From: a virus
Length of the DNA stretch: 36,668 nt
Virus record (IMG/VR): IMGVR_UViG_3300044647_000284
Coordinates: 1 to 36,668 of that record
Reading direction: 5' to 3' (one strand)
The translations under genes were made by a program, and so were the position numbers. Below the pieces are notes generated by a model that had not been told where the DNA came from, did not search any database, and saw only the letters and a list, made by a program, of their open reading frames with translations. The stretch's first letter is position 1. Every line of letters starts with the position of its first letter. Positions 1 through 36,668 of this stretch are shown here, piece after piece.

Positions 1-688
1 CATTGGAAAATGCTCTACCTAGACTTCGAAACCCGCAGCCACTGTGACCTTAAAAAGCACGGCGTCTACAACTACGCCCAACACGCTAGCACCGAGGTGC
101 TGTGCATGTCCTACGCCTTTGACGATGGCGAGGTGCAGACATGGCTACCCAGCCAACCCTTCCCCGATGAAGTGCGCCAGTACACCGGCCTGATCTACGC
201 CCACAACGCGGCCTTCGAGCGCTTGATCTTCTGGTATGTTCTACAGATCGACTTCAAGCTGGAGCAGTTCTACTGCACCGCCTCGCAGGCCCGTGCCAAC
301 TGTGCGCCTGGTAGCCTAGAAGACGCTGGCCGGTTCGCTGGCGCTAGCATGAAGAAAGACCATCGTGGAAGTCAGTTGATCCGGCTGCTGTGCGTGCCGC
401 CGTTCCGCGAGGACGCCGCCCTGATGGCCGAGATGGTGGCCTACTGCGAACAGGACGTGCGCGCCATGCGTGCCATCAGCCAAGCCATGCGGCCACTGTC
501 AGAGCAAGAACTGTCTGACTACCACGTCAACGAGCGCATCAACGACAGGGGCGTGCTGGTAGACGCCCCGCTGTGCGCCGCTGCCGTGCGCTTTGCCGCC
601 GCTGAGACAGAAGAAATCCAGCAGATCGTGGCCGAGGTGACCGAGGGCCAGATCACCAGCGTGCGCTCGCCTAAGATGCGCGAGTGGG
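1..688. repeat. Left copy of imperfect terminal repeat
   Basis: These 688 bases recur at 35981-36668, offset by 35,980. By eye about 44 positions differ (roughly 6 percent). Most changes fall at positions 87-310, and the last 130 bases or so are nearly identical. The repeat starts nine bases before the polymerase start codon and ends where the window ends. The simplest reading is a circular or terminally redundant genome whose assembly ends came from two related strains. Confidence 0.9.
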
Positions 689-1926
689 TGCTTGAGCGCG
701 TAGGCCCAGAGGCCAAGAAGCTGATGTGGACTGGCGAGAAATATTCGATTGACAAGACTGTGCGGGCTAACTTGCTTGCGATGGAGAACCACGATGAGAT
801 TCCGGCCCATGTTGCGGACGTTATTCAATGCGCGGACGACCTCTGGGCGTCTTCGGTTGCGAAATTCAGTCGCCTTGAACAGCTTGCCGATGAGGAGGAT
901 CACCGAGTCCGAGGCGCTTTCGTTTTTGCTGGAGGGTCTGCCACCGGACGTGCATCAAGCTATGGCGCACAGGTTCACAACTTTACCCGCAAATGCGCCA
1001 AAGACCCTGATGAAGTACGCAACGCTATGGTGCGCGGACACACAATCACACCAAGATTTGGAAGACGCATTACGGATGTTCTCAAGGGAATGCTCCGGCC
1101 CTCACTGATAGCCAAGCCTGGGCATGTGCTGATCGCCTACGACTGGTCGGCCATCGAAGGCCGTGTGCATCCGTGGCTGTCCAAGTGCGCCGCCGGCGAG
1201 GCCAAGCTGGACGTGTTCCGCTCCGGCCTTGACCCGTACAAAGTCAATGCCACGGCCACCTTTCGTGTGCCTTACGCCGAGGTGTCCGGCGATCAGCGCC
1301 AGGTCGGCAAGGTGCAAGAGTTGGCCCTTGGCTTTCTAGGTGGGGCTGGCGCCTTTGAGGTGTTCGGGCGCGCCTACGGCATACACCTGTCCGGCTCAGA
1401 AGTCCAGCGCGCCGTGGACGGCTGGCGTAGGGCAAACCCTTGGGCCATGCAGCACGGCAGCGCCTTGGAGGGCGCATACATGCGCGCCATGCGAAATAAA
1501 AACCATGAATTTAGCGCGGGTCGGGTTACCTACATGTTTGACGGCCAGATGCTCTGGTACAGTCTTCCTTCCGGCAGGGTGCTGTGCTATCCCAACGCCA
1601 AATTCGATGACGAAGGCAATGTGACCTACACCAAAGCTGCTTGGAAACCCGCCGCCGATGCCAAAGAATGGCCGCGCGCCCGTTTATGGCGCGGCTTGGC
1701 TTGCGAGAACATAACGCAGGCCGCAGCCCATGACATCTTGCGCCATTCCCTGCGCCAAATAGATGATGTCGTTCTACATGTACATGATGAGATCGTTGTC
1801 GAGTGCCCAGCCGATCAGGCCGAGGCAGTCGGCGCGCGCATGCACCGCGTCATGTGCGAACCACCAGCTTGGGCCGATGGCCTGCCGCTGGCGGCTGAAG
1901 GTGTGATCACAACAAGGTATTCATGA
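10..1926 (+). CDS. Family A DNA polymerase with 3'-5' exonuclease domain
   Basis: Replicative phage DNA polymerase of the Pol I type. An N-terminal DEDDy 3'-5' exonuclease is visible: ExoI has D5 and E7 in LDFET, ExoII has HNAAFE at 65-70, and ExoIII has YCEQD with Y145 and D149. The polymerase domain shows motif A (YDWSAIEGR, about 377-385), motif B (R..GK...LGFLGG with the lysine near 434) and motif C (HDE, 592-594). At 638 residues it is a compact phage enzyme with no 5' nuclease domain. Its stop overlaps the next start as ATGA, so the two are translationally coupled. Upstream, read through the repeat at the window end, lie a DUF2800-type nuclease and an unknown protein, which makes this the core of a replication operon. 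The Shine-Dalgarno site is weak (GGAAA directly before ATG). Confidence 0.96.
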   Translation: MLYLDFETRSHCDLKKHGVYNYAQHASTEVLCMSYAFDDGEVQTWLPSQPFPDEVRQYTGLIYAHNAAFERLIFWYVLQIDFKLEQFYCTASQARANCAPGSLEDAGRFAGASMKKDHRGSQLIRLLCVPPFREDAALMAEMVAYCEQDVRAMRAISQAMRPLSEQELSDYHVNERINDRGVLVDAPLCAAAVRFAAAETEEIQQIVAEVTEGQITSVRSPKMREWVLERVGPEAKKLMWTGEKYSIDKTVRANLLAMENHDEIPAHVADVIQCADDLWASSVAKFSRLEQLADEEDHRVRGAFVFAGGSATGRASSYGAQVHNFTRKCAKDPDEVRNAMVRGHTITPRFGRRITDVLKGMLRPSLIAKPGHVLIAYDWSAIEGRVHPWLSKCAAGEAKLDVFRSGLDPYKVNATATFRVPYAEVSGDQRQVGKVQELALGFLGGAGAFEVFGRAYGIHLSGSEVQRAVDGWRRANPWAMQHGSALEGAYMRAMRNKNHEFSAGRVTYMFDGQMLWYSLPSGRVLCYPNAKFDDEGNVTYTKAAWKPAADAKEWPRARLWRGLACENITQAAAHDILRHSLRQIDDVVLHVHDEIVVECPADQAEAVGARMHRVMCEPPAWADGLPLAAEGVITTRYS

Positions 1927-2624
1927 AACATGTCATTGGTTTAAGCGGCGGCAAAGACTCGACCGCCTTGGCGCTGCGGCTGATGGAAGTCGAGCCGCGT
2001 GAGTACGAGTTGATCTGCAACGCCACTGGCAACGAGTTGCCTGAGATGGTTGACCACTGGGCCAAACTGGAGCAGATGCTGGGCCTGCCGATTAAAAAAG
2101 TTGGTCACAAGACAGACCTGTACGGCCTGATTGACGAGATGCAGATGCTGCCAAACTTTCGCGCCAGATGGTGTACGCGCATCCTCAAGATCGAACCGAC
2201 TATTGAGTATTTTGAATCGCTGCCTGAAGGTTCGGTCTTGTATGTGGGCCTGCGCGCTGACGAAGAAGCCAGGCGCGGCATCTACGGCGAAGACATGAAA
2301 ATCAGGTTTCCGATGCGTGAGTGGGGCTGGAACGAAGCAAAGGTTTGGGCGTACTTGGCCGAGCGCGGCGTGTCGATACCGCGCCGCACTGACTGCGCCG
2401 TGTGCCCCTATCAGCGTCTAGGCGAGTGGCGTGACTTGTGGCGTGACTACCCAGAAGAATACGCTAAGGGCGTGGCCGTGGAGGAGAAGCTGGGGCACAC
2501 CTTCCGGTCGCCGCAGCGCGACACTTGGCCGGCATCGCTTAAAGAGTTGGCCTTAGAGTTTGAAAGTGGCCGCAAGATTCGCGGTGACGGGAGTGTGGCG
2601 ACTTGCCGCGTCTGTTCACTGTAA
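1923..2624 (+). CDS. PP-loop ATPase, PAPS reductase-like family
   Basis: Member of the adenine nucleotide alpha-hydrolase/PAPS reductase superfamily. The PP-loop SGGKDST is at residues 8-14, and a W-C-T...K-I-E-P motif is at about 83-92 (C84). Two CxxC pairs, C158/C161 and C228/C231, probably bind a metal or Fe-S cluster. The family activates a substrate by adenylation or handles adenylylated sulfate; DndC of DNA phosphorothioation belongs to it. No other dnd genes are visible, so a DNA-modification role is only a possibility. The start overlaps the polymerase stop by four bases, linking it to replication. The 233-residue length is typical of phage members. The substrate is unknown. Confidence 0.85.
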   Translation: MKHVIGLSGGKDSTALALRLMEVEPREYELICNATGNELPEMVDHWAKLEQMLGLPIKKVGHKTDLYGLIDEMQMLPNFRARWCTRILKIEPTIEYFESLPEGSVLYVGLRADEEARRGIYGEDMKIRFPMREWGWNEAKVWAYLAERGVSIPRRTDCAVCPYQRLGEWRDLWRDYPEEYAKGVAVEEKLGHTFRSPQRDTWPASLKELALEFESGRKIRGDGSVATCRVCSL

Positions 2625-2631
2625 TAAAAAA

Positions 2632-2656
2632 AGCCCCCGTGGATTAGACGGGGGCT
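2632..2656 (-). terminator. Hairpin terminator facing leftward
   Basis: A perfect 9-bp stem (AGCCCCCGT / ACGGGGGCT) with a 7-base loop lies just after the PP-loop gene. On the minus strand the stem is followed by a run of seven T, the classic intrinsic terminator form. On the plus strand no T-run follows. It therefore looks built to stop leftward antisense transcription, and it would leave rightward transcription largely open. Confidence 0.7.
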
Positions 2657-2681
2657 AACTCAACTTCAAGGAGAGAACAAC

Positions 2682-4964
2682 ATGATCGAGTTTATAGCAT
2701 CTTTGGCCCCAGAGGGCGAAACAGCCCTGATAGTCAGGCAAAAACCCAAATTAAAAGACGGAGCGTTGGATTTTCACGCCGATGGGGCTGTCAAAGCCAC
2801 CTGGCCGGCGTTCTTGCCCAGCCATAGAACCAAGGCCGGCGAGTCATGGTATGGCAACACCGCCAGCTTTATCGTGGAGCGCTTCAAGGACGGTCATGTC
2901 AGCGCCAGCGCAGCGAACTGCGAGTACATCCTGGTAATGATGCTGGACGACATAGGCACCAAGAGCAAGACGCCGCCCCTGCCGCCGACATGGATCATGG
3001 AGACATCAGCCGGCTCGTTTCAGTGGGGCTACGCCTTCAACGAGCAGCCCACCAAGGGCGAGTTCAGCGCGGCCATCAAGGCCATCGCAGACGCTGGCTA
3101 TACAGACCCTGGCGCCATCAATGCCGTTCGCAATTTCCGTCTGCCTGGCTCAGTCAACCTGAAGCCTGGGCGCGATAACTTTGAAGCCCGTTTGGTGGAG
3201 TTCCACCCAGAGCGCGACTACAGCCTGCCCGAGATATGCGCCGCTCTGGGCGTGACGCCAGCCGCCGCCGACAGCCTGACCCTGCGCCCGATCCGCATCA
3301 GTGATGATGGCGCTGACGATGTGCTGGCGTGGCTGTCAGCGCAGGGGCTGCTGCTGTCCAAACCGAACCAAGAGGGCTGGGCCGGCGTGATCTGCCCCAA
3401 CAGTGAGCAGCATAGCGATGGCAACCCAGAGGGCCGCTACATGCCCGCCAATCGGGCGTACTGCTGCCTTCACGGGCACTGCGTTGATCTGGATTCCCGC
3501 ACCTTCCTAGATTGGGTGGCCGAGAATGGTGGCCCAAAGCATACGCCTGGGCTGCGTGAAGAACTGTTCACCGCTGCGATGGAGGGCGCGCTTGCCAAGC
3601 TGACGCCGAACGATGTATTCACAGACGCCGCCGCCGAGCGCATTGCCGAGGTCGAGCGCAAGGAATTAGGCCGCATCGAGAAGGCCGACTGGTACGAGCG
3701 GTTTGCGTATATACAAGACGATGAGTCGTATTTCGACATGCAAGACCGCCGCGAAGTCTCCCGCCAGACCTTCAATGCCCTGTTCAGGCACATTTCGTGC
3801 AAGTCAATTCACACCGGACGCAAGATCGAAGCGTCAATCTGCTATGACGAGAACAGGCAGGCCAAGGGCGCTAAGGCGCTGGTCGGCATCACCTACGCCG
3901 CAGGCGAGTCGGTGCTAGTGACCCGAGACGGCGACATCTACGGCAACCGCTGGCGCGATGCGCGGCCAGCAACCGCAGCCGGTGATGTGACGCCTTGGCT
4001 GGAACACTGCCGGCTGCTGGTGCCCGAGGCCAAAGAGTTAGAGCATATCCTGGATGTGATGGCGTTCAAGTTGCAGCACCCCGAGATCAAAGTCAATCAC
4101 GCGATTCTGCATGGCGGCGATCAGGGGTCAGGCAAAGACACCATGTGGGCCCCCTTCATCTGGTCAGTCTGTGGCGCGCACCTCAAGAACAGGGGCTTGC
4201 TGGACAACGACACCATGAGCAGCCAGTTTGGCTACGCCTTGGAGTCTGAGATTCTGATTCTGAACGAGTTGAAAGAGCCAGACGCAAAGGAGCGCCGCGC
4301 GCTGGCAAACCGCCTGAAGCCTATCATCGCAGCGCCGCCCGAGATGCTCACGATCAACCGTAAGGGTTTACACCCATACGCGATGGCAAACCGCGTCTTT
4401 GTGCTGGCGTTCAGCAATGACCCCGTGCCCATCAGCCTAGATTCGCAGGATAGACGCTGGTTTTGCGTGTGGTCACATGCCCCCAGAATGACCCCAGACG
4501 CCGCCGCCAAGATGTGGGCCTGGTACAAGGCCGGTGGCTTTGCAGCAATCGGGGCATGGCTTGCAGCGCGGGATGTGTCGGCGTTCAACCCTGGCGCAGC
4601 GCCAATGATGACCGAATTCAAATTGAACCTGGTTGAGCATGGCCTTTCGATAGCAGAATCATATTTAGTCGAGGCCATGCGCTTGAAAGTAGGCGAGTTC
4701 AGCAAAGGCGTCATTGGTAGCCCCTTTCACGCTGTCTGCGACAGGCTGGCAGGGTCAGCACCGGCAGGCGTTAAAGTGCCGCAGCAGGCGCTGTTGCATG
4801 CGTTCAAAGAAGCCGGTTGGGTTGACCTTGGCCGTGTGGCGTCATCAGACTACCCAAGCAAAAAGCACCTGTATTGTGCGCCCGACATGGCCGGCGGTAA
4901 CAAGTCCAATTTACGCCGACTTGTAGAGGATGCGCCAGCGGCAGCGCTGGTCAGGGTCAAATAA
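2682..4964 (+). CDS. Primase-helicase (RepB-like primase plus DUF5906-type helicase)
   Basis: Probable bifunctional replication protein that primes and unwinds DNA for the phage polymerase. The N-terminal part (about 1-190) resembles RepB-like/archaeo-eukaryotic primases, with a D89-D90 pair and an RLPGSVNLK segment at about 153-161. A Cys/His-rich zinc-binding segment lies around 237-270. The C-terminal superfamily 3-like helicase has Walker A GGDQGSGKDT (478-487, K485), an ILNELKE Walker B-like strand near 523-532, and a SNDPVPISL...DRRW sensor region. The 760-residue size fits such fusions. The Shine-Dalgarno site AAGGAGAG lies upstream of ATG. It is the last gene of the rightward replication operon and is followed by a terminator. 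Confidence 0.88.
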   Translation: MIEFIASLAPEGETALIVRQKPKLKDGALDFHADGAVKATWPAFLPSHRTKAGESWYGNTASFIVERFKDGHVSASAANCEYILVMMLDDIGTKSKTPPLPPTWIMETSAGSFQWGYAFNEQPTKGEFSAAIKAIADAGYTDPGAINAVRNFRLPGSVNLKPGRDNFEARLVEFHPERDYSLPEICAALGVTPAAADSLTLRPIRISDDGADDVLAWLSAQGLLLSKPNQEGWAGVICPNSEQHSDGNPEGRYMPANRAYCCLHGHCVDLDSRTFLDWVAENGGPKHTPGLREELFTAAMEGALAKLTPNDVFTDAAAERIAEVERKELGRIEKADWYERFAYIQDDESYFDMQDRREVSRQTFNALFRHISCKSIHTGRKIEASICYDENRQAKGAKALVGITYAAGESVLVTRDGDIYGNRWRDARPATAAGDVTPWLEHCRLLVPEAKELEHILDVMAFKLQHPEIKVNHAILHGGDQGSGKDTMWAPFIWSVCGAHLKNRGLLDNDTMSSQFGYALESEILILNELKEPDAKERRALANRLKPIIAAPPEMLTINRKGLHPYAMANRVFVLAFSNDPVPISLDSQDRRWFCVWSHAPRMTPDAAAKMWAWYKAGGFAAIGAWLAARDVSAFNPGAAPMMTEFKLNLVEHGLSIAESYLVEAMRLKVGEFSKGVIGSPFHAVCDRLAGSAPAGVKVPQQALLHAFKEAGWVDLGRVASSDYPSKKHLYCAPDMAGGNKSNLRRLVEDAPAAALVRVK

Positions 4965-4965
4965 A

Positions 4966-4985
4966 AAAGCCCCGTGAGGGGCTTT
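4966..4985. terminator. Bidirectional intrinsic terminator
   Basis: Perfect 8-bp stem AAAGCCCC / GGGGCTTT with a GTGA tetraloop, flanked by an A-run to the left and TTTAAAGTTT to the right. It lies between the convergent primase-helicase gene and the leftward small-gene operon, so it can end transcription from both sides. Confidence 0.9.
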
Positions 4986-5043
4986 AAAGTTTCAGAATGA
5001 TGGCAAGTAATGCGGCAGCTAAGACCGCCAACACTACGGCCAT
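4984..5043 (-). CDS. Hydrophobic 19-residue micropeptide (possible)
   Basis: A 19-codon frame encodes MAVVLAVLAAALLAIILKL, a single transmembrane-length hydrophobic helix with one lysine near the C-terminus. Its ATG lies inside the last codons of the upstream gene (10-base overlap), and its stop overlaps the terminator stem edge. The ribosome site is weak (AGAAGAAC). Position and composition suggest a membrane micropeptide ending the leftward operon. At this length chance cannot be excluded. Confidence 0.4.
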   Translation of the reverse strand: MAVVLAVLAAALLAIILKL

Positions 5044-5237
5044 CGGGCGCGTTCTTCTAACTCTTGCACAACCGCAGGGTCAATGATCGGCATGACACTA
5101 ACGCCGTTCAGCCATGCACCGGTTAAAGTGTAAATGTCCGGCCATCCTGGATCGTCCAGCGTCCGCGGTTCGCCGGCTTCAAATTCAAATTCGCATTCGA
5201 GGGCCAGCCCTCGCACTGTGTAGGGTACGCCTTTCAT
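5034..5237 (-). CDS. Hypothetical acidic phage protein, 67 aa
   Basis: Not assigned to a family. The sequence starts with a beta-rich part (YTVRGLALECEFEFEAGEP), continues with a Gly/Trp segment and ends in an acidic helix (VVQELEERARW). Small phage and plasmid proteins with a similar strand-strand-helix pattern are common in accessory operons, but none of known function is recognised. The start ATG overlaps the upstream stop as ATGA (5234-5237), which argues that it is a real, coupled gene in the leftward operon. Confidence 0.75.
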   Translation of the reverse strand: MKGVPYTVRGLALECEFEFEAGEPRTLDDPGWPDIYTLTGAWLNGVSVMPIIDPAVVQELEERARWP

Positions 5238-5383
5238 GCGTCAACCCCTAGACTTTCCAACAGTGAGCGCGCTTGTTCAATAGTGGCAATGGCCTCTTCA
5301 GTCTCCCCATGCGTTAACTCGCAAAGGGCGGCGTTCAGTAGTTGCAGAACTAACCCGTAGGATGGAACTCGCATATCTATCAT
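5234..5383 (-). CDS. Hypothetical 49-aa protein
   Basis: A 49-codon frame with ATGA overlaps at both ends: with the upstream 78-aa gene at 5380-5383 and the downstream 67-aa gene at 5234-5237. The double coupling is the main evidence that it is real. The product starts MIDMRVPSYGLVLQLLNAAL and is mostly helical, with alternating Leu/Ala and Glu (TEEAIATIEQARSLLESL). It may be a small helical adaptor. The function is unknown. Confidence 0.7.
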   Translation of the reverse strand: MIDMRVPSYGLVLQLLNAALCELTHGETEEAIATIEQARSLLESLGVDA

Positions 5384-5616
5384 ACTTGCACCTCCGGCTG
5401 TAACGCGCCGGCCAAAGCCAGCAATTCGGGATCGATAAGATCAGGCTCACTAAACGCGGCCATGTCGCCATCCATGAGCGCTAGCAATTCGGCACATTCG
5501 CCAGACACTTCTTCAGCGAGGGCGCTTTCAGGCGCTTCCCCGTTCAGCACTTGCGCGGCCAATTCTTGCGCGCGGCCTAGCATGGCTTCGAGCCTGTTGT
5601 AGTCTGCTTGTTTCAT
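5380..5616 (-). CDS. Hypothetical acidic helical protein, 78 aa
   Basis: A strongly acidic, alanine- and leucine-rich protein predicted to be largely helical, with heptad-like spacing in the first 60 residues (YNRLEAMLGRAQELAAQVL). No motif or family is recognised. It overlaps its neighbours by ATGA on both sides (5613-5616 and 5380-5383). Small acidic proteins in phage early operons often bind host proteins, but that is only an analogy here. Confidence 0.75.
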   Translation of the reverse strand: MKQADYNRLEAMLGRAQELAAQVLNGEAPESALAEEVSGECAELLALMDGDMAAFSEPDLIDPELLALAGALQPEVQV

Positions 5617-5888
5617 GCTTCCACCTCAAAAGTGTCTTCGCCTTGAACTTGGCTGATGTGTTCGGTCAATGGTTGCCAGTCCCAAGGCATGATTTTGCTG
5701 TTCATGTTCTCATAAGCGCGCACATAATCGGCGGTGCTCATGCTGGCGCCTTGTGGCGGGTAAAAACGCGGTTTATCAGCCTTTACCTTAACTTTTTTAT
5801 GCTTACCGGTGCACTTGGCATGGTCTGCAAAAATGGTTGATGTGTCGCGCAGTTTGTAAGTAGTGCGCCCGATAGTGATTGTGTTCAT
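5613..5888 (-). CDS. Hypothetical protein, 91 aa
   Basis: No family is recognised. The N-terminus is a short beta hairpin (TITIGRTTYKLRDTS). A lysine-rich stretch (KHKKVKVKADKPR) and a Pro/Tyr segment follow, and the C-terminus is acidic. The basic middle could contact nucleic acid; this is inference only. A Shine-Dalgarno site AAGGAAA lies upstream on the minus strand, and the stop is coupled to the next gene by ATGA. Confidence 0.75.
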   Translation of the reverse strand: MNTITIGRTTYKLRDTSTIFADHAKCTGKHKKVKVKADKPRFYPPQGASMSTADYVRAYENMNSKIMPWDWQPLTEHISQVQGEDTFEVEA

Positions 5889-5900
5889 GGCGTGGTTTCC

Positions 5901-6218
5901 TTAAAATTGAGAGTACAAAAACCGGCCGTCTAATTCGGCCACAATTTGGGTTCGGTCGTCCAAGTAATCGCGCACGGCCGCCTGGTGCTCCTCCTCTGTT
6001 TCATTTGGCGGCAATTCCAGCCCATAGGCTTCTGCGATCTGCTCGACTGTATCTTCTGAGTAGTCGCAGCAAAGCGCTATGACATCAAGTTCATAGGACG
6101 GCGCGGCGTCTTCTAAATAGTCAAACAGAGCGCCAAGCCCCTCATAACTGAATTGCTCATGCCGGCCATACGCGCGAAAGGCATCGCGGAAGTCTGAAAC
6201 ATTGATTGTCTGGATCAT
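5901..6218 (-). CDS. Conserved hypothetical phage protein, 105 aa
   Basis: An acidic protein with the pattern F..AF.AYGR.E.FSYEGL..LFDYLE, then LDVIALCC.YSE, then a C-terminal RDYLDDRTQIV segment. From memory, this pattern is common among uncharacterised phage and plasmid proteins of Proteobacteria; no function is known. There is a Shine-Dalgarno TGGAGT at the start. It sits in the middle of the leftward operon, preceded by a 70-base spacer that can fold into two hairpins. Confidence 0.82.
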   Translation of the reverse strand: MIQTINVSDFRDAFRAYGRHEQFSYEGLGALFDYLEDAAPSYELDVIALCCDYSEDTVEQIAEAYGLELPPNETEEEHQAAVRDYLDDRTQIVAELDGRFLYSQF

Positions 6219-6236
6219 AATTTACTCCACTGTTAT

Positions 6237-6277
6237 CGGGACAATTTCCCGCCTATGCGCCCTACATAAGGCGCATA
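6237..6277 (-). promoter_or_regulatory. Tandem small hairpins in intergenic spacer
   Basis: Two adjacent inverted repeats lie between the 112-aa and 105-aa genes: CGGGA/TCCCG (6237-6251, 5-base loop) and TATGCGCC/GGCGCATA (6254-6277, 8-base loop). No T-run follows on the minus strand. They look more like mRNA processing or stability elements than a terminator. Confidence 0.4.
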
Positions 6278-6288
6278 AGCTGGCATTG

Positions 6289-6627
6289 TCAGGCGGCGTG
6301 GCGTTCAGCGATATCGCCCCATGAACTAACCCGATAAACCCCGTTATGCCGCACCAATGTGGGCGCGTAAGTGTCGCCGGCGTTCAAGTACATGCACCCG
6401 CCTTGTTTAGTGTCGAAATATTCAACGCCATGAAAATCGCCTAGTTCGTTCAGGCATTCCATGCGGATATCTTGCGTAGTGGGCGGGTTATAGCACTCAG
6501 CAGCGCGTGCGGCGCCGGCTGGCGTTCTTAGCAATTGCTCACGATTCATAAGCAAAATTGCTTTTGCGCGAGCGGCATTGTCGCCAAAAATGATTTTTAG
6601 GGTTTTGATTGATGGTGAGCGTAGCAT
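6289..6627 (-). CDS. Hypothetical protein, 112 aa
   Basis: No family is recognised. The N-terminal half is basic and helical (MLRSPSIKTLKIIFG, ARAKAILLMNREQLLRTPAG). The C-terminal half contains a GDFHGVEYFDTK segment and a YAPTLVRHNGVYRVSSWGD beta-rich end. A good Shine-Dalgarno AAGGAAA lies upstream on the minus strand. It is the longest product of the leftward operon. Confidence 0.75.
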   Translation of the reverse strand: MLRSPSIKTLKIIFGDNAARAKAILLMNREQLLRTPAGAARAAECYNPPTTQDIRMECLNELGDFHGVEYFDTKQGGCMYLNAGDTYAPTLVRHNGVYRVSSWGDIAERHAA

Positions 6628-6639
6628 GGCGGTTTTCCT

Positions 6640-6768
6640 TTATTTAACTAAAACATCAAAATATGCAAGCATCAGCGCGACGGCGCCGGCGATTAACGCC
6701 AGAGCGCCGGCGGCGTTCAAAATAGCGGCGCGCATGGCATGGCGGCGGGTAAAGATATAGCGGGTCAT
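6640..6768 (-). CDS. Small single-pass membrane protein, 42 aa
   Basis: A 42-codon frame starts three bases after the upstream stop. The product has a basic N-terminus (MTRYIFTRRHAMR) followed by one hydrophobic helix (about residues 14-41, ILNAAGALALIAGAVALML) and ends VLVK. Positive residues before the helix predict the N-terminus inside the cell. It is probably an inner-membrane micro-protein; its function is unknown. Position and topology support it, though its ribosome site is weak. Confidence 0.6.
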   Translation of the reverse strand: MTRYIFTRRHAMRAAILNAAGALALIAGAVALMLAYFDVLVK

Positions 6769-6771
6769 GAT

Positions 6772-6963
6772 TTAGCCTATTAGGTTGATGGATTCGCGGT
6801 TGATGGGTAAGCACTCATAGAACGCCTCAAGGCTTTCATAGAGCACGACATATTCGTCGTTGATGCCTAGAATGCGGCCATCTTTTAGCTGTACAAAGTC
6901 AACCATCGTGCCGCCTCCCGTGTTCTCTGTGAATACGCGGTCAATGTAATTTAATGAAGTCAT
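6772..6963 (-). CDS. Hypothetical protein, 63 aa
   Basis: A short acidic protein predicted to be beta-rich, centred on FVQLKDGRILGINDEYVVLY, which resembles a small barrel or SH3-like hairpin. No family is recognised. Its translation start region (AAGGAGCTAGCAAC before ATGAC) is identical over 19 bases to that of the upstream gene, suggesting a duplicated initiation signal. Confidence 0.72.
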   Translation of the reverse strand: MTSLNYIDRVFTENTGGGTMVDFVQLKDGRILGINDEYVVLYESLEAFYECLPINRESINLIG

Positions 6964-6975
6964 GTTGCTAGCTCC

Positions 6976-7161
6976 TTAGATGATGAATTCGGTTGATTTG
7001 TAAGCACCATATGCATAAACTACGCTGTAAATTTCATCGCGGCTTTTAGCTGTGCGTGCCGCGCGATACAGTGCGGACAATGCGCGAGCCGTGTAGTCAA
7101 ACCCTAGAACGGGTGCAGCGGCTTTGATTCGGTCTATTTCGCGTTGCTCTGATTTGGTCAT
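6976..7161 (-). CDS. Hypothetical protein, 61 aa, first gene of leftward operon
   Basis: A small protein with a basic, helical first half (MTKSEQREIDRIKAAA) and a C-terminal YSVVYAYGAYKS segment. No family is recognised. The strong Shine-Dalgarno AAGGAGC lies 8-9 bases before ATG. It is the first convincing gene downstream of the LexA-type leftward promoter, with an untranslated leader of nearly 300 bases, so it should be the first product made if that promoter fires. Confidence 0.72.
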   Translation of the reverse strand: MTKSEQREIDRIKAAAPVLGFDYTARALSALYRAARTAKSRDEIYSVVYAYGAYKSTEFII

Positions 7162-7460
7162 GTTGCTAGCTCCTTTGGTTGTTGAAGTCTCTACTGTAAC
7201 AGATTCTCTTGCACTTGAACGGGCTTATTTTTACTACCCTCTCACCTATATAGCAGGGAAGAATCGTGCCAGTTGCTGTAAGTGATTGATTTACAAGACC
7301 CCTCCAAAACCCTATGTAATGGAATTGCTTACAAAAACTTGGGTCATTTGTGCTAAAAGTTTGACGCCAGATTAGGGGCGTTTGACACATGCGCGCCCCC
7401 AATGAAAAGCCTATTGTTTGGGTCATTTGGGTCATTGATAAGTTGAATTATGAAGTTATC

Positions 7461-7488
7461 AATATACTGTATATATATACAGTGGCAA
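7461..7488 (-). promoter_or_regulatory. Leftward sigma70-type promoter
   Basis: On the minus strand, TTGCCA (7483-7488) and TATATT (7461-7466) are separated by 16 bases. Each hexamer matches five of six consensus bases. The spacer is exactly the core of a LexA-like palindrome, so repressor binding would block RNA polymerase. Transcription would run left toward the small-gene operon starting at 7161. Confidence 0.65.
7465..7484. promoter_or_regulatory. LexA (SOS) box
   Basis: The sequence TACTGTATATATATACAGTG matches the E. coli LexA consensus TACTGTATATATATACAGTA at 19 of 20 positions and contains an 18-bp perfect palindrome (7466-7483). It lies between the -35 and -10 of a leftward promoter. 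LexA cleavage after DNA damage would be expected to derepress the leftward operon. Binding by a phage-encoded LexA-like repressor is possible, but none was found. Confidence 0.8.
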
Positions 7489-7714
7489 TGTTATAAGGCA
7501 GCGACTTAAATTTGATGGCTAAATGACCCAAATGACCCATCGCGCCAAAGCCCCCAGAGAGCGCCAAAAGCCCTCGCATGTGCCACATGGGTCAACATGT
7601 AGGCCATGACCCAAATGACCCATGCTATGTGGCCGCATGGCCGGCTCGCATGTTGCAAGCTGTCAACCTGTTTGGGTTAGCCTAAATGACCCATGCGATC
7701 TGGCGTGAGCGCCC

Positions 7715-7824
7715 ACTAACCAGGATGTTAGTCAGCACTCACTCACCAGGTTGTAAGTGAGTGCTAACTGGGGCGGTGCATGTTAGTAAGTGCTCACATA
7801 CCAGGCTGTAAGTAAGCGCTTACT
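7715..7824. repeat. Four iteron-like repeats with palindromes
   Basis: The consensus is ACTNACCAGGNTGTAAGTNAGNGCT, with full copies at 7715-7739, 7741-7765 and 7796-7820. A fourth right-half copy (TGTTAGTAAGTGCT) lies at 7781-7794. Right halves start at 7726, 7752, 7781 and 7807, spaced 26, 29 and 26 bases. Two palindromes overlap them: AGCACTCACT/AGTGAGTGCT (7734-7765) and the 14-bp AGTAAGCGCTTACT (7811-7824). They are probably binding sites for an initiator, repressor or terminase. Confidence 0.8.
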
Positions 7825-7882
7825 AACTTAGGGGGTGGGGGTAGGGCCGAGCGGCAGGGCCAGCCGGTAACGGAGGGGCTAC

Positions 7883-7910
7883 AAACAAAATTTTTTTTAG
7901 TATAAAATCC
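7883..7910 (+). promoter_or_regulatory. AT-rich tract with possible -10 before terminase genes
   Basis: A run of A then eight T leads into TATAAAAT (7901-7908), which could be a -10 element for the rightward virion operon. No good -35 hexamer stands 16-18 bases upstream, so an activator or an alternative signal may be needed. The tract would also melt easily if the neighbouring iterons are an origin. Confidence 0.4.
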
Positions 7911-7939
7911 GCGCACACGTACCAGTGGCTGGAGAATCC

Positions 7940-8386
7940 ATGTTTTACTCGCTTCCATTTGAGGCGCGCAAAGTCGAAGCGACAGAGGCGCGCTTAAACC
8001 GAATCTACGATGCTGCCAAGTTGGGCCTCAAAGGCGACAGCTTGGCTATGGCTGCGGGCATGTTGCCTACCGAGTACCGCCAACTGTGCCAGCTTGACCC
8101 GATCGCCGAAGTTGCCGCGTTAAAGGGCAAGGCTGATGGCGAGATAGAAGCCTCACGCCAACTGCACAAAGCCGCCGCCGAGGGGGACGCCAAAGCCAGC
8201 CTGGCAATTCTGCAACACGTCCACGGTTGGGTCGCCAAGCAGGCCATTACCATCGACGTGGATCAGCGCATCTCAATCACCGCCGCCTTGGCCGAAGCCG
8301 AGCGGCGCGTCATGGACGTTATTGAGAACAACCCAAGTGAATACCTCACGCCACAACTAGATGCAGTCCACCAAGTACAGCGCTGA
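7940..8386 (+). CDS. Terminase small subunit
   Basis: Probable TerS, the DNA-recognition subunit of the headful packaging motor. The call rests on position directly before the large subunit (26-base overlap), size (148 aa; P22 gp3 is 162) and layout: an N-terminal helical, HTH-like DNA-binding part (ARLNRIYDAAKLGLKGDSLAMAAGM) and a helical oligomerisation and C-terminal part. ATG 7940 with GGAGA just upstream is preferred; a GTG at 7925 in frame would add five residues. The iteron block 120-225 bases upstream could be related to pac recognition. Confidence 0.82.
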   Translation: MFYSLPFEARKVEATEARLNRIYDAAKLGLKGDSLAMAAGMLPTEYRQLCQLDPIAEVAALKGKADGEIEASRQLHKAAAEGDAKASLAILQHVHGWVAKQAITIDVDQRISITAALAEAERRVMDVIENNPSEYLTPQLDAVHQVQR

Positions 8387-9890
8387 AGACGAACAAGAGT
8401 TGATGGCGCGGCTGTGGTCGCCCCAAATCAAGGACAACCCGCTGGCGTTCGTGATGCTGCTGTTCCCGTGGGGCGTCAAGGGCACGCCGCTGGAACATTT
8501 CAGTGGCCCGCGCAAATGGCAGCGCGAGGTGTTGCAAGACATCGCGGCGCACATCAAGCAAAACGGCGGCAAGATTGACTTCGATACCCTGCGCGAAGCG
8601 GTCGCGTCAGGCCGTGGTATTGGCAAGTCGGCGCTAGTCTCATGGCTGGTTATCTGGATGCTGTCCACGCGGATCGGCTCAACAACCATCGTGTCGGCCA
8701 ACAGCGAGTCGCAGCTGCGTAAGGTGACCTGGGCCGAGATTACCAAGTGGCTGGCGATGGGGCTGAACAGCCACTGGTTTGAGGTCAGCGCCACCAGCCT
8801 GCAACCGGCCAAGTGGCTGACCGAGTTGGTTGAGCGCGATTTGCGTAAGGGCACCAGGTACTGGGGCGTTGAGGGCCGGCTCTGGTCGGCTGAGAATCCA
8901 GACGCGTTTGCGGGTGTGCACAACATGGACGGCGTGCTGGTCATCTTCGACGAGGCCAGTGGTATTGATGACGCCATCTGGGCGGTGACTGCAGGTTTCT
9001 TTACGGAGAACACGCCCAACAGGTTCTGGTTTGCGTTCTCCAACCCCCGCCGCAACACGGGGTACTTCTACGAGACGTTCCACTCCAAGCGCGACTTTTG
9101 GAACACCAAGGTGGTGGACGCCCGCACGGTCGAAGGAACAGACAAGGCGGTCTACCAGCAGATCATCGACGAGTACGGGCCGGACTCAGCCCAGGCGCAC
9201 GTCGAGGTGTACGGCCAGTTTCCAAGCGCGGGCGATGATCAGTTCATCGGCGCCAATACGGTCGACGAGGCCATGAAGCGGGTCAAATACCAAGACATGA
9301 GCGCGCCCATTGTGATCGGTGTCGATCCGGCGCGGTTCGGTGCGGACGCGACAGTCATTGCCGTGCGGCAGGGGCGCGACATCGTGAAGATCATCAGGCA
9401 CCGAGGCGACGACACCATGACCGTGGTGGGGTATGTGATTGACGCCATTGAGGAATACAAGCCCACGCTGGTCGTCATTGACGAGGGCGGGCTGGGGGCG
9501 GGCATTGTGGACAGGCTCAAAGAGCAGCGCTACAAGATCAAGGGCGTAAATTTTGGCAACAAGTCCAAAAACCCGATCATGTACGGCAACATGAGGGCGC
9601 AAATGTGGGGCGACATGCGGGAATGGCTCAAGACGGCCAGTATTCCGAACGACAGGTTCTTGAAGACGGACTTGATTTCGCCTATGATGAAGCCTGATTC
9701 ACGTGGAACAATCTTTTTGGAGTCGAAAAAAGACATGAAATCACGCGGTTTAGCCTCGCCAGACGCTGCGGACGCTATTGCAGTGACGTTTGCCTTTCCC
9801 GTGGCCCATCGGGGCGAGTACAATGCGCGCACAACCACCCGCCGAACGTATTCAGACACTTCGGCCAACACATCTTGGATGGGAAGCTAG
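8361..9890 (+). CDS. Terminase large subunit
   Basis: ATPase-nuclease that drives DNA into the prohead and cuts the concatemer. The ATPase domain has Walker A ASGRGIGKSA (82-91) and Walker B VLVIFDE (192-198, D197/E198). The RNase H-fold nuclease has acidic residues at D322 (GVDPARFG), D374 (VVIDEGG) and the D468/D471 region (SPDAADA). Its 509 residues compare with 499 for P22 gp2. The start lies within the end of the TerS gene, and the stop is immediately followed by the next ATG. Confidence 0.97.
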   Translation: MQSTKYSAEDEQELMARLWSPQIKDNPLAFVMLLFPWGVKGTPLEHFSGPRKWQREVLQDIAAHIKQNGGKIDFDTLREAVASGRGIGKSALVSWLVIWMLSTRIGSTTIVSANSESQLRKVTWAEITKWLAMGLNSHWFEVSATSLQPAKWLTELVERDLRKGTRYWGVEGRLWSAENPDAFAGVHNMDGVLVIFDEASGIDDAIWAVTAGFFTENTPNRFWFAFSNPRRNTGYFYETFHSKRDFWNTKVVDARTVEGTDKAVYQQIIDEYGPDSAQAHVEVYGQFPSAGDDQFIGANTVDEAMKRVKYQDMSAPIVIGVDPARFGADATVIAVRQGRDIVKIIRHRGDDTMTVVGYVIDAIEEYKPTLVVIDEGGLGAGIVDRLKEQRYKIKGVNFGNKSKNPIMYGNMRAQMWGDMREWLKTASIPNDRFLKTDLISPMMKPDSRGTIFLESKKDMKSRGLASPDAADAIAVTFAFPVAHRGEYNARTTTRRTYSDTSANTSWMGS

Positions 9891-10151
9891 ATGGCAACGA
9901 AAAAAACTGTTTCTTTGTCTGTCGGACGCGGTGAAAAACTGCCCGTATCTAAGGGCGCTGGCCTGACCGAGAAGGGTAGAGCCAAGTACAACGCTGCGAC
10001 TGGCTCAAACCTCAAGGCGCCGGCCCCAAACCCCAAGACCAAGGCAGATCAAGGCCGCAAGGATTCATTTTGTGCAAGAATGGGTGCCGTAGCGGCCAAC
10101 GCCAAAGACGGCGAACGCGCTAAAGCAGCCCTTAAACGATGGAAGTGCTGA
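9891..10151 (+). CDS. Small basic phage protein (DUF6321-like), 86 aa
   Basis: A small lysine-rich protein with the pattern VGRGEKLPVSKGAGLTEKGRAKYN, then a Pro/Lys linker and the C-terminal SFCARM...AALKRWKC. I associate this pattern with the uncharacterised DUF6321-type phage family; the family number is from memory. Its conserved cysteines and high charge suggest nucleic acid or capsid association. It starts directly after the TerL stop (TAG then ATG) and lies in the packaging/head operon. Confidence 0.82.
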   Translation: MATKKTVSLSVGRGEKLPVSKGAGLTEKGRAKYNAATGSNLKAPAPNPKTKADQGRKDSFCARMGAVAANAKDGERAKAALKRWKC

Positions 10152-10153
10152 TC

Positions 10154-10306
10154 ATGGCAACAAAACCTGGCCTCTACGCAAACATTCACGCAAAACAGGC
10201 TCGTATCAAAGCCGGTTCTGGCGAAAAAATGAATAAGGTTGGCAGTAAAGCTGCGCCGACCAAGCAAGACTTTATAAAGTCGGCTAAAACTGCAAAGAAA
10301 AAATAA
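10154..10306 (+). CDS. Small basic phage protein, 50 aa
   Basis: A 50-codon frame two bases after the previous stop. The product starts MATKPGLYANIHAKQARIKA, continues with GSGEKMNKVGSKAAPTKQDF, and ends in a lysine-rich tail. Small proteins of this type recur next to terminase and portal genes in many tailed phages, from memory. Very basic; possibly a minor head or DNA-associated protein. Its stop overlaps the next start (TAATG). Confidence 0.8.
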   Translation: MATKPGLYANIHAKQARIKAGSGEKMNKVGSKAAPTKQDFIKSAKTAKKK

Positions 10307-10710
10307 TGTCTAACACCAAAGCAACTGGCGTTGCATACCTAGACCCAGAGTTCACCACTTGTTATGCCAGTGAAGAAATTGGCTACGCCCTTGCTGGACA
10401 AGGCGCGGTAACTCAAGAGACAAGCAAGTCAACTGGCGTCACGCTTAATGCAAGCATGGGCCGAATTACAACGAACGGCGCAACGCTCAACACGTTGACC
10501 AATGTAACTTTCACACTGACCAACAGTTTGATCAGCGTTAAAGATGTGATTATTTTGAACGTAAGTTCTGGTGCTACATCGGGCGCGTACAACTGCTGGA
10601 TTAGCAGCATGAGCGCGGGCACTTGTACGATTACACTGAGAAACATCAGTGGTGGAAATTTATCCGAAGCGGTTGTAATCAACTTTGCAATCATTCACGG
10701 AGCGTCTTAA
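10306..10710 (+). CDS. Putative beta-rich virion protein, 134 aa
   Basis: Rich in Thr, Ser, Asn and Val and predicted almost entirely beta, as expected for a decoration or fibre-like structural protein. The N-terminus (NTKATGVAYLDPEF) is nearly the same as that of the 154-aa protein at 19638, although the rest differs. The shared tag may be a common capsid-attachment peptide. Coupled to the upstream gene by TAATG. No family of known function is recognised. Confidence 0.78.
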   Translation: MSNTKATGVAYLDPEFTTCYASEEIGYALAGQGAVTQETSKSTGVTLNASMGRITTNGATLNTLTNVTFTLTNSLISVKDVIILNVSSGATSGAYNCWISSMSAGTCTITLRNISGGNLSEAVVINFAIIHGAS

Positions 10711-10711
10711 C

Positions 10712-10846
10712 ATGCCGCTTGTCAAGTCAAAAACACCCGAGGCTTTTCGCAAAAACGTCAAGGCCGAAGTGGCTGCTGGCAAGCCTGTAAAGCAGGCCGT
10801 GGCGATTGCTTACTCGGTCAAGCGTAAAGCAGAAAAGAAAAAATAA
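10712..10846 (+). CDS. Small basic phage protein, 44 aa
   Basis: A 44-codon frame starting one base after the preceding stop and overlapping the portal start as TAATG. The product begins MPLVKSKTPEAFRKNVKAEV, continues AAGKPVKQAVAIAYSVKRKA and ends EKKK. I recall similar short lysine-rich proteins beside portal genes in other phages. No function is known. GGAG lies upstream of the ATG. Confidence 0.8.
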   Translation: MPLVKSKTPEAFRKNVKAEVAAGKPVKQAVAIAYSVKRKAEKKK

Positions 10847-13020
10847 TGGCAGACCCAACAGGCATAGTCGCCGCCGCAGCCGTTGCTGTTGGTGGTTCGG
10901 CCAAAGACAAAAGCGATGCGGATGTGTTGGCAACGGCACGTTCGCGTTTGGACATGGCTGTTTCGGCGCTGTCTGAGTCGCGTGAAGATGAAGTCGATGA
11001 CCTGAAGTTCTACGCTGGCTCGCCCGACAACCACTGGCAGTGGCCTGCCGATGTGCTGGCGACTCGCGGCGCGGTGCAAGGGCAGACGATCAACGCACGG
11101 CCCTGCCTAACAATCAACAAGCTGCCGCAGCATGTGCGTCAGGTGACAAACGACCAGCGGCAAAACCGCCCAGGCGCCAAAGTCATCCCCGTGGACGACA
11201 ACGCCGATGTGGAAGTCGCCGACATTTTCAATGGCATGATCCGGCACATCGAGTACATCTCGGATGCTGATGTGGCCTACGACACGGCCTGCGAAAACCA
11301 AGTGTCCTACGGCGAAGGCTACTTGCGCCTGCTCACCGAGTATTGCGACGACAACACCTTTGACCAAGACATCAAGATTGGCCGCATCCGCAACTCGTTC
11401 TCGGTCTACATGGACCCGATGATCCAAGACCCGACCGGCGCGGACGCAAAGTATTGCTTCATCACTGAAGACCTGACCCGTGCAGAGTACGAGCGCCAGT
11501 ACCCAGACGCAGCGCCCATCACCACGCTGCAATCGCTAGGCGTGGGCGACCAGTCGATCAGCAACTGGCTCAACGAAGACACGATTCGCGTTGCAGACTA
11601 CTACTACATCGACTACGACCGCGCTACGCTGAACCTGTACCCTGGCAACATTACCGCCTTTGAGGGCACACCCGAAGACAAGCAGCTAAAAGCCATCTAC
11701 GGCAAGCCCAAGCGCAGCCGCGAGGCTGACCGCCAAAAGGTCAAGTACTGCAAGATCAACGGCTACGAAATCCTTGAGAAGCGCGATTGGGCGGGCAAAT
11801 ACATCCCCGTCATTCGCATCGTTGGCAACGAGTTTGAAGTCGATGGCCGCTTGTATGTGTCGGGCTTGGTGCGTAACGCCAAGGATGCCCAGCGCATGTA
11901 CAACTACTGGGTTTCGCAAGAAGCTGAAATGCTAGCCTTGGCCCCGAAAGCGCCATTTATTGGCTACGGCGGGCAGTTTGAAGGCTACGAAGACAAGTGG
12001 AAGACCGCAAATACGACCAACTGGCCGTATCTGGAGGTCAACCCAGACGTCACAGACGGCCAAGGCGCTGTTTTGCCGCTACCGTCTAGGGCACAGCCAC
12101 CGATGGCCTCTAGCGGCCTGCTGCAAGCCAAAGCGGGCGCTTCTGAGGACATTAAGTCCACAACCGGCCAATACAACGCATCTTTGGGCATGGGCAGCAA
12201 TGAGAGAAGCGGCAAAGCAATTCTTGCGCGTCAGCGCGAGGGCGATGTGGGCACCTACCACTACGGCGACAACTTGGCCCGTGGCGTTCGGCACGTGGCC
12301 CGCCAGCTTGTGGACTTGATCCCGAAAATTTACGACACCCAGCGCATTGCTCGCATCATCGGTGAAGATGGCGAGACAAAGATGGTCAAGATCAACCCTG
12401 ACCAAGATCAGCCAGTCAACAAGATCGTTGACGAGCGCGGCATTGTGATGGAGAAAATCTACAACCCTGGCGTTGGCAAGTACGATGTCGTGGCTACCAC
12501 CGGCCCAGGCTACGCGACCAAGCGCCAAGAGGCTCTTGAGGCAATGGCCCAACTGTTGCAAGGCAACCCGCAACTGTGGGCGGTAGCCGGCGATCTGTTT
12601 GTCAAGAACATGGACTGGCCTGGCGCTCAGGAAATGGCTAAACGCTTTGCCAAGACCATTGATCCTAAGCTCATGTCAGACGGCGAGGACAATCCAGAAC
12701 TGCAAGCCGCGCAGCAGCAGATGCAAGCGATGGGCCAAGAGATGGAGCAGATGCACCAGATGATCCAGAACGTGGGCAAGTCCATTGAGATGCAAGACAT
12801 GCAGCGCAAAGACCTTGAAGCCCAAGTCAAAGTGTACGATGCCGAAACCAAGCGCATTGCCGCTGTGCAAGCTGGCATGACTGAGCAGCAGATTCAGGAC
12901 ATTGCGATGGGCGTGGTTGCTGCGGCGATGGAGTCGCAGAGCATGATGAACCAGATGCCTGAAATGCGTGATGAATCCATGCCTATGGAAATGATGCCAC
13001 CTGAAGGAATGCCACAATGA
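10846..13020 (+). CDS. Portal protein, P22-like
   Basis: Forms the dodecameric ring at the capsid vertex through which DNA passes. At 724 residues it is almost the same length as P22 gp1 (725). Portal-like features include an N-terminal acidic helix, the NKLPQHVRQVTNDQRQNRP segment around residues 87-105, and a C-terminal Gln/Met-rich coiled region (about 615-724) comparable to the P22 barrel. Position after terminase and before scaffold and coat supports the call. The stop overlaps the next gene by ATGA. Confidence 0.93.
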   Translation: MADPTGIVAAAAVAVGGSAKDKSDADVLATARSRLDMAVSALSESREDEVDDLKFYAGSPDNHWQWPADVLATRGAVQGQTINARPCLTINKLPQHVRQVTNDQRQNRPGAKVIPVDDNADVEVADIFNGMIRHIEYISDADVAYDTACENQVSYGEGYLRLLTEYCDDNTFDQDIKIGRIRNSFSVYMDPMIQDPTGADAKYCFITEDLTRAEYERQYPDAAPITTLQSLGVGDQSISNWLNEDTIRVADYYYIDYDRATLNLYPGNITAFEGTPEDKQLKAIYGKPKRSREADRQKVKYCKINGYEILEKRDWAGKYIPVIRIVGNEFEVDGRLYVSGLVRNAKDAQRMYNYWVSQEAEMLALAPKAPFIGYGGQFEGYEDKWKTANTTNWPYLEVNPDVTDGQGAVLPLPSRAQPPMASSGLLQAKAGASEDIKSTTGQYNASLGMGSNERSGKAILARQREGDVGTYHYGDNLARGVRHVARQLVDLIPKIYDTQRIARIIGEDGETKMVKINPDQDQPVNKIVDERGIVMEKIYNPGVGKYDVVATTGPGYATKRQEALEAMAQLLQGNPQLWAVAGDLFVKNMDWPGAQEMAKRFAKTIDPKLMSDGEDNPELQAAQQQMQAMGQEMEQMHQMIQNVGKSIEMQDMQRKDLEAQVKVYDAETKRIAAVQAGMTEQQIQDIAMGVVAAAMESQSMMNQMPEMRDESMPMEMMPPEGMPQ

Positions 13021-13379
13021 AACCCGCTGATTTTTTAGGCTTGCTATTTCTAGCCCGTGATGTGACGCACAGCGTTCACTTGAACACTCGCAGTTTTAGC
13101 AAGCACCAAGCGCTCAACATTTTCTATGACCGCATCGTTGGTGCGGCTGATGATTTTGCCGAAGCCTACCAAGGCCGTCACGGTTTAATCGGCCCGATCA
13201 CCCTGCACTCAGCAAAGAAGACCAGCAACGTGATTGAGTTCTTAGAAGACTCGTTGGCTGAGATTGAAGGTGCTCGGTACAATGTCTGTGATAAATCAGA
13301 CTCATCGCTACAACAGTTGATAGATAATATCGTTGAGATTTATCTGCGGACTTTGTACAAATTGAAATTCTTGGCATAA
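13017..13379 (+). CDS. DUF5856-like helical (ferritin/Dps-like) protein
   Basis: A helical 120-residue protein with FLLFLARDVTHSVHL-type spacing, H..HLNT.SFSKHQALN..YD.I, then FAEAYQGRHGLIG and a C-terminal helix. I associate this pattern with DUF5856, an uncharacterised phage family described as four-helix/Dps-like; the assignment is from memory. Histidine and acidic residues (H20, H29, D37, E48) could bind metal, but catalytic function is unproven. Overlaps the portal stop by ATGA. Confidence 0.72.
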   Translation: MKPADFLGLLFLARDVTHSVHLNTRSFSKHQALNIFYDRIVGAADDFAEAYQGRHGLIGPITLHSAKKTSNVIEFLEDSLAEIEGARYNVCDKSDSSLQQLIDNIVEIYLRTLYKLKFLA

Positions 13380-13388
13380 GGAAACATC

Positions 13389-13697
13389 ATGGAACTTCTA
13401 AACCCGATGAGCAAAGCGGATTACCCCGCCTACACTGCAACTGCCGGTGCTAGCGCTGGAAATACGACTGCATGGCCCCCTGGCCCACAAGGCGTAGTAG
13501 TCTGGTGCGACCAGCCTTGCTATGTTGAAGTGGGTGTTGGGGCCGTGGCTACCAGCGCCAGCACACCAATTCCAGCTTTTACGCCCATCCCGTTTGTTGT
13601 GCCAATCAATTCTACCGGCGCTCCTTGGCGCGTCAGCGTGTTGCGAATTGGCAGCACTGATGGCACCGCGTATTCCAAACCCATCAACAAACAATGA
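13389..13697 (+). CDS. Hypothetical virion-associated protein, 102 aa
   Basis: A beta-rich protein with many Pro, Thr and Ala residues (GPQGVVVWCDQPCYVEVGVGA and a SVLRIGSTDGTAY end). The pattern resembles small jelly-roll-like or cell-adhesion-like virion proteins, but no family is recognised. Shine-Dalgarno AAGGAAA precedes ATG. It opens the fibre module inserted between portal and scaffold. Confidence 0.75.
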   Translation: MELLNPMSKADYPAYTATAGASAGNTTAWPPGPQGVVVWCDQPCYVEVGVGAVATSASTPIPAFTPIPFVVPINSTGAPWRVSVLRIGSTDGTAYSKPINKQ

Positions 13698-13855
13698 GCT
13701 TCGGTGTAGCTTTTCGCAATGCAGTAGGTCTTGGCCTAGGCGGTGTTATTTCGCTTTTTGGTGGCCGTGGAAGCGAACAAGCGCAAAGCAACCTTCTCAC
13801 CGAATCTAGCGACAACCTTGTCCAAGAAGACGGTGGCTTGATTCTTTTGGAGTGA
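13694..13855 (+). CDS. Small protein with Gly-rich hydrophobic segment and acidic tail, 53 aa
   Basis: A 53-codon frame overlapping the previous stop by ATGA. It has a hydrophobic, glycine-rich segment (VGLGLGGVISLFGG, about 11-24) followed by an acidic tail with the pattern LTESSDNLVQEDGGLILLE. Repeats of the type E-D-G-x-L-L-L-E occur in phage structural proteins from memory, so this may be a minor virion or assembly peptide. Function unknown. Confidence 0.68.
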   Translation: MSFGVAFRNAVGLGLGGVISLFGGRGSEQAQSNLLTESSDNLVQEDGGLILLE

Positions 13856-13860
13856 TTTAA

Positions 13861-14361
13861 ATGGCTATCGTTTTTCTCTCTCCAGTGGGCGGCGTAGCGG
13901 CTCAGTTTTTTACTAATAGCGGTGTCCCTTTAGCTGGCGGCAAGCTGTACTCTTATGCTGCGGGGACAACAACACCCAAAGCTACATATACCAGTTCATC
14001 TGGAGTCACCGCCCATACCAATCCAATTATTTTGGATTCTGCTGGCCGAGTGCCAGGCGGTGAAATTTGGTTAACGGCAGGCCCGTACAAGTTTACTTTA
14101 AATACGTCTGCCGATGTTCTTATCGCCACTTACGACAATGTTTCGGGGAGCGGCGCGTCCGAATTTCAAGTTCAAAACTTTACGGGCACAGGATCGCAAA
14201 TTGCGTTTACGTTAAGTTCTGCATCGTTGGGCGAAAATTTTACTTTTGTGTACATTAACGGTGTGTACCAAAACAAAAACACTTATGCTGTGGCAAGCAC
14301 AACACTTACATTTTCAGAAGCACCACCTATTACTTCAAAAATTGAAGTAATGTTTAACTAA
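13861..14361 (+). CDS. Tail fibre/tailspike head-binding-like adaptor
   Basis: Short (166 aa) beta-rich protein. The first 90 residues carry the pattern FFTNSGVPLAGGKLYSYAAG, TTTPKATYTSSSG, NPIILDSAGRVPGGEIWL, seen at the N-termini of many P22-type tailspikes and fibres, where it attaches the fibre to the virion. The remaining part (about 100-166) is another small beta domain with FVYINGVYQNKNTYAV. It lacks a catalytic or receptor-binding helix, so it may be an adaptor for the following fibres. AT-rich compared with the flanking virion genes. Confidence 0.82.
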   Translation: MAIVFLSPVGGVAAQFFTNSGVPLAGGKLYSYAAGTTTPKATYTSSSGVTAHTNPIILDSAGRVPGGEIWLTAGPYKFTLNTSADVLIATYDNVSGSGASEFQVQNFTGTGSQIAFTLSSASLGENFTFVYINGVYQNKNTYAVASTTLTFSEAPPITSKIEVMFN

Positions 14362-14373
14362 TCGAGGTAAATT

Positions 14374-15318
14374 ATGGCAGACAAAAAAATCTCCGCGCTA
14401 ACTGGCGCAACTACACCTCTAGCTGGGACAGAAGTTTTGCCGATTGTTCAATCAGGCGCAACTGTTAAAGTAGCAACTGATGATTTAACTGTTCGTAATT
14501 TACGCGCTGCGGCAACAACAGGCATTTTGCAAGTGTCTGGGCCAACAACAGGCACTACAAGAACTGTGACAGTGCCGGATGCAAACTTTACAGCCGCCAG
14601 AACGGACGCGGCGCAATCGTTTACGGGCGACCAAACAATTTCTGGGGGGACGCCTGGATTAACTTCTGGCAGTAGTCAATTAAATATATTTTCGACAGAT
14701 GCTATAAGCGCAGACAAGGGTGGAAGAATATCTTTTGGCGGCGTAAGCGGCGCAGTAGGATTTGACCCTTATGGATTCTGTGCAATAGCAGGGTTAAAAG
14801 ATAACGCAACAGCGTCAAATTTTTCTGGCTATCTGACATTCTCTACATCTACATCTGGCGGCACTGTTACAGAGCGCCAGCGCATATCCTCTACTGGCAT
14901 TGTTACCATGAGTGCTTATGGTGCTGGTGCGGCAACATTTTCGGCGGCGGGTGTAATTTCGTCTGTTTCTGATGAAACGTGGAAAATTAAAGATGGCGTC
15001 CCCGTTGACGCCGATTCCATGCTTATGAAATTAAAGCCAGGATACTGGTACTACAACGATGAGAAAAAACAAATTTTTGGGGCTGAAAGGCAATTGGGTT
15101 TTTACGCACAAAACGTAAATGCTGCCATCGGCCCTGAAGCCGCACCTGTTCCCGAAACAACAATTGAAACAACAAACGATGGCGCAGAAATTTCCACAAC
15201 AAAACCGTGGGGTTATTATGACCGTTCGGTTTTAGCGGTGGTTGTCATATCTTTACAAAAAGCACTTGTAACTATTGAATCCCTAACCGAGCGCATTAAT
15301 GCTCTTGAATCACGTTAG
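14374..15318 (+). CDS. Tail fibre with C-terminal S74 intramolecular chaperone
   Basis: The first 190 residues are low-complexity, Thr/Ser/Gly-rich fibre sequence. The C-terminal 115 residues form an S74-type (endosialidase-like) chaperone that folds the trimer and then cuts itself off. The expected Ser-Lys dyad is S199 and K204 in SDETWK, followed by KLKPGYWYYND, the FYAQNV box and a C-terminal coiled coil (LAVVVISLQKALVTIESL). Cleavage just before S199 is predicted from the family mechanism. GAGGT precedes ATG. Confidence 0.86.
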   Translation: MADKKISALTGATTPLAGTEVLPIVQSGATVKVATDDLTVRNLRAAATTGILQVSGPTTGTTRTVTVPDANFTAARTDAAQSFTGDQTISGGTPGLTSGSSQLNIFSTDAISADKGGRISFGGVSGAVGFDPYGFCAIAGLKDNATASNFSGYLTFSTSTSGGTVTERQRISSTGIVTMSAYGAGAATFSAAGVISSVSDETWKIKDGVPVDADSMLMKLKPGYWYYNDEKKQIFGAERQLGFYAQNVNAAIGPEAAPVPETTIETTNDGAEISTTKPWGYYDRSVLAVVVISLQKALVTIESLTERINALESR

Positions 15319-15332
15319 CCTAAAGGAAAATC

Positions 15333-16721
15333 ATGGCGCTCACAAAAACTTCATTTTCAATGATCCAGCAAGGAAAGCAATTTAACAATGCTTTGGACTT
15401 TGGGGTTGTTGGTGACGGCGCAACCAACGACACGTCCGCTTTACAGGCCGCAATAAATGCCAGCACGGGCGGCGTATTGTATTTGCCCGCCGGTGTTTAT
15501 CTTTGTTCAACGCTATCATTGGTTGCCAACCTTACACTTGTTGGCGCCGGACAAAACAACACAATCATTTGTTCAAACGGAACAAATGTGGGAAGTTTTG
15601 TATCAGGCACTTCAACAAACAATGTAACAGTGCAAGATTTGCAAATTGACTTTGCAGATATATCTTCAGTTTCAGCCACTTCTGCATTTGGTTTTTTAAA
15701 CAGTAATTTTGTGGCGATACGAAATTGCAAAGTGGTCAAATTTAACAAACTTGGAATTGGTTTTAATTCCTGCCGTTATTTTTGGGTTCAAGATTGTTAC
15801 ATTGAACGCACAACACCTGATGCCCAAGGTGTTAACGAATGTATTTTAACAACTGAAACAGGTTCACAAACTAATCAGTATGGGTGGATTCAAAACAATG
15901 TGCTTGTAAATTCGGGGACAATATTGCAAGGCGGGTATTTATTTATAGATAACAATACAATTTCTAACTGGAGATACGGCGCAGGCATTGGTATAGCACA
16001 AACAGCATCTACTGCGTTTAATATATTATCTGGAAATCATATTTTTGGAAACTACACAGGTGTGGACAGTGATGGTTTTTCTGTAAAAGGTATTGAGTGT
16101 TGGGGTAGTTCCAACCGAATTTGCAACAATATTATCCACGGCGCTAGTGGGCCAGGCATATTTATTGGTGGGCAAAATTCTATACTTGAAGGCAATATTA
16201 TATATGACAACAATACCTACACCACAGAAACGCCATCTGGCGGGATTACACTTGCCTATTCAACTGCTACTTATAACGCCAATAATTCTGTATTGGTAGG
16301 AAATCGTTGCTTTGATAATGCGGGTGCTTCGGGCACTCAACAATATGGAATAGTAGTTGGGGCAAGTATTTCTAACGCCTATATGGGCGTAAATAATTTA
16401 GACGGAAATAAGTTAGGTCAAGTATTAAATTCATCAACTAACGCCAATAGTTATATTGGGCCATTTTATGCTTCTACTGCTACTGCAACACTAGGAACTA
16501 TTACAAATGGCGCTTCTAATACCGCGTCAATCACAGTGCCAAATGCAGTGCTCGGAAATACAGTAACTGCGTCTTGCAGCGTTGATTTGCAAGGGATGAC
16601 AATATCAGGCTATGTAAACGCCGCAAACAATGTTACTGTTGTTGTAACAAATAACACCGGATCATCTAAAACTTTAGCGTCTGCTGTTTTTAGAGCCGTT
16701 GCTTCGCCTACGCTTGTTTAA
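15333..16721 (+). CDS. Right-handed beta-helix tailspike, probable polysaccharide depolymerase
   Basis: Residues about 18-60 hold the typical start of pectate-lyase-like phage spikes (DFGVVGDGATNDTSALQAAI, then GGVLYLPAGVY). A long run of Asn/Ile/Gly-rich rungs (about 60-360) follows, consistent with a parallel beta helix; the last 80 residues form a separate beta domain. Such proteins bind and often cleave capsule or O-antigen. Catalytic residues cannot be assigned by eye. Low GC suggests separate acquisition. AAGGAAAA precedes ATG. Confidence 0.86.
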   Translation: MALTKTSFSMIQQGKQFNNALDFGVVGDGATNDTSALQAAINASTGGVLYLPAGVYLCSTLSLVANLTLVGAGQNNTIICSNGTNVGSFVSGTSTNNVTVQDLQIDFADISSVSATSAFGFLNSNFVAIRNCKVVKFNKLGIGFNSCRYFWVQDCYIERTTPDAQGVNECILTTETGSQTNQYGWIQNNVLVNSGTILQGGYLFIDNNTISNWRYGAGIGIAQTASTAFNILSGNHIFGNYTGVDSDGFSVKGIECWGSSNRICNNIIHGASGPGIFIGGQNSILEGNIIYDNNTYTTETPSGGITLAYSTATYNANNSVLVGNRCFDNAGASGTQQYGIVVGASISNAYMGVNNLDGNKLGQVLNSSTNANSYIGPFYASTATATLGTITNGASNTASITVPNAVLGNTVTASCSVDLQGMTISGYVNAANNVTVVVTNNTGSSKTLASAVFRAVASPTLV

Positions 16722-16736
16722 GTCAAAGGAAACATC

Positions 16737-17090
16737 ATGGAATACAACTGGGTCATTGATAAAGTTCAAGTGGCCGAAGACAATCTTATTGTTAAGGCTG
16801 AATTGACGGTTACGGGTACTGATGGCGATAAATCTGCATCTGCCGCTTATTCCCGCACATTTACCCGTGGGGATAGTTTTGTGCCATACGAATTCTTAAC
16901 TGAACAGCAAGTTTTAGCGTGGTGTTTTGCGCCCGAAACTATTACTTTGGTGGGGACAAATGGCGCAGAACAAACCATTACCAAGCACCTAAAAGATGAA
17001 GGTGAAGCGCAAGTAGCGGGGCAAATTGAACGCCAATTAGCGCAAGAAAAAATTGAGCCTGCTTTACCGTGGGCCAAAATTCCAGCATAA
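16737..17090 (+). CDS. Phage protein of unknown function (DUF7936-like), 117 aa
   Basis: The N-terminal half is a beta-sandwich-like segment (YNWVIDKVQVAEDNLIVKAE, then LTVTGTDGDK). Next comes the pattern FVPYEFLTEQQVLAWCF, and the C-terminal amphipathic helix (QVAGQIERQLAQEK) ends in PALPWA. I associate this with a widespread uncharacterised phage family (DUF7936-type, from memory). Its place directly after the tailspike suggests a fibre- or tail-associated role. AAGGAAA precedes ATG. Confidence 0.75.
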   Translation: MEYNWVIDKVQVAEDNLIVKAELTVTGTDGDKSASAAYSRTFTRGDSFVPYEFLTEQQVLAWCFAPETITLVGTNGAEQTITKHLKDEGEAQVAGQIERQLAQEKIEPALPWAKIPA

Positions 17091-17142
17091 TGCTGACAAA
17101 ACCGTATCGGCCAGGTTGACCGAGGAATCCAAGGATTCATAA

Positions 17143-17913
17143 ATGTTAGAAGAAGTACCAGCGGAGTCACTACCCGTGCCAGAACAGGAAGCAACGGCTG
17201 CGCCTGCGACTGATGTTCAAACGCCGGAAACGCCAGAAGCAGTAGCCAAGACATTCTCGCAAGAGGAACTTGATGCAGCAATTGGCAAACGCCTTGCAAG
17301 AGAGCAACGTAAGTGGGAACGAGATCAAGCACAGCGTCAGTCTGAACAACAGACGTTGAGGGCCGCACCAACAGCATCCGCTGATCAGTTTGAGTCTACC
17401 GAAGCGTACACGGAAGCGTTGGCGCTACAAAAGGCTGAAGAACTGATTGCAAAGCGTGAAGCTGCCAAGCAGCACTCTGCTATTCTCGAAAGCTATCAGG
17501 AGCGCGAAGAAGCAGCGCGGGACAAGTACGATGACTTTGAACAAGTCGCCTACAACCCAAAACTGCCGATCACGAACGTGATGGCTGAAACGATCCAGTC
17601 TTCGGACATTGGGCCTGAGATAGCTTACTATCTCGGCGCTAACCCCAAAGACGCGGAACGCATCGCACGTATGACGCCACTCAGTCAGGCGAAAGAGATT
17701 GGAAAGATTGAGGCCAAATTGGCCGCAGAACCTCCGGTCAAACGAACAACGTCAGCGCCAACGCCGATTTCACCTGTTACCGCCCGAGCCACTGGTTCGC
17801 CAGCACTTGACACTACAGACCCACGCTCTATCAAGAGCATGACGGCCTCGCAGTGGATTGAAGCTGATAGGGCACGCCAGATGAAAAAGCTCGAAGCACA
17901 ACGTCTCCGCTAA
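17143..17913 (+). CDS. Scaffolding protein
   Basis: Internal scaffold that guides coat assembly and leaves before DNA packaging. Supported by its place immediately before the coat gene and by composition: an acidic, Pro/Ala-rich N-terminus, a long charged helical middle (about 60-170, e.g. EELDAAIGKRLAREQRKW) and a short basic C-terminal helix (MTASQWIEADRARQMKKLEA) like the coat-binding helix of P22 gp8. It has 256 residues; P22 gp8 has 303. Shine-Dalgarno AAGGA precedes ATG. Confidence 0.88.
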   Translation: MLEEVPAESLPVPEQEATAAPATDVQTPETPEAVAKTFSQEELDAAIGKRLAREQRKWERDQAQRQSEQQTLRAAPTASADQFESTEAYTEALALQKAEELIAKREAAKQHSAILESYQEREEAARDKYDDFEQVAYNPKLPITNVMAETIQSSDIGPEIAYYLGANPKDAERIARMTPLSQAKEIGKIEAKLAAEPPVKRTTSAPTPISPVTARATGSPALDTTDPRSIKSMTASQWIEADRARQMKKLEAQRLR

Positions 17914-17934
17914 CTTTTTTTAGGAAATTTACAA

Positions 17935-19146
17935 ATGTCAAACTCGATTCTTACCATCGACATGATCACACGGAAAGCTCTCGAAATCCTTGAGAACAAC
18001 CTTGTGCTCACCCGCAACGTCAATCGCCAGTACGACGACAGCTTTGCTGTTGAAGGCGCTAAGATTGGCTCCACCCTGCGTATCCGTCTGCCTGACCGCG
18101 CTCTGGTTACTGACGGTGCCGCCCTGCAAGTTCAAGACGACAACGAGCAGTTCACCACCCTGACTGTCGCCAACCAAAAGCACATCGGCGTCAACTTCAC
18201 ATCGGCTGAACTGACCATGCAATTGGACGACTTCGCAGAGCGTGTTCTCAAGCCGCGTATTAGCCAGTTGGCCTCCAGCATTGATGCTGACGTTGCCAAT
18301 GCGTACAAAACCATCGGTAACACCGTTGGCACGCCTGGCACCACTCCTTCGACTTCGCTGGTGCTGCTCCAAGCCCAACAGAAGCTGAACGAGAACGCTG
18401 CTGTGATGAACCCACGCTACGCTACCGTGAACCCCGCGGCCAACGCTGGTCTGGTTGAAGGTATGAAAGGTCTGTTCAATCCGACCGACACTATCTCCAA
18501 GCAGTTCAAGAACGGCATGATGGGCACTGGCGTGCTGGGCTTTGACGAGATCAACATGTCTCAGTCGATCAAGCAGCACACCACTGGCTCACGTAGCGCA
18601 AGCGCTTCCACACTGGTTAAGACCCCAGGCGTTACTGCCGAAGGCGCTTCTACCATTCTGCTGGAACAAGGCTCTGTGTCTACCACCATCAAAGCTGGTG
18701 ACGTGTTCACAGTCAGTGCTTGCAATGCTGTCAACCCACAAACCCGTGAGTCTACTGGTTCGCTGTTCCAGTTCGTTGCTTTGGCTGATGCCACCGCTTC
18801 GTCCGGCACTTGGACTGTGACTGTTGCTCCGATGTACTCGGCCAACCACGCTCTGGCTACTGTGGATGTGCTGCCTGCAACTGGCGCAACTGTGACCTTC
18901 GTGGGCGCGGCTTCTACTCAGTACGCTCAGAACTTGGTCTACCACAAGGATGCCATCACGTTCGCCACTGCTGACCTGTTGCTGCCACAAGGCGTTGACA
19001 TGGCTGCACGTGCCGTTCACAACGGTATCAGCTTGCGCGTTGTTCGTCAGTACGACATCAACAACGACCGTATGCCTTGCCGTATTGACGTTCTGTATGG
19101 TTTCAGTACCATCCGTCCACAAATGGCCTGCCGCATCTGGGGCTAA
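17935..19146 (+). CDS. Major coat protein, P22 gp5-like
   Basis: Main capsid shell protein. The start ILTIDMITRKALEILENNLV and the following VNRQYDDSF...GSTLRIRLPDR are typical of the P22-type coat (HK97 fold), and the end GISLRVVRQYDINNDRMPCR...DVLYG fits the same family. Residues about 220-330 form a Thr/Ala-rich beta domain comparable to the P22 insertion domain. Length 403 versus 430 in P22. Codon choice is visibly more biased than in neighbours, as expected for the most abundant protein. AGGAAA precedes ATG, and a strong terminator follows. Confidence 0.94.
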   Translation: MSNSILTIDMITRKALEILENNLVLTRNVNRQYDDSFAVEGAKIGSTLRIRLPDRALVTDGAALQVQDDNEQFTTLTVANQKHIGVNFTSAELTMQLDDFAERVLKPRISQLASSIDADVANAYKTIGNTVGTPGTTPSTSLVLLQAQQKLNENAAVMNPRYATVNPAANAGLVEGMKGLFNPTDTISKQFKNGMMGTGVLGFDEINMSQSIKQHTTGSRSASASTLVKTPGVTAEGASTILLEQGSVSTTIKAGDVFTVSACNAVNPQTRESTGSLFQFVALADATASSGTWTVTVAPMYSANHALATVDVLPATGATVTFVGAASTQYAQNLVYHKDAITFATADLLLPQGVDMAARAVHNGISLRVVRQYDINNDRMPCRIDVLYGFSTIRPQMACRIWG

Positions 19147-19153
19147 ACCTAAT

Positions 19154-19174
19154 GCCCCTTCGGGGGCGTTTTTT
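19154..19174 (+). terminator. Intrinsic terminator with TTCG loop after coat gene
   Basis: GCCCC-TTCG-GGGGC stem-loop followed by G and six T, a few bases after the coat stop. It is the first of three similar terminators after successive genes and probably trims read-through from the coat gene. Confidence 0.9.
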
Positions 19175-19197
19175 AAATTTTTTTTAAGGAAATTATC

Positions 19198-19599
19198 ATG
19201 GCTCTTCCTAATGGCGCTGGTGGCTACCAGCTTGGTGACGGCAATATCGGTGAAGCTGTTCTGTCGGTTCAAGGCGCTCCTACTGCCGTGGCTGCTGCCG
19301 CGACAATGACGGCTGCTGAACTGTCTAATGGCTTGTTTGTGTTCAACGGCGCTGCCGGTAATCTGACTTTGCCCACCGTGGCACTGGTAGAAGCCGACAT
19401 CACAGCCGCGTCAAAAGTCAACGCCTCTCTTGACTTCATCATCATCAATATTGATGCTTCCGGTTCTGATTCAGTCACTTTGGCTGCTGGTACTGGTTGG
19501 ACAATTGTTGGTGTTGCTGCGGTAGCGGTTAATACTTCTGCCCAGTTCCGCGCCCGTAAAACCGGCGATGGCACTTGGACTGCATACCGCATTGCCTAA
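19198..19599 (+). CDS. Putative capsid decoration or head fibre protein, 133 aa
   Basis: A beta-rich, Ala/Thr/Val-rich protein. It has a pattern common in phage surface proteins: T.AELSNGLFVFNGAAGNLTLPT, a middle IINIDASGSDSVTLAAGTGW, and the ending FRARKTGDGTWTAYRIA. Placement directly after the coat gene and its own terminators suggest an abundant virion component, perhaps a decoration protein. Function is inferred from context. AAGGAAA precedes ATG. Confidence 0.78.
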   Translation: MALPNGAGGYQLGDGNIGEAVLSVQGAPTAVAAAATMTAAELSNGLFVFNGAAGNLTLPTVALVEADITAASKVNASLDFIIINIDASGSDSVTLAAGTGWTIVGVAAVAVNTSAQFRARKTGDGTWTAYRIA

Positions 19600-19606
19600 A
19601 CCAAAT

Positions 19607-19626
19607 GGGGCTTCGGCCCCGTTTTT
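19607..19626 (+). terminator. Intrinsic terminator with TTCG loop
   Basis: GGGGC-TTCG-GCCCC stem followed by G and five T, directly after the 133-aa gene and before the Shine-Dalgarno of the next. Second of the three-terminator series. Confidence 0.88.
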
Positions 19627-19637
19627 AAGGAAACACC

Positions 19638-20102
19638 ATGCCAAATACTAAAGCTGTAGGCGTTGCGTATAGCGACCCTGAATTTGATAGCGTAACCGTT
19701 ACCGGCGCGTCAGCGTTGCAAGCGGTAACCGCTACGACCATAACTGCTACGACCATGACCGGTAATTCAACCGGCACTTCAACCGGCGCCATTCGCCTTC
19801 CTGTTGCTGCTGTTGCGGCGGCTGGCAGTACTCAAGGCAATGCTGCTGCACTAGCTGAGGGTATCAATGTCGTTTCGGCGGCGGATGGCACCAAAGGCGT
19901 AATTTTGCCTACAGCGGTAGCTGGTATGGTAATTATTGTTAAAAACACCGCTGCCGGCGCGCTGAATATTTATCCCGCCACTGGCGGGGCAATCAATGCA
20001 GTTGCGGCCAACGGTGCGTATAGCATTACAAACCTTACCAGTTCGTTGTTGGTGGCATCTTCCACCACCCAATGGTATTCTGTTCCATTGGTAGCATCCT
20101 AA
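19638..20102 (+). CDS. Putative virion surface protein, 154 aa
   Basis: The N-terminus NTKAVGVAYSDPEF nearly repeats that of the protein at 10306. A Thr/Ala-rich low-complexity stretch (about 20-65) follows, then a beta domain with GVILPTAVAGMVIIVKNTAA, LNIYPATGGAIN and WYSVPLVAS, a pattern seen in phage head-fibre and decoration proteins from memory. The shared N-terminal peptide with otherwise different bodies suggests two surface proteins using the same anchoring tag. AAGGAAA precedes ATG. Confidence 0.78.
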   Translation: MPNTKAVGVAYSDPEFDSVTVTGASALQAVTATTITATTMTGNSTGTSTGAIRLPVAAVAAAGSTQGNAAALAEGINVVSAADGTKGVILPTAVAGMVIIVKNTAAGALNIYPATGGAINAVAANGAYSITNLTSSLLVASSTTQWYSVPLVAS

Positions 20103-20110
20103 CTAAAAAG

Positions 20111-20133
20111 CGGGGGCTTCGGCTCCCGTTTTC
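20111..20133 (+). terminator. Intrinsic terminator with TTCG loop
   Basis: CGGGGGC-TTCG-GCTCCCG (one G-T pair) followed by TTTTCTT. It ends only a few bases before the next ATG (20136), which lacks a normal Shine-Dalgarno. Third in the series; the hairpin may also influence initiation of the following gene. Confidence 0.82.
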
Positions 20134-20135
20134 TT

Positions 20136-20327
20136 ATGAACATTTATCTTCAGCATCCCGTCCACGGGGCCAAAGTTGCCACGATGGAACTTGAAGCCGT
20201 GTTTGATGAAACAAACGGCTGGACACGCTACAATCCAGAAGCACCCACATCAGAACCTGAAGTAGTGGTGAACGCGCTAGAAGTTAAGCGCAAATACACA
20301 CGTAAGGCTGTAGCCGAAGGAGTCTGA
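20136..20327 (+). CDS. Hypothetical protein, 63 aa
   Basis: Starts MNIYLQHPVHGAKVATMELE, continues through an acidic and proline-rich middle, and ends in a basic KRKYTRK segment. I recall similar short proteins beside coat genes in other phages; no function is known. No Shine-Dalgarno is visible because the preceding terminator hairpin occupies that space, so expression may depend on read-through. Confidence 0.72.
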   Translation: MNIYLQHPVHGAKVATMELEAVFDETNGWTRYNPEAPTSEPEVVVNALEVKRKYTRKAVAEGV

Positions 20328-20328
20328 G

Positions 20329-21045
20329 ATGGCCGTTTACACTGCTGGCGATCAAATCAATCGGGCACTTCGTTTGCTCGGCGTGCTGGCCGAAGGTGAG
20401 ACGACCTCTGCATCAGTGTCGCAAGACAGTCTGATGGCGATGAATCAGATGATCGACTCATGGAACACTGAGCGTCTCTCGGTGTTCAGCACTCAAGATC
20501 AAATCTTTACCTGGCCCGCAGGGCAAATTACGCGCACGCTTGGCCCTTCGGGCGACTTTATTGGCCTGCGGCCCGTGTTGTTGGATGAGGCGACTTACTT
20601 TCGTGACCCTGGCACCAACGTGTCGTTTGGCATCAAGTTCATCAACCAGCAACAGTACAACGGGATCGCCGTTAAAACCGTAACATCAACGTACCCACAA
20701 GTCATTTTTGTAAACATGACTTACCCAGACGTTACGATGTCCATCTATCCGCGCCCCACACGCGACTTGGAATGGCACTTTGTCTCGGTGCAAGAACTAA
20801 GCAATCCCGCCACCTTGGCGACTGACTTGTTTTTCCCGCCAGGCTACTTGCGGGCGTTCACTTACAACTTGGCAATGGAAATAGCGCCTGAGTTTGGCGT
20901 TGAGCCAAGCCCCCAAGTCCAGCGCATTGCCATGACCAGCAAGCGCAACTTGAAACGCATCAACAACCCTGACGATGTGATGTCGATGCCATATGCCATC
21001 GTAGCGACTCGGCAGCGCTTTAACATCTATGCTGGCAACTACTGA
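20329..21045 (+). CDS. P22 gp4-like tail accessory / head-tail adaptor
   Basis: Adaptor that binds the portal and starts tail assembly. The pattern begins TAGDQINRALRLLGV, then the D.L..MN.MIDSWNTERL helix region typical of P22 gp4-type head-closure proteins, and later PRPTRDLEWHF and the ending NPDDVMSMPYA. At 238 residues it is longer than P22 gp4 (166). Its place directly before the gp10-like gene matches P22 order. The stop overlaps the next start as TGATG. Confidence 0.87.
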   Translation: MAVYTAGDQINRALRLLGVLAEGETTSASVSQDSLMAMNQMIDSWNTERLSVFSTQDQIFTWPAGQITRTLGPSGDFIGLRPVLLDEATYFRDPGTNVSFGIKFINQQQYNGIAVKTVTSTYPQVIFVNMTYPDVTMSIYPRPTRDLEWHFVSVQELSNPATLATDLFFPPGYLRAFTYNLAMEIAPEFGVEPSPQVQRIAMTSKRNLKRINNPDDVMSMPYAIVATRQRFNIYAGNY

Positions 21046-22487
21046 TGAAAACGCCGATTCTTGGCTCCAGCTATGTGGCCCGCAGCATCAACGCTGCGGA
21101 CAACCGCATGGTCAATCTGTTTCCCGAAGTCATCCCAGAAGGCGGCAAAGAGGCTGGGTTTCTTAACCGTGCGCCAGGGTTACAGTTTCAACAGACCATA
21201 GGCACCGGCCCTATTCGCGGCCTGTGGGCGCACCAGACCAACGGCAGCGACTTCTATGTCGTGTCGGGCAATGAATTTTACAAAGTCACTGGCTTGACCG
21301 CTACGCCCACATTGTTAGGCACCGTGGCCGGCACCGGCCCTGTGTCCATTGCAGACAACGGCACGCAATTGTTCATTGCGGCCAATGGGCCAAGTTACAT
21401 CTACAACGAAACCACCAACGTATTTGCCCAGATCACCGACCCTGACTTTGCCGGCGCGGTAACCGTGGCCTACCTTGACGGCTACTTTGTCTTCAACCAG
21501 CCTGACAGCCAGATTATCTGGGTGTCGCAGTTGCTAGATGGCACATCCGTTGACCCGCTGGACTTTGCAAGCGCTGAAGGCTCTCCAGACGGCGTGGTGG
21601 GCCTTATTGCCGACCACCGCGAACTGTGGGTGTTTGGCACTGATTCAGTTGAAGTTTGGTACGACTCTGGCGCGGCTGACTTCCCTTTGCAGCGCATCCA
21701 AGGCGCGTTTAACGAGATTGGCTGCGTGTCGGCGTACACCATCGCCAAGATGGACAACGGCCTGTTCTGGCTAGGCACAGACGCCCGTGGGCAAGGCATC
21801 GTCTACCGCGCCAACGGCTATACTGGTGTTCGCATTTCAACCCATGCGGTAGAGTACGCCATTGCTCAGTACGGCAATATTTCGGACGCGATTGCTTACA
21901 CCTACCAGCAAGAAGGCCACGCTTTTTATGTGTTGACCTTTCCAAGCGGCAACGCCACTTGGGTGTACGACGTAGCCACGCAAGCCTGGCACGAACGCGC
22001 TGGCTTTGTTGATGGCGAATTTATGAGGCACCGCAGCAATTGCCAGTGCAACTTTGGCGGCAACATTATCGTTGGCGACTTTGCAAACGGCAATATCTAC
22101 ACATTTGACTTGGATGTGTACGCTGACAATGGCGACATCCAAAAGTGGCTGCGGTCGTGGCGGGCGCTGCCCACCGGCCAGAACAACCTGAAGCGCACCG
22201 CGCATCACAGCCTGCAACTTGATTGCGAGACGGGCGTGGGGCTAAATACCGGCCAAGGTTCTGACCCCGAAGTCATGTTGCGCTGGTCGGATGACGGCGG
22301 TCACACATGGTCAAACGAACACTGGTCAAAGATCGGCAAAATTGGCGCGTATGGGCACCGAACCTTTTGGCGGCGGCTGGGCATGACCCTAAAGCTGCGC
22401 GATAGGGTCTATGAACTTTCAGGCACTGACCCTAACAAAATAGCGATCATGGGTGCGGAATTGATCATAAGCCCGACCAATGCCTAA
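21045..22487 (+). CDS. P22 gp10-like packaged-DNA stabilisation / tail hub protein
   Basis: Plugs the portal-gp4 channel after packaging. Matches the family by length (480 versus 472 in P22), the start MKTPILGSSYVARSINAADN, the LWVFGTDSVEVWYDSG box, and repeated beta-propeller-like strands (e.g. GLFWLGTDARGQGIVYRANG, ATWVYDVATQAWHERAGF). Coupled to the gp4-like gene by a one-base stop/start overlap and overlapping the following gene by eight bases. Confidence 0.92.
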   Translation: MKTPILGSSYVARSINAADNRMVNLFPEVIPEGGKEAGFLNRAPGLQFQQTIGTGPIRGLWAHQTNGSDFYVVSGNEFYKVTGLTATPTLLGTVAGTGPVSIADNGTQLFIAANGPSYIYNETTNVFAQITDPDFAGAVTVAYLDGYFVFNQPDSQIIWVSQLLDGTSVDPLDFASAEGSPDGVVGLIADHRELWVFGTDSVEVWYDSGAADFPLQRIQGAFNEIGCVSAYTIAKMDNGLFWLGTDARGQGIVYRANGYTGVRISTHAVEYAIAQYGNISDAIAYTYQQEGHAFYVLTFPSGNATWVYDVATQAWHERAGFVDGEFMRHRSNCQCNFGGNIIVGDFANGNIYTFDLDVYADNGDIQKWLRSWRALPTGQNNLKRTAHHSLQLDCETGVGLNTGQGSDPEVMLRWSDDGGHTWSNEHWSKIGKIGAYGHRTFWRRLGMTLKLRDRVYELSGTDPNKIAIMGAELIISPTNA

Positions 22488-23682
22488 CCTTAATACCCAG
22501 ATCACGCCGCCTCGCGTGCCGCTTACTGACGAGCGCACAGGGGCGGTTTCGCGTGAGTGGTATCGCTGGTTCTACAACATCTACAACATTACTGGCGGGG
22601 CGCTTGGCATCACGCCGGTTACCAATGGCGGCACAGGGCTAAGTACTATCCCTACTAACGGCCAACTGCTGATCGGCAATGGCACAGGGTATACCCTTAA
22701 CACGCTAGGCACTAGTGCTGGCATATCAGTCACCAACGGGGCTGGAACAATCACCGTTGCCAACACGGGCGTGCTGTCGTTTGCAGGCGGCGCTACTGGT
22801 CTGACTCCCGCAGCGGCCACCACGGGCGCTGTGACGCTGGCAGGGACGCTGATTGCGGCCAATGGCGGCACAGGGTTTGGCTCTTATGCTGTCGGCGATC
22901 TGTTGTACGCCAACACAACAACTACTTTGGCAAAACTGCCTGATGTTGCTATTGGCAATGCGCTTATCTCGGGCGGCGTGGGCGTCGCGCCAGCGTGGGG
23001 CAAAATTGGCCTGACAACCCATGTCAGTGGTGTTTTGCCTATTGCCAACGGTGGCACAAATGGCACAGCAACTCCTACAGCCAATGGTGTTGCCTATGGT
23101 ACGGGTACGGCGTATGCCTTTACCGCTGCCGGTACAACAGGCCAAGTGCTAACGGCTACTACAGGCAGTGCCCCCACTTGGGCCGCGCCAGCAACCAGCG
23201 GTACGGTTACCAGCGTGTCGGTTGTCTCGGCCAATGGCCTGGCCGGTACGGTGGCAACGGCCACCACCACGCCAGCAATCACGTTAAGCACCACCGTCAC
23301 CGGCTTGCTCAAGGGCAACGGCACGGCCATCTCGGCTGCGGTGGCTAATACGGACTACCAAGGCGTTGCTGCGCCGGTCACCAAGACCGCTGACTTTACA
23401 GTCGCCGACGGCGAAACCTGGTTGATCAACAACAAGTCAGGCTCAACCTGTACGGTCACACTGCCAGCAGCCGCTTCATGGGTGGGGCGCCAGTTAGTTT
23501 TTAAGAACATGCAGGCGCAAACGCTTGTCTCGGCATCCAGCAATGTTGTGCCAATTGACAGCACTTCGGCTGGAACGGCGATCCTCTTGGCGGTTGTGGG
23601 AAATTGGGCGACAATGGTGTCAGACGGCACAAATTGGGTCATCATGCAAGCTGCATCCAACAACAACCTGCTTTTGGAATAA
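22480..23682 (+). CDS. Tail fibre/needle-position protein with NGGTG repeats
   Basis: Starts with a short N-terminal segment (PPRVPLTDERTGAVSREWYR WFYNIYN) that may be the virion anchor. It continues with repeated Gly/Thr/Asn-rich units, including VTNGGTGLS, AANGGTGFG and IANGGTNGT, and ends in a separate beta domain (about 305-400). It occupies the place of the P22 tail needle gene 26 but has the composition of a tail fibre. Whether it forms the needle or a lateral fibre cannot be decided from sequence. Confidence 0.78.
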   Translation: MPNLNTQITPPRVPLTDERTGAVSREWYRWFYNIYNITGGALGITPVTNGGTGLSTIPTNGQLLIGNGTGYTLNTLGTSAGISVTNGAGTITVANTGVLSFAGGATGLTPAAATTGAVTLAGTLIAANGGTGFGSYAVGDLLYANTTTTLAKLPDVAIGNALISGGVGVAPAWGKIGLTTHVSGVLPIANGGTNGTATPTANGVAYGTGTAYAFTAAGTTGQVLTATTGSAPTWAAPATSGTVTSVSVVSANGLAGTVATATTTPAITLSTTVTGLLKGNGTAISAAVANTDYQGVAAPVTKTADFTVADGETWLINNKSGSTCTVTLPAAASWVGRQLVFKNMQAQTLVSASSNVVPIDSTSAGTAILLAVVGNWATMVSDGTNWVIMQAASNNNLLLE

Positions 23683-23686
23683 TCTG

Positions 23687-24244
23687 ATGCAATTAGCTTG
23701 CGGTCAAGAATTTAACCTTGCGGAAGTTACGCCGGACAAGGTGTTGGCGCTGCAAGATGAATTGCTTAAAATGCCGCAAGCGGACATTGTTACAGAGCAT
23801 ACGTTTTTGCCAAAAGTTTACGAGCGCAAGATTACGATCCCGCCTTGGGTCGTGTTGACGGGCGCGGAACACAAAACGCCCTATCGCGTTCGGCTAGAAA
23901 AAGGCACAATTGCGGTAAATACAGAAGACGGCGTAAAAGTGCTCACCGGCCCTTGCGAATTTGAAGCTGCCGCAGGTATGCAACGGGCGGGTAGAGTGTT
24001 TGAGGATGAAGTGGTGTGGGTTGATGTTTACGACAATCCAGACGACTGCACCGACATTGCCGAACTTGAAGACCGTTTGTATGTGGTGCCCGAGTGCGGG
24101 CTTGGCGATAGTCGGACAGAAGCACAAAAAGCAAAAATTGCTTACCGTGCTTTTTTGTACCAAATTGGGTTGGATACAGCAAACAAATTTACCTACGACA
24201 TCTGTGATGTGGTAGCGCGTAAAATGCAACGCAAGGGGAAATAA
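23687..24244 (+). CDS. Cupin-like virion protein in gp14 position, 185 aa
   Basis: ATG 23687 follows the previous stop by four bases and is preferred to upstream in-frame starts, which lie inside the fibre gene. The middle (about 35-120) shows a beta-barrel pattern seen in phage cupin-like proteins: EHTFLPKVYERKITIPPWVV, YRVRLEKGTIAVNTEDGVKV, GRVFEDEVVWVDVYDN. It lies where P22 encodes gp14 (172 aa, involved in head assembly and ejection), a positional analogy only. The family is from memory. Confidence 0.72.
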   Translation: MQLACGQEFNLAEVTPDKVLALQDELLKMPQADIVTEHTFLPKVYERKITIPPWVVLTGAEHKTPYRVRLEKGTIAVNTEDGVKVLTGPCEFEAAAGMQRAGRVFEDEVVWVDVYDNPDDCTDIAELEDRLYVVPECGLGDSRTEAQKAKIAYRAFLYQIGLDTANKFTYDICDVVARKMQRKGK

Positions 24245-24245
24245 T

Positions 24246-24935
24246 ATGGCCGGATGGATAGCAGCAGCAACAGTCGCAAGCGCCGCAATTGGTGCTAGTT
24301 CGGCTAGGAGCGCGGCAAGCACGCAAGCCAGTGCGGCTGATCGCGCGGCTGAACTGCAACGCGAACAATTTGAGCGTCAAGTTGAACTGCAAGCCCCGTT
24401 TCGTGAGGCCGGTGTTCGCGCATTGCCAGAACTCGAAGCAGCGTCTAGGTACACGCCGTTTGGCATGCAGCAGTTTACTGCTGACCCTGGCTACGGCTTT
24501 CGTTTGTCAGAAGGCCAGAAGGCACTTGATCGTCAAGCCGCTGCCCGTGGTGGCCTGATCTCTGGCGGCGCTCTGAAGGCCGCGCAACGCTACGGCCAAG
24601 AGATGGGTAGCCAAGAGTACACCAACGCTTTTAATCGCTACCAGACTGAGCGTCAGGCTCGTCTTAATCCGCTGCAATCTTTGGCCGGTGTCGGTCAGAC
24701 TTCTGTAGCCCAACTGGGCGCTGCCGGTCAAACAATGGCAAGCAATGTAGGTGAGGCTATTGGCGCGGGGGCGCAGGCCCGTGCCTCTGGTTACATGGGC
24801 GGCGCAAACGCTTTGTCGCAGGGTCTAAATCAATATTTGAACTACAGCCAAGGGCAACAGCGCAACGCGCTATTGCAACGGGCTATCGGCCAACAACAGC
24901 CAGGGCTAGAACAATTAGGTGAAGGGTCTTACTAA
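24246..24935 (+). CDS. DNA ejection protein, P22 gp7-like
   Basis: Internal virion protein likely to leave with the DNA and help it cross the envelope. It begins with a hydrophobic Ala/Gly segment (IAAATVASAAIGASSARS), followed by Gln/Ala-rich helices and the box DPGYGFRLSEGQKALDRQAA, then GLISGGALKAAQRYGQEMGS, seen in proteins often labelled DNA transfer protein. The 229 residues equal P22 gp7 (229), and it starts a three-gene set whose sizes parallel gp7, gp20 and gp16. Confidence 0.82.
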   Translation: MAGWIAAATVASAAIGASSARSAASTQASAADRAAELQREQFERQVELQAPFREAGVRALPELEAASRYTPFGMQQFTADPGYGFRLSEGQKALDRQAAARGGLISGGALKAAQRYGQEMGSQEYTNAFNRYQTERQARLNPLQSLAGVGQTSVAQLGAAGQTMASNVGEAIGAGAQARASGYMGGANALSQGLNQYLNYSQGQQRNALLQRAIGQQQPGLEQLGEGSY

Positions 24936-24937
24936 TC

Positions 24938-26278
24938 ATGGCACTCGTAAACCCCAACATTGCGATGAGTTTTCGCGGCGTAGAACTGCCGCAACAGAAC
25001 GCGCTGGCTGACTATGCCGCCATCCAACAGATTCAAGGCGGCAGACAAGCGCAAGAACTGAACGCGCTGAAGATGCAAGAGTACGAACGCGCGCGTACCG
25101 AAGAAGAAGGCTTGCGTAATTACTTGGCACAAGCTGACTTAGCTAACCCGCAAACGCGGGCTGGGTTAGCGCGATACGGCAAAACTGGTTTGGCGTATGG
25201 CGAGGCTTTGACCAAGCAAGACACAGCAGCGCTAACGCAACGCGAAGCTGCGTTTAAAGTTCAAAAAGCTAAAGGCGATTTTATTGCCCAAGCAAAACGT
25301 GACACAAGCCAAAATCCTTCTGATGCAAACCTTACCGCGTTTAAAGAAGATTTGCTGGCTAACCCGCTATTTACCGAGCCTGAAAAATTAAGGCTGGGCG
25401 CAAATGTTGACAGAATTTTGGCTATGCCAGTTGGTGAGCGGCGCGCGTTTATGGCTAGCCAAGGCGCAAGCGCAAGCGAGTTGAAACCCGTTTTGACGCC
25501 ACAAACTCTTGGCGGCACTGCACGGATATTAAGCACTCCAGCTTTTGGCGGCGTTTCAACGCCAGTAGAGGGCAGCGTTGGAACAGTTACCGCCGCGCCC
25601 GCCGCGCCGCCAGTAAGCGTTGCGGAATTTGAGCGCGCTAAAACAGACCCTGCATTTATGAAATTTTTGCAAGACCGCGCCGCGGCTACCCGCGCGCCGC
25701 GCCCCGAGGCAGCGCCACGGACACAGCAAGTGACGCTCAGTGACGGTAGCCTTGGTATCGTAAACATGGATACCGGCGTGATCACGCCGTCTACTGTTGG
25801 CGGTGCAACGGCTAAAGGAAAACTTTCGCCGTTTGCTGAAAAAACAGCAGCGCAAAAAGTTCAGATGGGCAAAGACATTAACCAAGCCATTTTTGAATTG
25901 AAAGATGCGGTCAAAGTTGGCGGGTTAATTGATAAATCTACCGGCAGCGGTGCTGGCCGTTTGTATGATGTAGGCGCTGGCTTTTTTGGTCAAGCCCCAG
26001 AAGGCGCAATTGCTGCCGGTCAACTCGCACCCATTGCTGATCTGGTTCTTAAGATGGTGCCTCGGTTTGAAGGCCCGCAGTCTGACAAAGACACGCAGTC
26101 CTACAAAGCAGCGGCAGGTGAGTTGGCTAACCCATCGTTGCCAACAAAAATCCGCAAAGCCGCCGCGAATGAAATCATACGTTTGATGGAAGCCCGCAAA
26201 AATCAGTTTGGTTCTGCCGATATGGCCGCGCCGGCAGGTGGCGGCGGCGTTGACACCAACAATCCGCTCCTGAAATAA
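24938..26278 (+). CDS. Putative ejection protein, gp20 position
   Basis: Helical, Gln/Ala/Lys-rich 446-residue protein (P22 gp20 has 471). The first 130 residues are charged helices (AQELNALKMQEYERARTEEE), a Pro/Ala linker lies at about 200-250, and a C-terminal helical domain (about 290-430) follows. No enzyme motif is visible. The assignment rests on order (second of three), size and composition, so it should be read as an inferred internal virion protein. Confidence 0.7.
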   Translation: MALVNPNIAMSFRGVELPQQNALADYAAIQQIQGGRQAQELNALKMQEYERARTEEEGLRNYLAQADLANPQTRAGLARYGKTGLAYGEALTKQDTAALTQREAAFKVQKAKGDFIAQAKRDTSQNPSDANLTAFKEDLLANPLFTEPEKLRLGANVDRILAMPVGERRAFMASQGASASELKPVLTPQTLGGTARILSTPAFGGVSTPVEGSVGTVTAAPAAPPVSVAEFERAKTDPAFMKFLQDRAAATRAPRPEAAPRTQQVTLSDGSLGIVNMDTGVITPSTVGGATAKGKLSPFAEKTAAQKVQMGKDINQAIFELKDAVKVGGLIDKSTGSGAGRLYDVGAGFFGQAPEGAIAAGQLAPIADLVLKMVPRFEGPQSDKDTQSYKAAAGELANPSLPTKIRKAAANEIIRLMEARKNQFGSADMAAPAGGGGVDTNNPLLK

Positions 26279-26286
26279 GGATTGAT

Positions 26287-28416
26287 ATGGCTGGCTTGGC
26301 TTCCCTTCTTAGCGACCCTAACTACACTGGCGCAAACGCGGCCACTAAGCAGGCTATTTTTGACAAGTTTGCACCGCAAGACCCAAACTTTGTAAACGCA
26401 AACCCCGAGACTCAACTAGCTATCCGTAGCAAGTTTGGGTTGACGGCAGCGCCCGTTGCTGCCGCGCCTAGCAGTGGCATTCCGGCTGAACGTAAGCCAC
26501 CTACAACATACGAGCGCGTTCGTGAGTTTGTCGCCCCTACGGTTGAAATGTTGGGCGCGGCTGGCGGCGGTTTAATTGGCGCTGGCGCGGGTACTCTGGT
26601 AGCGCCTGGTGTTGGCACAGTTACCGGCGCCGTAGGCGGCGCGGGGCTTGGCTATGGCATGGCTAAAGAAGCGCTTAACTTAGCCGACATCTACATTGGT
26701 GGTAAAGCACCGCGACAAGGCGCCGCACAAGTCGTAGAGCCTATTCGTAATGTTCTTGAAGGCGCTACGTTTGAGGCCGGTGGCCGTGTGGTGGGCCAAG
26801 GGCTTGGCTACGTTGGCGGCAAGATTGCCGATATGCGCCAGATTCCAAAACAAAAAGCCGCAGAGATTGCCCGTAACGCTCTTGGCCCAGATTTGCCGGA
26901 AGTGCTGAACGCGCTCAAGGCCGCAAAAGGCCAGCCTTTAACTGCTGGTCAAGCAGCCGCCGACATCAACAGCCCTACTTTTCAAGCGCTTGTTGATCGG
27001 GTAACCAAGCGTGATCCGCGATTCCTTGCGGCGCTTGAGCAATCCCAAGGCGAAGTGTCGTTGAACGCGCTAGCTAAACTGGCTGGTGGTGCTACGGCTA
27101 CTGAAACCCGCGCTACAGCGGAAGCCGCCAAAAAAGCGTTGGCGCAGACCACCACGCCAATGCGTGAGGCGGCGCTTAACCGCGCCAACTTGGGCAAAGA
27201 TGTTGTTGCGTTTGAAGCGCAGGCTGGCAAGTTGAGCGCCGAAGCGGCACAAGAAGTTGCTAATGTTCGCCGGCTAATTAACGCGGGCAACTTGGCCGAA
27301 GCGGCTGGCCGGCTTGAACTGATTAAAAAAGGCGTGCCTGTTGGCTTCACCAAGTACACCTACAAAGGCGATCTGGCTAAGATGGCCGACGAGTGGGCCA
27401 CGGGCGCTGCCAACGCTTCGCTGGACTTGGGCCAAGGCGCTCGGTTTGCTCAAGGCGCGGCTGACGCGCTGCGGGCAGTTGGCATCAAGCCGCTAGAAGG
27501 CGCAAAGATAGCCCAAAGCATTGCCGGCGTAGCCAACAAGCCTGAGTTTGCGGGTAACGATTTGCTGGCTGGCGCGGCTAAGAATGTTGCCGATGACATC
27601 GCCAAATGGACTGGCAGTGGCGGTGTGATTGACGCCGTGGCCTTGGACGCCATCCGCAAGAACTCTGTCAACGCGGCCATTCAGCAGTTGCGCCCAGGCG
27701 TTGATGCCACCACACAGCGCAACCTTGCAGCCGGCGTGCTGTCTAAAGTCAAGCCTCTGATTGACGATGCCCTTGAGGCGGCTGGCGGCGTAGGCTACAA
27801 ACAATACTTGGCCGACTACGCCAAGGGGTCGCGTCAGATTGCCGAACGCAAATTGACTGGTGAGGCGCTTAACTTGTTCAAGACTAACAAGGATGCGTTT
27901 GTTAAGCTGGTGCAGGGCGAAACACCAGAGGCCGTTGAAAAGATTCTTGGCCCTGGCAGCTACGACATCGCCAAAGAAGTCAGCGAGAACACGCTCAATG
28001 TGCTGCAAGACCAAGCGGCTAAAGTGTTACGTGATGCCAAAATAGCATCACAAGTTGCTGGCGGTCAAGACGCGCTCAAACAGTTGCTGCTCGATAACAT
28101 GTCCAAGATGCGCTTGCCGTCCTACATCACCGCAGTGGCGGCGACGACAAACAAGGCGTTGTCAATTTTGGAAAACAAGATTGGCAAGAAAACGCTGGGT
28201 ACATTGACTGAGGCCATGAAGACGCCAGAAGGCGCGGCGGCGCTGTTGGATACACTGCCTGCTTCCGAGCGCGTTCGTGTGCTGAAACTTATTTCAGACC
28301 CTAAGAGTTGGGCGCAAAAGTCAGTGGGCGCGGCGGCTATCGGGGCTACAAACGCGCTTGCACCGCCAAACGAAAACCGCATCCAGCTTAACAACATGGC
28401 GCCTGGACGACCATAA
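26287..28416 (+). CDS. Putative ejection protein, gp16 position
   Basis: Large 709-residue protein, third of the ejection set (P22 gp16 has 609). Residues about 85-130 form a Gly/Ala-rich hydrophobic stretch (MLGAAGGGLIGAGAGTLVAP) that could insert in membranes; the remainder is long Ala/Lys/Glu-rich helices. No lysozyme or protease motif is seen. The start has AAGGA, and the stop overlaps the next gene (TAATG). Function is inferred from synteny. Confidence 0.7.
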   Translation: MAGLASLLSDPNYTGANAATKQAIFDKFAPQDPNFVNANPETQLAIRSKFGLTAAPVAAAPSSGIPAERKPPTTYERVREFVAPTVEMLGAAGGGLIGAGAGTLVAPGVGTVTGAVGGAGLGYGMAKEALNLADIYIGGKAPRQGAAQVVEPIRNVLEGATFEAGGRVVGQGLGYVGGKIADMRQIPKQKAAEIARNALGPDLPEVLNALKAAKGQPLTAGQAAADINSPTFQALVDRVTKRDPRFLAALEQSQGEVSLNALAKLAGGATATETRATAEAAKKALAQTTTPMREAALNRANLGKDVVAFEAQAGKLSAEAAQEVANVRRLINAGNLAEAAGRLELIKKGVPVGFTKYTYKGDLAKMADEWATGAANASLDLGQGARFAQGAADALRAVGIKPLEGAKIAQSIAGVANKPEFAGNDLLAGAAKNVADDIAKWTGSGGVIDAVALDAIRKNSVNAAIQQLRPGVDATTQRNLAAGVLSKVKPLIDDALEAAGGVGYKQYLADYAKGSRQIAERKLTGEALNLFKTNKDAFVKLVQGETPEAVEKILGPGSYDIAKEVSENTLNVLQDQAAKVLRDAKIASQVAGGQDALKQLLLDNMSKMRLPSYITAVAATTNKALSILENKIGKKTLGTLTEAMKTPEGAAALLDTLPASERVRVLKLISDPKSWAQKSVGAAAIGATNALAPPNENRIQLNNMAPGRP

Positions 28417-28637
28417 TGGATTACCAAGTCTTGTTCAACGGCGCGGTTGTTCTGGCGTCTTTCTTTGGCGGGTGGACGCTCAACAGCATCACTAGGTCGC
28501 TAGAACGCTTGGACACTGACGTGCGGGCGATGCCCACCACCTACGTGGCCCGCAACGACTACCGCGAAGACACCCGCGAGATCAAAGAGATGCTCAGTAA
28601 AATCTTTGACAAGCTGGAAGCCAAGGCCGACAAGTGA
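28416..28637 (+). CDS. Small membrane protein with coiled-coil tail, 73 aa
   Basis: One hydrophobic helix (about 5-25, LFNGAVVLASFFGGWTLNSI) is followed by a charged helical tail (EDTREIKEMLSKIFDKLEAK). It opens the lysis region and overlaps the previous gene by one base. Topology resembles class II/III holin-like or holin-regulator phage proteins; this is inference, since another better holin candidate lies downstream. Confidence 0.76.
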   Translation: MDYQVLFNGAVVLASFFGGWTLNSITRSLERLDTDVRAMPTTYVARNDYREDTREIKEMLSKIFDKLEAKADK

Positions 28638-28640
28638 TAT

Positions 28641-28760
28641 ATGGACGCCTTACCTCCACCACCACCGGCAATCACAGCGCCAGTTTTTGAGTGCGTGAGG
28701 TGGTCGTGGTCGTCTGACCGCAAAGAGGTCTGGTGCTTGCAGTGGCGGGAGAAGAAATGA
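28641..28760 (+). CDS. Small Pro/Trp-rich protein, 39 aa
   Basis: A 39-codon frame that starts three bases after the previous stop and overlaps the next start by ATGA. The product has a five-proline run near the N-terminus (MDALPPPPPAITAPVFECV) and then a Trp/Cys-rich part (RWSWSSDRKEVWCLQWREKK). I recall similar peptides near lysis genes of other phages. No lipobox is visible, so an Rz1-like role is unsupported. Confidence 0.65.
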   Translation: MDALPPPPPAITAPVFECVRWSWSSDRKEVWCLQWREKK

Positions 28761-29227
28761 TCGACCCGCTTACCGCGCTAGCAGGCATTCAGGCAGCGGT
28801 CGCGCTGATCAAGAAGGTCAGCAAAACTGTTGACGATGTATCGTCGCTCGGGCCTGTGCTGGGCAAGTACTTTGACGCCAAGTCCACCGCCACTAAAGCC
28901 GCTGTTCAGGCCAAGAAGTCCAAGTCGTCAATGGGCACGGCCATCCAGATTGAAATGGCCTTGGATCAGGCCAAACGCTTTGAGGACGAGTTGCAACTCC
29001 TGTTTATGCAGGCGGGGAAAATAGACGTCTGGAACAAGATCAAGTCTAGGGCGGCAGCGATGGACGTGGAGTCGGCCCATGACGCCAGACGTGAGCGTGA
29101 GGCTGCGAACAAGCGCAAAGCAGAAATGGATGAGGCGGTTGAGCTTACGCTGTTGGCGCTTGTCTTCTTTGGCTTGCTCGGCATCATCCTTTATTTTAGC
29201 CTCGGCATTCTTGAGCAGCAAAGATGA
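28757..29227 (+). CDS. Tail-anchored membrane protein in lysis region, 156 aa
   Basis: ATG 28757 with GGGAGAAG upstream and an ATGA overlap is preferred over an in-frame start 24 bases earlier. Residues 1-125 are charged helices (AVALIKKVSKTVDDVSS, KRFEDELQLLFMQAG), and the C-terminus has one transmembrane helix (about 129-151, LTLLALVFFGLLGIILYFSL). The cytoplasmic helices may oligomerise. No family recognised; a lysis-control role is inferred from place only. Confidence 0.75.
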   Translation: MIDPLTALAGIQAAVALIKKVSKTVDDVSSLGPVLGKYFDAKSTATKAAVQAKKSKSSMGTAIQIEMALDQAKRFEDELQLLFMQAGKIDVWNKIKSRAAAMDVESAHDARREREAANKRKAEMDEAVELTLLALVFFGLLGIILYFSLGILEQQR

Positions 29228-29832
29228 GCGCCGAGCAACTTAGCCTAGTTGACAAGGTGCTGGCGTATGTCAGCAGCCCCTTCCGGCTGTTCGCAATGGT
29301 GCTCATGGCCGTCCTGACCTTCGCCGGCTACTTTGTATACACGAACCAAGAACTTCTGATCGGCGCCTACAAGGAGTCCAAGAAGATTCCGAGCATTGCT
29401 GAAGACCGCGTAGAGGACGCCGCCGCCCACCTATTTAAGCAGTCTGGCGCGCTGGTGGTCGCGGTCTTCAAAGTCAACAGCATGTTCGGCACTCGGGTTC
29501 TGTACCGCGCCTATGGAAAGAACGGCAGGGACAAAACAAATGACGGGCTGGACGTTGGCCTGTTCACCCAGAACGCCGCCAACAACGCTGATGTTGTCAA
29601 GCTGATGGCAAACGAGATTCCATGCAGCGAATACAAATCGGCGCAGTCGGAGATGGGCTTGTGGTACATCGCCAAGGGCGTGGCCTACACTTGCCGCATC
29701 AGTGTGCCGCCGGAGCCTGGACGCTTTGTTGGGCAGATCACAGTCGGCTGGGCTACTCAGCCTGAAGACATGGACAGCACCCGCGCCATGCTTCAAATCG
29801 CAGCAACCATGTTATCAAGGAGTAAACAATGA
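29224..29832 (+). CDS. N-terminally anchored membrane protein, 202 aa
   Basis: One transmembrane helix (about 20-40, RLFAMVLMAVLTFAGYFVYT) precedes a 160-residue globular part with two cysteines (in EIPCSEY and YTCRIS) that could form a periplasmic disulfide. Strands such as ALVVAVFKVN and GQITVGWATQP suggest an alpha/beta domain. No family is recognised. ATGA overlaps on both sides tie it to the lysis cassette; it may sense or modify the envelope, but that is speculation. Confidence 0.74.
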   Translation: MSAEQLSLVDKVLAYVSSPFRLFAMVLMAVLTFAGYFVYTNQELLIGAYKESKKIPSIAEDRVEDAAAHLFKQSGALVVAVFKVNSMFGTRVLYRAYGKNGRDKTNDGLDVGLFTQNAANNADVVKLMANEIPCSEYKSAQSEMGLWYIAKGVAYTCRISVPPEPGRFVGQITVGWATQPEDMDSTRAMLQIAATMLSRSKQ

Positions 29833-30239
29833 TTGGACTAGATGCACTTCTAAACGTGGGCGGTAAGCTCATCGACAAACTGATTCCTGACCCAGAAGCC
29901 AAAGCCAAGGCCCAGTTTGAACTGACCAAAATGGCGCAAGACGGCGAGTTAGCCAAGATGGCGAACGACACGGACTTGTACAAGACCGAGCAAAACAACC
30001 TGACTGACCGGCTCAAGTCGGACATGAGCAGCGACTCTTGGCTGTCCAAGAACATCAGGCCCATGACGCTGGTCGCTATCTTCATTGGCTACTTCGTGTT
30101 TGCCATGATGAGCGCCTTCAAACTAGATGCCAACGAAGTCTACGTCACTCTGCTGGGCCAGTGGGGCATGCTTGTGATGAGTTTCTACTTCGGTGGCCGC
30201 ACGCTTGAAAAAATTATGGACATGAAGAGCAAAAAATGA
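29829..30239 (+). CDS. Holin, 3TM (GTA-type) family
   Basis: Forms the membrane lesion that releases the endolysin. The pattern fits the GTA-holin-3TM family: N-terminal LLNVGGKLIDKLIPDPEAKA, a charged helical linker, then SWLSKNIRPMTLVAIFIGYF and a second hydrophobic segment VTLLGQWGMLVMSFYFGG followed by R.LEK. Clear hydrophobic helices are at about 77-97 and 104-123. ATGA overlaps with the genes on both sides, directly before the endolysin. Confidence 0.85.
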   Translation: MIGLDALLNVGGKLIDKLIPDPEAKAKAQFELTKMAQDGELAKMANDTDLYKTEQNNLTDRLKSDMSSDSWLSKNIRPMTLVAIFIGYFVFAMMSAFKLDANEVYVTLLGQWGMLVMSFYFGGRTLEKIMDMKSKK

Positions 30240-30646
30240 CACCACACTTTACCCTTGCGGAACTGACCGCCACCAGCCACCGCCAGTTCGACAACACGCC
30301 CAACGAAAAAGAACTCGCCAACTTGCAAAAGCTGGCTGAGTTCTTGGAGCAAGTCAAGACCACGCTGGACGGCAAGCCGATTATGATCAACAGCGCCTTC
30401 CGGTCAAAGCAAGTCAACGACAGCGTAGGCAGCAAGGACACCAGCCAGCACCGTCTAGGCTACGCGGCTGACTTCAAGGTGCCAGGCATGACACCAGACC
30501 AAGTTGTGCGCGCCATCATTGCGTCTGACTTGCAGTTTGACCAGATCATCCGTGAGTTTGACGCTTGGACGCACATCAGCATCAGCCCCTACCCTCGCCG
30601 TCAGGCGCTGATCATTGACCGCGCTGGGACTCGACCTTTCGCATAA
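30236..30646 (+). CDS. Endolysin, peptidase M15-like
   Basis: Zinc peptidase of the M15 (D-Ala-D-Ala carboxypeptidase/L-Ala-D-Glu endopeptidase) type that cuts peptidoglycan cross-links. Expected metal ligands are H72 and D79 in QHRLGYAAD and H113 in WTHIS; R56 lies in the INSAFRS box. Length 136 is typical of single-domain M15 lysins. No signal peptide is visible, so export through the preceding holin is expected. Its last 35 bases overlap the end of a convergent gene on the other strand. Confidence 0.9.
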   Translation: MTPHFTLAELTATSHRQFDNTPNEKELANLQKLAEFLEQVKTTLDGKPIMINSAFRSKQVNDSVGSKDTSQHRLGYAADFKVPGMTPDQVVRAIIASDLQFDQIIREFDAWTHISISPYPRRQALIIDRAGTRPFA

Positions 30647-30785
30647 GCGCTCGGTACGCCTCAATGGCGTCCTTGAGGTCGCACTGAAGCTGCTGAATCC
30701 GGTCGTCTTGCTCAACCATCTTGTCGCTTGCCGCTTGCGCGAACTGTGCTAGGTTTTCTTGAGTCCAAGTTTTGAAGTTTGACAT
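30612..30785 (-). CDS. Small helical protein, 57 aa
   Basis: A 57-codon frame ending inside the endolysin gene on the opposite strand. The product (MSNFKTWTQENLAQFAQAAS, then DKMVEQDDRIQQLQCDLKDA and IEAYRALMRK) is a near-continuous amphipathic helix, probably a coiled coil. I recall similar TQENLA.FA proteins in other phages. It shares 74 bases with the zinc-ribbon gene upstream in another frame, an unusually large overlap, which lowers confidence a little. Confidence 0.65.
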   Translation of the reverse strand: MSNFKTWTQENLAQFAQAASDKMVEQDDRIQQLQCDLKDAIEAYRALMRKVESQRGQ

Positions 30786-30900
30786 GTTCTTCCGTTATGA
30801 ATTTATGGCCGTTGCCGCACTCTCGGCGGCGTAGTGTATAGCCTTCCTTGTTTCTAGTCTCGCTGACAGTTGTCCATGTGTTGCAAGTTGGGCACTTCAA
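30712..30900 (-). CDS. NrdR-like zinc-ribbon protein, 62 aa, TTG start
   Basis: The N-terminus MKCPTC...LRRRECGNGHKF matches the zinc ribbon of NrdR, with C3, C6, C28 and H32 as likely ligands. The ATP-cone that makes full NrdR a ribonucleotide reductase repressor is absent, so it is a stand-alone DNA-binding-type ribbon. The start is TTG, supported by AAGGAGAAG eight bases upstream, by overlap with the preceding stop (TTGA) and by the conserved first residues. Confidence 0.78.
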   Translation of the reverse strand: MKCPTCNTWTTVSETRNKEGYTLRRRECGNGHKFITEEHVKLQNLDSRKPSTVRASGKRQDG

Positions 30901-31223
30901 GTGTTCTTCTCCTTTAGCTTGTCTTCAATGGCTCGGGCAAAGTCTTCAACCCACCCGCCAAACAGAATTCGGTACTCATCCGCAATTGGCTGAAGTTCGT
31001 TATTTGTCAGCCCAACCCATGTGCGCTGTGCTGTAGGGTAAACAAGGTGACCGCCGTCAACGTAATGGTTTGCAACAGGCTCCCGCACAGGTGCTGCAAG
31101 GGCTTGCTTGATGGCGGTGATGGCTTTGTCTCGGTCACCAATTGTATAAAAACTTGTCAGCGCGGTGGGGTGCAAGTGTGTCAGCGCCTCCAGCGCCAGC
31201 TTCAGTGCTTCGTCTTTAGTCAT
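30897..31223 (-). CDS. Hypothetical phage protein, 108 aa
   Basis: It begins with MTKDEALKLALEALTHL and AITAIKQALAAP, a helical pattern seen at the start of many uncharacterised phage proteins (from memory). The second half (YPTAQRTWVGLTNNELQPIA) and the end (FARAIEDKLKEKN) recall another such domain. It overlaps both neighbours by four bases or fewer. Function unknown. Confidence 0.78.
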   Translation of the reverse strand: MTKDEALKLALEALTHLHPTALTSFYTIGDRDKAITAIKQALAAPVREPVANHYVDGGHLVYPTAQRTWVGLTNNELQPIADEYRILFGGWVEDFARAIEDKLKEKNT

Positions 31224-31435
31224 GCTTGTCCCCTTGCTCGGATGACGGCAATTTCATCTTCTAGCATTTTGATGTGCGCGTTAGTTTTTTCTATCTCAGG
31301 TGCATTTGCGGCAATGATGCGCTCACGCTCATCAGCGCGGACAAGGGCGGCAAAGCGTTCAAGGGTTTTATCCACCATCTCTGGATGAATAATCCCAGCC
31401 TCACGCGCCATGCGGATGATGTCTTCTTGTTTCAT
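31220..31435 (-). CDS. Hypothetical helical protein, 71 aa
   Basis: ATG 31435 overlaps the upstream stop as ATGA and gives MKQEDIIRMAREAG at the N-terminus, the usual start for such phage proteins; longer in-frame starts lie inside the upstream gene. The rest is a charged helix (ERFAALVRADERERIIAANA, then HIKMLEDEIAVIRAR), likely a coiled coil. No function is known. Confidence 0.76.
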   Translation of the reverse strand: MKQEDIIRMAREAGIIHPEMVDKTLERFAALVRADERERIIAANAPEIEKTNAHIKMLEDEIAVIRARGQA

Positions 31436-31695
31436 ACCAGCAGACTCCAAATGTAAAACCCCGTGAAGAAAAACAGGGCTGCTATCACCACCAGTGCCAC
31501 CAGCACAAAGCCAACGACAACACTGCCGATCATCTGCCAAGTGTCTGACACGGGTTCGATGTCGGCAGGCACGATAGGATACGGCGCGATCTTGCGAGTC
31601 TCTGGCTCAAGCCCTGCCGTGGTGAAGTGGCAGTCCATGCCGCAAGTCGGCTGGCGTGGGCATTCACGATACCCCGTGTCGCACATCCTGGTCAT
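31432..31695 (-). CDS. Cys-rich, C-terminally anchored membrane protein, 87 aa
   Basis: The N-terminal 22 residues hold four cysteines and a histidine (CDTGYRECPRQPTCGMDCHF), suggesting a small metal-binding knot. A Pro-rich linker follows, then a transmembrane helix (about 55-83, MIGSVVVGFVLVALVVIAAL). ATGA overlaps on both sides. No family is recognised; a membrane-tethered zinc site is the best structural guess. Confidence 0.74.
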   Translation of the reverse strand: MTRMCDTGYRECPRQPTCGMDCHFTTAGLEPETRKIAPYPIVPADIEPVSDTWQMIGSVVVGFVLVALVVIAALFFFTGFYIWSLLV

Positions 31696-31901
31696 GTCGC
31701 CACCTCCTCAGTCTTGCCCAGATACGCCTTCAGCCGCTTGACGCGGTTCTTGTTGTAAGTCACCAGCGAAGTCGCGTATTCGACGGCGCTCTCGGCTTGC
31801 AGCAGTTCGTGCTCTGCGTGCATCAACTCATGCGCCACCGCCTGCGCTGGCGTAACGGTCTTCATCATCAACCGCAACTCAGTCCAGATGTACTTAAACA
31901 T
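31692..31901 (-). CDS. Hypothetical helical protein, 69 aa
   Basis: Helical throughout, with two His-Glu pairs (AHELMHAEHELLQAESAVEY) and a basic C-terminus (NKNRVKRLKAYLGK). The HELMH string superficially resembles a zinc-protease HExxH motif, but the protein is too short for such an enzyme. Overlaps its neighbours by 4 and 8 bases. Function unknown. Confidence 0.72.
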   Translation of the reverse strand: MFKYIWTELRLMMKTVTPAQAVAHELMHAEHELLQAESAVEYATSLVTYNKNRVKRLKAYLGKTEEVAT

Positions 31902-32082
31902 GTTTTGCCTCCTGTAGTAGTTCGATCCGTTCGCGGCTGACCCGCAGCGTGTTGTAGCGTTGGTGCAGGCGCTCCAAAACCGACACGCGGCGCTGGTTCT
32001 TGCGCTCCTCCGTCAGCATCTCCAGCACTTGCACCTCGGTCAGTGTCCGCAGTTCTGCGTTAAGACTTCGCCATGTAGTCAT
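31894..32082 (-). CDS. Hypothetical basic helical protein, 62 aa
   Basis: A helical, Arg/Leu/Glu-rich protein (EVQVLEMLTEERKNQRRVSV, then LERLHQRYNTLRVSRERIEL). The spacing is heptad-like and fits a DNA- or RNA-binding helix-loop-helix, but no motif is firm. A strong Shine-Dalgarno (AAGGAAG) precedes ATG on the minus strand. It overlaps the upstream gene by 23 bases. Confidence 0.72.
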   Translation of the reverse strand: MTTWRSLNAELRTLTEVQVLEMLTEERKNQRRVSVLERLHQRYNTLRVSRERIELLQEAKHV

Positions 32083-32221
32083 AAATCTTCCTTTCTAGCT
32101 TAATAATTATTTTGTCCAACCTGGCGACAGTGCGCGTTGCCGCGTTTGCCTCCCTCTGCCGTATCTTCATCTCAGCCAGCGCCGCCTTTAGCTGCGCCTT
32201 CCATAAATCAATCCGTCTCAT
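32060..32221 (-). CDS. Hypothetical coiled-coil protein, 53 aa
   Basis: ATG 32221 overlaps the helicase stop as ATGA and is preferred to an in-frame start inside the helicase gene. The product is one basic amphipathic helix (MRRIDLWKAQLKAALAEMKI, then NAATRTVARLDKIIIKLERK). Its close coupling to the helicase suggests it may be an accessory factor, but no data in the sequence prove this. Confidence 0.7.
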   Translation of the reverse strand: MRRIDLWKAQLKAALAEMKIRQREANAATRTVARLDKIIIKLERKIYDYMAKS

Positions 32222-33507
32222 TTCAAAGCCTCCAATGCAATGTCCGACAATGTGCGCTTGTCGTGTAGCGCGCCCCAAATCTTCTCGTCAACCGTCTTGT
32301 GCGTCAGCATGACGTAGCACCAGACCGCATTCTTCTGGCCGCTGCGGTGCAGCCGCCCGATGGTCTGCTCGTAGAGTTCCAGCGACCACGGCAGCGACAA
32401 GAACACGATGTGGTGCCCGCCGTGCTGGAGGTTGAGGCCGTGTCCGGCTGACTTTGGGTGGACTGCGAGTAGTCTGACTTTGCCGTCATTCCATCGCTCA
32501 ATTGCGCCCACGTCATCAAGGGTCGTAACGGTAAAACGTCGCTTAATCTCGGCGAGTTCTTCTTGGTATTGATAGACAAGGATGGTGTTGGTGTGTTGGT
32601 TTTCATCAAGCAATTCCTCAAGGCGGTCAAATTTATGGCTAGATAGCCAGACGGGGCCATTGTCGGTGTACAGGAACCCGCTTGCCATCTGTTGCAGCTT
32701 CTGCGTCACGACAGCCGCGTTGACCGCCACCACATCATTCAGCACAAAGTCTTTCTTCATGGTGTTGTAGTCCGTCATGTCCATGTCGCAGCGCAACTCG
32801 ACCGTGTACAGCGGCGGCAGCGTGTCTTTGTAGTCGCCTGGCTCCAGTAGGTAGGTGGCCGGCTTGATGCGCTCCATGACTTGCGCCAGTGAGCCAGGGC
32901 GCGGTGCCCAATCGCCGTACTCTTTGTTGATCAGGATGAAGTACTGCTGCTGGAACGCGCCCTTGCTACGGCCAAGCAGCGACTGATCAACAATCTTGCA
33001 CTGGCCGAACACATCCTCCAGCCCGTTGCTGGTAAAGCTGCCGGTCAAGCCCCAGCGGATGTTGATCTTGTCGATGACCTTGTTCAGCGCCTTGAACCTA
33101 GCGCCGGACGGGTTCTTCAGCTTGGTCAACTCGTCGTAGACGATGCCGTCAATGTGCGCTAGGTTCTGTGTCGCTAGCCACTGTATGTTGTCGTAGTTGG
33201 TCACGATGATCTGCGCGCCGCCGCCAAGCGCCGCCTTGCGCTGTGCAGGCGTGCCCACCGCCACGGCCAGCGTCAGACTCGGCGCCCACTTGGGCTGCTC
33301 GATCGGCCACACGTCCGTGCAGACGCGCTTGGGCGCTAGCACTAAGAAGCGCTCGACCACGCGGTCGGCCAGCATCGCCTGCATGGCTGTCAGCGTGATG
33401 GCCGTCTTGCCTGCGCCCACGGGCGCCAAGATCATGGCGCGGTCGTGTTCATACAGGAAGTCAACGGCCTGTTCTTGGTAATCACGCAACTTCATTAAGC
33501 CACCCAT
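32218..33507 (-). CDS. SNF2-type helicase/translocase
   Basis: Superfamily 2 ATPase of SWI2/SNF2 type, probably moving on DNA during replication or recombination. Motif I is APVGAGKT (28-35), motif II is D125-E-L-T in place of the usual DEAH/DEAD, and motif VI is QTIGRLHRSGQ near the C-terminus. At 429 residues it is a minimal phage form. ATG 33507 has AAGGA nine bases upstream; an internal ATG at 33495 gives the common MKLRDYQ start and is an alternative. It overlaps the VRR-NUC gene, a common phage pairing. Confidence 0.92.
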   Translation of the reverse strand: MGGLMKLRDYQEQAVDFLYEHDRAMILAPVGAGKTAITLTAMQAMLADRVVERFLVLAPKRVCTDVWPIEQPKWAPSLTLAVAVGTPAQRKAALGGGAQIIVTNYDNIQWLATQNLAHIDGIVYDELTKLKNPSGARFKALNKVIDKINIRWGLTGSFTSNGLEDVFGQCKIVDQSLLGRSKGAFQQQYFILINKEYGDWAPRPGSLAQVMERIKPATYLLEPGDYKDTLPPLYTVELRCDMDMTDYNTMKKDFVLNDVVAVNAAVVTQKLQQMASGFLYTDNGPVWLSSHKFDRLEELLDENQHTNTILVYQYQEELAEIKRRFTVTTLDDVGAIERWNDGKVRLLAVHPKSAGHGLNLQHGGHHIVFLSLPWSLELYEQTIGRLHRSGQKNAVWCYVMLTHKTVDEKIWGALHDKRTLSDIALEALK

Positions 33508-33757
33508 TGATCTGATCCTTGTTCCACAGGCATACGTAGTTCTGTTTCATGCGTGCCATGTCCGACATGAAAACCTTCTGCAAGGGCGACAGCCTGCCGC
33601 TTTCGGTCTTGACCTCAACGAACCATGTCTGGCCGTTGGGAAAGCAGACGATACGGTCAGCCACACCACGGTGCGCGGGGCTGGTGAATTTGTAGGCCAC
33701 ACCGCCAACCGCTTTGACACGATCAACAAGGTAGCGTTCGATTTGTTTTTCAAGCAT
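33482..33757 (-). CDS. VRR-NUC domain nuclease
   Basis: Small PD-(D/E)XK-fold nuclease of the VRR-NUC family, which often acts on branched DNA. Residues fit the active site: D34 in GVADRIV, E48 and K50 in FVEVKT, and Q60 in LSPLQ. The 91-residue length is that of stand-alone phage forms. It is the first gene of the leftward operon and overlaps the SNF2 helicase, suggesting that the two work together on replication intermediates. Confidence 0.92.
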   Translation of the reverse strand: MLEKQIERYLVDRVKAVGGVAYKFTSPAHRGVADRIVCFPNGQTWFVEVKTESGRLSPLQKVFMSDMARMKQNYVCLWNKDQINGWLNEVA

Positions 33758-33827
33758 GTAAAAAAGTTTAGCACACTTTTATTTTTTATGCTACACTGAA
33801 CGCCTCATCAACTAAATTGGAGTCAAC
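33758..33827. promoter_or_regulatory. Divergent AT-rich promoter region
   Basis: A 70-base AT-rich gap separates the leftward VRR-NUC operon from the rightward replication operon. Rightward -10 candidates are TATGCT (33787-33792) and TACACT (33792-33797), with TTTAGC (33767-33772) as a poor -35. No clear leftward hexamers could be chosen. Both operons must begin here, so promoters are expected, but their exact positions are uncertain. Confidence 0.4.
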
Positions 33828-34028
33828 ATGAAAGCCAAACCTCAAGCCCCCACAACCGTACAAAACTGCCAGTTTTATGGCGTCAAATGGGACGCGGCAG
33901 CAACGGAAGCCGTACAAACCGTTGCTGATGGTTTGCTTGCTAACGCTAAAGCGTTTGACAAGCTCATTGACGTATTTAAATCGCAGAACGTGCAGATTGA
34001 TTGCATGTTAAAGATTGGAGGCAAGTAA
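33828..34028 (+). CDS. Hypothetical phage protein, 66 aa
   Basis: Small protein with a WDAAATEAVQTVADGLLANA helix in the middle and a C-terminal FKSQNVQIDCMLKI strand. I recall this WDAAA..AVQTVA..LL pattern in other uncharacterised phage proteins. It is the first gene of the rightward replication operon, with TTGGAG before ATG. Function unknown. Confidence 0.78.
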   Translation: MKAKPQAPTTVQNCQFYGVKWDAAATEAVQTVADGLLANAKAFDKLIDVFKSQNVQIDCMLKIGGK

Positions 34029-34030
34029 AA

Positions 34031-34186
34031 ATGAAGCTAGAGTTCACCCGCGCCGAGATCGTTAAGATCATCTTGGATCACGTTAACGACATCGCGCCCT
34101 ACGCAAAGTTAGCGTTCATTCAAGACGCTATTTATTTGCCTGAAACTGTTGTCATCATTACGAGAGAAGAAGATGCAGCACAGTAA
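34031..34186 (+). CDS. Hypothetical protein, 51 aa
   Basis: ATG 34031 follows GGAGG at a good distance and starts two bases after the previous stop; it is chosen over an in-frame ATG 30 bases earlier. The product (MKLEFTRAEIVKIILDHVND, then a beta segment YLPETVVIITREED) is a small alpha/beta protein. It overlaps the next gene by 14 bases. No family recognised. Confidence 0.72.
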   Translation: MKLEFTRAEIVKIILDHVNDIAPYAKLAFIQDAIYLPETVVIITREEDAAQ

Positions 34187-35291
34187 CATCGTAGGCGGCT
34201 CGTCAGCCAAGCGCGTAATGGCCTGCCCAGGCTCAGTAGCCTTGGTGCAGAAGATGCCACCCAAGCCCAGCAACAGCCACGCCGACCAAGGCACGCTGCT
34301 ACACAACGCCATCAGCGCCATCTTGGAAGACCAAAGCGTCGACGTGATCGGCACGCAATACAAAGACCAAGTGCTGACGCAAGACCTCTACGACGAGAAG
34401 ATCATGGTGGGCCTGTCGTTGCTCGATGAAGTAGACCCTGAAAAGACAATGGAGTACGAAGTCGAGACGCGTGTCGGCTTTGGTGATCTGCTGCCTGGTG
34501 TCTTTGGCTCGACCGACCTGATGGGCCGCATCGGCAGCAAGGCGATCATTTTGGATTGGAAGTTTGGCACTGGCGTTGCCGTGTCGGCTGAAGAAAACGA
34601 ACAACTGATGTTCTACGCCGCCGCCAGCATGCGTACCCCCGAGGCGCAGTGGGTGTTTGACGGCGCAACAGAGATCGAACTGATCATCATCCAGCCGCCA
34701 GAGATCAAACGCTGGACGACCACACGCGCCCGTATCGAACAGTTTGAGCGTGATCTGGTCAAGGCGGTCACCGCAGCCGGTCTGGCTGACGCGCCCCTGA
34801 AGAACGGCGACCACTGCCGCTGGTGCGCTGCCAAGCCGGTGTGCCCGATAATGACCGGCGCCGTTGACCGCGCTGTTGCGATCAAGATGGATAAGATAGA
34901 CGTTGACAAGATCGGCGCGTATCTACACAATGCAGACCTCTTGGAAACGTGGATCAAAGACCTTCGCGCTTTGGCCGAGGAGATGATGAAGAAGGGCAAG
35001 CCCGTTACGGGCTGGAAGATGGTGCCCAAGCGGGCCACAAGATCGTGGGTGAAGGAGGAGGACGCCAAGGCGGCGCTGCTCCAGCACCTCAAAGAATCTG
35101 AAGTGATCGAGACGAAGTTGGTCAGTCCGGCTGCTGCCGAGAAGCTGCTTAAAGCGCAGAAACTCAAGCTGCCTGACGGGCTGACAGTAGCGATCAGTTC
35201 GGGTAACACAATTGCACCGGAGAGCGATCCTCGGCCAGCAGTTGTACTAATCGGGCAGCAGTTAAACGCCGCTCTTTCTAAAATAATGTAA
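34173..35291 (+). CDS. DUF2800 / Cas4-like PD-(D/E)XK nuclease
   Basis: RecB/Cas4-like exonuclease family common in phage replication modules. From ATG 34173 the core is H44, D115 in GSTDLMG and D128-W-K130 in ILDWKFG, followed by Q144 and Y148. Four cysteines, C18 (MACPGS) and C215, C218, C224 (CRWCAAKPVC), match the layout of an Fe-S cluster formed by one N-terminal and three C-terminal cysteines. Length 372. An earlier in-frame start lacks a ribosome site. It likely processes DNA ends for replication or recombination beside the polymerase. Confidence 0.88.
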   Translation: MQHSNIVGGSSAKRVMACPGSVALVQKMPPKPSNSHADQGTLLHNAISAILEDQSVDVIGTQYKDQVLTQDLYDEKIMVGLSLLDEVDPEKTMEYEVETRVGFGDLLPGVFGSTDLMGRIGSKAIILDWKFGTGVAVSAEENEQLMFYAAASMRTPEAQWVFDGATEIELIIIQPPEIKRWTTTRARIEQFERDLVKAVTAAGLADAPLKNGDHCRWCAAKPVCPIMTGAVDRAVAIKMDKIDVDKIGAYLHNADLLETWIKDLRALAEEMMKKGKPVTGWKMVPKRATRSWVKEEDAKAALLQHLKESEVIETKLVSPAAAEKLLKAQKLKLPDGLTVAISSGNTIAPESDPRPAVVLIGQQLNAALSKIM

Positions 35292-35301
35292 AGGTAAAAT
35301 C

Positions 35302-35949
35302 ATGTCACTGACAGTTTTCAAATCCGCTGGCCTTCCAGCAGTCTCCTCCCTCGCTACTTCCCTGCGTTCTATCGCCACTGATGTTGGCCCAGCCGGCGTT
35401 GTCATCCTCAAGATGGACAAGACCGGCCATTGGGTGTTCGGCGCTGATCAGACCGAAGTCGAAGATGAAGCCACCTGGGCCGTCAATCCTTTCTCGTTTG
35501 TCCACGGCTTTATCGCTTGGGGTGACGGTGAAGTGTTAGGCGAGAAGATGGCAAGCGTAAGCCAGCCACTGCCTGAACTTGACATTGCACCGCCTAGCGC
35601 CAAGAAGGGCTGGGAGACGCAAGTCGGCATGTCGCTCAAGTGCTTGTCTGGTGAAGACAAGGGCATGGAAGCGCGGTTCACCACCACCAGCGTGGGCGGC
35701 AAGCGCGCCGTGCAAGCCTTGGCAGTCGCCTTGGCCGAGCAAGTCGAGAAGGATCAGACCAAGCCAGTGGCTATCATCAAGCTGAAGAAAGACCACTACG
35801 CGCACAAAAGCTACGGCAAGATTTACACGCCAGTGTTTAGCGTGGTTGAGTGGGTTGGTATGGATGCGGATGAAAAGCCCGCAGAGGCTGAAGCTGTACC
35901 CGCTGATGAAGCGCCAGCACCAGCCGGACGCCGCCGCCGCGCAGCGTAA
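35302..35949 (+). CDS. Replication-associated protein of unknown function, 215 aa
   Basis: Lies between the DUF2800-type nuclease and the polymerase, where many phages carry a single-strand DNA-binding protein. The body (1-180) is mixed alpha/beta with strands such as AGVVILKMDKTGHWVFGADQ and VAIIKLKKDHYAHKSYGKIY. The tail is acidic and Pro/Ala-rich, ending in GRRRRAA. An acidic tail after a globular part recalls SSB proteins, but the OB fold is not evident by eye. AAGGTAAAA precedes ATG. Confidence 0.7.
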   Translation: MSLTVFKSAGLPAVSSLATSLRSIATDVGPAGVVILKMDKTGHWVFGADQTEVEDEATWAVNPFSFVHGFIAWGDGEVLGEKMASVSQPLPELDIAPPSAKKGWETQVGMSLKCLSGEDKGMEARFTTTSVGGKRAVQALAVALAEQVEKDQTKPVAIIKLKKDHYAHKSYGKIYTPVFSVVEWVGMDADEKPAEAEAVPADEAPAPAGRRRRAA

Positions 35950-35959
35950 GCCTTTCCTG

Positions 35960-35983
35960 ATGCCCATTCGCAAGAGTGGGCAT
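35960..35983 (+). promoter_or_regulatory. Hairpin before polymerase start
   Basis: ATGCCCA / TGGGCAT inverted repeat with a 10-base loop, ending seven bases before the polymerase ATG at 35990. No T-run follows, so it is not a terminator. Given the weak ribosome site of the polymerase gene, it may limit translation. Confidence 0.45.
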
Positions 35984-36668
35984 TGGAAAATGCTCTACCT
36001 AGACTTCGAAACCCGCAGCCACTGTGACCTTAAAAAGCACGGCGTCTACAACTACGCCCAACACGCATCGACCGAGGTGCTGTGCATGTCCTACGCCTTT
36101 GACGAGGGCGAGGTGCAGACTTGGCTACCCAGCCAGCCGTTCCCGTCTAAAGTCAAAGACTACGCCGGCCTGATCTACGCCCACAACGCGGCCTTTGAGC
36201 GCTTGATCTTCTGGTATGTCTTGCAGATCAACTTCAAGCTGGAACAGTTCTATTGCACCGCCTCGCAGGCCAGAGCCAACTGTGCGCCTGGCTCGCTTGA
36301 GGACGCTGGCCGGTTCGCTGGCGCCAGCATGAAGAAAGACCATCGTGGAAGTCAGTTGATCCGGCTGCTGTGCGTGCCGCCGTTCCGTGAGGACGCCGCC
36401 CTTATGGCCGAGATGGTGGCGTACTGCGAACAGGACGTGCGCGCCATGCGTGCTATCAGCCAAGCCATGCGGCCACTGTCCGATCAAGAACTGTCTGACT
36501 ACCACGTCAACGAGCGCATCAACGACCGTGGCGTGCTGGTGGACGCCCCGCTGTGCGCCGCTGCCGTGCGCTTTGCCGCCGCTGAGACAGAAGAAATCCA
36601 GCAGATCGTGGCCGAGGTGACCGAGGGCCAGATCACCAGCGTGCGCTCGCCTAAGATGCGCGAGTGGG
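35981..36668. repeat. Right copy of imperfect terminal repeat
   Basis: Counterpart of bases 1-688 with about 44 substitutions and no indels. Some changes alter the protein (residues DEVRQ at 53-57 become SKVKD, and there are single changes such as D39E, T59A and D81N). The upstream neighbour here is the 215-aa gene, so this copy shows the true left context of the polymerase. Confidence 0.9.
35990..36668 (+). CDS. DNA polymerase, partial second copy (exonuclease domain only)
   Basis: 226 codons of the same family A polymerase as at 10-1926, cut by the window end. The DEDDy motifs (LDFET, HNAAFE, YCEQD) are all intact and the reading frame is open, so it is not a pseudogene. It most likely continues, in a related strain, as the gene at the window start. 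A real tandem polymerase duplication is less likely but cannot be excluded from one window. Confidence 0.88.
   Translation, partial: MLYLDFETRSHCDLKKHGVYNYAQHASTEVLCMSYAFDEGEVQTWLPSQPFPSKVKDYAGLIYAHNAAFERLIFWYVLQINFKLEQFYCTASQARANCAPGSLEDAGRFAGASMKKDHRGSQLIRLLCVPPFREDAALMAEMVAYCEQDVRAMRAISQAMRPLSDQELSDYHVNERINDRGVLVDAPLCAAAVRFAAAETEEIQQIVAEVTEGQITSVRSPKMREW

Follow-up and report, generated by a model that had tools for sequence, protein, structure and literature searches.

The window considered here, which is the whole of the 36,668-nucleotide IMG/VR virus record IMGVR_UViG_3300044647_000284, opens and closes on the beginning of the same gene, that of a family-A DNA polymerase (polA), and the question posed by this arrangement is whether the phage carries a second, diverged polymerase gene or whether a single locus has been read twice. 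Alignment of the window with itself (BLASTN) gives one non-trivial match, between positions 1–688 and 35981–36668, in which the two copies have the same orientation and are identical at 644 of 688 bases (93.6%) without gaps (E = 0); there is no further long repeat in the window. The overlap begins and ends precisely at the ends of the contig. Its first part, copy A (1..688, + strand), consists of nine upstream bases and codons 1–226 of polA in what is termed here haplotype A, the gene itself (10..1926, + strand; 638 amino acids; PF00476, E = 3.3e-18; phrog_17 DNA polymerase, E = 4.8e-91) being the sole complete polA in the window. Its second part, copy B (35981..36668, + strand), is a truncated and redundant start of the same gene. 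The gene directly upstream of polA (35302..35949, + strand; 215 amino acids), which is weakly similar to a phage nucleotidyltransferase family (phrog_9528, E = 6e-15), is kept by synteny in front of a single polA in the relatives of this phage.

The 44 differences between the copies are confined to copy positions 87–561, 35 of them falling no further along than position 345, such that the overlap starts with an identical run of 86 bp (copy positions 1–86) and finishes with one of exactly 127 bp (copy positions 562–688; window 36542..36668, + strand), which follows the last difference at window position 36541 (copy position 561). The initial annotation had described the terminal overlap as about 94 percent identical, with differences clustered in its first half and fading to identity near the end, and all of this is borne out, as is the replacement of DEVRQ in copy A by SKVKD in copy B, which falls at codons 53–57. 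Third codon positions account for 29 of the 44 differences, and the codon changes are mainly synonymous (25 synonymous and 8 non-synonymous; dN 0.036, dS 0.19), from which it follows that the two copies diverged as functional coding sequences. As to the DEVRQ/SKVKD exchange, it is not a special feature of this pair, since codons 48–60, which lie between the exonuclease-like motifs DFET and AHNAAFE, are variable in all relatives and, in one of them (L006), carry an insertion of 10 residues.

How haplotype A continues can be seen in an independent IMG/VR contig, IMGVR_UViG_3300037520_000413 (L001), which runs from the equivalent of window position 35980 straight into base 1 with no mismatch near the junction. 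This contig is identical to copy A over its full length (688/688) and shows 3 mismatches in total against window positions 32121–35980 joined to 1 to about 17.4 kb; a 123-base probe spanning the junction matches L001 alone. Moreover, the upstream sequence in L001 enters a single complete polA and then continues onward. In other words, the two ends of haplotype A meet at a single polA, which implies a circle of 35,980 bp. The agreement between the two contigs is near perfect for more than 21 kb, but at about 17.5 kb (window position ~17493) it falls off, first to a difference of a few percent and then, after about 19.2 kb, to one of ~12%. The change would mark either the edge of a recombined segment or a chimera in the window or in L001. 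Since L001 departs from the window past ~17.5 kb, it proves the junction and not the whole circle.

Copy B, for its part, is identical over 688/688 bases to two other contigs, IMGVR_UViG_3300034093_002764 (L003) and IMGVR_UViG_3300034122_001329 (L086), which are also the only ones matched by a probe for the SKVKD stretch. The polA genes of these two contigs are identical to each other over 1926 bp and differ from that of haplotype A at 74 sites, and neither contig has the open reading frame that follows polA in A (1923–2624). Judged from these alignments, copy B belongs to a sister strain of A, referred to below as strain B. The passage from one strain to the other can be located closely in the window, which matches A and not B up to position 35920, and B and not A from position 36067 (copy position 87), these two differences flanking a block of 146 bp (35921..36066, + strand) that is the same in both strains. 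In the sequence that precedes 35921, the window is the same as L001, and strain B departs from it at 35920 and, further up, by an indel and many substitutions. The two sides of the join accordingly match different strains: L001 and not L086 upstream, and L003 and L086 but not L001 past 36066. The variable part of the overlap is bounded by blocks common to A and B of 146 bp before it and 131 bp after it, both at least 127 bp long.

Taken together, the ends of the window very probably represent the circular-closure overlap of one family-A polA drawn from two strain haplotypes, which is an ordinary artefact of assembly and not a duplicated gene. The phage genome, whether its DNA is circular or circularly permuted, would then have a circular map that holds a single polA. 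During de Bruijn assembly of short reads, the path would have gone full circle along haplotype A, re-entered polA through the 146-bp block shared by the strains and there taken the branch of strain B, to halt at the 127-mer where that branch rejoins the already used branch A. This proposal implies that both strains were present in the window's own sample, that the contig was presumably produced by metaSPAdes at k = 127, and that the change of path from A to B was made by the assembler. In this regard, a published JGI metaSPAdes protocol uses k = 33, 55, 77, 99 and 127 (PMC10604447), and conserved regions longer than k are known to be places where de Bruijn assemblers fragment or form inter-strain chimeras (PMC11443906). 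The claim in the initial annotation of two co-occurring strains therefore stands as far as the strains themselves are concerned, A being found in L001 and B in L003 and L086, with their co-occurrence in this particular sample a probable corollary.

The point at which the contig stops is telling. Strain B stays identical to A through copy position 692, beyond the end of the contig at 688, and hence the stop lies not where the strains part again but where a shared 127-mer is completed; if the contig could end anywhere along the alignment of A and B polA, a run of exactly 127 bp would arise at 3 of 1826 positions. Set against k, the overlap has an exact final 127 bp, an identity of 93.6% as a whole and a starting run of 86 bp. 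The start of the contig is accordingly without a k signature, its shared prefix being 86 bp and not 127, and the vertex at which A and B fork would be expected 41 bases upstream of base 1. A third strain that might explain the start at base 1 was not found, L001 and the window being alone in having the initial 127 bases of copy A; such a strain, trimming or a gap in coverage might each account for it.

The window resembles the usual product of de Bruijn assembly of a circle, in which the ends overlap by a length k, in that its overlap lies at both ends and includes an exact run of 127 bp, as is also seen in two relatives (G007 and G020). It is unlike that product in that the overlap is imperfect and extends to 688 bp, which it does because the branch of a second strain has been included. 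Similarly, it resembles the inter-strain chimeric contigs described from viral metagenomes (PMC11443906) in having its join within a conserved region longer than k, with flanks from different strains, but differs from them in that the join stands at the closure of the circle and that a single record retains both alleles.

Among the other explanations, the one that survives best, albeit as an improbable one, is that the window contains a natural recombinant, with the upstream sequence of strain A and the polA start of strain B, which circulates beside A, in which case polA alleles would be exchanged between co-infecting strains. Some exchange of this kind is suggested by another relative, L002, the polA of which changes between A-like and B-like states 21 times over 61 informative codons, more than expected from a codon shuffle (P = 0.012), and by positions 790–1140 of polA, where A, B, L002 and L004 have the same DNA sequence, against differences of 4–6% elsewhere in the gene. 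This stretch of ~350 bp (window 799–1150) may reflect either recent exchange or constraint at the nucleotide level; its conservation in other strain pairs also means that the uneven spread of differences in the overlap cannot be taken as proof of recombination between A and B. The combination of A-only upstream sequence with B-only polA, however, is seen in no contig besides the window, and the sole other holders of SKVKD, L003 and L086, carry the upstream differences of B. Moreover, recombination is not required to account for a contig that ends at exactly k = 127. The suggestion in the initial annotation of strains that recombine within polA is thus not needed for the ends, since a switch by the assembler within the 146 bp common to both strains is enough to produce them and is also what the 127-bp stop indicates; what remains of that suggestion is the separate mosaicism in L002, which is weakly indicative of strains that are mosaic within polA and fits natural exchange between them.

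A real tandem duplication of polA within one genome, the second copy having diverged and been cut by the contig end, had been put forward as the less likely option, and both copies are indeed open and in frame. Nevertheless, it has next to nothing in its favour once it is considered that the repeat begins at base 1 and finishes at the last base, that the sequence before copy B is that which leads into the one complete copy A in L001, that copy B is found without a difference in the one polA of a different strain, and that each of the 21 relative records checked (L001 and 20 others) has a single polA. A true terminal redundancy of a linear packaged genome, by direct terminal repeat or headful packaging, can likewise be set aside almost entirely, for although the contig ends of the relatives fall at varied genome positions, as is expected of circular maps in general, those of circularly permuted headful DNA among them, the redundant ends of one molecule are copies that would not differ by 6%, and the overlaps of the relatives are of varied length and position, with a clustering around 127 bp.

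Similar end overlaps occur among these relatives. In one (G015), polA itself is divided between the two ends of the contig, which overlap exactly by 105 bp. The ends of ten further long relative records were also checked, among which exact overlaps are found in G007 and G020 (127 bp each), G004 (145 bp) and G012 (115 bp); the ends of G018 are identical for 126 bp, after which identity breaks, and 3 of the 10 have no end overlap. Two others have imperfect overlaps: that of G009 (L095/L096) is 162 bp long and has an identical run of 126 bp followed by 2 differences, and that of G010 (L097/L098) is 319 bp long and has 13 differences. As the overlaps of the relatives sit at varied places on the gene map, imperfect ends are not a peculiarity of polA. 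The expectation in the initial annotation that the ends of a closed circle overlap exactly holds for several of these relatives but not for G009 and G010, both of which are classed as linear despite their imperfect end overlaps and are probably complete circular maps.

For the record itself, the consequence is that it can be read as a complete circular map of 35,980 bp, where its IMG/VR class is linear, and that its last 688 bases (35981–36668) are to be trimmed, as they otherwise give rise to a false second polymerase start. More generally, given at least two relatives with imperfect overlaps, a test for end repeats that relies on exact matching misses complete phage genomes in strain-rich samples.

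The gene that follows polA in haplotype A deserves separate mention. It is a PAPS-reductase-like gene (1923–2624; PF01507, phrog_424), the start of which overlaps the 3' end of polA in the window and in L001 and L002, and which is absent from this position in L003 and most relatives. The presence of an inserted gene after polA brought into consideration co-conversion of the adjacent sequence by a homing endonuclease, a possibility that is rejected in that 1923–2624 matches phosphoadenosine phosphosulfate reductase families and not an endonuclease. In six relatives (L021, L043, L052, L067, L070 and L079) the gene is found instead just upstream of polA, with a DNA identity of 82–84%, the genes that neighbour it in those relatives being mostly about 65–83% identical. 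It has the appearance of a moving cargo gene.
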